Of a stretch of DNA of 64,000 bases, positions 1 through 64,000 are shown piece by piece; within the stretch, counting starts at the first letter, position 1, and each line of letters starts with the position of its first letter. This stretch comes from an uncultured Verrucomicrobiae bacterium. GTDB lineage: Bacteria; Verrucomicrobiota; Verrucomicrobiia; JADLBR01; CALLMV01. Both the position numbers and the translations under genes were made by a program. The stretch lies in contig CALLMV010000014.1 in assembly GCA_938005615.1 (NCBI GenBank), positions 62,001 to 126,000 of the forward strand, in the 5' to 3' direction. The notes beneath the pieces are model-generated. The model was not told where the DNA came from, did not search any database, and worked only from the letters and a program-made list of their open reading frames with translations.

Positions 1-773
1 AGGCGCTCAACCTCAAGGAGCAAGGTTTTTCCCTCTTCTAAAGCGATGACGTTGACACCAGCGTACGCTGCTACTTCAACAGTGCGTGGTCCAACAACAG
101 GAATATCGAAACGAAAATCCTGTCCCGGTTTACTCACCTTGACCAAGACCGCACGACCACGACCTAACATGCCACCCCGCCGTATAGTTTCATTCGTTCC
201 TTCAAAAGCTTCGACAGCAAGCACAGTGCCGCGCTTGACGATGACGCTTTGTCCAATATCCATCGCACTGATTTTTTTTGCTACATCGAAACCAAATGCT
301 ATATCCTCGCGAAAAATTCTCCTCAACGGAGGACCGATCCGATGTGATGCGGAGATCATGTTTTTTTCTAAAAATGTGTTTGCAGGCAGTAGTCGGATTC
401 CGTCCTTTGCCATCTCGTCAGCGACGGCCCGAAATAGCGTCTCAGCGTTTCTGCGTTTCAAGCGAGCAAGCACCAGCAAAGTGCGAAAATCTGGTCGCAT
501 ATCATAGAGTCTGCCGGGAGTGATCTGCCCGCACATGACTGCAGATTGGGCTCCGCTTTTTTTGAGGAATTTAATTAATCGGTCCAACTGTCCTACATGC
601 ATTACTTCGGCGAAGTCCACTTCCCGCAAGAGTTCAGCATCAGTCTCTCCTTCGAAAGCGGCCATAGCGATCTTTACTGATCCGGCAAGTCTTGCTGCCC
701 TGAGCCACTCACGCGGATAGCTCCCCTTGCCTGCGATCAGTCCGATCGTTTCGTTCGTCTGAATTACGCTCAT
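1..773 (-). CDS. lpxI: UDP-2,3-diacylglucosamine diphosphatase LpxI (3' end outside window)
   Basis: LpxI (DUF1009 family) hydrolyses UDP-2,3-diacylglucosamine to lipid X in lipid A synthesis; it replaces LpxH in many bacteria, so the organism probably makes LPS. I translated the open minus-strand frame by hand. It begins MSVIQTNETIGLIAGKGSYP, the family N-terminus. The C-terminal catalytic half carries the typical signature: DIGQSVIVKRGTVLAVEAFE, then GTNETIRRGG, KPGQDFRFDIPVVGPRTVE and LEEGKTLLLE. The frame is open to the window edge, so only the last residues are missing. The ATG overlaps the stop of the upstream RelE-like gene in an ATGA junction, so the two are probably translationally coupled. 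Confidence 0.93.
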   Translation of the reverse strand, partial: MSVIQTNETIGLIAGKGSYPREWLRAARLAGSVKIAMAAFEGETDAELLREVDFAEVMHVGQLDRLIKFLKKSGAQSAVMCGQITPGRLYDMRPDFRTLLVLARLKRRNAETLFRAVADEMAKDGIRLLPANTFLEKNMISASHRIGPPLRRIFREDIAFGFDVAKKISAMDIGQSVIVKRGTVLAVEAFEGTNETIRRGGMLGRGRAVLVKVSKPGQDFRFDIPVVGPRTVEVAAYAGVNVIALEEGKTLLLEVER

Positions 774-1132
774 TTTTCCTTTCCAGGCGGTCCTATGAGC
801 TCCCAAAAGTTTGCATTTTCTGCGAGCGATTTATCCTCATCACCTAAGGGCAAATTTGATCGGTAGAGAAAATCCTCAAGCGTATTTTTATGAACCACCC
901 GGTGGATAAGCCATCCGTGATCCGTGGGGCTGAAGTAGATTCTGTAATCACCGGCTCGAAATCGGAAAACCGTTCTGCCATCACGTTGGAGCCGACCAAT
1001 TTTACCTGAGTTATCTGTTTCCATATTTTCGGGCAGGTTGTTGAAATCCGACAGGATTTCGAGCTGGAGTAGTTTAGGCAATTGGCACAGTTCCGCAGAG
1101 GCGACTTTGCTTAGATTGATCTGTTTGGTCAT
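770..1132 (-). CDS. RelE/ParE-like domain protein, no antitoxin visible
   Basis: About 120 residues. The central part (VFRFRAGDYRIYF, then HRVVHKNTLEDFLYRS) resembles the RelE/ParE mRNA-interferase fold, where a basic and aromatic strand is followed by a short C-terminal helix. I chose the internal ATG (MTKQINLSK) rather than an in-frame codon 120 bases upstream, because the upstream stretch is the remnant of the NamZ C-terminus read in another frame. No antitoxin gene lies beside it. It sits 4 bases after the expected end of namZ and its stop overlaps the lpxI start, so it appears to be a stable member of that operon. It could be a solitary toxin-fold regulator rather than an active toxin; activity cannot be judged from the sequence. 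Confidence 0.65.
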   Translation of the reverse strand: MTKQINLSKVASAELCQLPKLLQLEILSDFNNLPENMETDNSGKIGRLQRDGRTVFRFRAGDYRIYFSPTDHGWLIHRVVHKNTLEDFLYRSNLPLGDEDKSLAENANFWELIGPPGKEK

Positions 1133-1229
1133 AATCTCAGTTATACAGAAGGAACCGTGAGCGTTCACGCCTGAATCGTTCTTCGTATCTTCTCCATTCT
1201 GCAAAGAGATTCCGCTCGCTGCTAGGCTC

Positions 1230-2378
1230 CTAAGTGAGTGTTCGACGCACACTATCCCCGCCAGTCACTTTATCGAACATCTGGACTTTGGCAGCAGGTG
1301 CTGTAGCTACAAAGTCCCTTCCCGCCACGCTCCGGGCTGCCAAAAGAAAGTGAACTGACAATTCTGAAAGCCTTACCTGATCCAAATTTGCGTAATCAAG
1401 ACGCACTCCAGAATAGGTTTCTCCTGCAAAGCGGCCTTGTGTGATCTGATACCTTACTGGAGTCAACTTGATACCCGAAATTCGCCGCTCTATCAATGCG
1501 TGGTAAAAAGCTTGGGAATCCAATTGACGCGCCCCAACAAGGCGGAAAGGCTCATCTGTGAAAATTCCATTATGCAAAGTGCCCAGCTCGCCTAGCCAAC
1601 CCGTCGCCACGTAGTCGAAGACGCTTCTCACCCGCGGAATATTCGGAGAGGTCGGTACCCAATGAAGTCCAGTGTCAAGCCAAGTCATCGAGCGGCGCCA
1701 TCCCCGCATTCTTACCACGTGCAAGTGGAGCGGATGTCTGGACATCCAGGAGGTCTCATTGAGGTAAAATGCCATTTCGCCAACGGTCAGGCCATGAACG
1801 AAGGGAATTTCAAACTGTCCGACAAAGGAACGAAAACGCGGATCCAAGGGTGGTCCCTCAATTCGGTTCCCTCCCATAGGATTTGGTCTGTCAAGCACCA
1901 TAAACTCCACACCGTTTTCCGCTGCGGCCTGCATGGCCAAACCCATCGTGCTGATGTAGGTGTAGCTGCGGGCCCCGATGTCCTGCATATCAAAAACCAA
2001 AATATTAATCCCTTGGAGCATGGCCCTCGTGGGTTTGCGTGTTTGTCCATAAAGCGAATATATTGGCAGCCCGGAGGCAGGGTCGGTTCGGCTATGCACA
2101 TACTCACCAGCAGGAATCTTGCCGTCGATCCCGTGTTCGGGCCCAAAAAAAGCGACTAACTCGAACCCTCGCCCCCTGCGAAAGTGCTCTGCGGTAGCGA
2201 TACCCCTCGAATCAACGGCCGCTGCATGAGTAATCAATCCCACACGCTTGCCCTTCAGTAACGAAAAATCATTTGCCACCAGAAGATCGATCCCCAGCCA
2301 AATCTTTGTCTCTGCAGGTGCATTTGATACACAGCACAGAACCAGTCCAAGGTGTAATATTTTCAGGATTTTTTGCAT
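1230..2378 (-). CDS. NamZ-like exo-beta-N-acetylmuramidase (DUF1343), C-terminus cut by an in-frame TAG
   Basis: DUF1343 proteins (NamZ) remove terminal MurNAc from peptidoglycan fragments. The start at 2378 gives a signal peptide (MQKILKILHLGLVLCCVSNA). Family motifs follow: GKRVGLITH, FFGPEHGIDG (usually GPEHGIRG), DMQDIGARSYTYISTM, LDRPNP and PTSPNIP. Translation stops at a TAG at 1230-1232 after residue 382. The same frame continues for another 30 codons, ending in FLLYN and a TGA at 1137-1139, which matches the usual W..EL..F..R..YLLY family ending. The gene therefore seems to have lost its last 30 or so residues through one nonsense change, perhaps CAG to TAG. It may still be partly functional, be a young pseudogene, or contain a sequencing error. 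The full-length span would be 1137-2378. Confidence 0.85.
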   Translation of the reverse strand: MQKILKILHLGLVLCCVSNAPAETKIWLGIDLLVANDFSLLKGKRVGLITHAAAVDSRGIATAEHFRRGRGFELVAFFGPEHGIDGKIPAGEYVHSRTDPASGLPIYSLYGQTRKPTRAMLQGINILVFDMQDIGARSYTYISTMGLAMQAAAENGVEFMVLDRPNPMGGNRIEGPPLDPRFRSFVGQFEIPFVHGLTVGEMAFYLNETSWMSRHPLHLHVVRMRGWRRSMTWLDTGLHWVPTSPNIPRVRSVFDYVATGWLGELGTLHNGIFTDEPFRLVGARQLDSQAFYHALIERRISGIKLTPVRYQITQGRFAGETYSGVRLDYANLDQVRLSELSVHFLLAARSVAGRDFVATAPAAKVQMFDKVTGGDSVRRTLT

Positions 2379-2523
2379 TGCTTCACGATTATTGTCTGAT
2401 GTGTGACCGGTCAACAAAACCACAAAGATGATGAATTATGGCTCAGTTCAGCAACTCAAAAACAAGAAACTCATAGCTTCATAGTTGCCGCAAGAACAAC
2501 AATAATATAACTCAATCTTACTC

Positions 2524-3105
2524 ATGCAGCAGCCCGACCCTAGCAAAATACTCTTTATATGCACGGGCAACTACTACCGCAGTCGGCTAGCAGAGATTCT
2601 TTTTAACTATTACTCAAAAATGTGGCGATACCCATTTTGGGCCGAGTCGCGCGGCATGGTCGAAAAATCCGGCCGTGTGGGCATCGCTAGAGAGGTCATC
2701 GATTTTCTCAAACAACGAGGTATTCCTTTGCTCCCCAACCAAGAACGTGACGCCATCACCGTTCAGATTGAAGATTTGGAATCAGCCGGCCTAATCATCG
2801 GTATGTGTCGAGATGAACACCACGCTTTGCTGGCCGAACGTTATCCCCGCGTCCTGAAAATTTTGGAACATGAGCATAGAATCCGTTTTTGGAATGTTGA
2901 CGATGTCCCAGCTAGGGTTGGTTTCTTAGATAAACTTTTTTCCCATGATCTGCCATCTCAACGTGCAGTCAGTGCTTGTGAACATATCGACTTTGCTGTC
3001 CGCGCGCTCTTCGACGAACTCGTTATGCGTGAAGAAGCGCGACAACGTGCCGAACTAGAAAAACAATCTTCTCGTGACGCATCCAAAACTTCAGCAGATG
3101 AATAA
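2524..3105 (+). CDS. low-molecular-weight protein tyrosine phosphatase-like protein
   Basis: 193 residues. The N-terminus has ILFICTGNYYRSRLAE, the P-loop CX5R of the LMW-PTP / arsenate reductase fold (Cys nucleophile, Arg, Ser). The region around WNVDDVPA is where the family carries its Asp general acid, so catalysis is plausible, although the usual DP motif is not canonical. The tail after residue 165 is charged (EEARQRAELEKQSS) and probably extends beyond the catalytic domain. The substrate cannot be told; relatives act on tyrosine-phosphorylated proteins or low-molecular-weight phosphates. The next gene, exonuclease III, starts within its last codons, so they are probably co-transcribed. 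Confidence 0.8.
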   Translation: MQQPDPSKILFICTGNYYRSRLAEILFNYYSKMWRYPFWAESRGMVEKSGRVGIAREVIDFLKQRGIPLLPNQERDAITVQIEDLESAGLIIGMCRDEHHALLAERYPRVLKILEHEHRIRFWNVDDVPARVGFLDKLFSHDLPSQRAVSACEHIDFAVRALFDELVMREEARQRAELEKQSSRDASKTSADE

Positions 3106-3901
3106 CCTGCCGACTGCTGCACACAGCCTCATCTCATGGAACGTCAACGGCTTGCGGTCCATCGCCAGCAAAGGGCTGAGCGTATTCTTGCAAAACCATC
3201 CAGCCGACATTTACTGTTTTCAAGAAACCAAAGCTCAAATACCAGACATCGAAGCAATGCGTTTTCGCTGGCCTAAGGAATATCAGTGCATTTGGTACTC
3301 CGCAGAAAAAAAAGGTTACTCCAGCACCGGTGTCCTGACCCGCATCGCCCCGGCAGACATCATGTTAGGAATTGGCTATCCGGCACACGACAAAGAAGGC
3401 CGAGTCATCACCCTCGACCTAGACTCTTACTATCTGGTTAACGTCTATACACCCAACTCCCAGCCTGAACTCACGCGCCTTGACTACAGAACCCGCGAAT
3501 GGGATCCAGCGTTCCGGGAATTTTGCTGCAAGCTGGCCAACAAAAAACCAGTTATTATCTGCGGCGACCTCAACGTAGCGCACAAAGAAATTGACCTGGC
3601 TCGGCCTGAAGCAAATAGGCACAACGCGGGCTTCACCGACGAAGAGCGACAGACATTTCAACAACTGCTCGACGCTGGATTTACCGACACGTTTCGCCTT
3701 TTTGTTAAAGATGGCGGGCATTACACCTGGTGGAGTTACATGAACCAAGCCCGTGCACGCAACATCGGCTGGCGCATTGATTACTTCCTAGTCAGCAACA
3801 CATTAGTTTCGTCAGTAAAAAACGCCACCATCCTGCCAGAAGTCACAGGATCAGATCACTGCCCCGTGACACTTCAAATCACACCACCTCCTGCAAACTG
3901 A
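3098..3901 (+). CDS. xth: exodeoxyribonuclease III (AP endonuclease)
   Basis: This base-excision repair enzyme cleaves DNA at abasic sites and removes 3' blocking groups. All endonuclease/exonuclease/phosphatase-fold signatures are present in about 267 residues: SWNVNGLRS (Asn), CFQETKA (metal-binding Glu), NVYTPNSQ (Tyr), ICGDLNVAH (Asp/Asn pair), GFTDEER, YTWWSY, IGWRIDYFLVS and GSDHCPV (catalytic Asp-His). The spacing is that of the ExoA/Xth family. An in-frame GTG at 3074 would add eight residues. I prefer the ATG at 3098, which overlaps the phosphatase stop by 8 bases. Confidence 0.95.
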   Translation: MNNLPTAAHSLISWNVNGLRSIASKGLSVFLQNHPADIYCFQETKAQIPDIEAMRFRWPKEYQCIWYSAEKKGYSSTGVLTRIAPADIMLGIGYPAHDKEGRVITLDLDSYYLVNVYTPNSQPELTRLDYRTREWDPAFREFCCKLANKKPVIICGDLNVAHKEIDLARPEANRHNAGFTDEERQTFQQLLDAGFTDTFRLFVKDGGHYTWWSYMNQARARNIGWRIDYFLVSNTLVSSVKNATILPEVTGSDHCPVTLQITPPPAN

Positions 3902-3944
3902 AAACCCCCAACCGCTTCCTAGCAGATTTGCTCATGAAACAAAA

Positions 3945-4553
3945 TCAGCAGCAGGATTTTTTCTCCTCAAACTGCGCTCTTAAATTTTCCTCGTGCGCTT
4001 TTTTGTAAACCTCCACAGCAGCAGTCGCATTCACTAAAAAAATCACCAACCCTGCCAATAAGTCCGGCCACATCGACGCTCTAAAAGCAGTAATGATCCC
4101 AGCAATGATGATGAGGATATTCATAATCGCATCGTTTCGTGCCCAGAGCCATGCACCGTGAAGCAGACTGGAATCTCTGTTCCTAAAACGCACGAGCACA
4201 AAAGCACACGCAAGATTGACTGCCAGCGCCCCCAAGCCAACCACTGACAGTGTTATCGCTTCTGGGACCTCCTGCGTTTGCAGTTTCCTAAATATCATGA
4301 CCAGTGTGATCGTAGCGGGGATCAACATGATACCAGAAAAAACTTTGCCCGCTAAAGCCCGCGAACGCATGGTCCAACCCAGTGCCCACAACACCAAAGA
4401 ATTGACTATGGCATCTTCCAAAAAATCAATCGAGTCCGCCAGCAAGGACACAGATCCGATGGCTAGGGCCACACCGAATTCCACAAAAAAATAGACTGAG
4501 TTCAGAACAATCACAGTTAACAAAGTAAGGCGGAGATTTTTATCAACCATCAA
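3945..4553 (-). CDS. small cation diffusion facilitator-type transporter
   Basis: 202 residues, almost all membrane-embedded, with about six hydrophobic segments. The N-terminal part SVSLLADSIDFLEDA carries the two-Asp metal-site pattern of cation diffusion facilitators (CDF), and a second acidic site is at ARNDAIMN in the fifth segment. CDF proteins export Zn2+, Co2+, Fe2+ or related ions against H+. The usual C-terminal cytoplasmic dimerisation domain is absent; instead there is a short charged tail ending in two cysteines. Short CDF members like this exist, and the metal is unknown. It is convergent with exonuclease III (43-base gap) and divergent from the glycosyltransferase genes across an AT-rich 200-base region. 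Confidence 0.8.
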   Translation of the reverse strand: MMVDKNLRLTLLTVIVLNSVYFFVEFGVALAIGSVSLLADSIDFLEDAIVNSLVLWALGWTMRSRALAGKVFSGIMLIPATITLVMIFRKLQTQEVPEAITLSVVGLGALAVNLACAFVLVRFRNRDSSLLHGAWLWARNDAIMNILIIIAGIITAFRASMWPDLLAGLVIFLVNATAAVEVYKKAHEENLRAQFEEKKSCC

Positions 4554-4762
4554 ACGAAACTATTTGTCATCAACTCGGAAAAAAAGTTTTTTCTCGAGGT
4601 ACACTAATTTAAATTAAATTATTTGAATATTATCATGTAATAATTTTTAGTGAAAATATAAAAAATATTCGAACAGAGATTCTTTTAGAGCAAAATATTG
4701 ATCTCAGTTCGTAAACGAAACTTCACGCTTATTCTTCTTCGGTTATATCTTTGTATTCTAAC

Positions 4763-5947
4763 ATGCAGAGTGGCTCCTCAGACAAACTTCCCATCCTCGC
4801 CTCATTCGTCGGCACCTATCTCAAACCGGAAATGTGGCACGTATACAATCAAATTACAGGTCTTCAAAACTACCGATCCGTCGTGATCACACGGAAACGA
4901 GAAAACTTAACCCTTTTCCCCGAACCGCAGGTCAGGATACTAAACCACAACCTGCCAAGTTGGCCCTGGCGGTATTATATGAAATTTGTGCATCGTGCTC
5001 CACGGGAGATCTACAAGGGCTTGGTCGATGCCCTGCGTTCTGAGCTAGATGCTTGCCAAGCAAGCCTCCTTCACGTCTATTTCGGCCACGAGGCCACACG
5101 CCTTGTCCTTGCACTCCGCCACTTACACATACCATGGGTGGTCTCATTTCACGGTGCGGATCTGGGTCGCTACGTGCTACGCGGTGAGGATAAGCAACGC
5201 CTACCTTTAGTGTTTCAAAATGCCAGACTGGTACTTGCTCGGTGCCAGTATTTTATTCCTAAGCTGATCAACTTGGGTTGTCCGCCAGAAAAAATACGCC
5301 TCAATCGCACCCATATACTCACGGAATTTTTTCCTTATCATCAGCGCTCCTGGTCCGCAGCTGACGGAGTTTGGCACTGGTGCCAAGCTTCACGGTTCAT
5401 CCCCAAGAAGGGCCTTGCTGATACAGTGCGTGCGTTTTCTATTTTTCTTCGGAAATATCCCCGTTCACACCTCCACATCGCAGGTGACGGTCCACAGCGC
5501 AAAGAGATCGAACAACTTGTGCGCCACCTCCAACTCACCGATTCTGTGACACTCCACGGGATGCTAAACCGCGCTGACCTCGCTGAGCTTTATGCACGTT
5601 GTCACTTCTTCCTTCATCCCAGCCTCACGGATCCTGATGGTGATATTGAAGGGGTCCCTAATTCACTATTGGAAGCGATGTCCACGGGTCTTATCTGCAT
5701 CGGTACCCAGCATGCTGGCATCCCCGAAGTTATCCAAGACGGATACAACGGATTACTTGTGCCGGAATCTTCGCCCGAAATGATTGCGGAAAAACTCATT
5801 GAACTTACGTCGCGAACCCAGCAGCTCGAACAACTCTCTCAAGCAGCCTCCTTACACATCAGCAAACACTACACAGCAGCGATCCAAATCGCTTTTCTCG
5901 AGCAATACTATGAAGAAGCGATGACACAAAAATCCACTTCGCCATGA
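4763..5947 (+). CDS. glycosyltransferase family 4 (GT-B fold)
   Basis: About 394 residues with the two-domain GT-B layout. The N-terminal half ends in a SFHGADLG motif; the C-terminal half has RFIPKKGL, HIAGDGPQ (nucleotide-sugar loop) and IEGVPNSLLEAMSTG, the EX7E motif of GT4 retaining enzymes. This resembles transferases of exopolysaccharide, O-antigen and colanic-acid loci. I chose the ATG at 4763; a TTG at 4751 would add four residues. Its stop overlaps the start of the fucosyltransferase gene (ATGA), so the pair is probably made together for one surface glycan. Acceptor and donor cannot be predicted. Confidence 0.88.
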   Translation: MQSGSSDKLPILASFVGTYLKPEMWHVYNQITGLQNYRSVVITRKRENLTLFPEPQVRILNHNLPSWPWRYYMKFVHRAPREIYKGLVDALRSELDACQASLLHVYFGHEATRLVLALRHLHIPWVVSFHGADLGRYVLRGEDKQRLPLVFQNARLVLARCQYFIPKLINLGCPPEKIRLNRTHILTEFFPYHQRSWSAADGVWHWCQASRFIPKKGLADTVRAFSIFLRKYPRSHLHIAGDGPQRKEIEQLVRHLQLTDSVTLHGMLNRADLAELYARCHFFLHPSLTDPDGDIEGVPNSLLEAMSTGLICIGTQHAGIPEVIQDGYNGLLVPESSPEMIAEKLIELTSRTQQLEQLSQAASLHISKHYTAAIQIAFLEQYYEEAMTQKSTSP

Positions 5948-6837
5948 GTACACCTCAATGTGTGGCTGTCGCACTCAGCGACGGTCTGGGCAACCAGATG
6001 TTTCAGTACGCCGCCGCACGTGCAATTTCACTGCGTGCAGACCTGCGACTGAAACTCGACCTGGGCATTTTTCAATCTGGTGACGGATTCCGCAGATACA
6101 TGCTGTCACCTTTTCTACCAAATGCAGAATTTCTCACCAACGAAGAACGTACAGCGTTAATCGGCCCACACTCAACGGCCACCACTCAATGGTGGCCTTA
6201 CCGCGTACTTGACTCTCTTCGCCCGTTACACAGGCGCCGCTTAATCATTCAAACTGGTTGGCACTTTCACGATCACCTTTTGAAAGTACGAACACCATGC
6301 TTGCTGCGTGGTCACTGGCAGAGCGAAAAATATTTCTATGATTTTACGGAATTGATTCGCAGAGAATTTTCCTACCTGGAACAAAATCCCTTAACAAACA
6401 CCAAGCTCCAACATGAAATTTCAAACAGTAACTCGGCTGCCATTCACGTTCGCCGAACTGACTACTTGGCAGCTCACACCGCGGGAATTCACGGCGTATG
6501 TCCATTGGACTACTACGAAAGAGCTGTAAGAGAAATTGAAAAACGTTTTGGAAAAGTTCGTTGGTGGATCTTTTCCGACGACTCAAGTTGGGTTCAAGAA
6601 CAGCCTTTCTTCCGATCATTAGGTCACATATTATCTGGCGATCCGAATAATCCTCTGGAAGATTTCCAGCTCATGCGTAGCTGCCAGCATTTCGTCATAG
6701 CTAACAGCACGTTCAGCTGGTGGGCAGCTTGGCTCGGGGAAAAAACCAATTCTCTAGTCATCGCTCCCCAAAGGTGGTTTACTACCCCCAATCGCGACTC
6801 ATCTCAAATTATCCCGACGCGCTGGCTTCTTCTGTAG
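5944..6837 (+). CDS. alpha-1,2-fucosyltransferase-like protein, GT11
   Basis: 297 residues. GT11 signatures: LSDGLGNQMFQYAAARA at the N-terminus, the donor-binding HxRRxDY motif IHVRRTDYL in the middle, IFSDDSSW, and the C-terminal block ANSTFSWWAAWLG. GT11 enzymes transfer L-fucose from GDP-fucose to galactose on lipopolysaccharide or capsule, often producing host-like blood-group H structures. No GDP-fucose synthesis genes (gmd, fcl) are in the window, so the donor must come from elsewhere if this assignment is right. Starts at an ATGA overlap with the GT4 gene and ends in TAG. Confidence 0.88.
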   Translation: MSTPQCVAVALSDGLGNQMFQYAAARAISLRADLRLKLDLGIFQSGDGFRRYMLSPFLPNAEFLTNEERTALIGPHSTATTQWWPYRVLDSLRPLHRRRLIIQTGWHFHDHLLKVRTPCLLRGHWQSEKYFYDFTELIRREFSYLEQNPLTNTKLQHEISNSNSAAIHVRRTDYLAAHTAGIHGVCPLDYYERAVREIEKRFGKVRWWIFSDDSSWVQEQPFFRSLGHILSGDPNNPLEDFQLMRSCQHFVIANSTFSWWAAWLGEKTNSLVIAPQRWFTTPNRDSSQIIPTRWLLL

Positions 6838-7076
6838 TAATGCAGCGGTTGAGTGGAAATGAGTTGACGAGTGCTTGAACAATAACACTGGTCAGCGTAA
6901 ATTTATATTTAGTGAAGGAAGAACAACTTCAACTGAGAACACACCAAAAAACCAGTAAAGTTCAGTTCCACAAAAAAGGACGCAAAGTATCGCTCAAATG
7001 TACACTACAAAGAGCTAATCGAAGCATTTAATCTTTTTAGCATTGTCATAGAACGACTCGCAGGGACAATCATTAC

Positions 7077-8009
7077 ATGAGTACAGCCACCAAAAATGAC
7101 TTTGCGCGCATGTACATGGATTATCGTCTGACCCCCACCGTAGATTCCGTCGGCGTTGAAGAGCGTGCCGCACGCTTCCAAACCCGTAGTCTCAAAAAAG
7201 ACACCAAGCGGGAAGGTCTGCTCCTGGCTCTCAGTATGATTGATCACACAACCCTCGAAGGCGCAGACACTCCCGCACGCGTTCGCCGCCTGTGCCAAAA
7301 AGCACTTCGACCCTCTCCCGATCATCCTGAATGGGGTCACACCGCAGCCGTCTGTGTTTATCCTACACTTGTACCATACGCGCGTGACGAATTAGGTGAG
7401 AACGCCCCCGTCAAAATTGCCGCTGTCTCCACCTATTTTCCCAGCGGCCAAGGACAACTTAAAGCACGATTAGAAGAAACGCGCCGTGCCGTCGCAGATG
7501 GTGCCGATGAAATCGACATGGTCATCTCTCGCGGACTTTATCTGCGCGGGGAGTATAGCGCCGTCTTCGATGAAATCGCCGCCACCAAGGAAGCCTGTGG
7601 GTCAGCTCGACTCAAAGTCATCCTGGAAACAGGTGAACTCCAAACTTACGACCACGTGCGACGCGCCTCCCACATTGCAATGGACGCTGGCGCTGACTTC
7701 ATCAAAACCTCAACTGGCAAAGTCACCCCTGCAGCCACACTCCCCGTTACCCTCGTGATGCTTGAGGCTATTCGTGACCACTATGAACAGACTGGCAGAA
7801 AAGTCGGCATGAAACCGGCTGGAGGAATAAAAGACTCCAAGACAGCACTTCAATATCTTGTTGCTGTTCGAGAAATTCTGGGAAAAGAGTGGCTTACACC
7901 AGAGTGGTTTCGCTTCGGCGCTTCCTCACTTACCAACGATATCCTCCTCCAACTCCATAAACAAACATCCGGTCACTACCACTGCCCTGAATACATTACC
8001 GTGGATTAA
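7077..8009 (+). CDS. deoC: deoxyribose-phosphate aldolase
   Basis: DeoC splits 2-deoxyribose-5-phosphate into acetaldehyde and glyceraldehyde-3-phosphate in deoxynucleoside catabolism. The 310-residue protein is longer than the E. coli type and resembles the DERA branch with an N-terminal extension of about 50 residues. Key blocks: MIDHTTLEG, AVCVYPT, EIDMVIS, the Schiff-base lysine in DFIKTSTGK, and the second lysine in VGMKPAGGI. An AGGGA sequence about 10 bases upstream supports the ATG at 7077. It stands alone, with no other deo genes nearby. The 239 bases before it hold no gene I can recognise. Confidence 0.94.
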   Translation: MSTATKNDFARMYMDYRLTPTVDSVGVEERAARFQTRSLKKDTKREGLLLALSMIDHTTLEGADTPARVRRLCQKALRPSPDHPEWGHTAAVCVYPTLVPYARDELGENAPVKIAAVSTYFPSGQGQLKARLEETRRAVADGADEIDMVISRGLYLRGEYSAVFDEIAATKEACGSARLKVILETGELQTYDHVRRASHIAMDAGADFIKTSTGKVTPAATLPVTLVMLEAIRDHYEQTGRKVGMKPAGGIKDSKTALQYLVAVREILGKEWLTPEWFRFGASSLTNDILLQLHKQTSGHYHCPEYITVD

Positions 8010-8122
8010 CACGAAGCGCCCATTAAAGGCCACTACTAGACCATTATAAAACAGCCAATTCACACACGCTTGCAAGACACTTCACCTCTTGAAACGCCAC
8101 TGATGAGTACATAAATATATTC

Positions 8123-9727
8123 ATGTCCGAACCGGCACTTCCCGCCGAACTGAAATCCAAAATCGCTCAGCTCCCTCACAAGCCAGGCGTCTATATTTAC
8201 CGCGATCGGCTCAACCGCGTCATCTACGTCGGCAAGGCGCGCGACCTGCACAAGCGCGTCTCCCAATACTTCCACCCCTCCCGCCGCTGGTCTGCCGACA
8301 TGAAGACCGCGGCACTTCTCGACGCTGTCCACGACCTCGAAATCCACGTCGTGCGCTCCGAGACTGAAGCACTCCTGCTCGAAGGTCGCCTCATCAAAGA
8401 ATACCGCCCGCGCTACAACATCTCCTTTCGCGACGACAAACGCTTCCTCCTCGTGCGCGTTGACATGAACGAACCCTACCCCCGCCTCACCACCGTGCGC
8501 CAACGCAAAGACGACGGCGCCACCTACTACGGCCCCTTTGCCCACTCAGGCGCGTTGCGTTCCACCCTCGCCCACATCAAAGCCCAATACGGCATCCGCT
8601 CCTGCCGACCGCCCGTCCCCGGCGAAAAAGACTACAAACACTGCCTCGACCACATCATCAAAAACTGCTCCGCCCCCTGCATCGCCAAGGTCACCCGCGA
8701 GCAATATCTGGAACGTGTGAAAGAGGCCTGCGAATTCCTTGATGGCCGCTCCCGCGAGCTGCTCAAAAAACTTGAGGACGACATGCACCGCGCTGCCGAA
8801 CGCATGGACTTCGAACGCGCTGCCGACATCCGCAATCTGCTTGCCGACCTCAAAAAAACCACCCGCCCCGCACGCCGCTTCAAACGCCATATCCCCAGCA
8901 CCGTCATCCCGGAAGAAGACATCACCCGACTCCAGGACGTCCTCGCCCTGCCGCGCCGCCCCCGCCACATCGAATGCTTCGACATCTCCAACATCTCCAC
9001 CACCCACAAAGTCGCCTCCTGTGTCGTCTTCCGCGACGGCAAACCCGACCGCTACCACTACCGGCGCTACCGCATCAAAACCGTCGAAGGCCAGGACGAC
9101 TTCGCCTCCATGCGCGAGGCCCTCTTCCGCCGCTACCGCCGCATGCTCGGGCTACCCGCCCTGCTCCCTGGCGAAACGGCGCGAGATCCTGAAGACAAAG
9201 CCGCTGCCCGCGAATACACTGGCCGCCTCCCCGACCTCATCGTCGTGGACGGTGGCAAGGGCCAGCTCAGCTCCGCCTTTGATGCCTTCGCCGCCCTCGG
9301 CGTCACCCCGCCACCCATCATCGGCCTGGCCAAACAGCGAGAAGAAATTTTCGCCCCCGGCCTCAGTGCCCCCATCGTGCTGCCGCACACCGATGGCGCG
9401 CTGCGCCTGCTTCAACGCATCCGCGACGAAGCCCACCGCACCGCCAACGGTTACCACCAACTTCTCCTTGAACGCCGCGTGCAAGAAAGCGCGCTCGACT
9501 CCATCCCCGGCATCAGTGCCCGCCGCAAAGAAACGCTCCTTGCCCACTTCGGTTCTGTGACCCGCCTCAAAAACGCCCCTGTCGAAAAAATTGCCGCCCT
9601 GCCCAACATCGGCCCCAAACTGGCCGCCGCCATCCGCGCTCACTTCGACACCAAATCCGACCAAGCAGGCAAAACACCCGCAATCACCGACGACCTCAGC
9701 CCCGAGAACGAAAACGAGTCCACATGA
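8123..9727 (+). CDS. uvrC: UvrABC system protein C
   Basis: UvrC makes the two incisions flanking a DNA lesion in nucleotide excision repair. Domains in order: GIY-YIG nuclease (residues 15-100; PGVYIYRD, VIYVGKA, Glu in SETEALLLE), a Cys-containing middle region, the UVR helical motif around residue 220 (MDFERAADIRNLL), the RNase H-like nuclease (ECFDISN, LIVVDGGKGQL) and the C-terminal helix-hairpin-helix pair (SIPGISARRKETLL, LPNIGPKLAAAI). At 534 residues it is shorter than the roughly 600-residue E. coli protein, but no domain is missing. Codons are strongly C-rich at the third position, unlike several neighbours. Confidence 0.96.
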   Translation: MSEPALPAELKSKIAQLPHKPGVYIYRDRLNRVIYVGKARDLHKRVSQYFHPSRRWSADMKTAALLDAVHDLEIHVVRSETEALLLEGRLIKEYRPRYNISFRDDKRFLLVRVDMNEPYPRLTTVRQRKDDGATYYGPFAHSGALRSTLAHIKAQYGIRSCRPPVPGEKDYKHCLDHIIKNCSAPCIAKVTREQYLERVKEACEFLDGRSRELLKKLEDDMHRAAERMDFERAADIRNLLADLKKTTRPARRFKRHIPSTVIPEEDITRLQDVLALPRRPRHIECFDISNISTTHKVASCVVFRDGKPDRYHYRRYRIKTVEGQDDFASMREALFRRYRRMLGLPALLPGETARDPEDKAAAREYTGRLPDLIVVDGGKGQLSSAFDAFAALGVTPPPIIGLAKQREEIFAPGLSAPIVLPHTDGALRLLQRIRDEAHRTANGYHQLLLERRVQESALDSIPGISARRKETLLAHFGSVTRLKNAPVEKIAALPNIGPKLAAAIRAHFDTKSDQAGKTPAITDDLSPENENEST

Positions 9728-9909
9728 GCTACAGCAAATTGTTGAATCATTTTTATTACAACATAACAACATTCCAATATCGTGATTTTTAATAATTCAA
9801 ATTCTTTGGTTATGCCTGATTCCAGGGACTTAACCTTTTTGATCAAATGCAAATATTTTAATATTGCAATATGATAATAAAATTTAGCACCCCTCGGAGG
9901 GTTAACTGA

Positions 9910-9926
9910 CTGTTGTACCACAACAG
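9910..9926. promoter_or_regulatory. 17-base palindrome upstream of pgk
   Basis: CTGTTGT-ACC-ACAACAG is a perfect 7-base inverted repeat with a 3-base centre, 62 bases before the pgk start. It lies downstream of an AT-rich stretch (9780-9890) that could hold the promoter. It could be an operator or a small leader hairpin; no regulator is identified. The rest of the 260-base gap after uvrC shows no gene. Confidence 0.35.
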
Positions 9927-9987
9927 CCCGCTGCAAAAATTTACGCTTTCCCCTTGCCCGCAACGCTTCCAAAACGTAAACACCCGC

Positions 9988-11217
9988 ATGGCCAAAAGAT
10001 CCCTCAAAAATACCGACGTCAACGGCAAACGCGTGCTTGTGCGCGTAGATTTTAACGTGCCCCTCGACCACAAGGACGGCAGCGTCACAATCACCGACGA
10101 CACGCGCATCCAAGAGACCCTGCCGACGATCCGCGCACTCATCGCGGGCGGCGCGCGCATCGTGCTGTGCTCGCACCTCGGCCGCCCCAAAGGCAAGCCG
10201 GACCCGGCACAATCCCTCCGCCCCGTGGCCGAACATCTCAGCAAAATTTTGGGCCAGCCGGTGCAATTTCTCGATGCCAACCCGACCTCGCCCGAGGGCC
10301 TCTCAACTCTCCAATCTGCAGTCGCCGCCTTGGGCAACGGCCAAGTGGCGCTGCTGGAAAACGTGCGTTTTTGGCCCGGCGAGGAGGACAACGATGCTGC
10401 CCTTGCGAAAGCCTTTGCCAGCCTCTGCGACATCTACGTGAACGATGCCTTCGGCAGTGCCCACCGCGCCCATGCCTCCACCGAGGGCGTCGCGCATCAT
10501 GTGCCGCTCGCTGTGGCCGGGCTGCTCATGGAGCGCGAACTCGAATACCTGGGCGGCAAGCTCGAGCACCCCGCGAAGCCCTTTGTCGTGATTCTGGGCG
10601 GGGCGAAAGTTTCCGATAAAATCGCTGTGATTGACCGCCTGCTCGACAAGGCCGACGCCCTACTCATCGGCGGCGGCATGGCCTACACCTTCAAGAAAGC
10701 CCTCGGCCAATCCATCGGCAAATCCCTCTGCGAACCCGACCATGTGCCCACCGCGTTGGCCGCGATGGACAAAGCGAAAAAGCGCGGCGTAGAGCTGCTG
10801 CTGCCCGTTGATAACTTGATCACCGACGCGCTGGACTTCGGCGGGCGCACCGTCGGAGCCACACGCACCATCGCCCCTGGCGAGGCCATCCCCGATGGGT
10901 GGGAAGGCGTGGACATCGGCCCGGCGACAGTAAAGCTTTATTCGGAAAAAATCGCCACGGCCCGCACGATCTTGTGGAACGGCCCAATGGGCGTGTTTGA
11001 GATCAAGGCCTGCGCGGAGGGCACTTTTGCCATTGCGCGAGCCATAGCGGCCAACACATCTGCCGTTTCGATCATCGGCGGCGGCGATTCGGTGAAGGCC
11101 GTCAAACGCAGTGGCGTGGGCAACAAAGTCACCTTCATGTCCACGGGCGGCGGAGCATCGCTCGAGTTTCTGGAAGGAAAGGTGCTGCCGGGCGTGGCCG
11201 CGCTGAGCGAGGCTTAA
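9988..11217 (+). CDS. pgk: phosphoglycerate kinase
   Basis: Glycolytic enzyme converting 1,3-bisphosphoglycerate and ADP to 3-phosphoglycerate and ATP. The 409-residue protein has the full family set: VLVRVDFNVPLD (substrate arginine and Asp), CSHLGRPKG, ENVRF, GGAKVSDKI, GGGMAYTF, ILWNGPMGVFE and, at the C-terminus, IGGGDSV and STGGGASLE for nucleotide binding. I chose the ATG at 9988 (MAKRSLKN), since an in-frame TTG 75 bases upstream would add a tail unlike the family. GC content is clearly higher than that of the FkbM gene 30 bases downstream. No gap or tpi gene is adjacent. Confidence 0.96.
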   Translation: MAKRSLKNTDVNGKRVLVRVDFNVPLDHKDGSVTITDDTRIQETLPTIRALIAGGARIVLCSHLGRPKGKPDPAQSLRPVAEHLSKILGQPVQFLDANPTSPEGLSTLQSAVAALGNGQVALLENVRFWPGEEDNDAALAKAFASLCDIYVNDAFGSAHRAHASTEGVAHHVPLAVAGLLMERELEYLGGKLEHPAKPFVVILGGAKVSDKIAVIDRLLDKADALLIGGGMAYTFKKALGQSIGKSLCEPDHVPTALAAMDKAKKRGVELLLPVDNLITDALDFGGRTVGATRTIAPGEAIPDGWEGVDIGPATVKLYSEKIATARTILWNGPMGVFEIKACAEGTFAIARAIAANTSAVSIIGGGDSVKAVKRSGVGNKVTFMSTGGGASLEFLEGKVLPGVAALSEA

Positions 11218-11247
11218 ACATTCATCAAAACTTATAGCTACTAACAA

Positions 11248-11974
11248 ATGAGCATTAAAAAGAAAGGTGTGTTTTCTGGTTTTAATAGTTTTTTAAAAAA
11301 ATTATTACTTACATTTTTGGGCCAAGGTTACAAAGAACATGTAGTATTATGTGGTATTTTGCGGGGACTCAGGCTTTATCTTCATACAGAGACACAGTTA
11401 CAAGTGATATTTGGACTTTGGGAAAGAGAACTTACTCCTTACTTTAAAAAGTTATTCAAAAAAGCCGTGTGGTTTATAGATGTCGGAGCCGGTCGTGGTG
11501 AGCATGTTATTTTTCTCCTTCACTCAAAAAAACTTAAACATGTTATTGCTTTTGAACCACAAATAAGTGAAGTTGATTTATTCAAGAAAAACCTGCTGTT
11601 AAACGGATTTCAAAATGATAGCAGGTTAGAGATCTCTCAAAAGTTTGTGGGCACTTCCACGGGGGGGGGTAATTTCTCTTTCCGAATTGACTCTAGACAC
11701 TAACTCTTGTGGGGGAATTAAGATAGATGTTGATGGAGCTGAGATTCAAGTCCTGGAAGGTTGTCATGAACTTTTTCAAAAAATAACATCTCCAATATAC
11801 TTAATTATTGAAACCCACACTGCCGAGATAGAAAAACAATGTATCTCCCTACTCAAGGAAAACCATTTCTCCTGTAAAGTTATTAAAAATGCTTGGTGGA
11901 GATATTTTATTCCAGAATATCGTCCCATTCCGCACAATAGATGGATATGGGCAGTCAAAAATCCTGCCTCATGA
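11248..11974 (+). pseudogene. FkbM-family methyltransferase, frame broken at a G9 tract (possibly phase-variable)
   Basis: FkbM-type SAM methyltransferases methylate sugars or other surface and secondary metabolites. The first frame (11248-11703) has the SAM-binding motif FIDVGAGRGEH and the acidic IAFEPQ strand. The second frame (from about 11670 to 11974) continues with SLSELTLD and the family hallmark IKIDVDGAEIQVLEG, then IIETH and the C-terminus. They join at a run of nine G at 11661-11669: with eight (or eleven) G the whole reads as one protein of about 240 residues. As sequenced, translation ends at 11703 after 151 residues. The gene is much richer in A+T than its neighbours, which suggests acquisition. 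It could be switched by slipped-strand mispairing, be a pseudogene, or reflect a homopolymer sequencing error. Confidence 0.82.
11661..11669 (+). repeat. poly-G tract (9 G) within the FkbM gene
   Basis: A run of nine G preceded by CCAC and followed by TAA, inside the coding region. The reading frame must change here by one base for the two halves of the methyltransferase to join, as expected of a contingency locus. A run of G is striking in a gene this AT-rich. Confidence 0.85.
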
Positions 11975-12063
11975 TATAAGATAAGACAATTAACTGTCTA
12001 ACTTTGTAGTTTCATAATTTTTCATTCTATTTGTCAACACGCATTGCAAGGATATTATGCTGG

Positions 12064-12729
12064 ATGCGCCGGGTAGTACAGCCAGAGATTTTGGATGGCC
12101 TGCCGCATGATCATCCAGACAGCGTGGCCGGAAGGCGGGATTTGCGGAGGTTGAATTTTTTGATGGGCACGCACCGCTGGTTGCGGGGCAAAGTGAAAAA
12201 ATTGTGTGTTCGGCGCGAAAGTCTGAGGGTGCTGGAGCTGGGTGCGGGCGATGGGGCACTGGCTCTGGGGCTCCGAGGGGATCTGCACGGGCGCGTGGTG
12301 TGGTGCGGTGTGGATTTGGCACCGCGACCCGCGGGATGGCCGCAGCACTGGGATTGGGTGCAGGGCAGCGTGCTGGATGATTCGATCACTTGGCCGCGAG
12401 CGGATGTGGGTGTGGTGAATTTAATGTTACATCACTTTGATGGCACAGAGCTGCGCCGGGTGCTGATGCGCCTATGCGGGGTGTGCGAGTATTTGCTGGT
12501 GTGTGAGCCAGTGCGACGGGGCTTTCATATATTGCAGCTGGCACTGTTGCGAGGTTGGCTGTTGCATCCGGTGACGTGGCATGATGGCCGGGTGAGTATC
12601 CGAGCGGGATTTTTGCCCGGGGAGCTGCAGGCTCTGCTACCTAGAGAATGGCGTTGCCGCGAGAGCGCAGGTTTTCGTGGGACTTTGAGATTAGTGGGTT
12701 GGCGGGGCGAAGGGAGTGGCCCACGATGA
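12064..12729 (+). CDS. SAM-dependent methyltransferase of the type III PKS operon
   Basis: About 221 residues. Motif I is LRVLELGAGDGALAL (residues 60-75), followed by the acidic WCGVDLAP and, in the post-I region, VNLMLHHFDG. This is a class I small-molecule methyltransferase, likely acting on the polyketide product. The N-terminus MRRVVQPEILDGLPHDHPD, followed by an RRDLRRLN block, resembles methyltransferases found beside type III PKS genes. I start at the ATG at 12064, with AAGGA about 11 bases upstream; a TTG at 12031 is also possible. It is coupled to the FAD oxidoreductase by an ATGA overlap. The coding strand is strongly G-rich. Confidence 0.85.
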   Translation: MRRVVQPEILDGLPHDHPDSVAGRRDLRRLNFLMGTHRWLRGKVKKLCVRRESLRVLELGAGDGALALGLRGDLHGRVVWCGVDLAPRPAGWPQHWDWVQGSVLDDSITWPRADVGVVNLMLHHFDGTELRRVLMRLCGVCEYLLVCEPVRRGFHILQLALLRGWLLHPVTWHDGRVSIRAGFLPGELQALLPREWRCRESAGFRGTLRLVGWRGEGSGPR

Positions 12730-13769
12730 GTGCGAGAAGGATCGAGATTGTGGGTGGCGGGTTGGCGGGGTTGGCACTGGGAATTTTTTTGCAGCGCCGG
12801 GGGGTGGATGTGGTGGTGCATGAAGCAGGGCGTTATCCGCGGCATAGGGTGTGTGGGGAATTTTTGTCGCCGCGTGATGCAGGGTTTTTGAGCAAGTGTG
12901 GATTGGAAGATATCGTGCAGGAATGCGCTGCAGGGAGGGCGATCTCTGTGCTGTGGGAGTGGGCTGGTGCGGGCGCTGGTGTGGGGCGTTTCACGCTGAA
13001 TGAACCGGCGTGGCGGGTGTCGCGCTATGTGCTGGATGCGCAGCTGGCGCGCGAGCTTGTCGCAGTGGGCGGGAGGTTGATTTGTGGTGCGCGTGTGGAG
13101 CAGGATGCGGCGGGACGTGAGGGGCTGGTTTGGGCAGCGGGGAGGCGTCGTGCAACTCAGTGCGGATGGGTGGGTGTAAAGTTGCATTTGCGCGGGGTGC
13201 AGTTGCGGGCAGATTTGGAGATGATCACGGGTCGTGGGGCGTATGTGGGGTTGTGCCAAGTGGGAGAGAATGAGGTGAATGTGAGCGGGCTGTTTCGTGC
13301 ATCGAATGTGCCCGGGGGCAAGGAGCGTGGCTGGCCCGCGCTTTTGAGGAGTCATGGGTTGGGTGGGTTGTGTGAGCGCTTGGCGGGAAACGATGTGGTG
13401 GAGGGGAGTTTTTGTGCGGTGAGTCATTTGGATTTTTCGACTATTAATCGTGGTGGGGCGGATCGTTGTGCGGTAGGTGATGCGTTTGGGATGATTGCCC
13501 CGCTCACGGGCAACGGAATGAGTGTGGCGCTGGAGTCGGCTTGGTTGGCCAGCGAGCCGTTGGTGGATTATGCGGAGGGTCGGCGCGACTGGGCAGGGAC
13601 GTGCGCGGAGGTTCGCCGGAGGTTGAGCAGAGCGTTTGCATTGCGGATGCGGGTAGCGCGTTTGTGTCAATGGCTGTTATGTGCCGGTTGGACACACGCT
13701 CCGTTGAGTGCGGCAGCGCAAAGCGGGCTTGTGCCATGGGGGCGGCTGTATGCCGTATTAGGGTCGTGA
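12726..13769 (+). CDS. FAD-dependent oxidoreductase (monooxygenase / geranylgeranyl-reductase-like)
   Basis: 347 residues. The N-terminus has the dinucleotide motif IEIVGGGLAGLALG, followed by VVVHEAGRYPRHRVCGEFLSP, typical of the FAD oxidoreductases that include geranylgeranyl reductases and aromatic hydroxylases. The C-terminal FAD block is AVGDAFGMIAPLTGNGMS. In this operon it probably oxidises the phenolic or pyrone polyketide, for example to a hydroxylated or quinone form; this is inference. I start at 12726 because it gives an exact N-terminal Rossmann motif and an ATGA overlap; a longer in-frame reading begins at 12648. Its stop overlaps the PKS start (GTGA). Confidence 0.87.
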   Translation: MSARRIEIVGGGLAGLALGIFLQRRGVDVVVHEAGRYPRHRVCGEFLSPRDAGFLSKCGLEDIVQECAAGRAISVLWEWAGAGAGVGRFTLNEPAWRVSRYVLDAQLARELVAVGGRLICGARVEQDAAGREGLVWAAGRRRATQCGWVGVKLHLRGVQLRADLEMITGRGAYVGLCQVGENEVNVSGLFRASNVPGGKERGWPALLRSHGLGGLCERLAGNDVVEGSFCAVSHLDFSTINRGGADRCAVGDAFGMIAPLTGNGMSVALESAWLASEPLVDYAEGRRDWAGTCAEVRRRLSRAFALRMRVARLCQWLLCAGWTHAPLSAAAQSGLVPWGRLYAVLGS

Positions 13770-14797
13770 AGCTTTTGTCGCTAGAGTGTGCCGTGCCTGC
13801 GCAGGGCATGACGCAGAAAGAGCTGCTGTCGGCTCTACGGGGTTGCTCGGCTTGGAGCACTTTGCGTGAGGGTTCACGGGAATTGCTGACGCGGGTGCTT
13901 TCGGGGGATTCGGGGATAGGTCGGCGGTATTTTGCGCGGTGTGATTTGGAGGAGCTGGGAAAAGCCGATGGAGGAAAGCTGGCGGAAATTTTCGAGCTTG
14001 AGGCACCGGCTCTGGCGAGCGAGGCTGTAGGACGCGCTTTGAGTAGTGCTGGGGTTTTTGCGGAGGAGCTGGATGCATTGCTGGTCTGCACATGCACGGG
14101 GTATCTGTGTCCGGGGGTGTCGGGGCATGTGGCGCAGCGGCTGGGCCTTCGCGCAGATGTGATGCTGGTTGATTTGGTGGGTCAGGGTTGTGGGGCGGCA
14201 TTGCCGCTTTTGGCGACGGCAGAGGGGTTGCTGGCTGCTGGTGCCCAAAGTGTGGCATGTGTAGCTGTGGAGGTGAGCTCGGCGGCGTTTTATTTGGATG
14301 ATGATGCGGGGGTGCTCGTGAGTTTGTGTTTGTTTGGTGACGGAGCGGCGGCGTGTGTGTGCACGAAGAATCGTAAGCAGGCAGATGCGCTGGTTGAGCT
14401 GAGCGATTTTCGGCAGTTGCACTGGCCAGAGCAACGGGAGGAGCTGCGTTTTGTGAACAGCGGAGGAAAGTTGAGGAACGTGTTGCGCCCAAGTGTGCCG
14501 GACTTGGTAGCGGATGCTGTTGCGAAGTTGCTGCCAGAACTTGCGCAGGAATCTTCGCACAGTGCGTTGTTGGCGCACTCGGGTGGGCGCAAAGTGATCG
14601 AGGCTTTGGAAACGCGTTTTCCTGGAGTGGGATTATCGGCGAGCAAATCGGTGCTGCGCAATTTTGGAAATATGAGCAGCCCCTCGGTGTTGTTTGTGCT
14701 GCGCAGGTGGTTAGATGACGGGGGCAACAGATCAGCCTGGCTGGCAAGTTACGGGGCGGGATTTACCGCGTTTGCATGCCGGGCGCGCAAGGTTTGA
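13766..14797 (+). CDS. type III polyketide synthase (chalcone synthase-like)
   Basis: 343 residues, a normal length for bacterial type III PKS. The catalytic triad is complete: Cys about 142 in DLVGQGCGAALPLL, His about 271 in LLAHSGGRKVI and Asn about 302 in RNFGNMSSPSVL. The enzyme would extend a fatty acyl or aromatic CoA starter with malonyl units to an alkylresorcinol or alkylpyrone; the starter is unknown. I chose the GTG at 13766 because it forms a GTGA overlap with the oxidoreductase stop and gives the family N-terminus; the frame is open upstream to 13541 but that part overlaps the previous gene. It is convergent with nuoF, 11 bases away. Confidence 0.92.
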   Translation: MKLLSLECAVPAQGMTQKELLSALRGCSAWSTLREGSRELLTRVLSGDSGIGRRYFARCDLEELGKADGGKLAEIFELEAPALASEAVGRALSSAGVFAEELDALLVCTCTGYLCPGVSGHVAQRLGLRADVMLVDLVGQGCGAALPLLATAEGLLAAGAQSVACVAVEVSSAAFYLDDDAGVLVSLCLFGDGAAACVCTKNRKQADALVELSDFRQLHWPEQREELRFVNSGGKLRNVLRPSVPDLVADAVAKLLPELAQESSHSALLAHSGGRKVIEALETRFPGVGLSASKSVLRNFGNMSSPSVLFVLRRWLDDGGNRSAWLASYGAGFTAFACRARKV

Positions 14798-14808
14798 GTG
14801 GAAAATGT

Positions 14809-16203
14809 TTAGGCGAGAGCCACGGCAGAATCGTGGGCTTTGCTGTGATCCACTTTCGGGGAGCCGTTGACTGCGCTGGCCATTTTGGCTGCCTGCTCAA
14901 ATTCTTCAGGGAATTTGGCGAGGAAGCTTTGGGTGGGCCAGGCACAAGCTTCACCGAATGCGCAGATGGTGCGGCCAGCGATGTTGTCGGCTACGCTTTT
15001 GAGCACTGCCGGATCGTTTGCTACACCCTGGCCGTGGGTGAGGCGATGGGTGATTTTCTTCATCCAGAGAGAGCCTTCGCGACACGGGGTGCATTGGCCG
15101 CAGGATTCGTGGGCGTAGAATTCGTTGATATTTGCGAGAACTTCGACCATGTCGCGGGTGTGGTCCATCACGATGACGCCGCCGGAGCCGGCCATGGAAC
15201 CGACGGCTGCGAGGGTATCAAAGTCCATGGGGATATCTTCGAGGGTGATTTCTTTGTCAGCGAGTGTGCCGTCAGATTGTTTTTCTTTGATTTTGTATTT
15301 TTCGCCGGCGCGGAGGACTTTGGCAGAGGAGCCGCCGGGGATGACGGCTTTGAGGCGGTTGCCGTTGCGGATGCCGCCACAGACGTCGTGAATGAGTTGG
15401 CCGAGGGTGAGTGAGCCGACTTCGAATTCGTAGTATCCGGGTTTGTTGACGTCGCCGGAGACACACAAGATGCGGGTGCCTGTGTTGTTGGGCTTGCCGA
15501 GTTTGGCGTATTCGGCACCGCCCATGCGAATGATGTGTTTGACGTTGCAGAGGGTCTCGACGTTGTTGACGATGGTGGGAGACATGTAGAGGCCGAAGAC
15601 GGCGGGGAAGTAGGGTGGCTTGATGCGGGGGTATGGGCGCTTGCCTTCGAGGGATTCGATAAGGCCGGTTTCCTCTCCGCAGATGTAGGCACCCGCGCCG
15701 CGGTGGACGTAGATTTCGCAGTCGAAGCCGGAACCAAGGATGTTTTTGCCGAGGAAGTTGTGGGCGCGGGCTTCGTCGAGGGCGCGGTTGAGGATTTTTG
15801 CGCCGAGGGGGAATTCGCCGCGGATGTAGATGTAGGCGAGGTGGGCGTTGTTGGCGTAGCAGGCGATGATCATGCCCTCGATGAGCTGGTGGGGATCTTT
15901 GTGGATGATTTGCCTGTCTTTAAAGGTGCCGGGTTCGGATTCGTCGGCGTTGCAGATGAGGTAAACAGGTTTGGTGTTGGTGGGGGGGATGAATGACCAT
16001 TTGAGGCCGCAGCCGAAGCCGGCGCCGCCGCGGCCGCGGAGGCCGGAAGTTTTCACTTCGTTGATGATGTCGGCGCGCTGCATGGTGAGGGCTTTGCGAA
16101 GTTGTTCGTAGCCTCCGTGGCGCAAGTAGCAATCGATGTCGGTGGTGTAGCCGGGTTGGTCAACGTGTTCGAGGATGAGTCGGGTTTCTTTGGGTGCGGT
16201 CAT
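14809..16203 (-). CDS. nuoF: NADH-quinone oxidoreductase subunit F
   Basis: NuoF (51 kDa subunit) holds the NADH site, FMN and a 4Fe-4S cluster of respiratory complex I. The 464-residue protein shows the FMN/NADH glycine-rich loop SGLRGRGGAGFGCGLKW, CNADESEPGTFKDR, GAGAYICGEETGLIESLEG and NNVETL. The cluster ligands are in SCGQCTPCREG plus the Cys of RTICAFGEACAWP. It follows nuoE by 5 bases. No nuoG or membrane subunit is beside it: the next gene downstream is the convergent PKS. The rest of complex I must be encoded elsewhere, or this pair serves another NADH-linked enzyme. Confidence 0.96.
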   Translation of the reverse strand: MTAPKETRLILEHVDQPGYTTDIDCYLRHGGYEQLRKALTMQRADIINEVKTSGLRGRGGAGFGCGLKWSFIPPTNTKPVYLICNADESEPGTFKDRQIIHKDPHQLIEGMIIACYANNAHLAYIYIRGEFPLGAKILNRALDEARAHNFLGKNILGSGFDCEIYVHRGAGAYICGEETGLIESLEGKRPYPRIKPPYFPAVFGLYMSPTIVNNVETLCNVKHIIRMGGAEYAKLGKPNNTGTRILCVSGDVNKPGYYEFEVGSLTLGQLIHDVCGGIRNGNRLKAVIPGGSSAKVLRAGEKYKIKEKQSDGTLADKEITLEDIPMDFDTLAAVGSMAGSGGVIVMDHTRDMVEVLANINEFYAHESCGQCTPCREGSLWMKKITHRLTHGQGVANDPAVLKSVADNIAGRTICAFGEACAWPTQSFLAKFPEEFEQAAKMASAVNGSPKVDHSKAHDSAVALA

Positions 16204-16206
16204 GGG

Positions 16207-16731
16207 TCAGGCTCCGTGTTTCAGGCAGTTGCAAATTTGTTCGTCGGTTTTGACGGATTCAAAGAGTTGATCGCCGACCATGCAGACGGGAGCAGAGCCA
16301 CAAGCCGCAAGGCACTCGACAAATTCGATGGTGTATTCGCCATCGGGGCTGTGCATTGGGCCGTGGGGGTCGCCTTGTGCGTTGGTTTTTTCGCAAAATT
16401 TTTTGTGGAGCTCGTAGGAGCCGGCGAGGGCGCAAGAGAGGGTGCGGCAAACGCGGATGTGTGTACGGCCAAACTTTTCGAGTCGGAACATCGGGTAAAA
16501 GGTGACAAGCTCGTAGATGTTGACGGGCTGGAGTTCGAGTTTGGCGGCGACCCATTCAACAGCTTGTTGTGTGATGTAGCCGAAACGGTCCTGCCAAGCG
16601 TGCAGGAGCATGAGGCTGGCGGAACGCTTGGATACCGGATAGCGGGCGATGATGGCGTCAACTTCTGCAATAAAGTCGGCCGGAATTTCGATTTCTTTTT
16701 TCGAGAGAGTGATGGGGGCTGCTGCGCTCAT
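16207..16731 (-). CDS. nuoE: NADH-quinone oxidoreductase subunit E
   Basis: NuoE (24 kDa subunit) carries the 2Fe-2S cluster N1a beside NuoF. The 174-residue protein has the thioredoxin-like ferredoxin domain with ligands in CRTLSC (C-X4-C) and ECLAACGSAP (C-X3-C), and the family helix VTFYPMF. I start at the ATG at 16731 (MSAAAPITL); a longer in-frame reading to 16836 lacks family resemblance. It is translated just ahead of nuoF and is probably the first gene of the two-gene unit. Confidence 0.95.
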   Translation of the reverse strand: MSAAAPITLSKKEIEIPADFIAEVDAIIARYPVSKRSASLMLLHAWQDRFGYITQQAVEWVAAKLELQPVNIYELVTFYPMFRLEKFGRTHIRVCRTLSCALAGSYELHKKFCEKTNAQGDPHGPMHSPDGEYTIEFVECLAACGSAPVCMVGDQLFESVKTDEQICNCLKHGA

Positions 16732-16842
16732 TTTGTTCTGGAGTTTAGTGGCAGCACAAATGTTGTAACAAGGGAGAACTGCGGGTTTGGTTTGTGCTGC
16801 ATAATATGAAGTTATTTGTAGAGAGAGACCCGGCAAGGGGAA

Positions 16843-16862
16843 TTTGTGAAATTTTTCACAAA
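16843..16862. promoter_or_regulatory. perfect 9-base palindrome upstream of nuoE
   Basis: TTTGTGAAA-TT-TTTCACAAA, 112 bases before the nuoE start. The two-base centre makes it a better protein-binding palindrome than a hairpin. It is a candidate operator for nuoEF; the regulator is unknown. Confidence 0.35.
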
Positions 16863-16887
16863 GTCAGACAGGCAAGCTCGTCTGACT
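16862..16887 (-). terminator. hairpin downstream of the pseudopilin gene
   Basis: Inverted repeat AGTCAGAC / GTCTGACT with a 10-base loop, 29 bases beyond the stop of the minus-strand pseudopilin gene (16916). On that strand it is followed by the T-rich arm of the adjacent palindrome. It could end the lipoprotein/pseudopilin transcript before nuoE, but a clear U-run is lacking. Confidence 0.35.
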
Positions 16888-16915
16888 GTCTATTCATGAT
16901 GAAGTGCAAAACCTG

Positions 16916-17686
16916 TCAGAAGGGTTTTGCGCCTTCGTAAGGAAGGAAGGTAAAGCGGTCATCGAGGCGGTTCTCGGCGATGTAGTTTCCTTCTTCGTCT
17001 TGTGCGGCAAACACACGGCGGGTGACGGCGGCCACTCGTCCATCGCAAAAGAGGAAGTTGGCCTGGCCGCGGGGGTCGGTGCGCGGGCGCCTCACGTCAG
17101 CATCGCCAAAAAGACTGACCACGTTGTCCGGGCGCAGTGAGGCGGACTCGCCGATCGTCTCACCCATGAACACAGTGGCCGAGGGATTTTCCACACGAGT
17201 GATGCGCAGCAATTCGTTTCCGCTGCCGAGGTAGGCGTTCATGGCGTAGAAGAAAAGTGGTTCAGAAATGCGGGGAGTGTCGCGCTTGGATACGGCGGGG
17301 TTGACCCATATGGATCGTTGCCCTGGACGGGGCCGCTGCTCTTCAAGCATTTCATCCCAGGCCGAAGCAGATATGTAGGGAGGCAACAAAACGTACCAGG
17401 CGTAATTAAAACGCGGATCTTTTGGGGCTTTCTCTATCGGGTCGCCTTTCCAAGGAAGTTGATTATTAACATCTGGCAGAGACAGATTCAGAGCCATGCC
17501 CCACTGGCGGAGATTATCAACAGAAGCGACCTGGAGTTGGCGATCGCGTTTACCTGAAAACACGGGAATTGCAAGCAGAGCCAGCGCAACGATTACTGCT
17601 AAAATGAGCAACACTTCGGGAAGCCCGAAAGCGGTAAGACGGTAAAGTAGACTAGGTTTATAGGATTTGGGGGTGATATTGTTCAT
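16916..17686 (-). CDS. pseudopilin-like protein with a C-terminal DG motif
   Basis: 256 residues. A hydrophobic N-terminal helix preceded by FGLPEVLLILAVIV resembles a type IV prepilin segment, but the Gly-Phe-Thr-Leu-Ile-Glu consensus is eroded (Gly then Leu-Pro-Glu), so processing by PilD-type peptidase is uncertain. The C-terminal part ANFLFCDGRVAAVTRR is like the H-X9-DG domain common in planctomycete and verrucomicrobial pseudopilin-like proteins. No secretion ATPase or secretin is nearby. Its ATG overlaps the stop of the upstream lipoprotein gene (ATGA), so the two are coupled. Confidence 0.72.
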   Translation of the reverse strand: MNNITPKSYKPSLLYRLTAFGLPEVLLILAVIVALALLAIPVFSGKRDRQLQVASVDNLRQWGMALNLSLPDVNNQLPWKGDPIEKAPKDPRFNYAWYVLLPPYISASAWDEMLEEQRPRPGQRSIWVNPAVSKRDTPRISEPLFFYAMNAYLGSGNELLRITRVENPSATVFMGETIGESASLRPDNVVSLFGDADVRRPRTDPRGQANFLFCDGRVAAVTRRVFAAQDEEGNYIAENRLDDRFTFLPYEGAKPF

Positions 17687-19194
17687 AATTCAGAGGTTTT
17701 GATTGCAATTTCGTGGTTTGGGTTGAGCAGTTCTTGTACTCGAGCGGAATTTTGTTCGATCCACTGGGAAAACAGATCTGTCTCTGGGGTCGTGTCGAGG
17801 ACAGTTATCTGCTCTGGAGAGAGTTTTAAATCCCGTTTGAACATGGAACCAAAAAATGCGGATGTAACGATTACTGGAGCGGTAGGGTCGGATGGCTCGC
17901 CGAGAAACCTTAGGTTGGAGTTTTCGCGTATGGTTTGCAGTTGCTCCGGGGTCAGTCTGAGTCGTACTGTCGGGGTGATCCAGGGGATTGCTTCATAAAC
18001 GCGTGCTGAGGAAATTTCTCCAGAAGGCCAAGGAGCACGAATGGATTGGGTTGAGTAAACCGCGATCGAGCCTGGGTCACGCTCAGCAAGTGCTTGGAGA
18101 TAAAGGTTCAGTATTTGGTTTTCATCAGCAGGTTCTTGGAGGTGGACAAGCACCTTGTTAGCGCTTTGGATCAGGGGGGCAAATTTTTCCATCAAGCCGA
18201 CGATTGCTTGTGAGGGGGAACCGCCAGCCTCTGCGAGCGTGTTTACATCCATCGTGATACGGCGACTAGGACGGGTGGCGATGACGCGCCCGTCTTTAGT
18301 GATGCCCAAATCGACACGAGCAATGACGTAGCCGTTATTTGCACGCTGCGTGTTTTCACTGACAATAATCGGCCAGTCGTAGTTGGCTGCTCCCCAGGCA
18401 TCCACGCGAGATTGGCTGCGGGAGTAGATCCGGTGAGCGAGAATGAGGTTGACTCCCTGGTCTTTGAGTTTGTTGACGAGCGGTGGCGGTTCTTTGGGCG
18501 ACTCAAACTTGAACCAGTTAAAGGCCATGTAATCTATTTTTTTTGAACGAATTTCCTGGAATACGGTATCGTAATCGCGCAAGGGAAAGACAAAGTGGTC
18601 AATATTCCCTTCATAGTATGATGGGAAGCGGTCAGGTTTTTCTTCGTAGGAGAGATCGCCATGGAAATTGGCGACGATGGCCAGACTAATGCCGTTTTTT
18701 TCCAGCACGGCATGAGTGGCAGCACCGGAAAAACCTGGTTTGCCATCAGAATCAACAAAAGGCACAAGGAGTTTGGCTTGCAAACCAGAAAGCATGTCCG
18801 GTGAAATGGGAGCATCCAAGTTGCCTAAAATGACGGCGTCATAACCCAGTGCGTTGTAAAATTCGACCATGTTGGCACAGTTTGTGACTTTGCTAGCAAA
18901 GCTTCCTTGGAGTCCGTCTCCGGTATCGATCAGAAAAAGGCTCGCACCCCGGCTGGCTGCCTCGCGACGTACAGCTTCAACATAACCCCCAATCAGATGA
19001 TAATATTGCAGCGGGGCGATGTCGCGGCCTTGAAGAGAGAGAGGGAACACATTGCCCAGAAGCCTCCCTGTGTGGATGATAATGATTTCCTTTTCGACCG
19101 GCTCAGCAGTTGGGGCAGAAGAAGAGTCTTTACAAGAAGCAAGAGAGAATGTTATCGCTGCAACTAGTGCAACTGCCGGCGGCTTATTAATCAT
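17683..19194 (-). CDS. 5'-nucleotidase/metallophosphatase-like lipoprotein lacking metal ligands
   Basis: 503 residues starting at the ATG at 19194, which gives a lipoprotein signal ending FSLASC (Cys about 21). An in-frame reading extends to 19611 but overlaps trmB and has no signal. The fold is that of the UshA/SoxB family: IIIIHTGRLLG corresponds to the usual HTNDxHG, LIDTGDGLQGS keeps the DTGD block, and GYDAVILGNLD corresponds to GNHEFD. The Asp/His of the first motif and the His/Glu of the third are replaced, so the dimetal site is probably not formed. The C-terminal half resembles the nucleotide-binding domain (YSTQSIRAPWPSGEIS, YEAIPW). It may be a binding or structural protein on the envelope. 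Coupled to the pseudopilin gene downstream. Confidence 0.72.
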   Translation of the reverse strand: MINKPPAVALVAAITFSLASCKDSSSAPTAEPVEKEIIIIHTGRLLGNVFPLSLQGRDIAPLQYYHLIGGYVEAVRREAASRGASLFLIDTGDGLQGSFASKVTNCANMVEFYNALGYDAVILGNLDAPISPDMLSGLQAKLLVPFVDSDGKPGFSGAATHAVLEKNGISLAIVANFHGDLSYEEKPDRFPSYYEGNIDHFVFPLRDYDTVFQEIRSKKIDYMAFNWFKFESPKEPPPLVNKLKDQGVNLILAHRIYSRSQSRVDAWGAANYDWPIIVSENTQRANNGYVIARVDLGITKDGRVIATRPSRRITMDVNTLAEAGGSPSQAIVGLMEKFAPLIQSANKVLVHLQEPADENQILNLYLQALAERDPGSIAVYSTQSIRAPWPSGEISSARVYEAIPWITPTVRLRLTPEQLQTIRENSNLRFLGEPSDPTAPVIVTSAFFGSMFKRDLKLSPEQITVLDTTPETDLFSQWIEQNSARVQELLNPNHEIAIKTSEL

Positions 19195-19285
19195 ACCAAC
19201 ACACAATTGCCTAAAATTGTTACGAATTTGTGACAATTCGGGGCGTTTTTTATAAAAACCAGTGCTTCTGAATGAATCTGAGAGC

Positions 19286-19972
19286 CTAATAGCCAGGACA
19301 TTTGATGATTTGCCACGCTTGCCTGAAAACGAGTTTACCCTCTGCTCGAAAATCTTTTTCAAAATCAGAATAGGGAAAATCACTTTGCGGTACCCAAGGC
19401 ACGTGATTAAAAATAGGGCAACTCCTCGCCGCTTGCAAGGCGTAGGATAAATAGCCTGTGTGGTCTGTTGTGAGATAAACCCTGCCGGATGGTTTGAGGA
19501 CACGGGCAGCACACGCGAAAAAAACGCTCGAGCAGAGCCGGTGTTTTCGGTGACGTTTTTTGGGCCAGGGATCAGGGTGCATGATGTGAATTTCGTCAAT
19601 GCTTTGCTCACTAAGTAAGTACTTCACCAAATAGAAGCTCTCTAACCGCAAGACTCGTAAGTTACGCAAATTTCTGTAATAAGCTTTGCGGGCTATTTTC
19701 CTGGCTCTTCCCAAAAGTCGCTCAACTGCAAGCACTCCGGTGCGCGGATTTTTTTGGGCCCAGGCAGCTGCAAAAGTCCCATCTCCCGCGCCTAGATCCA
19801 GCGCGATGCGCTCAGCATGGGGGAAAAGTGCATGAACGTCCAAAGGTTCTGTTAATGAGGAAAGTTCTACCCAGGGATTATCTGTTAGGAACGGGCCGTT
19901 TGAGCCAACCGGGGTCTGCGAGGTGCAAAGATTCACGTGATTCACGTAATTGTTACAAATTAAACTTTGCAT
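19286..19972 (-). CDS. trmB: tRNA (guanine-N7-)-methyltransferase
   Basis: TrmB methylates G46 in the tRNA variable loop using SAM. The 228-residue protein has the Rossmann motif ALDLGAGDGTFA, the family signature MHPDPWPKKRHRKHRL (substrate and catalytic Asp) and GRVYLTTDH. The first 45 residues are variable, so an internal start cannot be excluded; the ATG at 19972 is the first in frame. It may share a transcript with the lipoprotein gene 91 bases downstream. Confidence 0.92.
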   Translation of the reverse strand: MQSLICNNYVNHVNLCTSQTPVGSNGPFLTDNPWVELSSLTEPLDVHALFPHAERIALDLGAGDGTFAAAWAQKNPRTGVLAVERLLGRARKIARKAYYRNLRNLRVLRLESFYLVKYLLSEQSIDEIHIMHPDPWPKKRHRKHRLCSSVFFACAARVLKPSGRVYLTTDHTGYLSYALQAARSCPIFNHVPWVPQSDFPYSDFEKDFRAEGKLVFRQAWQIIKCPGY

Positions 19973-20164
19973 GAGCTAGAGCCGCTGTGAAGAAGTTTGA
20001 TAGAACAGAAAGTCAGTTTACATCTCATATTTTTTGAGGACAGCAGGACGGGGTGAAGGGCGTTCGATAGTCTTCACTGGCGATTTAAGAATTTTTCAGG
20101 TCTGGTGCTAGGGTACATGAATTTCTTTGCCTGAACGCCTGATTGTGTTATTGAGAAATAAATC

Positions 20165-20170
20165 TGAGGA
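20165..20170 (+). promoter_or_regulatory. ribosome binding site supporting a TTG start
   Basis: TGAGGA five bases before a TTG at 20176. It decides the start of the serine protease, whose signal peptide has no ATG in frame. Confidence 0.65.
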
Positions 20171-20175
20171 TAAGC

Positions 20176-21636
20176 TTGACAACTGCTCAAAAGAGACGGC
20201 TTGCCCGGTTAGCCGGGGTGCTACGGTATATTACTTTAACCCTCATAGTGCTGCCGCCGTTCGGGCAGCTTCATTCGCAAACTCAGGATGTGGCTAAAGA
20301 GCTTGAGATACTCTTTGAATCCGCTGCTCTGCGGATGCTCCCCTCGACGGCGCGAATTTCCCCAGATCCTTCCAGTCCTCTCAGCCGCACGCTCATGCGC
20401 AGTGAAGACGGACGCGAATCTGAATCGCGTGGTTTGGAACAGCCTGACGAAGAACTACAAGTCGGATCAGCCGTAGTGATGAGTAGCGACGGTCTACTTT
20501 TAACAAACGCGCATGTGATCTCTTCGCTCTCGAACCTTCTTGTGATCCTACATGACGGACGCACATTCCCTGGAGAGGTGGTTGGGGTAGATGATGTTTC
20601 AGACGTAGCTGTAGTGCGCTTGGTGGGGCTTGAGGAGAAATTGCCAGTACCGGAGTTTGCGACACAGGAATTGCGTCTGGGCCAGTGGGCGCTTGCGCTT
20701 GGGGCACCTTACGGTTTGGAAAATTCACTAAGCGTGGGCATTGTGTCGGCCAAGGAGCGACGAGGGTTGATCTTGGGCCAGATTGTGGATTTCATTCAGG
20801 TTACAACTCCTTTGCATCCTGGCAATTCTGGCGGTCCACTTTTTGATATCGAGGGACGTTTAATAGGGATCAACACCATGGTACGTGGGATGAACACAGG
20901 CTTGGGCTTTGCTATCCCTGCCGCGCAAGCTTGGGAAATCGGGAAACGGCTTGCAAGGGATGGGCAAATTCGCCGCCCGTGGTTGGGTGTGCGCGTATTA
21001 GACCCGGCAGAAAATCGCGATTTGTTAGCTCCTTATTTTCCACCTGAAATTCGCGGTGCGCTTGTTGAATTGATCGAGAGGAGCGGGCCTGCCAAAGACA
21101 GTGGTCTGATGCCATTTGATCTGATTGTTGAGTTGGATGGACGGAAAATACAGAATCCTGCAGAATTGATCTCCGAGGTCGGACGTCGTGAAGTTGGGAA
21201 GCTCGTTATGATCACTGTGCTGCGGGCCTTCCCTGACAAAGCGGCCCAAAGAATGCAATTTGAGGTGCGGCTCGAGGCTCCATATAGTTCGGCAGATTCC
21301 GCAGTAGATGCATCCAAGGCCAGAGAGAGTCTAGACATGCCTTGGGATGAATTGGGGCTGGTGGTGGAAAATCTGCGACCATCAATGCAGGGGGCGAAAA
21401 GTGATGGTGTGATCGTCAAGGATGTGGAAGATGGTTCACAAGCCGCCGCTCAGGGTTTAGTTAAAGGATCGGTAATTCTTTCTCTGAATCTTTCTGCTGT
21501 ACATGACGTGAAGAGTTACAGAGCGGCGTTGCAAGCCGCGAGAAAGACCGGTGGTCGAATACATGTCATCTTTTCATCTAAAGGCACAACACAGTTTGCG
21601 GTCATCGACCTTGAGGCAGACGGGCCGGGAGATTAG
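20176..21636 (+). CDS. DegP/DegQ-type periplasmic serine protease with PDZ domains
   Basis: 486 residues. A signal peptide with a basic start and the core YITLTLIVLPP is followed by the trypsin-like domain with a complete triad: His in LTNAHVI, Asp in DVSDVAVVRL and Ser in HPGNSGGPLF. PDZ1 starts at RPWLGVRV; a second, more divergent PDZ lies near residues 400-480 (GVIVKDVEDGSQAAAQGL). HtrA proteases degrade or chaperone misfolded envelope proteins. About 60 residues between signal and protease domain are low in conservation. The TTG start is supported by a strong Shine-Dalgarno sequence. The TAG stop abuts the mutL stop on the other strand with no base between. Confidence 0.92.
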   Translation: MTTAQKRRLARLAGVLRYITLTLIVLPPFGQLHSQTQDVAKELEILFESAALRMLPSTARISPDPSSPLSRTLMRSEDGRESESRGLEQPDEELQVGSAVVMSSDGLLLTNAHVISSLSNLLVILHDGRTFPGEVVGVDDVSDVAVVRLVGLEEKLPVPEFATQELRLGQWALALGAPYGLENSLSVGIVSAKERRGLILGQIVDFIQVTTPLHPGNSGGPLFDIEGRLIGINTMVRGMNTGLGFAIPAAQAWEIGKRLARDGQIRRPWLGVRVLDPAENRDLLAPYFPPEIRGALVELIERSGPAKDSGLMPFDLIVELDGRKIQNPAELISEVGRREVGKLVMITVLRAFPDKAAQRMQFEVRLEAPYSSADSAVDASKARESLDMPWDELGLVVENLRPSMQGAKSDGVIVKDVEDGSQAAAQGLVKGSVILSLNLSAVHDVKSYRAALQAARKTGGRIHVIFSSKGTTQFAVIDLEADGPGD

Positions 21637-23598
21637 TCAACCATCACGCCCGAAGCGTCTGGCCAAGTCTCGATCGGACAGCAATACCATTGTGGGGCGT
21701 CCGTCCGGATTTGTATATGGGAGGTCGCAAGCCAGAAGGTCTGTAAGCAGTGCCTCTGCCTCAGTCAGGGTGAGGTTTTGGGTGGAGACAATTAGGTGCC
21801 TACTGAGAACTTTAGCGACTAATTGCTCACTGATCAGCTTGCGGACTTGTGCTCCAGTGCGTTCTGTTTCGAGGTCACCAAGCAAAGCAGTGATGCGCTG
21901 GACGATATCGCCCTGCTCCCAAAATTGGGGAACAGCTTCAATGATAAAGTCATGGCCGCCAAATTCTGAGATAACAAGGCCAGCCTTGCGCAGAACATTG
22001 AGGTATTCACGAAGTTTCTCAGACTGCGTTGGCGGAAGGGTAAAGCGCTCGGGTGTAAGCAGACTCTGGCCGGGAATTCCACCTTCGAGTTGTTGTTTGA
22101 GGAGGCGTTCATAGATGATACGTTGGTGAGCTGCCAGTTGGTCTATCAGTACTAAGCCGTTGTCTGTCTCCCCAATCCAATAGCGGAAACGCACGCGAGC
22201 CGTGAGACGTATTTTGAGGATCTTGCGGTTAGCCTCAGTGACAGGATTTGGGGCTTGATTTTCGTTTTGAGGCAAAGGCGGTAAAGTCAGTTGTGGAGAC
22301 TTGGCGAGAATTGGGCCAGATGGCACACCCGCATGCCTGGGTGGCGGTGTGACGAGCACCGGATGAGTAGGAGGGCTATGTGTGCGACTAGGTGTAAAGA
22401 CTGGCTCCGCCTTGATGCTTTTCTTGAAGGGGCCTGGAGATCCTTTTTCGGAGAGATGGTGCCAAGTTTGCTGGTTTGATGGTGTTTGAAGTAAAGTGTT
22501 ATTGGAAAAGACTTCTTTTGCTTCTTGGTTTTCTGCACCTTCGGTTCCCCTTGCCTCGTTAGGCGGATGAATTTGCAAACGACTTGAGTTGGAAAGGTTT
22601 CTTGGAATTGCTGTGACAAGTGCGTTACTTAGCGCATCTGCCAGCCAGTGGCGAAGGCGAGTCTCGTGCCTGAATCGCACTTCGAGTTTTGCTGGATGCA
22701 CATTTACGTCCACTTCTTCCGGAGACATGCTCAAGTGCAGTACGATAACGGGATAACGCCCTGCGGTTATCCCTCCGCGGTAAGCCTCACGCAAGGCGTG
22801 CTCCAGCGCACGATTTGTAACCGGCCGAAGATTAACCAACCAGTGGATGTGTTCGCGGCTGATGTGCCAGTAATCATGTCGCGATGCCCAACCGTGAAGC
22901 CGCCAGCCTTCAGGGCTTGTCACGTCGATAGGGACCAACTCCTCAAAGATGTCTGATCCTAAGACCTCAGCTAATCGCATAGAAGCTGTTGTCGCTGGCC
23001 AATTGCAGAATGGTTTATTATCAACCCTGACGTTGATGGAAACCTTCGGGTGAGCCAATGCAATGATTCTCAAAAAGCGCTCCATGTGCGCCATTTCTGT
23101 AGCAGGTGTTTTAAGGAATTTTTTTCTTGCAGGCGTATTGTGGAAAAGGCGTCGTACCTCGACAGCAGTACCTGGCGGACAACCGCATTCTTTGGCTTCA
23201 AGCAAGCGGCCACCACGAACGATTACTTCCGTACCGGAATTTGCTCCGAGCTGGCATGTGCGGATTTTAAAGTCACTGACAGCAGCGATGCTAGGTATGG
23301 CCTCACCACGAAAACCGTATGTTTTCACCGCTGCCACATCTTCAAGAGTGTCCACTTTGCTGGTACCATGTCTTTCGAGACAAAGAAGCGCATCGTCGTG
23401 GTTCATGCCCTCGCCGTTGTCAGCCACACGGATGAGTTCGGATCCAGCGTCTTGGATATCAATTTCTAAAACCGTGGCACCGGCATCAAGACTGTTTTCG
23501 ATAAGCTCTTTAAGAACTGAAGCCGGACGCTCAACCACTTCACCTGCGGCGATCTGATTAGCTACCAAATCAGAGAGAATTTTTATCTTATTGGCCAT
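21637..23598 (-). CDS. mutL: DNA mismatch repair protein MutL
   Basis: MutL couples MutS mismatch recognition to strand removal. The N-terminal GHKL ATPase is intact: NQIAAGEVVERPASVLKEL, ENSLDAGAT (Mg-binding Asn), RVADNGEGM and RHGTSK, TYGFRGEA. A linker of about 100 proline-rich residues follows (roughly 330-440), then the dimerisation domain. In that domain the endonuclease motif DQHA(X)2E(X)4E reads DQLAAHQRIIYE, and the CPHGRP motif reads TNPDGRP, so two expected metal ligands are missing and nicking activity is doubtful. Length (653) is usual. The plus strand here is G-rich although the gene is on the minus strand. Confidence 0.95.
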   Translation of the reverse strand: MANKIKILSDLVANQIAAGEVVERPASVLKELIENSLDAGATVLEIDIQDAGSELIRVADNGEGMNHDDALLCLERHGTSKVDTLEDVAAVKTYGFRGEAIPSIAAVSDFKIRTCQLGANSGTEVIVRGGRLLEAKECGCPPGTAVEVRRLFHNTPARKKFLKTPATEMAHMERFLRIIALAHPKVSINVRVDNKPFCNWPATTASMRLAEVLGSDIFEELVPIDVTSPEGWRLHGWASRHDYWHISREHIHWLVNLRPVTNRALEHALREAYRGGITAGRYPVIVLHLSMSPEEVDVNVHPAKLEVRFRHETRLRHWLADALSNALVTAIPRNLSNSSRLQIHPPNEARGTEGAENQEAKEVFSNNTLLQTPSNQQTWHHLSEKGSPGPFKKSIKAEPVFTPSRTHSPPTHPVLVTPPPRHAGVPSGPILAKSPQLTLPPLPQNENQAPNPVTEANRKILKIRLTARVRFRYWIGETDNGLVLIDQLAAHQRIIYERLLKQQLEGGIPGQSLLTPERFTLPPTQSEKLREYLNVLRKAGLVISEFGGHDFIIEAVPQFWEQGDIVQRITALLGDLETERTGAQVRKLISEQLVAKVLSRHLIVSTQNLTLTEAEALLTDLLACDLPYTNPDGRPTMVLLSDRDLARRFGRDG

Positions 23599-23687
23599 GA
23601 TTTGTGGGGAGTGCGTTTCTCGGCATAAAATTCAAATTGCCTGAACGAGCCATTTTTTTTCTGGCAGTGCGGAGTCACGATCATAGT

Positions 23688-24533
23688 ATGACGCTAATGA
23701 GGCTAACCTCAATCAGTTTGTTGATTTTATTACTTATCACCTCATGCAAAAAACCAGAGAGTGAGGTAACTACCTTAGGTGCATGGGAGAAAGCCACAAC
23801 TTTTATGTCCAACGAAGCACACCAAGATTTTCAACGTCTTTTACGTGAAGAAAATACAGATCCCAGGGAAGTTCGCTTAGGAATTGCACTTACCTTGATC
23901 TCCAAGCAGCCGCGAGTGGCCAGCAATTTGAACAATGCGGAACGAATTCTCCTGCAGCTTGTGCAGGAAAATGCCCATGACGAAGTGGGTAAGACTGCCC
24001 GCCTGGCACTTGGCAGGTATCACCAAACTCAGGCACAAACCCAGAATCTTGATTTGGCAATGGACTATTATAGACAGCTCTTTGAAGAGCACCCACAATC
24101 ACTGCAAGGCCAGCATGGATTTGCCAATCTTGCAATGCTCACACTCACGCCCCAGCTTACGAGCGACGAATTATTCCCCGGAAGATTGGCAGAGCTGGAA
24201 GCCCAGGCCCAAAGGCTCACTTTCCCCTCGGCTGAATTAATGTTTCAGCTCGCAGTAGGCACTGCATGCGCGTTCAGAAAACTTGAGCCGGAGGCTCTGA
24301 TCAGAAATTTCTCGCTGGCGGCAGATTCTGAGTTCTTAGACTCACGCAGGAAAAGCGACTGTCTGGTCATAGCCGGCAACACTGCGCTGCGTATTGGCAA
24401 CTTTGCTGAAGCCAACAGACTCTTCTCTCGATTTGTCAAGGAATTCCCCAGAGATGCCAGAAACTTCACCATACAAAAGATGCTTAACGAGATAAACATT
24501 CCCCTGGAAAACATTCCGCCAGATTTACCATGA
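23688..24533 (+). CDS. TPR-type lipoprotein linked to an ABC importer
   Basis: 281 residues from the ATG at 23688, which gives the lipoprotein signal MTLMRLTSISLLILLLITSC. The rest is helical with tetratricopeptide-like pairs, for example ARLALGRYHQTQAQ with LDLAMDYYRQLFEEHPQS, and CLVIAGNTALRIGNFAEANRLF. TPR lipoproteins usually act as protein-binding scaffolds in the periplasm. Its stop overlaps the start of the substrate-binding protein gene (ATGA), which argues for a link with the transporter. It is divergent from mutL across 89 bases that should hold both promoters. Confidence 0.75.
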   Translation: MTLMRLTSISLLILLLITSCKKPESEVTTLGAWEKATTFMSNEAHQDFQRLLREENTDPREVRLGIALTLISKQPRVASNLNNAERILLQLVQENAHDEVGKTARLALGRYHQTQAQTQNLDLAMDYYRQLFEEHPQSLQGQHGFANLAMLTLTPQLTSDELFPGRLAELEAQAQRLTFPSAELMFQLAVGTACAFRKLEPEALIRNFSLAADSEFLDSRRKSDCLVIAGNTALRIGNFAEANRLFSRFVKEFPRDARNFTIQKMLNEINIPLENIPPDLP

Positions 24534-26137
24534 CCTTCGACAAAGACAAAATTCTCAACACAATCGGCTTTTCCCTCATCGGAGTGGCGTTTCTTTTTGC
24601 AACCTTTCGCATGGTCAGCAGCGCGCTGAGGCGTACCGCACCGGACTCTGAAAGAATCATCTTGGCACATTGGCAGCTTGAAGCAGGACTACGTGAGGCC
24701 TTTGAAGAACTAATCAAGGACTACACGAAACTCCATCCCAACGTCACAGTAGAGCAGCTTCCAGTACCCGAGAGACTTTACACGAACTGGCTTGTTACTA
24801 AACTCGTCGGAGAGGAGGCACCAGACATCATAGCACTTGGCTTCGGTATAAACAACGACAGGCTGGCAAGATTCTTCACCCCACTCACGGAATATGTGGA
24901 TCAGCCCAATCCTTACAACGTGGGAACTGAAATTGAAGGGCAGGCTTGGAAAAACACATACCTGGATGGACTCAGCAGTTCCTTTAACAATGAACTCATG
25001 GAGTACTACGGAGTAGGCTTGAGCATGTTCACAATACGACTGTTTTACAACCTAGACCTCTTCGAGGAAATCAGAGGCAGGGACGCAGAATTCCCCAGCA
25101 ACTACAGAGAATTTCTGAAACTTTGTGAAGAGGTGATTGAATACGCAAAAGCACAAAATCGAGTACTCGTACCTCTGGCTGGCTCAAAATATTCCTCATT
25201 TCAGACTCTGAATCGTCTCTCCAACGTGATCAACCAAAATAATATTGAAGAACTCGATCTGACTGGCGCAATGAGCCCGAGCATTCGCTTCATGATGGAA
25301 GGCTATATGAATGGGGTTTACGGCCCACACAATCCTTCTGTTCAAGCTTTTTTCAATGCCTGCCGCGAAATCGGTCAGTTTATGACGCCAGGATTCATGG
25401 CTTTGGCCCGTGAAGATAGCAACTTCGCCTTTACTCAGCAGCGGGCCTTTGCTATTCTTAGCGGCTCGTGGGACATCCCAAGCCTGAAAAAACTCTCTGA
25501 GCGATTTTTCCGCGTAGGCGTCGCTCATCTTCCGATTCCTGCGCCAGATGACCCAGTCTACGGACAGTTCATCAAAGGCCCTGTGTCTGAAGCAAACACT
25601 CCCACAGGAATGAACTTTGGTATTTCGCGTCAGTCTAAAAACTTCGACCGCGCGCTGGATTTTTTACACTTCATCACCAGCCAGCGAAGCGCAGAAAAAT
25701 TCGCACAAAAAAGTTCCTGGCTTCCAGCCATCGCAGGTGCTAGATTACCTGAGGAAATTAAAATATTTGAGCCACGAATGGATGGATTCGTCCAAGGCCT
25801 AGCAATCTTTGAAATCGGACAAGACACAAGAACGGCTTTTGATCAATTATTTTTTCAGCTCATGGAGCCAGTCAACGGATTGGAAACCTTTTCCGACCGT
25901 CTTGCCGAACGCATGAAGATAACAGTGCCGCAAGATATCCGCAGAAGTAATCTTGCAAATACAAGAATTAATCAAAGCTTAGATATTTCTTTGATAACGT
26001 ACATTTGGCTCAGCACTCAGCTAAGCACTCAAAACAAAATTGATCGCAAACTCGCCGGCCTTGGAAGTCGACTCATCACCTCAGAGTTTGAACTATTCTT
26101 CTTCCAACACACCGAGAGCTTGCGTAGTAAACAGTAA
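24530..26137 (+). CDS. ABC transporter substrate-binding protein, family 1, membrane-anchored
   Basis: 535 residues. Regions such as LAHWQLEAGLREAFEELIKDY, KLVGEEAPDIIALG, GMNFGISRQSKN and ALDFLHFITSQRSAEKFA are typical of family 1 (maltose / glycerol-3-phosphate type) binding proteins. Instead of a lipobox there is an N-terminal transmembrane segment (TIGFSLIGVAFLFATF), so the domain is probably tethered to the inner membrane. About 100 extra residues at the C-terminus form an unmatched helical region with a small internal repeat (LSTQLSTQ). It is followed after 3 bases by the permeases. The ligand is unknown; a sugar is the family default. Confidence 0.85.
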   Translation: MTFDKDKILNTIGFSLIGVAFLFATFRMVSSALRRTAPDSERIILAHWQLEAGLREAFEELIKDYTKLHPNVTVEQLPVPERLYTNWLVTKLVGEEAPDIIALGFGINNDRLARFFTPLTEYVDQPNPYNVGTEIEGQAWKNTYLDGLSSSFNNELMEYYGVGLSMFTIRLFYNLDLFEEIRGRDAEFPSNYREFLKLCEEVIEYAKAQNRVLVPLAGSKYSSFQTLNRLSNVINQNNIEELDLTGAMSPSIRFMMEGYMNGVYGPHNPSVQAFFNACREIGQFMTPGFMALAREDSNFAFTQQRAFAILSGSWDIPSLKKLSERFFRVGVAHLPIPAPDDPVYGQFIKGPVSEANTPTGMNFGISRQSKNFDRALDFLHFITSQRSAEKFAQKSSWLPAIAGARLPEEIKIFEPRMDGFVQGLAIFEIGQDTRTAFDQLFFQLMEPVNGLETFSDRLAERMKITVPQDIRRSNLANTRINQSLDISLITYIWLSTQLSTQNKIDRKLAGLGSRLITSEFELFFFQHTESLRSKQ

Positions 26138-26140
26138 TTC

Positions 26141-27091
26141 ATGGCACAACCCATATCATACAGAAAAGCCCTGAATGAGTGGCCGCTTTATCTTCTGGTG
26201 ATTCCCTCGCTTGTGGCGGTGCTCACTTTTTCTTACTTTCCAGTGCTTAGTGCGGTCTACCACAGCTTCTTTGACTGGAGAGGAGGAGATGCCAAAGAAT
26301 TTATCGGTTTCGATAACTTCACCCGTGCCTTTTCCGATGAGCAGCTTCGATATTCCTTCTTCGTCATATTCATACTGGTTATTGCCAACGTTTTTAAAAT
26401 GATTCCATCAATCGCCGTGGCAGTGTTAGTCCATCGTTTAGTGAGCGAAAACGCGCAATACTATTACCGCCTATTGCTTGTACTACCTATGATTGTACCA
26501 GGCCTAGTAACACTTTTTATCTGGAAGTTTTTTCTCGATCCGAACTTTGGTGCACTCAACGCTTTCCTCGATATCACTGGTCTCAAGACGTTACTCATCT
26601 GGCTGGACCAGACGTTTCTGCACTGGGGAGTCTTCCGCGCCGATGCACCGATAGCTTGGCTCAGCCAACCTAAGCTTATCATACCTTCATTGATCATTTG
26701 GGGATTCCCCTGGATCGGAGCTACAGGAGTGCTTATCTTTCTTGCTGGTTTACAGTCCATCGGTACTGATGTATACGAGGCAGCCGAACTGGATGGGGTA
26801 GGACCTTTAAGTAAGTTTTTTTATATCGAATTGCCGCTGATCCTCACCCAAGTGCGACTGAACTTGATCCTCATGGTCATAGGCACACTCCAGGGCTTTG
26901 GATTACAGCTGTTACTTCTGGGTGACTCAGGCGGTCCGGAAGGAGCGGGGATGGTGCCCGGATTATGGATGTACAATAGGGCTTTTGGCGCGGGTGAGTT
27001 CGGATATGCCTGTGCGATCGGTCTGATGCTCTTTGTATTCATTCTAGCGCTAACCTGGGTTAACAACAAATTTATCAGGGTTCAAAAGTGA
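26141..27091 (+). CDS. sugar-type ABC transporter permease (MalF/UgpA-like)
   Basis: 316 residues with six predicted membrane helices, starting WPLYLLVIPSLVAVLTFSYF, and a periplasmic segment DWRGGDAKEFIGFDNF typical of this subfamily. The cytoplasmic EAA loop reads YEAAELDGVGPLSKFF before LP and couples to the ATPase. It pairs with the following permease, whose GTG start overlaps its stop (GTGA). No ATPase gene is in this operon, so a shared MsmK/UgpC-type ATPase elsewhere is expected. Confidence 0.92.
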   Translation: MAQPISYRKALNEWPLYLLVIPSLVAVLTFSYFPVLSAVYHSFFDWRGGDAKEFIGFDNFTRAFSDEQLRYSFFVIFILVIANVFKMIPSIAVAVLVHRLVSENAQYYYRLLLVLPMIVPGLVTLFIWKFFLDPNFGALNAFLDITGLKTLLIWLDQTFLHWGVFRADAPIAWLSQPKLIIPSLIIWGFPWIGATGVLIFLAGLQSIGTDVYEAAELDGVGPLSKFFYIELPLILTQVRLNLILMVIGTLQGFGLQLLLLGDSGGPEGAGMVPGLWMYNRAFGAGEFGYACAIGLMLFVFILALTWVNNKFIRVQK

Positions 27092-27936
27092 CTTCACCCA
27101 AAGACAACAAAAGTCAGATTTGGAAAAAAGATCTCCCTAAACACACCTTCATCCTACTGGTACTACTGCTCGAGTTATTTCCTCTTTACATGATGTTGCA
27201 AATCTCGGTGAAGAACAACGTCACATTCAACGCCAACCAGTGGCTACCGATCACGCCAGATAAGTGGGAGTGGGGCAATTTTGTTTTCGGTTACAACCTC
27301 ATCATGCCCTACGTTGCTAACACGGTATTTGTTGCCGTCACAGGCACCGTTTTTACCCTGGTATTTGCAGTATTTGCGGCTTACTTCTTCGCACGTTACA
27401 AAATGCCGTTGAGCGGTTTTCTCTGGGCAGTCTTCCTTCTGATCATGCTCATTCCAGGAGTCGCCAACATCGTACCGCTTTTTGTTTTGCTTAAGAACAT
27501 GAACTTACTCAACACGCTCTGGGCGCTAATCATCGTAGGTATAGCCGGCGGACAGGTCTTTGCGATTTTTATTCTGCGTAACTTTATTGAGGACATCCCT
27601 AAAGACTTGTTTGAGGCTGCTGAGATCGACGGCGCCAGTCATCTTCAACAAGTCATCAACGTCGTATTGCCCATGTGTGCTCCTATCATCGGGACGTTGT
27701 TCATTCTGGAATTTCTAGGCAAATGGAATGACTTCCTCTTACCGCTCATTGTATTACGTGACCAAGATCTCTTCACCATCGGTGTCGGTCTTATTTACCT
27801 GGATGGTGAATATAACAAAGATTACGGCAAGATCATGGCTGCTTTTTTCATCGCATCTCTTCCTTTGATTATCATCTTTATGTTTACCATGAAGTTGTTT
27901 GTGAAAGGTCTCTCCGCAGGAGCACTCAAGGGATGA
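27088..27936 (+). CDS. sugar-type ABC transporter permease (MalG/UgpE-like)
   Basis: 282 residues with six membrane helices. The EAA loop FEAAEIDGASHLQQVINVVLP is the MalG-type version, and the C-terminus ends FVKGLSAGALKG, as is common in this family. It forms the second half of the channel with the MalF-like permease. The GTG start is accepted because of the overlap with the previous stop. It is the last gene of the operon and is convergent with the phytoene/squalene synthase gene, 25 bases away. Confidence 0.93.
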   Translation: MTSPKDNKSQIWKKDLPKHTFILLVLLLELFPLYMMLQISVKNNVTFNANQWLPITPDKWEWGNFVFGYNLIMPYVANTVFVAVTGTVFTLVFAVFAAYFFARYKMPLSGFLWAVFLLIMLIPGVANIVPLFVLLKNMNLLNTLWALIIVGIAGGQVFAIFILRNFIEDIPKDLFEAAEIDGASHLQQVINVVLPMCAPIIGTLFILEFLGKWNDFLLPLIVLRDQDLFTIGVGLIYLDGEYNKDYGKIMAAFFIASLPLIIIFMFTMKLFVKGLSAGALKG

Positions 27937-27961
27937 CCACCGGTTGAAAAGAAACCCTCAC

Positions 27962-28843
27962 TCATCGCTGCCCGGCTTGAATTACCAGTAGGACTTTTTT
28001 CCATAATGGCACGTACCTTCGCATTGAAACATCCCAATCCGCTTGCCGTATCTGATCCAAAATTCCAGCGTAAATTCTGCTCATACACCTCACGCAATAA
28101 CGCGATCCATCATCAGGCAAAAGTAAGATACCGGGTTCGGCTTGTGCATATTGCTGCAGGGCACGCGTAGCAAAAAATTGCGCATAAATACGCCACTGTT
28201 GTTTCCGAAATGTCCCAGGTTGCGTAAAGTCTGAACCAGCCAGACCTGCTTGCTCCAGTTCATCGGCAGGCAGATAGCAACGGCCTATGAGAGCATCCTC
28301 TCGCACATCTCGCAGAATGTTTGTCATCTGCATCGCCTGCCCGAGACTGATTGCCGGGTCGTGAGCAGCAGAAGGATCCACGGGCTCAAAAACACAATTC
28401 ATCAACAAACCCACGACAGACGCAACGTAATAACAATATTTTGTTAGCTCCGAAAAATTCTTAAGCCTCACATGGCCTCCCGCATCTAGACACACCCCGT
28501 GAATCAGGTCTTCACATAATTTCAAAGGCACAGAACACGTACGCACGGTGTCAGAGAAGGCGGCTGCCCATGCGGGATCATCTGTAGTGATTTTTCCAGC
28601 GTAAAGTCTTCCTGTAAGAGCTCGAAGCTCCTGGGTCGCATCCAAGCGGCTGCCGGGGGGTGCCCTATCAATCCAGTCATCGCAGTAACGGCAAAACGCA
28701 TAAATCGCATATGCCCTCAGCCGTTTAAGTTTTGGCAAAGGAAAGGATGAAAAGTAAAAACTCTTGGCGTAGTGACGAGTGACTCTTAATGCATCTCGAT
28801 AAGATTCAAGGAGTGCCCCGCCGGGCTCTTTGCGCTCGGGCAT
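27962..28843 (-). CDS. phytoene/squalene synthase family protein
   Basis: Condenses two prenyl diphosphates head to head, for carotenoids (CrtB) or hopanoids (HpnC/D). About 293 residues. The two Asp-rich Mg2+ sites are present: YCDDWID near residue 55 and MTNILRDVREDA near residue 175, with RCYLPADEL after the second. The ATG at 28843 is preferred; a TTG at 28861 adds six residues. No desaturase, cyclase or shc gene is nearby, so carotenoid and hopanoid routes cannot be separated. It is divergent from the DCC-family gene. Confidence 0.87.
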   Translation of the reverse strand: MPERKEPGGALLESYRDALRVTRHYAKSFYFSSFPLPKLKRLRAYAIYAFCRYCDDWIDRAPPGSRLDATQELRALTGRLYAGKITTDDPAWAAAFSDTVRTCSVPLKLCEDLIHGVCLDAGGHVRLKNFSELTKYCYYVASVVGLLMNCVFEPVDPSAAHDPAISLGQAMQMTNILRDVREDALIGRCYLPADELEQAGLAGSDFTQPGTFRKQQWRIYAQFFATRALQQYAQAEPGILLLPDDGSRYCVRCMSRIYAGILDQIRQADWDVSMRRYVPLWKKVLLVIQAGQR

Positions 28844-28921
28844 CAGAGATAATTCATACAAAATTTTGCAAATATCAACGATTTAAGTTTTCCTGATGCT
28901 TGAGGAACGTTAAATCAGATT

Positions 28922-29425
28922 GTGAATAATGACCAGGTAAACTATCTTTCTAAAGAACTTATGGGCGGCCAAAGCGCCCTAGTAATCATTGATGCTGATT
29001 GTATTATATGTTCAGCAAGTGCGAATTGGCTTGAGCAACACGACAAAAAGAAACGTCTTTGGTTCTCAACGATTCAATCTTTGCGCAAAGTCGACCGCGA
29101 AAGCCTACAGATGCTGCCTCCAAAAATTAAAGACACCATGTATCTTTTTTATCGCGGGCATTTTTATGAACGTTCTGAGGCTGTCATACGCGCAGTTGCA
29201 CTGACGGATTCTTTGGCAAAATTCGTGATACTGTTGTTGATTATTCCGCGTTTCATCCGGAATACATTTTATGATTTTTTTGCAGCCAACAGACATTTCT
29301 TCTCGAATAAAAAGAAAACTTGCACGATTAATCCGCCGGTAAGATTTTCCGAACGACTCCTCAGCACAGACGAGCTAATGGACGTGTTAAGTAAAACTGA
29401 AATTTTACTTGCGCACGATTGGTAG
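28922..29425 (+). CDS. DCC-family (DUF393) thiol-disulfide oxidoreductase-like protein
   Basis: 167 residues. The DCC family carries an N-terminal DxDCxxC-like motif; here it reads IIDADCIICSASANWL, followed by DTMYLFYRGHFYERSEAVIRA, as in the family. The C-terminal part has VRFSERLLS. The function of the family is poorly known; a thioredoxin-like redox role has been proposed. The GTG at 28922 is the first start; an ATG at 28961 is the alternative. The downstream C39-like gene begins 34 bases after the stop. More AT-rich than the ABC operon. Confidence 0.72.
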   Translation: MNNDQVNYLSKELMGGQSALVIIDADCIICSASANWLEQHDKKKRLWFSTIQSLRKVDRESLQMLPPKIKDTMYLFYRGHFYERSEAVIRAVALTDSLAKFVILLLIIPRFIRNTFYDFFAANRHFFSNKKKTCTINPPVRFSERLLSTDELMDVLSKTEILLAHDW

Positions 29426-29459
29426 CGTAGCTTATTTTATAGCAAGAACAAATTTTGCA

Positions 29460-30566
29460 ATGAGCAATAACATCGTCCTGAAAAAATGCAGAAAAAAAAT
29501 ACTGAAAATACTTACATTATCTATCAGCATCTCCTTTTTAACTCATTTGCCTGCTTCTGTATTAAATCCTCAAGTTATTGATGGAAATCCTGTTGGAAAA
29601 AGGAACGTTGATTGGATTCCAGCGTTTCAACTTGTCGAAATTAAACCACAAAGCCGCTTTCGCCGAGGTGACCACATCATTCGCTACTATATCGGGGCGT
29701 TAAGCAAGGATGGAAAGTTCTACCGCCCGCGTTCAGATATCCAAGTAGCAGAGATTTACTTGTCTGATGATATTTCAACAGCGCAACAGCTCACCCCCGG
29801 TACTGTATTTGTTTACCCTGAACGTATCCTGAGATATTCTTCATCAACAGACGGTAATCCAGCTCCAAATTTTAACTTCGGCAAAATAGTAGCCAAACTA
29901 GCCGCTAATGATGCTGATCTTACCCTCGTACACATCGGCTCGCCTGATCAATTGAGGATCCCCGGCGAGATCCGCAGGTTCTCCCAATTACCACGCGATT
30001 CTAGAGGCAACCCTATTGATTGGGCCACCGAGAAGATTGGTTTTTCTAGTTCCACAATCGGACGCTACGGTTGTGTACTGGCCACTTTGGCTATGATGCT
30101 CGATTACCTTGGCATCAGGTATGATGGTGAAATGGACCCCGGTGTGCTCAATGAACGACTTAAACAAGCCTATGCGTCGATGGACGTGAAAGCTTTTAGC
30201 CAAGGCGATCGGCTAGTTCTTGACCGCGCTGTAGAAGTAGGATCTTCTGGACGAGCCAAGTTTATCTCCCTGCGAGAAGAGGCTAACGCAACTAATAATC
30301 CCAAGGATATATTAGACCGTGAACTCGCTTTGGGAAGGCCTGTAATGGTAACCGTACCCAGTACAGTAAGCCGCGGCTCGAATCACTACGTTCTTGTATA
30401 TGCTAAGGACGGTGAAGATTACCTTATCAAGGATCCTGGTTATGAATCTCGTAATAAGCTTAGTTCTTATAATAAATTTACCCCTCGAGGTGTAATCATA
30501 GTGAATGACAACAAAACTGATGAATTAAAAATATCATCTAAAAGTAGTACCGTTAATGATATCTAG
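29460..30566 (+). CDS. secreted papain-fold (C39-like) peptidase domain protein
   Basis: 368 residues from the ATG at 29460. A signal peptide with KKCRKKILKILTL and a hydrophobic core is followed by about 160 residues of unrecognised sequence, then a C39_2-type papain-like domain. The apparent triad is Cys about 205 (IGRYGCVLATLAMMLDYLGI), His about 309 (RGSNHYVLVY) and Asp about 325 (LIKDPGYES). Such domains cleave or bind peptides outside the membrane; no ABC transporter domain is attached. Upstream context (DCC protein) and downstream genes (small membrane protein, barrel-like protein) suggest an envelope function. Confidence 0.78.
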   Translation: MSNNIVLKKCRKKILKILTLSISISFLTHLPASVLNPQVIDGNPVGKRNVDWIPAFQLVEIKPQSRFRRGDHIIRYYIGALSKDGKFYRPRSDIQVAEIYLSDDISTAQQLTPGTVFVYPERILRYSSSTDGNPAPNFNFGKIVAKLAANDADLTLVHIGSPDQLRIPGEIRRFSQLPRDSRGNPIDWATEKIGFSSSTIGRYGCVLATLAMMLDYLGIRYDGEMDPGVLNERLKQAYASMDVKAFSQGDRLVLDRAVEVGSSGRAKFISLREEANATNNPKDILDRELALGRPVMVTVPSTVSRGSNHYVLVYAKDGEDYLIKDPGYESRNKLSSYNKFTPRGVIIVNDNKTDELKISSKSSTVNDI

Positions 30567-30603
30567 ATGTAATTTTTTTCCGGCTTGTTATCAATAAGAT
30601 AAT

Positions 30604-31188
30604 ATGTTTCGTAGAACTGCAGGCTCTTTCAAGAAAAAAACTTTCGATGTACTTCTTTTAATTTTTCTAGCACTTTATACTCGCCACTTGTCAGCTTCAG
30701 ATCAAGTGCCACAGAATGCTTTAACGCGTAACCCTGTTTTTTTAAAGGAAACACCAGCAAATTTAATTTACACCTCAAAAATTCATAATCACTTTTTGAA
30801 AGAAGAACTTAAGCAGACCAGAATTCGCCAAACGATAAATCCTTTTCGTGTTGATAAAAGGGGATTCATTTATTACGGCGAAAGAATTTCTCAGTACGAA
30901 ATTTCAAGTGCCGAAAGTCAAAAATTCGTTACGCACTATTATTTTCCAATACTGCATGTTGGCTCATTCGTTGAATTTTCAGAAGATAGCATATTTTCTA
31001 TTGCAGCCGCTCTTTATTCAGACGATGTTCCAGAACAACTCACTGAAATTCCGTTAACCACTGCCACCACGATCCCGTACAAAGAAATTAGTCTGGGATT
31101 TCTTTTTTTGCTCTCCACAATGATGTTTTCAGGGTTAATCTATTGGGGTTGGATGTCTAATAAAAGTCCAAGCCGAATGCTGCGCTGA
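30604..31188 (+). CDS. unknown envelope protein with a C-terminal membrane anchor
   Basis: 194 residues, not recognised. It has an N-terminal basic and hydrophobic segment (FDVLLLIFLALYTRHLSA, likely signal peptide or anchor), a polar middle of about 120 residues and a C-terminal membrane helix (LGFLFLLSTMMFSGLIYWGW) followed by a short basic tail. The layout suggests a periplasmic domain held by the C-terminal helix. It follows the C39-like gene by 37 bases and is equally AT-rich, so the two may be partners. The 185 bases downstream contain no convincing gene. Confidence 0.6.
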   Translation: MFRRTAGSFKKKTFDVLLLIFLALYTRHLSASDQVPQNALTRNPVFLKETPANLIYTSKIHNHFLKEELKQTRIRQTINPFRVDKRGFIYYGERISQYEISSAESQKFVTHYYFPILHVGSFVEFSEDSIFSIAAALYSDDVPEQLTEIPLTTATTIPYKEISLGFLFLLSTMMFSGLIYWGWMSNKSPSRMLR

Positions 31189-31373
31189 TTAAAAAATACT
31201 CTCCTTAACATCGCAGTCCGCAACCTGGCTACGGCGCCTACATGATTTTTGACGAAGAATACTGCAAGTTAGTCTCCGATCACTTGGAAGGTCGATTCAA
31301 GACCAAACACCAGCAGCTCGTTTTAAAATAATCCTAGCTTGACCTAGCAAAACTATTCTCTTCTTTGTAGCCA

Positions 31374-32330
31374 ATGCTTAAAGTCTGTCTATTAGTCAAA
31401 ATTCTCGCAACGGTCGTTTTTACATTTCAGCTTGTTGGGACACATGCTTCTGAAGTCTTCTCGTTCAGCCCCGAAAGTCCGAACATTTCTCGCCAGTCCG
31501 AAAAAATACAGCAGAAGAACATTATCGCAACAGCGGAAGCTTTTTTCTTTCCTTACAAGAACGAATACGATCCCAACGCTGGCGTCGTATTCAAAGATCG
31601 TGTTGTTGCAAGGTATATGCTCGATCTGTTCGGGGAATATCGTTTTCGTGAATTTGACAACATCCTCAGCAGACTTGCTGTGAGCTTCGACGCCAGAGTA
31701 TTGTTTGGAGGCAGCCGCCCTCAGCTCGACTATAACTTGCAGGCGGATCCTATCGTGGCATACCTTACCCCTGCAATAAGCTACTATTTCGAGCCTTGGA
31801 TATGCGCTCGTTTGAGCCATCGCGAGACGATCGATTTGGGAGGATACGTCGATGACGTCGAACGCAAAAACTGGTCCTCACTTGGGGTAAGGCTTGGTTA
31901 CACAGATCAAGAAATTCAGAGCAGTAGCTGGCTACGTTGGGCCGCCTACATTGAACCTTCCTTGTTTCTCGACGCCAACGGCTATGATGCTGAGCCGGGT
32001 GCTGGCGTCTTCGATCGAGATGAGAAAACTCGAGTCTGGGCGCGCTACAAAGTCGAACTTTTTGCGCGTGTGTCCATCGGCAAGGGCTGGCTGGGAAGGT
32101 TCTTCGTTTACGCCAACCCTACGATTTATTTTGGCCGGAGCGGCTTGCCGAAGAATTATGACTTCAACACAGATGTCCTTAACATGCTCACCGTTTATGG
32201 GCTTGGTTATCGATTCAATGATCACGTGGAAATTCGCTCCATGAGTTCCCAAATTTGGGATCTCGGCGGAATGTTGGAGGAGCGTGAGCGACTCGTCTGG
32301 AATGGAGTAGCCTTACGCATCATGTGGTGA
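31374..32330 (+). CDS. predicted outer-membrane beta-barrel protein
   Basis: 318 residues with a signal peptide (MLKVCLLVKILATVVFTFQLVGTHA). Alternating hydrophobic and aromatic residues run throughout, for example AYLTPAISYYFEPWICARLS, FFVYANPTIYFG and LTVYGLGYRF. The protein ends in an aromatic residue (LRIMW), the usual outer-membrane barrel signal. About 10-12 strands are possible. The function is unknown; it could be an uptake or structural porin-like protein. Its stop overlaps the ruvC start, so ruvC may depend on its promoter. Confidence 0.65.
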   Translation: MLKVCLLVKILATVVFTFQLVGTHASEVFSFSPESPNISRQSEKIQQKNIIATAEAFFFPYKNEYDPNAGVVFKDRVVARYMLDLFGEYRFREFDNILSRLAVSFDARVLFGGSRPQLDYNLQADPIVAYLTPAISYYFEPWICARLSHRETIDLGGYVDDVERKNWSSLGVRLGYTDQEIQSSSWLRWAAYIEPSLFLDANGYDAEPGAGVFDRDEKTRVWARYKVELFARVSIGKGWLGRFFVYANPTIYFGRSGLPKNYDFNTDVLNMLTVYGLGYRFNDHVEIRSMSSQIWDLGGMLEERERLVWNGVALRIMW

Positions 32331-32842
32331 ACGCTGCGTCTGCTGGTAGTCTCATTATTCTTGGCATTGACCCCTCACTACGCTCCACTGGCTACGCCGT
32401 ACTGGAGGCACAAAGCGCTCACTCTATTCGATTGGTTTCTCAGGGGGCCATCAAGATACCCCAAAACCAGTCTCACGGCCAGGCATTGCTCAGTATTTAC
32501 CAGGGCCTGGAAGAGGTCGTCCTCACACACCGACCCCATGTCGCAGCGATCGAAAAAACGATTTACGTGCAAAGCGCTTCTGTCGCCATCACCTTAGGCG
32601 TCACCCGCGGTGCCATACTGGTGCTACTTGAGCGTTACAAAATACCGGTGTTTGACTACCCTCCCAAGAGCATCAAGTCTGCAGCTACTGGCCGGGGCAG
32701 TGCCGGCAAGCAAGCAGTCGCACTCCTCGTACGTGCTCAATTTGGCATGCAAACCACACCGGAACCAGATGCCGCCGACGCAATCGCCGCTGCACTCGCA
32801 CACGTGAAAAAACATTTCTTTCGACAGCGAATTGGCAGCTAA
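32327..32842 (+). CDS. ruvC: crossover junction endodeoxyribonuclease RuvC
   Basis: RuvC resolves Holliday junctions with RuvAB. About 171 residues. Catalytic acids are visible: Asp in ILGIDPSLRSTGY, Glu in AAIEKTIYVQS, and the Asp pair in PDAADAIAAALAH. The start is a GTG; two are in tandem (32324 and 32327), and the second gives a GTGA overlap with the barrel-protein stop. ruvA and ruvB are not in the window. Confidence 0.93.
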   Translation: MNAASAGSLIILGIDPSLRSTGYAVLEAQSAHSIRLVSQGAIKIPQNQSHGQALLSIYQGLEEVVLTHRPHVAAIEKTIYVQSASVAITLGVTRGAILVLLERYKIPVFDYPPKSIKSAATGRGSAGKQAVALLVRAQFGMQTTPEPDAADAIAAALAHVKKHFFRQRIGS

Positions 32843-32856
32843 TCTTACCCCTAACC

Positions 32857-33618
32857 ATGACAATCTACCCTGCAATCGACATACTAGAGGGCCAGGTCGT
32901 ACGCTTGCGCCAAGGGCGCGCCACGGAGCGGACGGTGTACTCCGATGATCCCGTGGCCTTTGCTATGCACTGGAAGCAGGGCGGAGCCACATGGCTGCAT
33001 ATTGTGGATCTTGGTGGGGCGTTCGGCGGCAAACCTCAAGCTCTCAACACAGCAGCAGCCATCGCAAAAGCCACTGGCTTACCCTCCCAGCTTGGAGGAG
33101 GGATCCGTACCATGCAACACATTGCATCTGCTCTCGATGCAGGCATTAGCCGAGTCATTATCGGCTCGAAGGCCGTAGATAGCCCAGAGTTCCTCTCGCT
33201 GGCAGTAAAAGAATTTGGCAGTGACCGCATTGCCCTTGGTATTGACGCTAAAGATGGTCTTGTTGCCGTCCAAGGCTGGATTGAAGTATCTTCAATCTCC
33301 GCATACGAGTTCGCCTGCCAGGCCAGAAATAGTGGCATCAACACAATTATCTTTACCGACATCAGCACGGACGGGATGCTACGCGGCCCGAATATTACGG
33401 CCATGCGCCTGATGCGAGACACCGTCCCGGATGTTCAACTGATCGCCTCAGGTGGAGTCTCTTCGCTAGAAGACATCCGGCAGTTGGCGTCCATTCCCGG
33501 GATCAGCGGTGCCATCATAGGCCGTGCTTTGTTTGACAACCTCTTTACCCTGCCCGAAGCCATTGCGGTTGCCGCAGTCGCCGGGCAGGCCCAAACTCCC
33601 CTTCGCCCTGCGACTTAA
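32857..33618 (+). CDS. hisA: phosphoribosylformimino-AICAR ribotide isomerase (HisA)
   Basis: Fourth step of histidine synthesis, a TIM-barrel Amadori isomerase. The 253-residue protein shows IYPAIDILEGQVVRL (catalytic Asp), HIVDLGGAF, QLGGGIR, VIIGSKAV, LGIDAKDG, FTDISTDGMLRGPN (second catalytic Asp) and IASGGVSS. It is 14 bases after ruvC, and hemW begins on the last base of its TAA. No other his genes are nearby. HisF is unlikely because of the AIDILEGQ N-terminus. Confidence 0.94.
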   Translation: MTIYPAIDILEGQVVRLRQGRATERTVYSDDPVAFAMHWKQGGATWLHIVDLGGAFGGKPQALNTAAAIAKATGLPSQLGGGIRTMQHIASALDAGISRVIIGSKAVDSPEFLSLAVKEFGSDRIALGIDAKDGLVAVQGWIEVSSISAYEFACQARNSGINTIIFTDISTDGMLRGPNITAMRLMRDTVPDVQLIASGGVSSLEDIRQLASIPGISGAIIGRALFDNLFTLPEAIAVAAVAGQAQTPLRPAT

Positions 33619-34799
33619 TGAATGGCCCAGTAATCGAGCACCTCTACGTCCATATCCCGTTCTGCCCGCGTGTTTGCCCATACTGCAATTTTTTCGTACA
33701 ACCTGCGGACAGGCGACTCTCCGCACCGTTGGTGGATGCCCTCATTACACAACATCGCTGGTGGCGCGATCACAGCGATCTTCGACCCCGTACGTTGTAT
33801 CTGGGTGGCGGCACACCCAGTGCTTTGGACACACGCTCCCTCGAGAGGCTTATGCGTGCATTGCTCGAACAAGTCGAACCAGAAGAGGTGACGCTGGAAG
33901 TCAACCCCACCACCGTCTCGCTCGAAAAGGCCTTGCTGTTGCGCGATCTTGGTGTCAACCGCATCAGTCTTGGTGCACAATCTTTTCAGGCAGAGGAATT
34001 ACGCACCTTGGGCCGCCAACACACGCCGGAGCGCATCACCGCCACCTATGAACTTCTGCGTCATGCTGGTTTTCGCAACATCAACATCGACCTGATCTTT
34101 GGCACACCTGGCGGCAGCGAGCAGCACTGGGCACAAACACTACAACACACCCTCGCCCTCCGGCCCGAGCACATTAGCGCTTACTGCCTCACTTACGAGG
34201 AAGACACGCCGTTTTTTGAGCGTGTAGCCAGTGGACAGTGGGCACATCCCGATCCCGAGCGCGAGGCCCGTCTTTTCCGCCAGGCCCAGCAGGTGCTCAC
34301 GGCTGCTGGTTACGGGCAATACGAAGTCTCCAACTACGCCCGGCCGGGCTATCACTGCCGGCATAATTCTGCCTACTGGCGCGGGCAAGACTACCTAGGA
34401 TTAGGCCCGGGTGCAGTCTCGACGCTATCGGGATGGCGCTGGAAGAACATTCCTCACGTAGAAATTTACACAGCAACTTGGAGCCACGCATCACCTCTCA
34501 CAACCTTGCAGTCTGTGACATTAGCACCCGGGCTGGCTCTGGCTGGTTCAGTCGTAGATCTTGAAGCACTCGACGCACAGACGCTGCGCCGCGAGCGCCT
34601 CATGCTCGGCATCCGTACGGCCGAGGGAATAGCCTGCGAACGCGATCTTACGCCCCTGCTGGCAAGGCTTGCTGATGTTGGGTTGATCCAAATCGATCGA
34701 CAACGCGCCTACCCTACTCTCGAAGGTTTCTTGCAAGCTGATGCGATTGCCCAGGAACTCTTCCAAGCTGTAGATGCATGCATTCAAAAAGATATTTGA
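33618..34799 (+). CDS. hemW: radical SAM protein HemW (oxygen-independent coproporphyrinogen oxidase-like)
   Basis: 393 residues. The radical SAM cluster motif CPRVCPYCNFF (C-X3-C-X2-C) is at residues 16-26, followed by TLYLGGGTPSAL, SLGAQSFQ, INIDLIFGTPGG, ISAYCLTYEEDTPF and YEVSNYA, all HemW/HemN-type blocks. HemW is a heme chaperone in many bacteria rather than a true coproporphyrinogen oxidase; the 4-residue N-terminal pattern and length fit HemW. It shares one base with the hisA stop. The downstream region to 34973 is AT-rich. Confidence 0.9.
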   Translation: MNGPVIEHLYVHIPFCPRVCPYCNFFVQPADRRLSAPLVDALITQHRWWRDHSDLRPRTLYLGGGTPSALDTRSLERLMRALLEQVEPEEVTLEVNPTTVSLEKALLLRDLGVNRISLGAQSFQAEELRTLGRQHTPERITATYELLRHAGFRNINIDLIFGTPGGSEQHWAQTLQHTLALRPEHISAYCLTYEEDTPFFERVASGQWAHPDPEREARLFRQAQQVLTAAGYGQYEVSNYARPGYHCRHNSAYWRGQDYLGLGPGAVSTLSGWRWKNIPHVEIYTATWSHASPLTTLQSVTLAPGLALAGSVVDLEALDAQTLRRERLMLGIRTAEGIACERDLTPLLARLADVGLIQIDRQRAYPTLEGFLQADAIAQELFQAVDACIQKDI

Positions 34800-34929
34800 T
34801 CATGAGAAGTTTACGACTCAAAAAAAACTGCATTTGTTAACGAATTTCCAAAGTGCGGCCACAAAAGATTTATGGACTTCTAGATTTCCTGTCTCAATTT
34901 TTTTGGTGCTTCTTTCAGAAAAATTAAAA

Positions 34930-34961
34930 ATTGTCACACGATTGTCACAGAATCTTATTAT
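34930..34961 (+). promoter_or_regulatory. direct repeats and possible promoter of the PEP-CTERM gene
   Basis: ATTGTCACA occurs twice, at 34930-34938 and 34941-34949, 11 bases apart (one helical turn), which suits a dimeric activator or repressor. TTGTCA (34931) with TATTAT (34956) could act as a -35/-10 pair, though the 19-base spacing is long. No regulator is known. Confidence 0.3.
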
Positions 34962-34973
34962 CCATCGTTGCAT

Positions 34974-35819
34974 ATGAAAAGCAAAAATACACTTAAAAAA
35001 CTCTTTATTACACTAAGCGTTAACGCATTCACACTTCAACTCAGCACCGCACAGATCAATTTCAGTGGCGGTACTTACACCCAGGACTTCGATACCTTGG
35101 ATGTTACTGAATCAACATTTAACCCTTGGACTAACAATACCACTCTCCTCGGATGGCATCTATATAGACAGCCCGCTACAGCACCTGTGGCAGTCGCCAC
35201 GTACAGGGCAAGTTCTGGAACAGACAACACTGGAGCTTTCTATAGTTTTGGCACTGCTGCAACAGACCGTGCACTAGGTGGAATCGGCTCGGGAGGCACT
35301 TACTGGGGCAGCCCGGCGGCTAGCAACCCTGCAGGATGGATGGCTGTCGCATTCACCAACACCTCTGGTTTTACTATTAATGATTTTACTATAGGTTACA
35401 CCGGGGAACAATGGAGAGTAGCAAACACTGCTGCACAAAGCCTGACTTTTTCCTGGGGCATTGGCGCGAGTTTCAATGCCGTCACCACGTGGAACGCCCC
35501 AGGTGGAACATTTGACTTCACATCCCCTATCACCTCAGCAACAGCAAGTGCGTTAGACGGCAACCTGGCAGCTAACAGAGTGACCGGCCTGGGCGGCACT
35601 GTCACATCTCTAGGATGGAACAACGGCGACACATTATGGCTACGTTGGGAAATTCTTAATGCTCCTGGCAACGACCACGGGCTAGGGATTGACGATTTTA
35701 GCTTTACAGCCACCGTAATCCCCGAACCTGGCACTGTGGCGTTGCTTGCCGCAGGCTTTTTACTTGCTGTGGGCGTTACAATCCGCAGAAGGATGCTCAA
35801 AGTCGCTTCTCACAGCTAA
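34974..35819 (+). CDS. PEP-CTERM sorted surface protein
   Basis: 281 residues with an N-terminal signal (KKLFITLSVNAFTLQLSTAQ). The C-terminus is a clear PEP-CTERM sorting signal: VIPEPGTVALLAAGFLLAVG followed by a cluster of arginines, to be cleaved by an exosortase. The body is rich in Gly, Thr, Asn and aromatic residues, with probable beta structure (for example TNTSGFTINDFTIGYTGEQW), as in secreted PEP-CTERM proteins of unknown function. I use the ATG at 34974; a TTG lies 6 bases upstream. No exosortase is in the window, and a good terminator follows. Confidence 0.9.
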   Translation: MKSKNTLKKLFITLSVNAFTLQLSTAQINFSGGTYTQDFDTLDVTESTFNPWTNNTTLLGWHLYRQPATAPVAVATYRASSGTDNTGAFYSFGTAATDRALGGIGSGGTYWGSPAASNPAGWMAVAFTNTSGFTINDFTIGYTGEQWRVANTAAQSLTFSWGIGASFNAVTTWNAPGGTFDFTSPITSATASALDGNLAANRVTGLGGTVTSLGWNNGDTLWLRWEILNAPGNDHGLGIDDFSFTATVIPEPGTVALLAAGFLLAVGVTIRRRMLKVASHS

Positions 35820-35848
35820 CCTGCTCTTTTTCATCACAAGGTTTAGAA

Positions 35849-35879
35849 ACGCCTGCCCCATCGGCAGGCGTTTTCGTTT
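35849..35879 (+). terminator. rho-independent terminator after the PEP-CTERM gene
   Basis: Nine-base GC-rich stem ACGCCTGCC / GGCAGGCGT with a 5-base loop, followed by TTTTCGTTT, 29 bases beyond the stop. Confidence 0.85.
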
Positions 35880-35987
35880 ACCCGACTTACTTGCCAGATC
35901 AGACAAGTTCGGATTATATTTTGCAATCTTTACCGAGCACTTGTTTTTACTTTACCGTTTTTTAAATATTTGAGCCTGGATTGACGT

Positions 35988-36701
35988 TTGGCTCCCAAAA
36001 AAGTAAAAACAGTGCAAGCTATTAAGCAAGAACCCAAAATCATCCTCCTAGGTGGCTGTGGACTGGCCTTCGGAGCAGCCTTCGCAAACACCGGCCTCTT
36101 GCTGTATACGGGAACTTCCGTAAGCCATCTGACGGGCGACATCTCACGTATTACGATTGACGTAGCGCACTACACTGCTGCGATAAATTCCGAACTTACA
36201 CGCGTAATTGTTGCCGCACTCTGCTTTTTGCTCGGGGCAATCCTCTCTGGCATCCTCATTCACCATCCGACTTTGGATATTTCCCGTCCCTACGGGCGTT
36301 CGATCACGGGAATTGGATTTTTATTATTACTGGCACACCTTTTCATGCCGGTTTACCCCAGTGCCAGCATTGCGCTTGCCGCATTTGCTTGCGGCCTGCA
36401 AAACGCACTAGCCACACATTATCGCGGGCTGATTCTGCGTACCACACATCTCACAGGAATCATTACGGATCTCGGTGTGAACCTCGGCATGCGCTTGCGT
36501 GGCTACGACATTCCGCTCTGGAAGATCGCTGTTCCGGCGATGTTGTGCGCATCATTCACGATGGGTGGTATATTAGGAGCGTATCTGCACTTCGGTGATC
36601 AACAGACAATTCTCCTCTGTAGTATGGGCTACATCTTAGCAGGCACGTCGTGGACGTTGTGGAAGCATCGTCACATTTTCCAAGCTCTAAAAAAGCGCTG
36701 A
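35988..36701 (+). CDS. YoaK/DUF1275 family membrane protein
   Basis: 237 residues, six or so membrane helices. Family motifs are clear: TSVSHLTGDISR and, in the second half, CGLQNALATHYRGLILRTTHLTGIITDLG. DUF1275 proteins are inner-membrane proteins of unknown function, possibly transporters. The start is a TTG at 35988 since no ATG is in frame upstream. A terminator lies about 220 bases downstream. Confidence 0.82.
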   Translation: MAPKKVKTVQAIKQEPKIILLGGCGLAFGAAFANTGLLLYTGTSVSHLTGDISRITIDVAHYTAAINSELTRVIVAALCFLLGAILSGILIHHPTLDISRPYGRSITGIGFLLLLAHLFMPVYPSASIALAAFACGLQNALATHYRGLILRTTHLTGIITDLGVNLGMRLRGYDIPLWKIAVPAMLCASFTMGGILGAYLHFGDQQTILLCSMGYILAGTSWTLWKHRHIFQALKKR

Positions 36702-36818
36702 ATGGCACTTGCTTCACTTGTGGTAAAATAGCTTCTGCAAAGAAGTACAAAGAAAATTTTTTTGAAACTTTCTTCTCAACGGTGAGTTTAATTAAGTGTT
36801 GTTGTTCTTTGTTCATTT

Positions 36819-36907
36819 GAGGCAGGGCACTGCAGGTTTGAGTTATTGTTCATGTTCTCTCTATCTCGGTAATCCCATCTTAAGTCTGCGCCCCTGCCTC
36901 ATTTTTT
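36819..36907 (+). ncRNA. possible structured RNA with a closing GAGGCAGGG stem
   Basis: GAGGCAGGG (36819-36827) pairs perfectly with CCCTGCCTC (36892-36900), and the 3' arm is followed by ATTTTTT. The intervening 64 bases have no open frame. This could be a small RNA with a terminator-like end or a long-range terminator of the DUF1275 gene. It is not a tRNA: no T-loop or anticodon arm fits. Confidence 0.3.
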
Positions 36908-36922
36908 GATTTCTCGTCGATG

Positions 36923-36957
36923 AAAAAAAGCCCGGTTCCGTAAGCCGGGCTTTTTTA
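36923..36957. terminator. bidirectional terminator between the DUF1275 gene and tsaD
   Basis: Stem AGCCCGG / CCGGGCT extended by an A-run on the left and a T-run on the right (AAAAAA...TTTTTT), with a 9-base loop. It can serve both the plus-strand gene (stop 36701) and the minus-strand tsaD (stop 37003). Confidence 0.85.
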
Positions 36958-37002
36958 TTTTCACTCGCTAGGTTAAATTTCTGTTGTATGGAATGCTAAA
37001 AT

Positions 37003-38046
37003 CTAGTGCAACCCCGGGCGTGGTTCCACTTGCTCTTCTAGAGTAGATGTGTGGCCAACTTGGTGCAGGAGGGCGCCTGTAGCGGCAATCATCACGGCAT
37101 TATCCGTGCAATGCTCCGGTGCAGCCGGCAGGAACTGTACGCCAAGGCTTTGACACATGTCTGCGAGTGCTGCACGCAGGCAGGTGTTAGCAGCCACACC
37201 CCCGGCTAGCGTTAAAATAGCAGCGCCTGTGATCTGCAGGGCATGTCTGGTTTTCCCCACAAGAGTATCTACAATAGCCTGCTGGTAAGAGGCCGCTAAA
37301 TCGGCTACAGAGAGCTGTGCGGCAGATGAACTTAAGCCACTAGATGTGGAGCGAAGTCTTTCAAGCGTGACGCGTAATGCGGTCTTGAGGCCGGAAAAAG
37401 AAAAATCAAGTCCGGGTTCATTGAGCATAGGACGAGGAAAGGAAAAGGCGTCCGGTCGTCCCTGCATGGCGGCTGCAGCCAGATGAGGACCTCCGGGGTG
37501 GGGCAAGCCGAGAAGGCGAGCAGCTTTATCGAAGGCTTCGCCTGCCGCGTCGTCACGTGTAGCCCCGATCTGTGTGATGCGCAGCTGCGCATCCAAGCGC
37601 GCCAGCAGCGTATGACCACCAGAGACAAGCAGGCACACAGCAGGTTGGCCCAAGCATGCGGCACCCTGCGGCGTAAGGTAAGGTGAAATGATGTGACCTC
37701 GCAGATGGTTAACACCCAAAAACGGTTTGCCGAGAGCCGCAGCCAACACTTTGCCAAACGTATGACCTATGAGCAGAGCGACACTTAATCCCGGTCCTCG
37801 GGTAGCGGCTACCAGGTCGAGCTGCTCCGGTCGCAGCGCCGCGTGTTGGAGGCAGTCGCGCACGGCGTGCGGGAGGCGATTAACGTGGTCGCGAGTGGCG
37901 AGCTCTGGAACTATGCCTCCGTAAGGCCGATGGGTGTCATCTTGCGTGGCTCTTGCGGCAGCTAAAACTCGCAGGCCTGTAGAGTCATGCTGCACGATGG
38001 CAGCGGCTGTATCGTCGCAAGAGGTTTCTATTCCTAGCACGATCAT
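37003..38046 (-). CDS. tsaD: tRNA threonylcarbamoyladenosine biosynthesis protein TsaD
   Basis: TsaD transfers threonylcarbamoyl to A37 of ANN-decoding tRNAs. 347 residues with an ASKHA-fold ATPase: VLGIETSCDDTAAAIV at the N-terminus, the metal ligands in NHLRGHI (HxxxH), LLVSGGHT, and AGGVAANTCL near the C-terminus. I use the ATG at 38046, 10 bases after purC; the frame is open further upstream but that part overlaps purC. The adjacent purC stop and spacing suggest one transcript. Confidence 0.95.
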   Translation of the reverse strand: MIVLGIETSCDDTAAAIVQHDSTGLRVLAAARATQDDTHRPYGGIVPELATRDHVNRLPHAVRDCLQHAALRPEQLDLVAATRGPGLSVALLIGHTFGKVLAAALGKPFLGVNHLRGHIISPYLTPQGAACLGQPAVCLLVSGGHTLLARLDAQLRITQIGATRDDAAGEAFDKAARLLGLPHPGGPHLAAAAMQGRPDAFSFPRPMLNEPGLDFSFSGLKTALRVTLERLRSTSSGLSSSAAQLSVADLAASYQQAIVDTLVGKTRHALQITGAAILTLAGGVAANTCLRAALADMCQSLGVQFLPAAPEHCTDNAVMIAATGALLHQVGHTSTLEEQVEPRPGLH

Positions 38047-38056
38047 CGGGCTGGCG

Positions 38057-38941
38057 TCATGCGGTGAGACGATGGAGAGCTTCGAGATACCGCTCTCGGG
38101 TGCCTTGGATAATGTGCAGCGGGAGGGGAGGTGGCGGCGGAGATTTGTCCCAGTCCAGAGTCTCCAGGTAGTCGCGGAGGAATTGTTTATCGAAGCTAGG
38201 CTGAGGCTTTCCGGGTTGGTACCCTTCTCTCGGCCAGTAGCGCGAGGAATCGGGGGTGAAAGCTTCGTCAATCAAAAAGATTTTTCCATCACGTAGTCCA
38301 AACTCGAATTTAGTGTCGGCAAGGATGATTCCGCGTTCCCACGCATGCTCGTGGGCAAACTGGTAAAGGGCTAGGGAGAATTGCTCAACTTGCTGCAGGA
38401 GGTCCGGGCTAAGGATTTCTTCAGCCTGCTGGCGGGTAATGTTCACGTCGTGGCCGCTCCTGGCCTTAGTCGAAGGTGTGAAACGGGGCGCAGGCAAGCG
38501 CTCGCTTTCCTGGAGCCCTGTCGGCAGCACCTCACCAGCCAGCGTGCCGTACTGACGGTATTCTTTCCATCCTGAACCCGCCAAGTAGCCGCGCACGATG
38601 CATTCTATGGGCAGAGGTTTCGCACGTAGCACGCGAAGTGTCCGGTTGCGCAACTCGGCGGGGAGTGCCTCAGCAAAGGCATTGTCATCATCCTGCAGAT
38701 GATTCGGTACGATATGCTGTGTTTTGTGGAACCAGAAACGCGAAAGCGCTGTAAGCGTAGCTCCTTTGTCGGGTATACCTTCCCGCATAATGACGTCGAA
38801 CGCCGAGATGCGATCCGTGGCAACCATGAGCAGGTGATCGGAGCCGTCGGCATACATTTCCCGCACTTTACCAGAGGAAATCTTCTCTCTACCGGGAAGT
38901 ACTACTTGTGTGATTGGTTGTGCATTAGCTGAAGGTATCAT
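38057..38941 (-). CDS. purC: phosphoribosylaminoimidazole-succinocarboxamide synthase
   Basis: PurC joins CAIR and aspartate in purine synthesis. 294 residues: SSGKVREMY (ATP site), VATDRISAFDV, GATLTALSRFWF, IECIVRGYLAGSGW, KARSGHDVNI, ILADTKFEFG and FLIDEAFTPDSSRYWP. The length matches the eukaryote-like and plant-like branch (about 290) rather than the 237-residue E. coli form. It is followed by tsaD and preceded by mgtE in the same direction. Confidence 0.95.
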   Translation of the reverse strand: MIPSANAQPITQVVLPGREKISSGKVREMYADGSDHLLMVATDRISAFDVIMREGIPDKGATLTALSRFWFHKTQHIVPNHLQDDDNAFAEALPAELRNRTLRVLRAKPLPIECIVRGYLAGSGWKEYRQYGTLAGEVLPTGLQESERLPAPRFTPSTKARSGHDVNITRQQAEEILSPDLLQQVEQFSLALYQFAHEHAWERGIILADTKFEFGLRDGKIFLIDEAFTPDSSRYWPREGYQPGKPQPSFDKQFLRDYLETLDWDKSPPPPPLPLHIIQGTRERYLEALHRLTA

Positions 38942-38966
38942 GGATTGTTAGCAGTAATTCGGGGTG

Positions 38967-40328
38967 TTATTGCATGGTGTGATGACCGGTCAGCATGAGA
39001 ACTTGTGTCGCGATAAAAAAATAAATAAGCAGGCCTACGGCGTCTGCGATTGTAGCAATGAGCGGGCTGCTGGCCACTGCGGGATCCACTTTGGCCTTGG
39101 TGAGTATGAACGGTATGCTGGTGCCAATTAAGTTGGCAACGAGGATAATGCAGAACATCGCTAGACCAACAATCAAGCCCACGGTCAAATCAGCCTTAAA
39201 AAAACCCAGAAACGAACTGGCCACTCCCATAGAAGCCCCAAGCAACGCACCGACAATAATCTCCTTGGCAAAGGCGCTGGGGAACTGAGTCATTTTCAGA
39301 TCGGAAGTAGAAAGGGCGCGGACGATGAGGGTGACGGCCTGCGAGCCGGCGTTGCCTCCACTGCCAATGAGCAGTGGGATAAAAAATGTCAGTGCTATGA
39401 AGCTTTGCAGGACTTCCTCGTAAGAAGCAATGATGGAGGAAGAGACGATATTAACGACGATAAGCGCCAGGAGCCATCCGACACGGCTGCGATATAACTT
39501 TGCAGGATGCGTATCGCGATAAGCAGCATAAAGTGGCACGACTGCGGCGCTTTTTTGAATTTCCTCAGTTGTCTTTTGCTCTGCGACATCAAGCACGTCG
39601 TCCACCGTGACCATGCCGACCAGTGCTCCGTGAGAATCCACAACAGGCATGGCATAAAGGTCGTACTTTTTAAACAGCTCAATGGCTTCGTTTTCGTGTT
39701 GATCTGTACGAAGGAAGTAAACTTCGTTGTCCATGAGCGATTCGATCGTGGAGTTGGGATCCGCCAAGAGGATTTTCCTCAAGCGAATTTCATCCAACAA
39801 TTTTTTCTTATCATCGATGACGTAGATCATTGAAAGCGTCTCGGAGTCGCGACCGTACTTGCGGATGTGTTCCAGTGCCTGGGCAACCGTCCAATTTTTG
39901 CGCACAGCAACGTAATTTGGCGTCATGAGTCGTCCAATGCTGTCTTCGGGATAGCCAAGCAACGTGAGTGCGGATTGACGTTGCTCCTCCGGCAGCAGGT
40001 TGATGAGCCGACGGGAGAATTTCGAGGGAAGTTCTTCAAAGAGAGCGGTCCGATCGTCTGGTGTCAGGTTGGCCAATACACGGCGGTTTTCCTCCTCCGC
40101 AAAGTCTTGAACAAGCTCGGCTTGGTGGGCTGCGTCCAGGCAGGTAAAGACCTCACTAGATACATCGTGTGGCAGCAATCGGAAGACTATAATACGCTCA
40201 TCAGGAGGAAGCTCGGGCAGCAGCTCTGCAATCTCCTGCTCAGGCCAAGCAGCCAGGGCTTGTTTTAGCTCGTCCCATTTTTTTTCGGCGATGATTTCAT
40301 CCACCTCTTCTTTGAAAAATTTGAGCAT
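38967..40328 (-). CDS. mgtE: magnesium transporter MgtE
   Basis: 453 residues with the three expected parts: an N-terminal helical domain (1-130, with repeated hydrophobic and acidic segments), two CBS domains (about 130-255; YAMPVVDSHGALVGMVTVDDV) that sense cytosolic Mg2+, and five membrane helices at the C-terminus carrying GSGGNAGSQAVTLIVRAL. The channel opens when Mg2+ is low. No obvious Mg riboswitch fits in the 97-base divergent gap upstream. Confidence 0.94.
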   Translation of the reverse strand: MLKFFKEEVDEIIAEKKWDELKQALAAWPEQEIAELLPELPPDERIIVFRLLPHDVSSEVFTCLDAAHQAELVQDFAEEENRRVLANLTPDDRTALFEELPSKFSRRLINLLPEEQRQSALTLLGYPEDSIGRLMTPNYVAVRKNWTVAQALEHIRKYGRDSETLSMIYVIDDKKKLLDEIRLRKILLADPNSTIESLMDNEVYFLRTDQHENEAIELFKKYDLYAMPVVDSHGALVGMVTVDDVLDVAEQKTTEEIQKSAAVVPLYAAYRDTHPAKLYRSRVGWLLALIVVNIVSSSIIASYEEVLQSFIALTFFIPLLIGSGGNAGSQAVTLIVRALSTSDLKMTQFPSAFAKEIIVGALLGASMGVASSFLGFFKADLTVGLIVGLAMFCIILVANLIGTSIPFILTKAKVDPAVASSPLIATIADAVGLLIYFFIATQVLMLTGHHTMQ

Positions 40329-40425
40329 GTGGGGTGGTTATCACTTGGAAGCTAAGGAGGCAACGGCGGATGATTGGCAAGCCGGAATTTTTTGACGGCA
40401 AGATAAACTGGGTGATACTGCTGAA

Positions 40426-41079
40426 ATGTGGTTTCTGCGCATACGGCAAACGAGGAGCAAAGACGCATTCACCGTGATCGAAGCATTAGTGGTACTGGCT
40501 GTGGTAGGCGTTTTGGCAGTGCTCATCATATCTCTAATTTCTCAGGTGAGCCTGCAAGCCATGAAGGCCCAAGCTACTGCGAACATGCGCCAGTTGGGTC
40601 AATTAATTTTTGCTGCGACTCTGGATCGTGGCGGAGTACTGCCAGGTCCGCTATGGCCCGGACAAATTCCCTATCATGAGCCAGGCCGTTCCGGCCGGCT
40701 TGCTGTCGAACTAGCCGAATACTTAGATATTCCTAGTGGGGAATATATGCCCGTCGACCTCATGATTCCTCCAGCTTATCTGAGGATGATTCCGCAAGGA
40801 TCAGGACCGCAGACTTATCGTACCTACGTGATGAACATGGCTGTAAGAACAGACAGCGGTGTAATAAATCCTTGGGGCTCGTTGGCTGCTCTCGGTGGTA
40901 AGCCTCAGCCTCTCGCAAGCATATCCAGCCCCTCCGAGCACTGGATGATGAGTGACGCCGATCAGCTACATCCAGATGTCCGTGCAGCCCCATGGCGCAA
41001 CGCCACACCAGTGGCACCAGTGCATGGGCAGGGGCGGCTTCATCTGTTCTTTGATGGTTCAGTGCGTTTTCTCAAATAA
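40426..41079 (+). CDS. pseudopilin-like protein with H-X9-DG motif
   Basis: 217 residues. The N-terminus has a type IV prepilin-like segment DAFTVIEALVVLAVVGVLAV, with Ala at -1, Phe at +1 and Glu at +5 as in processed pilins. The C-terminal HGQGRLHLFFDGSVRFLK carries His, nine residues, then Asp-Gly, the H-X9-DG signature. Such proteins are numerous in Planctomycetes and Verrucomicrobia; their role is unclear. The following membrane-protein gene begins 57 bases after its stop. It is unrelated in position to the pseudopilin gene at 16.9 kb. Confidence 0.8.
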   Translation: MWFLRIRQTRSKDAFTVIEALVVLAVVGVLAVLIISLISQVSLQAMKAQATANMRQLGQLIFAATLDRGGVLPGPLWPGQIPYHEPGRSGRLAVELAEYLDIPSGEYMPVDLMIPPAYLRMIPQGSGPQTYRTYVMNMAVRTDSGVINPWGSLAALGGKPQPLASISSPSEHWMMSDADQLHPDVRAAPWRNATPVAPVHGQGRLHLFFDGSVRFLK

Positions 41080-41136
41080 TTGCCGGCCTGTCGCTCATGC
41101 TTTACATTAGCACTTTTTTGCGTTGGAGTATTAGCT

Positions 41137-41679
41137 GTGGATTTTGCACGGGCGATCAGGACGTTTTTTCTCATTAGCTGGGTAGCAATCGCCACGTGGT
41201 TTAGCTTCCTGCAGGCCCCGCTGCTTTTCAGGGCATTTCCTAACCTTGCCAGCGAGGTACAAATTGCGCTTTTTCCGCTGTATTGGGGTACTGGGTATTT
41301 TTTACTCGGTACGACCGCGTTTTTTTACCTTGTGAAGGGCTTGGCAAAGCTGAGGAGTTCAGAGTTATTGCGATCCGCGATTTTGCTTGTTGTGATCAGC
41401 TTTATAATCATAAACCAGCTCTGGTTAATGCCTAAAATCGAAGAGTTGCGTGATGTGATGCGCAGCGCTTCTGAATTTCCAAGGTCAGAAGTCGAATCAA
41501 CAGGCGAGCAGTTCGACGCTGCAGCGCAAGAAAATTCCCGGAAGGTTGCCATAGCACGTAATGATTTTGGATTTTGGCATGGGGCTTCACTGTTGCTAAA
41601 TTTCATTTCGTTGGTTGTTGTTTTTTTCTACGCTGTTATCGAACTCTTACATCGCCCGAGGCAGTCCCGCTTTGGGTGA
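41137..41679 (+). CDS. DUF4149-like membrane protein
   Basis: About 180 residues with four likely membrane helices; the block TWFSFLQAPLLFRAFP resembles DUF4149/TMEM205-like proteins, which have no established function. The start is uncertain: a GTG at 41137 with GGAG eight bases upstream seems best, while a TTG at 41080 directly after the previous stop would add 19 residues. The next gene overlaps its 3' end. Confidence 0.6.
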   Translation: MDFARAIRTFFLISWVAIATWFSFLQAPLLFRAFPNLASEVQIALFPLYWGTGYFLLGTTAFFYLVKGLAKLRSSELLRSAILLVVISFIIINQLWLMPKIEELRDVMRSASEFPRSEVESTGEQFDAAAQENSRKVAIARNDFGFWHGASLLLNFISLVVVFFYAVIELLHRPRQSRFG

Positions 41680-42448
41680 TTTCCTGGCAGTGCTTATTCC
41701 GCGGAGTATTATTTTTATTGTGTTTGTGGAGGTGCTGCTTCTCATAGCTTGGGGTGCGCTTCTTTGTGCATCCGCCAGCGAGGGTATTTTAGAAGGACTC
41801 GTCCACCCGTTTTTCAAGCCTCTTTGCCTGGTTGCAGGGATCATATTAATTCTGTTGGGTTTTTTAAAAATAATTACAGATAGCTCACTCAGGCGCGGCG
41901 GATTGAGCCGAAGTTACTCTGGTGCTGATTGGCTCAGCATCGCTAGTGCATGTTTGCCACTGCTGGCCGTGCCATTTCTTTCCGGTGACGGCTACAGCCT
42001 AGCCGTTTTGGAAAACAGGGGGCTGTCAAGTCATCTGCAGACGTCTCAGATGTTGCAGCGAAAAGCCCCCCCCTCGCAGCTAGTGCTTGAGAACGGTGTC
42101 TTGCGCATGAGTGTTTTAGACCCTTGGTTGATTGCACGCTCATCACTCGAAAGGGAAGAGTTCCGCACGGCTACTGTGTCTTTAACTGGACAGTTTGCCA
42201 ACAAAGACTCTAATGGATTGGGACCGGTCATTTTTCAATTATTCATTACTTGTTGTCTTGCCGACGCCAGCCCAGTAGGGGTTCGTTTAAAATTTGGAAA
42301 ATCTGGAGTTCCTAGTTATCCGGATTTAAGCTGGCTTCAGGTACAGGGTGTATTGAACTTTGTGGAGGAGGAGGGCTTTGCTCCTGAAATTGAAGTTATC
42401 AGTGCAGAAATCGTCCCACGGCCCGCTAGAGCATTTATCTTCAGATGA
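41669..42448 (+). CDS. TIGR03943/YcgQ-like membrane protein
   Basis: About 259 residues. Two N-terminal membrane helices (IIFIVFVEVLLLIAWGALL, PLCLVAGIILILLGFL) precede an extracytoplasmic domain with the family block FQLFITCCLADASPVGVRLKFG and WLQVQG. The family (also DUF1980) normally pairs with a YcgR/DUF318 permease, but none is adjacent. The start is probably a TTG at 41669 that overlaps the upstream stop, with GAGG before it; codons at 41615 (TTG) and 41690 (GTG) are alternatives. It overlaps dxr tail to tail by 8 bases. Confidence 0.72.
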   Translation, partial: ALGDFLAVLIPRSIIFIVFVEVLLLIAWGALLCASASEGILEGLVHPFFKPLCLVAGIILILLGFLKIITDSSLRRGGLSRSYSGADWLSIASACLPLLAVPFLSGDGYSLAVLENRGLSSHLQTSQMLQRKAPPSQLVLENGVLRMSVLDPWLIARSSLEREEFRTATVSLTGQFANKDSNGLGPVIFQLFITCCLADASPVGVRLKFGKSGVPSYPDLSWLQVQGVLNFVEEEGFAPEIEVISAEIVPRPARAFIFR

Positions 42449-43607
42449 TGGCCTTGCCTTCACAAAATCGGCGTGCCATTTCCCGCGCCTGATTATCTGC
42501 AGCAATCAAGTCCTCTAACGTGGGGTGTTGTTGCGGTGTGTGTTGTTGCATGGTTTCTTCGACCAGTGCCCAGATTTCGGGAAAACGGATGCGGCCAGCC
42601 AAAAAAGCCTCGACAGCTACCTCGTTGGACGCATTCAAAACGGCAGGCATCGTACCGCAAATCTCTCCAGCCTCGCGAGCAAGTCGCAGAGCGGGAAATT
42701 TTTTTTCATCCGGCAGCTCAAAAGTTAGCGACGAGATCTTAGCCCAGTCAATTGGCGGCAGTGTATTTGGTACACGGCGAGGATAGCACAAGGCATATTG
42801 TATCGGAAACGCCATATCTGTCACTGACAATTGGGCCAGTACTGATCCATCGACCATCTCGACCATCGAGTGAACGATCGACTGGGGATGAACCACGACG
42901 TCTACGCTGGCGATGGGTATGTCAAACAACCACCGAGCTTCGATCATTTCCAATGCCTTGTTGAACATCGTGGCGGAATCTATAGTGATCTTCTTGCCCA
43001 TGCTCCATGTGGGATGCTTGAGTGCCTGCTCAGGTCTTACACGCTGAAGTTCCGAAATCGGAGTCGTCCGAAATGGCCCCCCTGACGCAGTAAGAATCAG
43101 CCGCTTTACAAATTCAGGGGCAACACCCTCCAAACACTGAAAGATCGCGTTGTGTTCGGAATCCACAGGCAAGATCTTCACACCATGGCGCCGGGCTTCG
43201 CTAGTGACTATCTCGCCTGCGAGCACGAGAATTTCCTTTGAGGCGACAGCTAAGTCTTTGCCAGAACGAATTGCAGCAAGAGCCGGAGCTAGCCCAGCGA
43301 CTCCAACTATAGCCACTAGCACGATATCCACCTCCGGGTGGGTCGCCGCGCGTATAAGCGCTTCATCCCCTGCGTCCGTGACCACGTCCGACGGACATTT
43401 ATCACGCAGTGCTAAAAGATCTTCCACACAAGAGCAAACGGCTAAAGCCGGACGGAACTCAGCAGCCTGACGAGCGAGCAACTCGACATTGCGCCCTGCT
43501 GCAAGTGTTTTGATTTGTACCAAGTGTGGCAAATCACGGGCGACTTTCATCGTGCTGGTTCCAATGCTGCCAGTGGAACCAAGGACTGCTACGCGTTTAG
43601 GCCACAT
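42441..43607 (-). CDS. dxr: 1-deoxy-D-xylulose-5-phosphate reductoisomerase
   Basis: First committed step of the MEP isoprenoid route, which feeds the phytoene/squalene synthase and menaquinone pathways. About 388 residues: VAVLGSTGSIGTST (NADPH), VASKEILVLAGE (usually ANKE; Asn to Ser here), VDSEHNAIFQCLEG (metal Asp and Glu), LTASGGPF, HPTWSMGKKITIDSATM, EARWLF, VHPQSIVHSMVE and NEVAVEAFL. I use the ATG at 43607; another in-frame start lies 21 bases upstream. The 3' end overlaps the YcgQ-like gene on the opposite strand. Confidence 0.95.
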   Translation of the reverse strand: MWPKRVAVLGSTGSIGTSTMKVARDLPHLVQIKTLAAGRNVELLARQAAEFRPALAVCSCVEDLLALRDKCPSDVVTDAGDEALIRAATHPEVDIVLVAIVGVAGLAPALAAIRSGKDLAVASKEILVLAGEIVTSEARRHGVKILPVDSEHNAIFQCLEGVAPEFVKRLILTASGGPFRTTPISELQRVRPEQALKHPTWSMGKKITIDSATMFNKALEMIEARWLFDIPIASVDVVVHPQSIVHSMVEMVDGSVLAQLSVTDMAFPIQYALCYPRRVPNTLPPIDWAKISSLTFELPDEKKFPALRLAREAGEICGTMPAVLNASNEVAVEAFLAGRIRFPEIWALVEETMQQHTPQQHPTLEDLIAADNQAREMARRFCEGKAII

Positions 43608-43752
43608 CAGAAACTCATTTACGAGCAAAGAGAATGTTAGTCGAGGCCAAAGCCCTTAGCTGAGAATTTTGCTTGCCTAAGATTTGACTTATCTGTAAAA
43701 GCAGAGTTCTTTTACCAACACTTGTTCTATCCAGACTAGAAAGTAGCCGAAT

Positions 43753-44913
43753 ATGCCAGAAATCGTGAACTCCGCCAGACTTGCAAGACAAACCGCAGAA
43801 AAGCTCATCGGCTCGCGTGCCGCTCTGCAACGCACACCGGCTCTCGTCGGCTTCGATGGATTTATAGACAACATCTACCACGCCGTCGAAAAAAGAAAAT
43901 CTGCCACTGAGTTTGAGCGCATGAAGTCACTCAAAAATCTGGGTAAACTCGCCACAGAAGCCGCCGGCAAGTCTGCAGCTCTTGAAATCGTATCCCAGGG
44001 AACAAGACATGGAGGAAACGGCCCCATCATGGCTTTTGCACTTTCCTCACTTGGTGTTCCAGTAACTTACGTTGGAATGACCGGACACCCCAAGCCACAC
44101 CCCATCTTCAACGAACTAGCCAAACGCTGCACTGTACACGGAATTGCTAACCCGGCGGAAACAGACGCCATCGAATTTCTCGATGGTAAACTCATGATTG
44201 GTAAACATGCAACAGTGGCAGAAGTCTCCTACGAAACTATCAAGAAAAAAATCGGCGACACTGCTTGGAAAAAGATGTGGGAAGGCGCTCGCTTCGTCGG
44301 AATGGTCAACTGGACCATGCTGCCCCATATGACCGCACTCTGGAAAAAGATTCAAAGCGAACTCCTCCCCAAACCCACAAAAAAAACCGACAAAGCCGAG
44401 AAGAAAAGCAATACACAAGCTCGCAAACTTCTTTTCTTTGATTTGTGCGACCCAGCAAAACGCTCCGCTACTGACGTCAAGCTCGCCTTGGAAACAATCA
44501 CCAAATTCCAAGATAGCTGCGACGTAATATTAGGCATGAACGAAAGCGAAGGCCTACAAGTCGCGCAGACACTTGGAATCAGCACTACAGGCAAAGGTCA
44601 AAAGATGATCACCTCGCTGGCTAACAAGATCCGTGAAAAGCTTGCCATCCATTGTGCCGTCATCCATCCCATCGAATATGCAGTTGCAGCGGATGAAAAC
44701 GATGCCGTCTGCGTGGCAGGACCCTACACAAAACAACCTAAAATCTCCACCGGAGCTGGTGACCACTTCAACGCTGGCTTCAGCATCGCCCGGCTGCTTG
44801 GCTGCGACTTGGCCCAATCCCTCCAACTTGGCGTGGCCACAAGTGGCTTTTACGTGCGCCAGGCCATAAGCCCAAGCCGCGAACAGTTGGTACGATTCTT
44901 ACAGACGCTTTGA
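43753..44913 (+). CDS. PfkB-family carbohydrate kinase
   Basis: 386 residues. The N-terminal part has VGFDGFIDNIYHAV, TRHGGNGPIMAFALSSLG and VTYVGMTG, and the C-terminal PfkB signature is KISTGAGDHFNAGF with the catalytic Asp. Ribokinase-fold enzymes phosphorylate sugars or nucleosides; this long branch has a Lys-rich insertion around 210-235 (KPTKKTDKAEKKSN). The substrate is unknown. It is followed by the YmdB-like gene in the same direction with a 32-base gap. Confidence 0.88.
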   Translation: MPEIVNSARLARQTAEKLIGSRAALQRTPALVGFDGFIDNIYHAVEKRKSATEFERMKSLKNLGKLATEAAGKSAALEIVSQGTRHGGNGPIMAFALSSLGVPVTYVGMTGHPKPHPIFNELAKRCTVHGIANPAETDAIEFLDGKLMIGKHATVAEVSYETIKKKIGDTAWKKMWEGARFVGMVNWTMLPHMTALWKKIQSELLPKPTKKTDKAEKKSNTQARKLLFFDLCDPAKRSATDVKLALETITKFQDSCDVILGMNESEGLQVAQTLGISTTGKGQKMITSLANKIREKLAIHCAVIHPIEYAVAADENDAVCVAGPYTKQPKISTGAGDHFNAGFSIARLLGCDLAQSLQLGVATSGFYVRQAISPSREQLVRFLQTL

Positions 44914-44945
44914 CATTTCACTCCAAACGAGACAACACCAACACT

Positions 44946-45761
44946 ATGACAGTTGTCTTTGTTGGGGATGTCGTAGGCGAAGCTGGACGCCATGCCCTCA
45001 AGCGTGCATTGCCCATCCTTCGTGAACGTTTTCACCCCGACTTCGTCGTGGTCAACGGGGAAAACTGCGCGGGAGGCAACGGCATCACCCCCAGGCTGGC
45101 AATTGAGCTTATGAGATATGGTGTGGACGTAATCACACTTGGTGACCACGTCTGGGATCAAAAAGAAATTATCCCTTTCTTCGAAACGGAGCCGCGACTA
45201 CTCCGGCCATTTAACTATCCTGGTCCGACACCCGGCCGTGGGTATGCAGTCGTAGTAGGCAACGGTAAAAAACTCGCAGTTGTTTGTGCCCAAGGCCGCA
45301 CGTTCATGCGTATGGAGCTTGAAAACCCCTTCACCCACATCACCCCCATCATCCAAGAAATCACAAAAGAAACCCGATGCATTCTCGTAGATTTTCACGC
45401 CGAAGCTACTTCGGAAAAAGTTGCCTTTGGCCATGCCGTTGACGGGCTTGTCTCCGCAGTCATAGGCACTCACACGCACATCCCTACAGCCGATGCAGAA
45501 ATCCTTCCTCAGGGTACCGCCTATCAAACAGACGCGGGGATGTGCGGTCCTTACCACTCTGTAATTGGTCGTGATATTCAAAGCGTGGTCGAGCGCTATA
45601 AAACGCTCCTACCAGGCAAATGGCACATCAGCCGTAAAGACCTTCGCTGTTGTGGCGCGGCAATTGGTATCGACGAATCTACAGGACGAGCCACGAGAAT
45701 TGAGTCCTTCATGATTCGTTGCGGCGATCTGGTCGATGAGGAGAATTCTTCACATCCTTAA
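44946..45761 (+). CDS. YmdB/TIGR00282 metallophosphoesterase
   Basis: 271 residues. The family is a dimetal phosphodiesterase acting on cyclic nucleotides in Bacillus (YmdB). Ligand blocks are complete: VFVGDVVGEAGR, VVNGENCAGGNGIT, LGDHVWD, VDFHAEATSEK and IGTHTHIPTAD. I use the ATG at 44946 rather than an in-frame TTG at 44910, which lies within the kinase stop region. Genomes with this family often place it near recombination or cell-division genes; here the neighbour is the PfkB kinase. Confidence 0.9.
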   Translation: MTVVFVGDVVGEAGRHALKRALPILRERFHPDFVVVNGENCAGGNGITPRLAIELMRYGVDVITLGDHVWDQKEIIPFFETEPRLLRPFNYPGPTPGRGYAVVVGNGKKLAVVCAQGRTFMRMELENPFTHITPIIQEITKETRCILVDFHAEATSEKVAFGHAVDGLVSAVIGTHTHIPTADAEILPQGTAYQTDAGMCGPYHSVIGRDIQSVVERYKTLLPGKWHISRKDLRCCGAAIGIDESTGRATRIESFMIRCGDLVDEENSSHP

Positions 45762-45803
45762 CCACAGCTTTGCAGTACGTTAAAACCACGTTTCGCGCCT
45801 ATC

Positions 45804-46831
45804 TCACGTCATCTCCTGATAACGTTTCTCATCGATGCGAAACTTTAAGTCCTGTCCACTGCTAAAGCGGGCCAGATTGTCTAATGCGTTATGATGATAC
45901 GGCCGCAGAGCATTAAGATCAAGAGGCCATGATACTACTTCCGCCTGATGCGCAGTAATTATCACATTCGAAAGCCTAGGCAAGGGATGATCCTTGGGGA
46001 ATTTATCCCCCTCATGCACCAGCACATCCAAACCAGCTCGCAATCTACCGGATTGAAGCTCTCGTGTCAGTGCGTCTTCATCAATCACCGCTCCACGCGC
46101 TGTGTTTACAATCACAGCATGGTCAGGTAGCATAACGAGAAGTCTTGCCGTAACAGACATTCTCGTGACCTCATTCAACGGCGTGTGGATACTGATTGCC
46201 TCGCAAGAGCTGAACAACTCTTCCAAAGAGCCGACACGCCTTCATGTTCCGGTAAATCCGTTGCGATGGGATCGTAAATTATAATTTCCGGACCCAGCGG
46301 TGCGACAATTTGAGCGAATCTTTTAGCTATTAAACCAAACCCATAAATACCAAGCCTTAGACCATCGAGCGTGCTTAGACTTTGCTTCCAGCTCCACTCC
46401 GTCCATCCTCCTTGGCTAATACTTTGAATTTGTGGGCGAATGTTTTTCAAGCAAGCAAGCAGAAGAGCCAGTGTGGACTCTGCAACCAGCCCTGCAGGTG
46501 CATCACCCCAGTTCGTAACCGGAATAGCTGAACGAATAATCCCCAGTGGGATCATACCTCGCATACTTCCCGTGATGTGAAGGATGTATCTTAGCCTGGC
46601 AAAGCCATGCACCAGTGCCGCAGGGATAGGCCGCATACCCCAATCAGTGAACAGTACGTCACAATCGCAACATAAGGCGATCACCTAGTCATCGGAAAGA
46701 TTTCCTGTGTCTTTTAGAACTTTCAGTGACCCAAATTTTGCCAGTTCTTTCTTGAAATATTCTGTAAAAATATTTGGTGAAGGCTCTTCAAGTGCCAGGT
46801 GCAAAAGATGCATAATGTTTTGTAGTCTCAT
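45804..46831 (-). pseudogene. D-isomer-specific 2-hydroxyacid dehydrogenase, broken
   Basis: The Rossmann fold is recognisable: LRLGIYGFGLIAKRFA, AISIHTPLNE, MLPDHAVIVNTARGAVIDEDAL and GLDVLVHEGD. The N-terminal part (from about 46831) is interrupted by an in-frame TAG at 46685-46687, after which DCDVLFTDWG resumes. A second lesion near 46215 (around EHEGV / GSLEELFSSCEA) shifts the frame by one base, so the C-terminal 140 residues lie in another frame. Both lesions would need repair for a working enzyme. It follows an equally broken sugar isomerase and was probably in one operon for a sugar acid. Confidence 0.82.
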
Positions 46832-47602
46832 GCTTATTACCACATGACGAAGCAAAAACTTTAGGTCAGAAACCGCTGCTTCCATCAGTCGTTCTTGAGA
46901 TTCATCAGGCCGATTAGTACCAACAGTAAATTCCAGCGTGAAGTCGCCGCGGAAGCCCATCCTTGAGAGGTTTTCAATCACAGCGCAAGACCGCTCCGGA
47001 TGCTGTGCCACACTGGCCCACTGATTGGCCTGATCCCGAAACTGCACATGAACCTCCTTAATTCTATGTCCGAAATATTCAAACCACTGTTGCAGATCTG
47101 CTTCAGATATTGCAAAGGCATGCACAATTATCTCCACAGGAGCATCCACGGTCTCAAAAAATTCTGCCGCTGACCTTGGCCTCTCAAGCCACGTGCCCGG
47201 GTGACACTCGCAGCGAAGAGCAACACCTGGTAGTAGTTATGCCAGCAAAGATATGCCTAGGCGCGCCTGTTCTTCCCGACCGGTTTGTTCGCTTACATTG
47301 AATTTCATTGCACGAAATCCTAGCGATTCGTAAGCCTCTTGCAATTCCTCGAGTTTGTCTTCGGGAATTTGCTTATCTGGTAGCAAATACGAATTAAAAA
47401 CAATTACCGGGAAACTGGACTTCGCGATGGCCAGACGCTCGTTAAGAGGCGCTTTGCACCAGTGATTTTCCCACAGCTCCCAACCATCGAATCCAGCGCC
47501 CTGTGCTTTGTCGCACCACTCGCTAGCCTGTAGTGCGGGAGTATCACGCAGTTTATTGTCCCAACGATTTTTCTCTAACAACACACTACTCAGCAAAAAC
47601 AT
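46832..47602 (-). pseudogene. sugar-phosphate isomerase/epimerase (TIM barrel), broken
   Basis: Residues such as SSVLLEKNRWDNKLRDTPAL, AGFDGWELWENHW, GFRAMKFNVSEQTG, and after the stop ECHPGTWLERP and IKEVHVQFRD are typical of an AP-endonuclease-2-like sugar isomerase. An in-frame TAA at 47237-47239 cuts it after about 121 residues, and the reading then continues for a further 130 residues in the same frame. The normal stop is also lost: the frame runs without a break into the dehydrogenase that follows. I place the start at the ATG at 47602. Substrate unknown. Confidence 0.8.
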
Positions 47603-47763
47603 CACTACTGCCTTTCCATACATTTTAAAAAAAGCAAAAAAATGCCTCAGCCAACATGCAGCGCTCCACTATTGGCGTAGTTCATAACACAGTAACCAAC
47701 TTGAATCAGCCTCATACTACAGGGATAAAACTCAGCAAAACACCACTCACAGCGGTTGACTAA

Positions 47764-48441
47764 GTGAAGCTTTTTCAGGAATATTACACTGTGTCATCCA
47801 ACAGCCGCAAAAACCCTTTCCTCGCTATGTTCCGTTTAGAAAATAACATCAGCGCGGAAAATATCGTCGAAGCACAGCGAGAATCGCTTCTTCAAATCGC
47901 CCGTCGCTTGGAAGCACTGGCAATTGCAATCTTTAATAAACCCTCCAAATCTGCCCTCAAAACCCTCAGTGAAGAAGCCTTCTCAATTCGCAAAGACACA
48001 CTCAAAGCAATCCAGGACTTGCTCGACAGATGCCGACCCGCACTTACACCTGAACAATACTCTCTGGCTTCTACACAAGTCGCAGACTATTTGTCCAAGG
48101 CCCTAGAACATCAAAGCAATATCAATCTCAATGCAGAAAACTTAGAACTCCTCAACCTTGAATCAAATAAAACCGGAGAATCGCCCAAACAAGAGTCCGC
48201 AGATCATCCGAAAACAGAAAATCCAAATAACACCCCCTCACAACCAGAAAGCTCATCCACCAACACTCCTGCAGACGCCCGCACGTCCGATCAACCTCCT
48301 CCGCGTAAAGACTCAGTCGTATCAGAAACGCGAAAAAACGATATCAAAACAACTCCCGAGAGCACAATAAGCCCTCCAGGATTAAAATCAGAACTGAGCC
48401 GTCCACCAGTGCCCAAGCTCACTTCCGCACGTACTAAATAA
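47764..48441 (+). CDS. unknown protein with a helical N-terminus and Pro/Ser/Thr-rich tail
   Basis: 225 residues, not recognised. Residues 25-125 are helical and charged (for example QRESLLQIARRLEALAIAIF), then from about 130 a long low-complexity tail rich in Pro, Ser, Thr, Asn and Gln, which is probably disordered. The GTG at 47764 is the first start; an ATG at 47827 is the alternative. No signal peptide, so likely cytoplasmic. It is divergent from the decayed isomerase and is followed by tRNA-Ser on the opposite strand. Confidence 0.55.
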   Translation: MKLFQEYYTVSSNSRKNPFLAMFRLENNISAENIVEAQRESLLQIARRLEALAIAIFNKPSKSALKTLSEEAFSIRKDTLKAIQDLLDRCRPALTPEQYSLASTQVADYLSKALEHQSNINLNAENLELLNLESNKTGESPKQESADHPKTENPNNTPSQPESSSTNTPADARTSDQPPPRKDSVVSETRKNDIKTTPESTISPPGLKSELSRPPVPKLTSARTK

Positions 48442-48477
48442 GCGACCGCTTGTTTAAACCCTGCCCTTATCGTTTAT

Positions 48478-48562
48478 CGGAAGGGGGGGGATTCGAACCC
48501 CCGGTGCCTTTCAGCACACACGCTTTCCAGGCGTGCACAATCGACCACTCTGTCACCCTTCC
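48478..48562 (-). tRNA. tRNA-Ser(GGA)
   Basis: 85 bases. The acceptor stem GGAAGGG pairs with CCCTTCC, with discriminator G. The anticodon loop CTGGAAA gives anticodon GGA, and a long variable arm (GTGCTGAAAGGCAC) precedes the T arm GGGGGTTCGAATCCCCC, as expected for class II serine tRNA. The CCA end is not encoded. Confidence 0.95.
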
Positions 48563-48738
48563 TGGTGAATTTCAACAAATAGCCAACACGTGGTAGATTA
48601 TCAACAATTTTGCTGTTCCCTCCTCCAGCAGCCCTGTGCATTTTTACCTCGTGAATATTAATATGAGGCTGATGATTACTCAACTTCTAGTTGACCACTC
48701 TGCGCTAGATAATCGTCCTCTGCAAATTGAAACTTCGC

Positions 48739-49302
48739 TTATGAGGAAATTATCAAGTCCAAACGCCCCGCACCTCTGTGCAACCTGAAGCAGTCGCTTG
48801 TTACAACCTGCACGATCTCGCTACTAAGCAGCTCACAGCTTCTACGCCAGTCGCGTGTGCCCAGCAAATGCTTCACACACGGCCGCAATCCACAAAAGTG
48901 CAGCGATCTTACACCATCACTTATACGCTCGCCGACTTCGTTGCGTAGCTTCTTAAAAAAATGCAACTCTGTTGGGCAATTGCCCAAAGACATCGCTAGT
49001 TCCTCCAAACATAGTACAGCCCGCGGAGGCAGTAGATGAAAATGTGGCATCACATCCTTCGCATTGACTTTCTCAAGGATGATTCTGATTGAATCTTCAA
49101 GATAAGACACATCCACTTCCTGCTCGCGCACATCGTGCTGAAAGAAGAGCAGCAGCCCGCTCGTCACCTGCTCCGCCCACCAGCGCGAACGCCCCGTCTG
49201 AGCGGCCGCCTCAAAAAGCGATTCCGTGATCCAGCGTTCATCCATCTCTACGGCCTGCTTGCCGCAGCGCACCAGCGGAAGGCAATCGTCCAACAGTATC
49301 AT
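48739..49302 (-). CDS. unknown protein translationally coupled to nrdR
   Basis: 187 residues, not confidently recognised. The N-terminal 80 residues (WITESLFEAAAQTGRSRWWA, then VSYLEDSIRIIL) are helical and vaguely resemble an ATP-cone domain, which would make sense beside NrdR. The remainder has no known motif; five of its seven cysteines lie there, none in a clear zinc pattern. Its ATG overlaps the nrdR stop (ATGA), so it is co-translated and probably works with NrdR or ribonucleotide reductase. Between it and tRNA-Ser there are about 175 bases with no gene. Confidence 0.6.
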   Translation of the reverse strand: MILLDDCLPLVRCGKQAVEMDERWITESLFEAAAQTGRSRWWAEQVTSGLLLFFQHDVREQEVDVSYLEDSIRIILEKVNAKDVMPHFHLLPPRAVLCLEELAMSLGNCPTELHFFKKLRNEVGERISDGVRSLHFCGLRPCVKHLLGTRDWRRSCELLSSEIVQVVTSDCFRLHRGAGRLDLIISS

Positions 49303-49763
49303 TCTCGCCTCCTTGCATTCCTTACGTTTTTTACTTCCATCTCAAAGGCTCCAATATCTTCAAAGCGGCGATAAACTGACGCGAAGCGCACGTACGCCAC
49401 TTCATCTAGCTTGCGCAGCGCTTCCATCACACGCTCTCCAATCACACGTGTTGGAATCTCTGCGCCAAATTCCTTCTCCAAATCCGCAAGGATCGCCGCA
49501 TGGGCTGTCTGGATTTTTTCACGGGAGACAGGTCTCTTGTGACACGCCCTGAGCATCCCGTTGAGAATTTTTTCCGGGTTAAACGGCTCGTACCTCCCAT
49601 CGGACTTTACCACACGCACCTCTTCCGTTTCGATGTTTTCGTACGTCGTAAATCGATGGCCGCATGAGAGACACTCACGCCTGCGCCGGATTGCGGTGCC
49701 TTCCTTCAAAATGCGCGAGTCAATGACTTTGTCATCGAGGGAGCCGCATTTTGGACATTTCAT
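49299..49763 (-). CDS. nrdR: transcriptional regulator NrdR
   Basis: NrdR represses ribonucleotide reductase genes in response to ATP/dATP. 154 residues: an N-terminal zinc ribbon (CPKCGS and CLSCGHRF) followed by an ATP-cone (residues 45-135; VVKSDGRYEPFNPEKILNGM). The length is usual. The partner gene overlaps its 3' end. No nrd gene is in the window. Confidence 0.95.
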   Translation of the reverse strand: MKCPKCGSLDDKVIDSRILKEGTAIRRRRECLSCGHRFTTYENIETEEVRVVKSDGRYEPFNPEKILNGMLRACHKRPVSREKIQTAHAAILADLEKEFGAEIPTRVIGERVMEALRKLDEVAYVRFASVYRRFEDIGAFEMEVKNVRNARRRE

Positions 49764-49924
49764 ACAATAAGTTGTACCTTCTCAGTAACATCTTTACGTT
49801 AAGTACTACATCTTGTGGTTCAAGAATGATTTTCAAAAATCCTCCTAAAAAGATTTTCACCTCCACACGCCTCGATCTCCATCTCAAGTAGGTGAGTGCG
49901 ACTCCAGCCTATAGTGCGTCATGA

Positions 49925-49975
49925 CAAGGGAACCTGCAGTAAAAAAACATCTTTTTTAAAGGTAAAATTCCCTTG
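49925..49975. repeat. 51-base interrupted inverted repeat before the DUF502 gene
   Basis: CAAGGGAA (49925-49932) pairs with TTCCCTTG (49968-49975), and inner segments CCT/AGG and AAAAAA/TTTTTT extend the stem. It lies 34 bases before the DUF502 start and between two divergent genes. It could be a leader structure or a terminator-like element. Confidence 0.4.
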
Positions 49976-50009
49976 ATGTACGAATGACCTTGGCTTGATT
50001 GTCCAAATC

Positions 50010-50960
50010 ATGTCAGAACCGCAAAAACCCAAATTTGATCCCGGTCTGATCGCCAGTAAAATCACGGGTGCATTGAAACGCATCGACTGGGAAAAAATCG
50101 GAAAAAGCTCGGGCGATGTGGCAGCCTGGACACGCAACAAATTAGTCACTGGCCTGGTCGTTGCACTTCCACTCGTCGCCACCATCTGGGTTGTCATCAC
50201 CATCTTCAACTTTATTGACGGACGGTTTGCCCCCGTAGTCAGAACCTTCGCGACTGCCAACCAGGAATGGATCCCGGGGTTCTTGCTTATCGAAATTACA
50301 CCGGCCACCACCATCTTTAATCCTACGACACGTGAGTTTGAAGTCGTGCAAGCCCAATACACCATTTTTGGCGCAGGCTTCATCCTTACCATCATCGTGC
50401 TTGTATTGCTGGGGGTGATCTTCAGCAATGTGGTCGGCAAAAGCGTACTCAACTGGCTCGACGGGCTCATGGGGCGCATCCCGGTCATTTCTACCCTTTA
50501 CAACGCAATCAAACAGGTCATCGAAGCCGTGCAGCTCATCGGGCGCAAAGATCGTATGTCCTTTTCCAAAGTCGCTCTCGTCAACTACCCTGCTATGCGG
50601 GGCAAACTCATCGGCTTCGTTACTAACACAGTGACTTTAGCAAACGGGAACCGAGCTGCGTTGATCTTCCTGCCCACCGCACCTAATCCTCTGACAGGAT
50701 TCGTCGTGGCACTTCCCTATGAAGAACTGGAAATTAGCGACATGTCAGTAGAAGAAGGCACAAAACTAATTGTCTCAATGGGGCTGGTGGCACCACCCGT
50801 CTTTGCCTCCAGCGCTCCGCTCAACTCCAGCGAGCCACCGTCATATTCCTGGGCTGCTAACAAACCCTCTCCAGATCAGAGCACAGATTCAACGCTAAGC
50901 AACCGCACCCGCTCTTCTGAAACACCGGATCGAAATACACCTCTGGTCGGAAATACGTGA
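50010..50960 (+). CDS. DUF502 family membrane protein
   Basis: 316 residues. After about 40 polar residues there are two membrane helices (LVTGLVVALPLVATIWVVIT, FILTIIVLVLLGVIFSNVVG) and a family block GRIPVISTLYNAIKQVIEA, then KVALVNYPAMRGKLIGFVTN. DUF502 proteins are widespread inner-membrane proteins of unknown function. The C-terminal 60 residues are Ser/Pro/Asn-rich and likely disordered. I use the ATG at 50010 instead of a TTG at 49995. Convergent with the large membrane protein, 5 bases apart. Confidence 0.88.
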   Translation: MSEPQKPKFDPGLIASKITGALKRIDWEKIGKSSGDVAAWTRNKLVTGLVVALPLVATIWVVITIFNFIDGRFAPVVRTFATANQEWIPGFLLIEITPATTIFNPTTREFEVVQAQYTIFGAGFILTIIVLVLLGVIFSNVVGKSVLNWLDGLMGRIPVISTLYNAIKQVIEAVQLIGRKDRMSFSKVALVNYPAMRGKLIGFVTNTVTLANGNRAALIFLPTAPNPLTGFVVALPYEELEISDMSVEEGTKLIVSMGLVAPPVFASSAPLNSSEPPSYSWAANKPSPDQSTDSTLSNRTRSSETPDRNTPLVGNT

Positions 50961-50965
50961 TGTTT

Positions 50966-52897
50966 TCAAAGTTCACTCACTACCGGCCCGAGAACCAGCG
51001 CGGTGGTCTTGCTCCAGCGGATCGCACGTAATGTCGGTAAAGCCAAGTTTTCAGCATTGCTGCTCAATGCATAAAACCAACCTCGACGATCACTTATTTT
51101 GTTAAACTTCTCAGTCATCACCCGCGGGCGATTTTGTAAAAAACTCGTAAGATCCTCTTCGCTCTGAAGCGGGGCTTCTACTTCCTCGAAGGTATTTTTA
51201 GCGCGTGCTTCAGTACTTTCAGTAACTCTGGAAAATCCAGCAGGAGGCGACACCTCCACGCGAGGTGATCTTACATTGCGACTTGGCTGCACTGCCTGCT
51301 GGCTAGTGCTCTTTGAAGTATTCAGCTCTCGTGCACCGTCGGAGAGATCCGCGGGTTGTAGCACCACACGCGAGCCTGTGTTCACATTGCGCGCGCTCCA
51401 ACGTCGCCCATCTTCATCGACATAAAGCAAATAATCCAAATTCACCGACAGCGAAGAGAGAATCACCGGCGATCCACCTGGCCCACGTTCGCTCATCAGA
51501 TCCACTCTCTCACGCTGGGGCCGCACATAAGTTAACAGATGCCCCTGCCGGGAACGGCTCTCAAACCAGTCACCAGAATAATTTTCCCCCTCAATCCTGA
51601 GGATGCCCCCAGTTCGCTTGGATACTCCCTTCGTCTCTAAGGCATGCATCCAAACATCCCCTGGCAGCGTAAAGTCTCGAGAAAGTAACAGCCCCGTACG
51701 GCACAACTGCTCTTGGTGCACCAGCGCAGAATTCTGCCCAGGCAGCAGCAGCACATTGAGGTGTCGCACTCCAGTGCCGCCTACGCCCTCGGATAAAATC
51801 ACAAAAACTATCAGCAACAAACTCGCCAAAGCACTGATCAAAGGCGTCGTCCAAAAGATTCTCGCACGACGACCCTCTGGCGCAAACCAAAACAAGTTCA
51901 CCGGCCCCACAATTGCCCCAAATAAAATCACAAACACTAAAAAAATAAGCAGATTCAAGCGAGGCTCAGACACCTTGTTGGGCAAGTCCCATCTACTCAC
52001 GGCGTCGCTGTTTGCGACGATTTCCCAACTTCGCACAGGCTGATCGAGCCACAGTGCCTCGGCTTTTTCCGTTTCCACAGATTTCCCGTCCCACTCATGT
52101 AAGGTGATCCTACCGTACCCGTACCTCCACGAATTCTTCTCATCTGAGACTACATTTGGCGGCAGTGGCGGCAACAAACCTTCATCCTCAGTGAATAAAC
52201 GCAGCGTCATACCCTGCGCTACTCCGAGCAGGAGCGCCTGGCGTACTCCATCACGCAGCACGCTATACTCCTGCGTCGTCATCCACAGCCCGCTTACCCC
52301 GCTGTACGCCAACCAATCCGTCGGGAGCTGGGCAGCATCAATCTGTCCACCAGAAAGTTTTCCAGGAACAACACCACTTGCAGCACGTCGGCCTCCGCTG
52401 CTTACGTAATTCGACAGTGGCGTCCATGTCAATGTATGCAAAGGAACACTTAAAAGTGTATAACGCCCGCTCGATCCAAAACCTGAAGAAACACTGCTGG
52501 TCGAATTTCTCAAAATCTGCGGACCATTGACATTGCAGACCAAGTTCCAATAATAACCCTCGGTCACCATTTGCGGCACAGACAGAGAGGTCACCGTTCG
52601 GCCCTTGGCCTCCGTATTTATCATCCGAGAAAAACTCAAAGAAGCCCGATCTTGATTCACCGAGCCACTGTAAGAAACAAACTCAACTTTGTGAGACACC
52701 TGAGCGGGTAATTTATTGGTGACTGCGACCCGGATGGGCATGTGGCCAATTTCAGGAAGCGCTGGATAAGGCGAAAAAATATCAAATTCCAACTTATCCC
52801 CGGTGACTGGCTGCAGTGTGTGCACACTCGCACACACCGAACCGCAAATCGCTCCAAAAAGTATCTGAGTTAATATACATCGCAAAATCCGATTCAT
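50966..52897 (-). CDS. large unknown membrane protein with N-terminal periplasmic domain
   Basis: 643 residues, not assigned to a family. It starts with a signal peptide (MNRILRCILTQILFGAICGS) and has about 290 beta-rich extracytoplasmic residues, two membrane helices in the middle (LLIFLVFVILFGAIVGPVNL, ISALASLLLIVFVIL) and a C-terminal region that again looks beta-rich. The GPVNLFWFAP block after the first helix recalls membrane proteins of unknown function seen in other Verrucomicrobia. It precedes the sigma-54 activator in the opposite sense of transcription flow (both on the minus strand, activator upstream by 43 bases), so co-transcription with the activator is likely. Confidence 0.6.
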   Translation of the reverse strand: MNRILRCILTQILFGAICGSVCASVHTLQPVTGDKLEFDIFSPYPALPEIGHMPIRVAVTNKLPAQVSHKVEFVSYSGSVNQDRASLSFSRMINTEAKGRTVTSLSVPQMVTEGYYWNLVCNVNGPQILRNSTSSVSSGFGSSGRYTLLSVPLHTLTWTPLSNYVSSGGRRAASGVVPGKLSGGQIDAAQLPTDWLAYSGVSGLWMTTQEYSVLRDGVRQALLLGVAQGMTLRLFTEDEGLLPPLPPNVVSDEKNSWRYGYGRITLHEWDGKSVETEKAEALWLDQPVRSWEIVANSDAVSRWDLPNKVSEPRLNLLIFLVFVILFGAIVGPVNLFWFAPEGRRARIFWTTPLISALASLLLIVFVILSEGVGGTGVRHLNVLLLPGQNSALVHQEQLCRTGLLLSRDFTLPGDVWMHALETKGVSKRTGGILRIEGENYSGDWFESRSRQGHLLTYVRPQRERVDLMSERGPGGSPVILSSLSVNLDYLLYVDEDGRRWSARNVNTGSRVVLQPADLSDGARELNTSKSTSQQAVQPSRNVRSPRVEVSPPAGFSRVTESTEARAKNTFEEVEAPLQSEEDLTSFLQNRPRVMTEKFNKISDRRGWFYALSSNAENLALPTLRAIRWSKTTALVLGPVVSEL

Positions 52898-52940
52898 GTG
52901 CTCACATGCTGTGCTTCATGCTTGCCTAGGTCAATCCGCG

Positions 52941-54356
52941 TCAGTCCTCTGCGGTGGTAATTCCCAATTCAGAAATCCGCTTGCGTAGTGTAGCTCGAGC
53001 CATGCCCAGACGTCGAGAAGCCTGCACCTGGTTACCTTTCTCCTCCTGAAGCACACGCAGCAGGCACTCCCGCTCTAGGTAATCCAGCAGCGGCACGTTG
53101 GGATTCGCACGGTGGTGATTCAGAATCGTCTCAAAGGCCCGCTCCACTTCCGCAGGCATTTTCTCCCCTTCCTCTCGGGGATGGCGGCTCAGGCCCAGTA
53201 CTGCCTGTGGCAGGTGATGGGGCAAGATGGTATCACCTGTGGCTAGAACTGCCGCTCGGTGCAGGCAGTTCTCCAACTCGCGCACATTTCCCGGCCAGGA
53301 ATAATTCTTCAAGATTGTCATCGCCTCTTCTGAAATTGAATAGACCCCAATATCCTCCTTGGATGCGATCTTGCGCAGGATCGCAACAGCCATTTCCGGT
53401 ATGTCTGCACGCCGCTCTCGCAGGCTTGGCACCTCGATTCGTACCACATTCAGCCGGTAGTAAAGGTCTTCTCGAAAACGGCCGCCGCGAATATCACTTT
53501 CCAGGTTACGATTCGTTGCGGCGATCACTCGTACGTTTACCCGAATCGGTACGTTTGATCCTACGCGACAAAACTCCCCATCCTGCAGTACCCGCAACAG
53601 CTTGGCCTGAACGGCAAGCGGAATATCCCCAACCTCATCCAAAAAAAGTGTGCCTTCGTCACAATACTCAAACTTTCCTACACGGCTGTGAGTTGCTCCC
53701 GTAAAAGCCCCGCGCTCGTGCCCGAACAACTCACTCTCCAACAACGCTTCCGGGATTGCCGCACAGTTCACAGCCATGTAAGGCCCCGCTTTGCGCAGAC
53801 TATGTCGGTAAATCGCGCGGGCGATTAACTCCTTACCAGTGCCACTCTCTCCAGTAATCAGGACATTGGCATTGCTTGGAGCCACCTGCCCGATGACTTT
53901 AAAAATAGCCATCATCTCCGGGGTGGAACCAATGATCGCTTCCGGCTCAAAATCTCCCACAGGATTAAGACCCATCTTTAGAGACTTGATGCTGCGCACT
54001 GTTTGCAACGCATCCTGGATTACAAACCGCGCATGCTTCTCCTCAAACGGCACGTGCACAATATCGTAAGCCCCAAGTTTCATCACCTCGATGGCCACCT
54101 CTGGGCTTTTGACCGATGTAAACACCACCACCGCCGTCTGCGGCAGCAAATTCTTCAAAGCCTGCAACATCGCCAGCCCGGTAGGTGTATCTCGCCCGAT
54201 TTCGATCAATCCCAAATCACATTTAGTATCCTCCAGCTTGTTTAGTACACCTTCCAGCTTGCGGTGAACTAACAACTGGCACTTTGGACCTTGAAAGTTT
54301 GCCTCCACGAAGCGCAAAGTTTCTGAAGACGGATTAACAAGGAGAATTTTTTCCAT
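52941..54356 (-). CDS. sigma-54-dependent response regulator with atypical receiver
   Basis: 471 residues of NtrC-type layout. Residues 1-120 form a receiver domain, but the acidic pair is replaced (LLVNPSS), the phosphorylated Asp is Glu52 (LGLIEIG), and the usual Lys-Pro is HVP. Residues 140-385 are the AAA+ domain with TGESGTGKE (Walker A), the sigma-54 contact loop ERGAFTGA, LFLDEVGDI (Walker B), the sensor AATNRNL and the arginine finger region. A Fis-type helix-turn-helix is at the end (GNQVQASRRLGMARATLRKRI). The Glu could mimic phosphorylation and make the protein constitutively active. No histidine kinase is adjacent. Confidence 0.9.
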   Translation of the reverse strand: MEKILLVNPSSETLRFVEANFQGPKCQLLVHRKLEGVLNKLEDTKCDLGLIEIGRDTPTGLAMLQALKNLLPQTAVVVFTSVKSPEVAIEVMKLGAYDIVHVPFEEKHARFVIQDALQTVRSIKSLKMGLNPVGDFEPEAIIGSTPEMMAIFKVIGQVAPSNANVLITGESGTGKELIARAIYRHSLRKAGPYMAVNCAAIPEALLESELFGHERGAFTGATHSRVGKFEYCDEGTLFLDEVGDIPLAVQAKLLRVLQDGEFCRVGSNVPIRVNVRVIAATNRNLESDIRGGRFREDLYYRLNVVRIEVPSLRERRADIPEMAVAILRKIASKEDIGVYSISEEAMTILKNYSWPGNVRELENCLHRAAVLATGDTILPHHLPQAVLGLSRHPREEGEKMPAEVERAFETILNHHRANPNVPLLDYLERECLLRVLQEEKGNQVQASRRLGMARATLRKRISELGITTAED

Positions 54357-54385
54357 AATACAGGCAGAGTGATATTTTTTTTACT

Positions 54386-55690
54386 TTAAAGCAAAAATTT
54401 ATTACCTGCCAGTAAAATATGACTGTTTAAATATTCGCAAATATTCTCAATTTGAACAGTTTCTTCACCAATTCGACCATCAGGAACCTCCAACCACTTA
54501 AACACCGCAAGAGCCTCGGACTGCAAAATGAGCGCAGCCGCAGCGCCTTGTTCTGCAGCATGTTGAAGTTGTTTTGATAAGCTGAGCTCTCGCAAAGAGT
54601 AGAGCACAAAACATCCCGTCTGCACACGAATATCCATTGCCAATTTAAGGGCTAATTTTCGCATTTCCGGGCTATTCCAACACAGAAAAAGTGATTTTTT
54701 AACAAAATTCGTTGGAAAAAGCCCTTTTTCTTGCAGAATATCACCTAAAACCACATCTCCCATCCCAAAACCTGCAGCTGGCAAGTCTAAGCCCATCAAG
54801 TTTTGCACCAAATCGTCATACCGCCCACCTCCAGCAATAGCACGTCCGGTCGTGAGACCTTGTTTATCAAGCGCAAATGCCTCAAATACTGCACCTGTAT
54901 AGTAAGCAAGACCACGCACAATCCGAAGATCCAGCCGGTAGAAACCTTCGCAGCCAAGAGCATCGAGGTCAAAGGTTATTTCTGTCAAATAATTGCTAAA
55001 TTCTGAGGCAGGCAACGACGAAAATTCAGTGATTTTGAGCAGATCTAGCAAATTTTTAATCTGTTTTTCGGTTAAACCGGCTTCCAGTAATAGATTTTGT
55101 GTCTTTTCAGGCGAATTTCTTTCAATTTTATCAATAATTCCCAGTATTTTAAGGAAATTTTCGGGTAAAATATCGATTTTTTTAAGAAAATCGAGCCAAA
55201 TTCCTCGGTGCGAAAGACGAATAGTAAAATCCTCTTTACCCAGCCCAAAACTGCGAAGTGTCCTAATTACGAGCGCAATGAGCTCAGCATCTGCTGCTGG
55301 ATTACTCAGACCCACAATGTCAGCATTAAACTGAAAATGCTCGCGCAAGCGCCCTTTTTGTTGCCTTTCATAACGAAAAAGTTGGGGAATTGAAAACCAT
55401 TTTAAGGGCTTTTTGTAATGTCTTTGATGCTCAGCGACTAAGCGGGCAAAAGTGGGGGTCAACTCTGGCCGAAGAGCCACGTCACGCTCGCCCTTATCAC
55501 GAAAATGATACAACTGATTAACTATTTCCTCGCCAGATTTCTTTGTGTAAAGCTCCAGCGGCTCTAAGATTGGACCGGCATACTCTACAAATCCAAATTT
55601 TTGGGCATTTTCGCGAAATTTTTGGAAAATATATTTTTGTTTTGTCCAGTAATCGGGCAAAAAGTCACGAAATCCTGGCAGTGCAGGCAT
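54386..55690 (-). CDS. hisS: histidine--tRNA ligase
   Basis: 434 residues. Class II motifs: LRPELTPTFARLV, the motif 2 loop RYERQQKGRLREHFQFNADIVG, and the histidine-binding VRGLAYYTGAVFE; motif 3 lies in GGGRYDDLV / AAGFGMGDV. It charges tRNA-His. The gene is clearly more AT-rich and Lys/Phe/Leu-rich than its neighbours, which could mean it was acquired or has drifted. The ATG at 55690 is followed immediately by the family start MPALPGFRDFLP. It lies 23 bases after the HU-like gene. Confidence 0.93.
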   Translation of the reverse strand: MPALPGFRDFLPDYWTKQKYIFQKFRENAQKFGFVEYAGPILEPLELYTKKSGEEIVNQLYHFRDKGERDVALRPELTPTFARLVAEHQRHYKKPLKWFSIPQLFRYERQQKGRLREHFQFNADIVGLSNPAADAELIALVIRTLRSFGLGKEDFTIRLSHRGIWLDFLKKIDILPENFLKILGIIDKIERNSPEKTQNLLLEAGLTEKQIKNLLDLLKITEFSSLPASEFSNYLTEITFDLDALGCEGFYRLDLRIVRGLAYYTGAVFEAFALDKQGLTTGRAIAGGGRYDDLVQNLMGLDLPAAGFGMGDVVLGDILQEKGLFPTNFVKKSLFLCWNSPEMRKLALKLAMDIRVQTGCFVLYSLRELSLSKQLQHAAEQGAAAALILQSEALAVFKWLEVPDGRIGEETVQIENICEYLNSHILLAGNKFLL

Positions 55691-55713
55691 GATAGAAAGT
55701 GTCGGCGTGCGGC

Positions 55714-56130
55714 TTAGAAAAGCTCTGCGTTGAAGGCCTTGGCAGTAGCAGCAGTATTGTGAGATTTTTGGCTGCTTTCATCTAAAATGTGTGAGTTTTG
55801 AGCCGATTTTTCAGATGAAACGCCATTATTTCTTTGGTTGTAAGCTTCTGTGACACGCTTTTTGAGTTCTTTACCAACTTTGAATTTAACGACTGGCTGT
55901 GCAGGGATGGGGACGTCAACCTCTGGACGGTTGGGATTGCGGCCAACACGTGGTTTGCGTACGCGCAATTCAAAAACACCAAAGTTGCGCAACTCCACGT
56001 TGCGCCCTTCGACAACTGCGTCGGCAATGTAATCAAGTGTCTTTTGGACGACTTTCATCACGTCCTGTTGAATGAGACCAGTTTCTTTGGAGATAGAGAC
56101 AACAATGTCACGTTTGGTGAGATTTTCCAT
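55714..56130 (-). CDS. HU/IHF-family DNA-binding protein with a C-terminal tail
   Basis: 138 residues. Residues 1-95 match HU/IHF: LTKRDIVVSISKETGL, LRNFGVFELRVRKPRVGRNP (the DNA-binding arm region, GRNP) and VVKFKVGKELKKRV. The tail of about 40 residues (from NNGVSSEKSAQ) is polar and probably disordered; most HU proteins lack it. The GRNPNR pattern makes HU/IHF clear, though not which subunit. Confidence 0.9.
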   Translation of the reverse strand: MENLTKRDIVVSISKETGLIQQDVMKVVQKTLDYIADAVVEGRNVELRNFGVFELRVRKPRVGRNPNRPEVDVPIPAQPVVKFKVGKELKKRVTEAYNQRNNGVSSEKSAQNSHILDESSQKSHNTAATAKAFNAELF

Positions 56131-56234
56131 ATTTAGCAGTTAATCCTTAATGAGTTGCACGAAAAAGGCAAGAGTAAAAACTTCCTCCGTCTCAAGCAGT
56201 GCCAAGGAACTTGCAACTCGGCATCAGATGCAGA

Positions 56235-57525
56235 TTACTTTTTCAGGCAGTCGAGCACTGCGCGGAATTTGGGCATCTGATCGGGAGATTGCCCGTAGAA
56301 CTCGACGTGGCCCTATGAGCCCCAGCGCATGCCTTGCTGGCTAGCGCTGCTAAAGATACAAAAGAGTTCGCAATTGAGTGCTTCGTGCTGGCGGAAGAGT
56401 TCGATGTAGGCACCGTACATTTGCTGGCTGAATTGGGCTTCACGGAGAGCTGGCGTGTAAGGGGTCTCTTGCTGATTGCGAGGCTGGATGTGTTGGCCGC
56501 CCTCGTAAACGATAAACCGGAGATTAAATTCATCGGCAATTTGGCGGATCTGGCTGGAAAAATTGGCTGCTTTGTCCTTTAGGTTCCCCATGACGTCGAA
56601 CATCACTTGCTCGGCTGTAAGATCCGCTCCGGCGGCCTCCCAGCGTTCGTAAACCTCTTTGTCAGGGCCGAAGTATCCGGTAGGGGAGATTGCTTCGGCG
56701 CCTCCGCTATGTTGCACTACATATCGGGCGGTACGGCGTGCCGTATCCGGCCAAGATTGCTGGACAGCAATCACACGGATGATCCGGCTCTTCTGGTCGC
56801 CGAATTCTTCATGCCAGATTTTAAAGGTACGGGCAAAGAGATATGCTCACTGGGTAAAAGAGATATGCTCATTGGGTACGCCTCCAGAGCTCCAAGTGTA
56901 GAATTCTGCAGGTTTGCGATCAGCCCATTTTTGAAGACGGGAGTCGTTCGTACTCATCCAATCCATAAATCGGAGGGTGTCGAAGTGCTCGACGTAAGCA
57001 AGGAACTCTGGGGTGTGAGGGTTTTCTTTGGACTGCTTGGGGTCAATACCTGGAGGTAAGATAGTGATGTTGCGTATCGGGTTGCGCTCTTCGGCACGGC
57101 GCATGATAAGGACGGCATAGCCAAGAGTTTTCGCGTATTTCGATCTCGCCATCATTGGAACCCGTTGGGGTGAAGCGGGCACCTAGGTCAGCTGCTAACT
57201 CCCCTTCGCCATCCCAACGGATAGTGTAGGTGCCAGGGCGGTGGTTGGGAATAATTGCTCGGAGAATGACGGAGCGCTCAGTCTCGTCGTTGACAGGCAC
57301 GCGCTCAGGGTAACCGTGGCTACGAAATTTGAAGAGGTCTCTTTTTTTAATGTCCCAATCGCTAGGGCCTTCGCCGTAGAAACTGGTCCACATCCGAGCG
57401 CCGCGCATAAGGTTTTGGGTAGGTAGCTTATCTTCCCAGTCATTAATGCTGGAGAGATTACTGCGGAGGCGTAATTTGGGGAGGCTGTCCGCAAACGTTG
57501 GTGCTGAAGCAAGAGCCAACAGCAA
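56235..57525 (-). pseudogene. large secreted protein (GH-A clan-like), broken in several places
   Basis: Translated pieces in order: a signal-like segment (LALASAPTFAD), LRGARMWTSFYGEGPSDW-like and RPGTYTIRWDGEG blocks, LRFMDWMSTNDSRLQKWADR, FKIWHEEFG, AISPTGYFGP and a C-terminal HVEFYGQSPDQMPK. This order resembles secreted glycoside-hydrolase-like proteins of planctomycetes. Lesions: a frameshift near 57115, a TGA at 56847-56849 where Trp is expected, a TAG at 56313-56315 where Trp is expected (WGS*GHVEF), and an apparent internal deletion before FKIWHEEFG. A tandem duplication of 22 bases sits at the second lesion. No good start codon is visible. The function is lost if the sequence is right. 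Confidence 0.75.
56835..56878. repeat. 22-base tandem duplication
   Basis: Two adjacent copies of a 22-base unit at 56835-56856 and 56857-56878, differing by one base. They lie inside the secreted-protein pseudogene next to its in-frame TGA; 22 is not a multiple of three, so the duplication would shift a reading frame. Confidence 0.8.
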
Positions 57526-57600
57526 AAGAGCCGTAATTGCGGTAAGTAGCGGGCGTGATTTTAGCTGGCGTGATTTTGATCTTTTTTGAGTGAGGGGTTA

Positions 57601-58064
57601 ATGATGTGATTGCCAGAAGGTCTGGTATGGTGTAATGATTATGAATTACTTTTAGGATTTAGCTTAGATTAACGTTTTTTTTCAATAAAAATTAAAGCTG
57701 ACGACGACTTGTTGTGTAACGTACAGACTTTAGTGAATAGCGTGTGGGTCTATTTTTAAATTGCTGTTTTTTTAAAATTCGATCTGCGGCGTACATATAT
57801 CGGGCAACTACCGGCAGAGTGTAAGTAGAGTTTTAGCTAAGCTTTCTGAAGAACTAGCCTTTTTGAGCTAATAAAGTATTTTTATCATTTGATTTAGAAA
57901 GTCTTATCGCAAGTTTTAATTGAGGTCATCTGAAAAGAGTTCTGGTGTTAAGATGGTCGATCCGATAGCTAGCAGTAGTCTGCAAGGCAGTGTTTACCAT
58001 CTTTAAAACATGCCGAACCTGCAATGACTTGACAGTCATATCTCTATTTAGGATTTTAAAGGCT
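57601..58064. other. AT-rich intergenic region, no gene seen
   Basis: About 460 bases between the broken secreted-protein gene and the cyclophilin gene. AT-rich with short direct repeats (for example GGCGTGATTTT twice just below it, at 57552 and 57567). I see no convincing frame, tRNA or terminator. It may hold the promoter of the cyclophilin gene. Confidence 0.6.
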
Positions 58065-58631
58065 ATGTACAAATTCATTTATCCAGTAGTGGCTTGCATT
58101 ATTATCCCCGCTGCCATAATCGCTGAGCTTGATACTCAAATTGAAACATCAGCCCCAAAAAACGAAAGCTCCCCTCCAATGATCGAAATGACTACACCGC
58201 ACGGAAAAATCACTCTGGAACTTTTTCCAGAAGCTGCTCCCAAACACGTCGAACGCATCCTCACTCTAACCCGTGAAGGCTTTTATGATGGGATTCTGTT
58301 TCACCGTGTCGTTCCTAACTTCGTAGCCCAAGTGGGTGACCCCAAAACAAAAAAGGGGCTTGATCAACCCGGTGTAGGCTCGGGCGGTTCTGACTATCCA
58401 AATGTCCCTTTGGAAGTCAAGGAGGGCATTCGGAATACACGCGGAGCGCTAGCAGCCGCACGTACAAGCGATCCCAACTCTTTTAACAGCCAGTTTTACA
58501 TCGTACTTAAAGACGCGCCTCACTTGGATATGCAATACACTGTCTTTGGTAAGGTGGTAGGTAACGGTATGGATATCGTAGACAAAATTCGTGTCGGCGA
58601 TCCAATTATAAAAATGACCATCATTGAATGA
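58065..58631 (+). CDS. secreted cyclophilin-type peptidyl-prolyl isomerase
   Basis: 188 residues with a hydrophobic N-terminal segment (FIYPVVACIIIPAAIIA), then the cyclophilin domain: TPHGKITLELFPEAAP, FYDGILFHRVVPNFVAQVGD, NSQFYIVLKDAPHLDMQYTVFGKVV and the Arg in LFHRVV. These enzymes speed proline isomerisation in folding proteins; the signal places it in the periplasm. I use the ATG at 58065 with AAAGG just upstream. It is convergent with the long helical-repeat protein. Confidence 0.88.
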   Translation: MYKFIYPVVACIIIPAAIIAELDTQIETSAPKNESSPPMIEMTTPHGKITLELFPEAAPKHVERILTLTREGFYDGILFHRVVPNFVAQVGDPKTKKGLDQPGVGSGGSDYPNVPLEVKEGIRNTRGALAAARTSDPNSFNSQFYIVLKDAPHLDMQYTVFGKVVGNGMDIVDKIRVGDPIIKMTIIE

Positions 58632-58785
58632 GGCGCTACTAAAGTTAGCCTTGGACGAGTAGGTTGGTTTTTCTGACTTATTTTCTAAAAATCCTAAACT
58701 TCGGTTCACAGTATCAATTGATGCTCACAATCCAGTCAACCAAATGACTGTGAACGGGATCTCCACAAAAATATAACAAGTCTTA

Positions 58786-61206
58786 TTAATTAAATATCAG
58801 ATGTTCGCGCTCTATCCTTTGTCTGCGCTGCCTCCAGAATTCACTCTCTGGTAGTATTGTTTGCTCTGCCAACCTGTAGAGCGAGACTGCTTCAGACCAT
58901 GCCTGGCGCCTCTCCATGAGACCTCCCGCCTCCAGTACAGCTCGGCCAAACCAATAAAGCTCCCCGCCTACGCCTAACTGATCGGCGCCAGGGAAGCGTC
59001 TGTAGATAACATCCAAAAAACTTTTTTCGGCATCTGCGGATCTCCCCATCTTGTTCTGAAGAAGGCCCGCTTGAATCAAAGCTCTCTGAGATAAGTCTGC
59101 GGGTACTTTTGATATGGCCAAAGCGTCTTTTAACATCTGCAGAAGTTCTTCATCAGTACCAAAGCCGTGTTCTACAATAAGTAGCACAGCAGTCAGGCGC
59201 GAAGCGGCTGAACACAACTGCTGGTCCATCCACAAAGAACGCAAAATTTCTGACGCCTGCTGCCTTTCCTTTGGATCATCCTTGCCGGAGAGAATACGCG
59301 CAAGTTCCACACGTGCGATGCACAGAAATTCAGGTGACACTTCGTTTGCATAAATAGACAAAATCTCGCTGAGATATCGCTGAGACTCTGCTAGAAGGCT
59401 CAACCGTTGAAGCGCGAGTGCCGAATAAAATTTAGACAGTGCGGCGATTCTTTTGGAGGGCTTCTCGTTGATAAGAAGTCGCCAGTTCTCCAGAGCTGCT
59501 GTATAGCGACCCTCATTCCAGTGCAACTCAGCTAGTCTCCAACGGGATTGCATGCGAACGCTGACTTCATCGGAATCAGACGCCAACCGCTCAAAAGTCC
59601 TCAAAATCTGATTGGTCGCCGAAGGACCCGAGGCGAGCTCCACTTCCGCATGAAGATAACTCCAAAGATCACCCCGTTGTGAATCTTCCTCAGCCGACAA
59701 AATTTCTGAAGCCAGTGCGATGTGTCCAAATAGAAGTGCCTCTTTAACTAAAGTGTATAAGACCCTGATGTTACTGGAAAAATGCTCTTGATAAAACTGC
59801 CGAACTTTATCCTTGTCACCCACACGGGCAGCCTGAACTGCAACCAGCAAACGCAATAGCAACAACCCAGGCCCCTCTGGCAAATTTTCAAGCATCGCCT
59901 CTTCCGCAACTGCACCCCCTCCTGAAATCTTAATCGCAGCTCGTAACAGAGGAAAACTAGCGTCAGCAAGATACTGCCCTAACTTTGAAGCCAGTTCCGT
60001 ATCAATCTCCTGTCCATTGAGAAAGTGCAAGCTGACATCCCAGAAATACCAAAGCGGCTCTGCTTGCGCACGCTCACGGCACAAACGCGATATCTCCTCG
60101 GCGGCTTCCAAGTCTCCCAAGATGCTTAATAGCGCATTAAGTAAAAACGTCTCCTTTAACTCTTGCGATTTAACCACCGTTGCCGCCGCGACTATTCGAC
60201 GCGCCGCACCCCTCACATCCCTCCTTGTTAACTGATCTTCCCAGATAACTTGCTCCAGCGCCAACCGCAGATCTGGCCTTTGTTCGGGAAATATCTTCTC
60301 CGCTCGAAACGCTTCTTGCGAGACAGAACTCTCAGGAGCCTGAATACATGACCAAGCCAACTTGCCAAATTCCCTAACCTCCGCAGGAGACAGAGATAGC
60401 CGCAGTCCAGACAGTGCCATCTCGAATGCCTCAGCTAATCTTCCTTGGTTAAATTCATGCCGCGATAAGAGGCTTGCCGCCCGCAGCCTTACTGATCTTG
60501 GTTGCGTTATATCTTTCAATAGACTCGATACCCAAGTCTGCTCATCGTCTGACAAAACAAAAGGAGCCGAAGCTCCCAGCAGCAGCAGACGCGCCAGTGT
60601 GCGATTTTCCGGAGAGCCCGCAGCAGATATTTGCCGTATCCTTGGTATGATTTCTGACTGTTCTGTACTTTCGGCAGTCTCAAACATTATCAACTCGAGC
60701 CATTCTATAGCATTTTCACTACGAAGACTTTGCCGAAGACTGGAAAGACCATCCCTCAAAATACTCTGGTTTGAAGCACCCTTTGCCAATACAGCGCACA
60801 ACAAAAGCTCGTCTGGGCAATCAGTATCACACAAAGCCAATAAACCATCGAAAATTCTCGCGGCTGTATCAGCCATTCCATTCTCAAGAAGCAACCTCGC
60901 AACATCAAACAACACATTTCGATCCGCGGAATTCACGTCGTTGAAGCGTACCGCGCTAATGACTTCCTCTGCTTCCAAAGGCCGGCCCTGCCCCAACAAA
61001 GCGCGCGCACGCAAGATATCGCGTAACGACTCAACTTCCGGCTCCCCTTGAATATCTGCTAGGCGTTTAAGTGCATCTTCGTAAAAGCCCAGCAATACCG
61101 CTCGACGTGCAAATTCCAATTCTCCTGATTCCAATCCAAAACACATCAAGTTCGCACTGAGTAGTACTGATGCGCTAAGACACGTGCGTATTACCTTATT
61201 AAACAT
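58786..61206 (-). CDS. large unknown secreted alpha-solenoid (TPR-like) protein
   Basis: 806 residues from the ATG at 61206, with a signal peptide (KVIRTCLSASVLLSANLMCFG). The body is a run of helical pairs with recurring patterns such as LLENGMADTAARIFDGLL, ALASEILSAEEDS and KMGRSADAEKSFLDVI. The layout suggests a TPR/solenoid scaffold in the periplasm with no catalytic motif. The in-frame TTG at 61212 is an alternative. It begins 6 bases after the stop of the small zinc-ribbon protein, so the two are probably co-transcribed. Confidence 0.72.
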   Translation of the reverse strand: MFNKVIRTCLSASVLLSANLMCFGLESGELEFARRAVLLGFYEDALKRLADIQGEPEVESLRDILRARALLGQGRPLEAEEVISAVRFNDVNSADRNVLFDVARLLLENGMADTAARIFDGLLALCDTDCPDELLLCAVLAKGASNQSILRDGLSSLRQSLRSENAIEWLELIMFETAESTEQSEIIPRIRQISAAGSPENRTLARLLLLGASAPFVLSDDEQTWVSSLLKDITQPRSVRLRAASLLSRHEFNQGRLAEAFEMALSGLRLSLSPAEVREFGKLAWSCIQAPESSVSQEAFRAEKIFPEQRPDLRLALEQVIWEDQLTRRDVRGAARRIVAAATVVKSQELKETFLLNALLSILGDLEAAEEISRLCRERAQAEPLWYFWDVSLHFLNGQEIDTELASKLGQYLADASFPLLRAAIKISGGGAVAEEAMLENLPEGPGLLLLRLLVAVQAARVGDKDKVRQFYQEHFSSNIRVLYTLVKEALLFGHIALASEILSAEEDSQRGDLWSYLHAEVELASGPSATNQILRTFERLASDSDEVSVRMQSRWRLAELHWNEGRYTAALENWRLLINEKPSKRIAALSKFYSALALQRLSLLAESQRYLSEILSIYANEVSPEFLCIARVELARILSGKDDPKERQQASEILRSLWMDQQLCSAASRLTAVLLIVEHGFGTDEELLQMLKDALAISKVPADLSQRALIQAGLLQNKMGRSADAEKSFLDVIYRRFPGADQLGVGGELYWFGRAVLEAGGLMERRQAWSEAVSLYRLAEQTILPESEFWRQRRQRIEREHLIFN

Positions 61207-61212
61207 CTTCAA

Positions 61213-61404
61213 TCATATTATCTTGGTCTTGCCAACCTTGCCAGGCAATCTCCCAAATGCCCGTGGCTTGCAAAGCAAGTCTGGGAAAGCAGCCACACGA
61301 GCGCATTTCCGGCAAAAAAATCGAGGCGGGTTCACCAACTCCAGCAGTTCATCTCGTTTCTCATCAATTTCGTTTTTATTCCAATCACACAAAGTTTTCT
61401 GCAT
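61213..61404 (-). CDS. small zinc-ribbon-like protein, 63 residues
   Basis: MQKTLCDWNKNEIDEKRDEL then LVNPPRFFCRKCARVAAFPDLLCKPRAF: a CxxC pair and a third Cys in a basic context suggest a small zinc-binding protein. Similar short proteins with CxxCGRxA...LCKP patterns occur in Verrucomicrobia and Planctomycetes as I recall; this needs a search. It is immediately upstream of the 806-residue solenoid protein. Confidence 0.55.
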   Translation of the reverse strand: MQKTLCDWNKNEIDEKRDELLELVNPPRFFCRKCARVAAFPDLLCKPRAFGRLPGKVGKTKII

Positions 61405-61496
61405 AATTAGAACACTGCCTCGCAGAGCTAATTCCTCAAGCTGCTTTGCTTTGGTATAGGTAACTACTCTGAGAGAAAGCCTGCTTAACTATAGAA

Positions 61497-61570
61497 TGGC
61501 TGCCCGACATGGACTCGAACCATGCCTAAAAGCTCCAAAGGCTTCTGTGCTACCACTACACCATCGGGCA
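61497..61570 (-). tRNA. tRNA-Gln(UUG)
   Basis: 74 bases with the 3' CCA encoded. Acceptor TGCCCGA / TCGGGCA, anticodon stem GAAGC / GCTTT with loop CTTTGGA giving anticodon TTG, and T arm CATGGTTCGAGTCCATG. On the plus strand the gene is followed by menD/tadB sequences; no other tRNA is adjacent. Confidence 0.95.
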
Positions 61571-61664
61571 AACAAAGGCTAATCATTCTTTCTGTCACCT
61601 GTTTTGTCAAGTTCCACCGGGTTGTGAGAGAATGTTGAGACACACTCCTTGCGGTGAAATTTTA

Positions 61665-62642
61665 TCAAATGTCAATCGTAACGATCTTCTTAATCGAAAC
61701 AGCACCGAGTATCTGCAACACAATCGCACCCAAGAGTAGGAAGCGACCTGTCTCCGTCGTCCAAAGCATCGATATGTATCCAGGATTCATCCCGTAGAGC
61801 ACGATTCCCAACACAAATGGGAGTGCTCCCACCAGCGTACCAGAAAGTATGCCCTGGGCAGTAAGCACACGGATCTGCCCTTGCAACTTCACACGTTCGC
61901 GAATGGTCTCAGCCACTTTTTCCATCACCTCCGCGAGGTTGCCACCTACGCTTTTTTGGATAATGAATGCGGTCGTTGTTATCTCCAAATCCTTGCTAGG
62001 CACACGGTGCGCAAGATTTTCGAATGCCGTCTCAATCGGCAGCCCGAGATTCGTCTCCTGCAGCAGCAGAGCAAATTCACTCTTGATGGGTTCGGGTGAC
62101 TCCCGAGATGCATGGTCGATCCCTTGCAGGAAGGATTGTCCTGACCTTAAGGCATTCACAAGCAAAGTCAGAAATTCTGCCAATTGGATATTAAACAAAT
62201 TGATTCGGGACTTTCGTCGCATATTCAAAAACATCCCAGGAAGCAATAATCCCGCAGTCGCAAAAACCACCCCCATGAGCAGTTGATCAAAGATAAAAAC
62301 AGTTACTGCAAAAGGAGCCACTACCAAAATCAACCTCAACAAAATCCACTCGGAAGCCCTCATGGGTACATCGCTTTGTGCGAGTGAGCGCTCGATTCTC
62401 TCCAAAAAGGAGATGCCCGTCACCTTGCCTATAAGTTGTTTGAAATCCACACGGTGTTTGAGTTCTTCTTTGTGGATTGCCTTGGCCCATTCGGGCAAAG
62501 GCGCGTTTTTATCCGACTCTCGCTTAAGTTGGGCTAGGCGGCGTTTGACCGCATCATCTCCTCCTGTAGTAACAGTATGAAGTGCTATGAGAAAAAAAAT
62601 AATGGCACCAAAGAACGTCAAAAAAATGAGCCATTCAGTCAT
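61665..62642 (-). CDS. tadB: TadB-like type II secretion/Flp pilus inner-membrane protein
   Basis: About 325 residues from the ATG at 62642, with the T2SS F domain in the middle: FLTLLVNALRSGQSFLQGID, EFALLLQETNLGLPIETAFENLA and FIIQKSVGGNLAEVMEKVAETIRERV, plus membrane helices at both ends. In Tad systems TadB partners with TadA ATPase and TadC. Neither is beside it here. The gene is 34 bases after the menD stop. It could be a paralogue of the F protein in a type II or type IV pilus machine. Confidence 0.8.
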   Translation of the reverse strand: MTEWLIFLTFFGAIIFFLIALHTVTTGGDDAVKRRLAQLKRESDKNAPLPEWAKAIHKEELKHRVDFKQLIGKVTGISFLERIERSLAQSDVPMRASEWILLRLILVVAPFAVTVFIFDQLLMGVVFATAGLLLPGMFLNMRRKSRINLFNIQLAEFLTLLVNALRSGQSFLQGIDHASRESPEPIKSEFALLLQETNLGLPIETAFENLAHRVPSKDLEITTTAFIIQKSVGGNLAEVMEKVAETIRERVKLQGQIRVLTAQGILSGTLVGALPFVLGIVLYGMNPGYISMLWTTETGRFLLLGAIVLQILGAVSIKKIVTIDI

Positions 62643-62676
62643 ATCTGCTAGCTGCACAGCCCATGCCAAGTCCCTC

Positions 62677-64000
62677 TCACTCCGCTGTTCGCAATTCAAT
62701 TACTACGTGCTTGGGAGAGTGCAGTTGGGTCGATAATATATCACGAGCTGTTCCCACATTCGTGGCGGAGTAATAATCCAAACCAAACAATCGGCTCGCG
62801 TCGGAAAAATCCTCCATTTTCAATCCGATAAACAAGTTCTTGTTTTTGGTGCGCGAAGTGTGCCCCAGTTTTTCAAAGATCTTCCCGCCTCCGTTGTTTA
62901 TTATCACTAACTTCAAGGGATGCTTTTCCGCACTCACTTGCTTGAGAAGACCCAAGGAGTTTAAGTCATGCAGAGTTGCTTGGTCGCCAATCACGGCGAC
63001 TGTGACTCCGCTGCTGTCAAGGGCTATGCCAATGGCTGTCGCGATATTCCCATCTATGCCACTGACTCCTCGATTGGCAAAAATCTCATCTGCACAGCCA
63101 AAACCGGTCCAATGTTGATCGAAATCACGTATCACCAAACTATTTCCGATAAATAAGTTCCCACCCGCAGGAAAATTCGCCTCCAACAGATTTACTACCA
63201 AAGGCCCGCTGAGCCGAGTATCATCCTCCGGCAGTTGCCATCTAGGGGCCTCAAGCTTAGAGGAAATTGTTAAGTCATAAAACGAGCGCAAAAGCCCCGT
63301 TTCCAGACATGTGATTTTCTGATGAAAGACATTTTCCCGACGTCTGCCACCGCTGATCCGCAAGACTTCGCAGTCCTCAAAAATCCTCTCTAGCTTCTCA
63401 TTCACCAGTCGCCCGCCGAATCTCAAGACCAAACCGCTTTTCGCAGCCTTCTTGAGCGCGGTTTCATCAGCGGTATGTGCAAAGCGCCCACGCAGGCCGG
63501 AGCATATATCCAAGTACACAGGCTTTTGCAGTGAGTAAATGAGTGATGACATCGCGGCCATCTCGCCTTGGCTTGCTACCGCCCCACACACAACCAGCGA
63601 CACGCGATCACGCCAGTGATTATCTTCTAGGTAATTTATCAAGCTGTTTAACTCAGAGCTCTCCAAAAGCTCGTAGCGCACGTAAGATTTTGGCAATATA
63701 TCCAGAGGCTTAAAGTCATCCATGTTGTCGCACAGCAACGGATCAACTAACCGCACATTTAGGTGCACAGCACCGCCGCCTGTGCGCACACAGCACATCA
63801 CGGCTTCAGCAACTGTCGTAAAGAGCGCCTGCTCCGAAAAACTGCAACTCCAAGGAGGAATGTCAAAAAACCATTCGCAATAATCACGAATTAGCCGTGT
63901 TTGATCGCAGGTTTGATTTGCTCCACAGTCAATCATTTCCATTGGCCGATCGGCGGTGATCAACAACAAGGGAATTTGTGCCTGCTTTGCCTCGACCACC
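62677..64000 (-). CDS. menD: 2-succinyl-5-enolpyruvyl-6-hydroxy-3-cyclohexene-1-carboxylate synthase, MenD (5' end outside window)
   Basis: MenD is the ThDP enzyme of menaquinone synthesis. The visible 440 residues include LLLITADRPMEMIDCGANQT, NRGVSGIDGNIATAIG (ThDP) and VIINNGGGKIFEKLGH, matching the central and C-terminal domains. The start lies beyond the window. Menaquinone would be the acceptor for nuoEF and isoprenoid tail synthesis would draw on dxr. It is followed by tadB on the same strand. Confidence 0.94.
   Translation of the reverse strand, partial: VVEAKQAQIPLLLITADRPMEMIDCGANQTCDQTRLIRDYCEWFFDIPPWSCSFSEQALFTTVAEAVMCCVRTGGGAVHLNVRLVDPLLCDNMDDFKPLDILPKSYVRYELLESSELNSLINYLEDNHWRDRVSLVVCGAVASQGEMAAMSSLIYSLQKPVYLDICSGLRGRFAHTADETALKKAAKSGLVLRFGGRLVNEKLERIFEDCEVLRISGGRRRENVFHQKITCLETGLLRSFYDLTISSKLEAPRWQLPEDDTRLSGPLVVNLLEANFPAGGNLFIGNSLVIRDFDQHWTGFGCADEIFANRGVSGIDGNIATAIGIALDSSGVTVAVIGDQATLHDLNSLGLLKQVSAEKHPLKLVIINNGGGKIFEKLGHTSRTKNKNLFIGLKMEDFSDASRLFGLDYYSATNVGTARDILSTQLHSPKHVVIELRTAE

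Follow-up and report, generated by a model that had tools for sequence, protein, structure and literature searches.

A predicted gene of the FkbM family of SAM-dependent methyltransferases is divided between two reading frames at a run of nine G, and we put at about 0.4 the probability that it is a phase-variable contingency locus, judging from a single assembled sequence. It lies in a window of 64,000 nucleotides (positions 62001-126000 of contig C14) from an uncultured Verrucomicrobia bacterium, within an assembly of 1.67 Mb in 51 contigs, about 76% complete and the sole genome of its family in our comparison. Under this reading, a methyltransferase gene that was probably acquired horizontally, and whose product likely acts on a cell-surface glycan, would bear a slippage-prone G tract in a stretch coding for a loop. 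Slipped-strand replication would have left nine G in the assembled copy, which would then be OFF because its halves are out of frame; a further slip, to eight or eleven G, would bring back the full enzyme and make the gene a simple contingency locus that toggles between ON and OFF. A single assembled genome fits both such a reversible switch and a gene that simply broke; slippage, itself a presumed event, is the likely mutation under both. The two readings stand roughly level, followed by an error of assembly and, last, by recoding.

The split gene (11248-11974) comprises 727 bp with 36% GC. Its first open frame starts with ATG at 11248, runs through the tract and ends at a stop at 11701-11703 after 151 aa, and the second, on the same strand in a different frame, has 109 aa, its true coding part starting at the G tract (Table 1). 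Among tract lengths from seven to twelve, tried in silico, the halves join only at eight G (241 aa) and eleven G (242 aa), in both cases ending at the stop at 11972-11974, whereas seven, nine, ten and twelve G yield 140, 151, 141 and 152 aa, respectively, a stop following directly past the tract at seven or ten. The preliminary description had reported an AT-rich FkbM gene split exactly at nine G, with halves in different frames that join at eight or eleven G, and it proved accurate on each of these points. The parent contig carries the identical G9.

Table 1. Features of the window that bear on the split methyltransferase gene.
Feature	Position	Strand	Remarks
FkbM methyltransferase gene, 5' half	11248..11703	+	SAM-binding motif VDVGAGRGE-like, here FIDVGAGRGE; 11 out-of-frame codons past the tract
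Nine-G homopolymer, site of the frame change	11661..11669	+	Encodes variable-loop residues
Open frame with the 3' half	11645..11974	+	KIDVDGAE motif and C-terminal block KNAWWRYFIPEYRPIPHNRW; PF05050 match; alignment
pgk (phosphoglycerate kinase)	9913..11217	+	30 bp upstream of the FkbM gene; context
Glycosyltransferase, GT4-like	4751..5947	+	Upstream context
Glycosyltransferase family 11	5944..6837	+	Upstream context

The assignment to the FkbM family is based on the joined protein, which scores above the cut-offs of both PF05050 (36.7 bits against 22.7; Pfam) and TIGR01444 (48.3 bits against 37.7; NCBIfam). The read-through protein aligns end to end, at 25-39% identity, with intact proteins of 221-254 aa, including those of two class relatives (G034 and G067), Bradyrhizobium, a Hyphomicrobiaceae MAG, a Planctomycetota MAG and others. 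In an alignment of 11 sequences the motifs D.GA..G and KIDVDG.E are common to all homologues, and a C-terminal block WWR..PE.RP..HNRW is common to the nearer ones. The proteins of Bradyrhizobium agreste, the Hyphomicrobiaceae MAG, G034 and G067, 36-38% identical over their full length, share the motifs and the C-terminal block; unlike the gene studied here, each is encoded in a single open frame with no G run longer than five, relative to which our reading frame is broken. The tract itself is absent from the nearest homologues, where G runs never exceed five or six. A structure model, computed from the read-through protein together with homologues (mean pLDDT 90.7, pTM 0.87), has a Rossmann-like fold and matches SAM methyltransferases in general, the nearest solved structure by sequence being 2py6 ('Methyltransferase FkbM'). 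Residues 138-140, encoded by the tract, sit in a loop of this model, and the nine-G product ends ahead of the second half of the fold.

The alignment also confines the lesion. The first frame aligns through an invariant glycine (G135) and the second from about I142, which localises the frame change to some six codons, the tract making up half of this interval. Compared with the nearest homologues, the eight-G version lacks one loop residue and the eleven-G version aligns without a gap; both lengths fit, because loop length differs among homologues. Neither the frames nor the homologue alignment revealed a second lesion in the 727 bp. The frame is set by the length of an intragenic homopolymer in the slippage-prone range. 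A recent pseudogene would likewise show no further lesions. Two further FkbM-type loci came to light among the homologues. One, in an Acidobacteria MAG (L034:5851-6531), is apparently frame-broken twice, away from long homopolymers. The other belongs to a Deltaproteobacteria MAG and is FkbM-like but distant. Its C9 tract, just before KIDVDG (L094:6509-6517), was rejected as a counterpart of our G9 since it is in frame and its position is not homologous; it is possibly another candidate for tract slippage.

It is reasonable to infer that the predicted enzyme acts on a cell-surface glycan, adding a methyl group to a sugar, because its homologues have glycosyltransferase genes nearby in Bradyrhizobium, in the class relatives G014 and G034 and in the Planctomycetota MAG. 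In the window, two glycosyltransferase genes do lie upstream and further off, as had been described; functional coupling with them was set aside because deoC, uvrC and pgk intervene. The gene stands alone, outside any glycan cluster, between pgk and a compact set of genes (12031-14797, + strand) for a methyltransferase, a FAD-dependent oxidoreductase and a type III polyketide synthase-like protein, the last of which resembles the DpgA and FAE1 families at scores well below their equivalog cut-offs. Several observations concern its origin. Its third-position GC is about 0.3, against 0.6-0.76 in adjacent genes, and a clear homologue occurs in six of 384 class genomes, its own included. As read from translations, several relatives from the order and class have tpiA directly after pgk; here the FkbM gene occupies that place, and tpiA lies on another contig (C4:47529-48272). 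Single-sequence scans of genome and viral contig collections recovered no relative, phage sequences gave none, and plasmid sequences gave just weak Rhizobium matches. The gene was likely acquired laterally.

Whether the tract is unusual depends on the scale of comparison. In a gene of this composition a run of at least nine G is expected 0.0017 times, and a run of at least eight arose in 47 of 20,000 synonymous-codon shuffles; by contrast, 0.32 G9 tracts are expected per 64-kb window, and 24 of 100 shuffles reached one. The tract is therefore unusual for the gene and unremarkable for the genome. Ten G/C tracts of at least eight occur in the assembly. Two of them have nine bases, the one outside the FkbM gene being intergenic. 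Of the G8/C8 tracts, five fall within open frames that stay undisturbed (among the carriers, by reading their translations, aroB-like, metH-like and ABC-permease-like genes) and one is located at a tRNA-Ser gene. Apart from the FkbM gene, no gene in this genome sequence is interrupted by a G/C tract of that length. Tracts of at least nine G occur at 1.2 per Mb, fewer than in most of 18 relatives, for which the median is 3.2. Nothing in the assembly points to a set of contingency loci: the tract is neither kept in homologues nor one of several in the genome, features that are typical of such loci and not strictly required of them. In addition, MutS and MutL are intact; in other species their loss raises tract mutability (PMC5084427).

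Known systems offer close parallels. For example, the gene ntHI0694 of Haemophilus influenzae 86-028NP encodes a FkbM-family methyltransferase and carries a G12 tract, which has been proposed to vary the O-methylation of surface polysaccharide (PMC2651432). Like our gene, it combines membership of this family with an intragenic poly-G tract in a low-GC gene in which G runs are otherwise rare (PMC2651432). There, however, the tract is longer, is situated at the 5' end and occurs in a species for which many contingency loci are known, whereas the nine G found here lie in mid-gene and stand alone. Similarly, phase-variable SAM methyltransferase genes of Campylobacter (Cj0170, UbiE_3 and others) carry tracts of G7-13, a range that includes the length observed here; in that genus length variation between strains is documented and a genome has many such tracts (PMC6321876), while we have a lone tract in one genome. 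Nearer in phylogeny, the capsule genes Amuc_1413 (G8) and Amuc_2098 (C10) of Akkermansia muciniphila, of the same phylum, were proposed from sequence to be phase-variable, which places poly-G/C in polysaccharide genes there too; the organism is, by contrast, host-associated, the enzymes are different, and the portion of that report considered here does not describe their frames as broken (PMC3048395). Finally, a G-tract switch is documented for the pili of a commensal Bifidobacterium (PMC9187656), and meningococcal homopolymers of at least eight were mostly variable under deep sequencing (PMC5084427). We found no report in the literature of homopolymer phase variation in metagenome-assembled genomes.

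The proposal that the gene is phase-variable survives in part: gene class and tract length make it plausible, but a wider set of contingency tracts is lacking, MutS and MutL are kept, and the same genome contains genes in ordinary decay, including another FkbM gene. The switch is favoured because the sole lesion falls at a spot of easy slippage in a class of gene that is classically switched, and disfavoured because the tract is alone, mismatch repair is intact, the homologues lack the tract and the genome contains plain pseudogenes. An ordinary recent loss accounts for the data almost as well. In that case a transferred accessory methyltransferase gene would have been inactivated by a single slip within its longest homopolymer and would be at an early stage of decay, the tract being the site of a mutation and not a maintained switch. 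Inactivated accessory genes are indeed common in this genome, and genes are being lost. A second FkbM-type gene, directly upstream of an argS-like gene, carries two in-frame nonsense codons, TGA and TAA, with no homopolymer at either (C41:32933-33340 and upstream; L117:1132-2001). In the window, within 45804-47623 on the - strand, a gene for a D-2-hydroxyacid dehydrogenase is split by a frameshift near 46200, again without a homopolymer. Two more open frames appear broken, both without a Pfam match: one upstream of the dehydrogenase gene, isomerase-like by eye, with an internal stop, and a secreted-protein-like one (56313-57525, - strand), apparently with a frameshift and a stop. The AT-rich composition of the gene, its sporadic occurrence, its position outside any glycan cluster, the missing set of contingency tracts and the Acidobacteria homologue broken by other lesions all accord with such a loss. 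What speaks against it is that the gene has one lesion only, at the tract, and is intact for the remainder; the lesions of the other decayed genes lie elsewhere, two of these genes have two of them, and the G9 lesion is set apart because theirs are of other kinds.

Rather improbable, by comparison, is an error of sequencing or assembly in the length of the tract, with a true tract in frame and a gene that is simply intact. The sequence is a single metagenome-derived consensus and homopolymers are error-prone; Illumina reads can be disturbed by poly-G (PMC9187656), and a singleton frameshift confirmed through homology often proves to be a sequencing error (PMC3711429). Such an error is nevertheless made less likely by the other eight-base homopolymers within genes, since A8, T8 and C8 tracts in further genes of the window leave the frames open, as do the coding G8 and C8 tracts elsewhere in the assembly. 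Least credible is recoding, in which ribosomal frameshifting, or transcriptional slippage on the G run, would let the nine-G gene make a share of enzyme at full length: transcriptional slippage typically occurs at homopolymers of at least eight, but RNA polymerase slips mostly at A/T runs (PMC3711429) and the homologues have no such site. A programmed ribosomal frameshift was rejected, as a -1 shift enters the frame of the ten-G version with its immediate stop, RNA structure is not unusual (z = 0.76) and the site is not conserved. Terminator-like matches at the tract are weak stems within the coding sequence.

Returning to the switch, its more specific form, in which a lineage with intact mismatch repair would keep one lone poly-G switch in a transferred surface-glycan methyltransferase gene, for instance against phage adsorption, seems unlikely to us; if true, it would mean that a single contingency switch can arise where a genome has no set of them. 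A switch of any form would add at most one more case of a well-known kind. Were the tract variable, the gene would provide a clean contingency locus, testable from reads, in a phylum for which slippage-based phase variation has merely been proposed (in Akkermansia). Were it invariable, the case would illustrate how weak the evidence for phase variation is when a poly-G frameshift is seen in one assembled genome: other genes here carry G8 tracts without being disturbed, and the same enzyme family is also represented by ordinary pseudogenes. Among the class relatives, three genomes (G008, G006 and G017) have about 12-24 tracts of at least nine G per Mb and are better hunting grounds for poly-G contingency loci.
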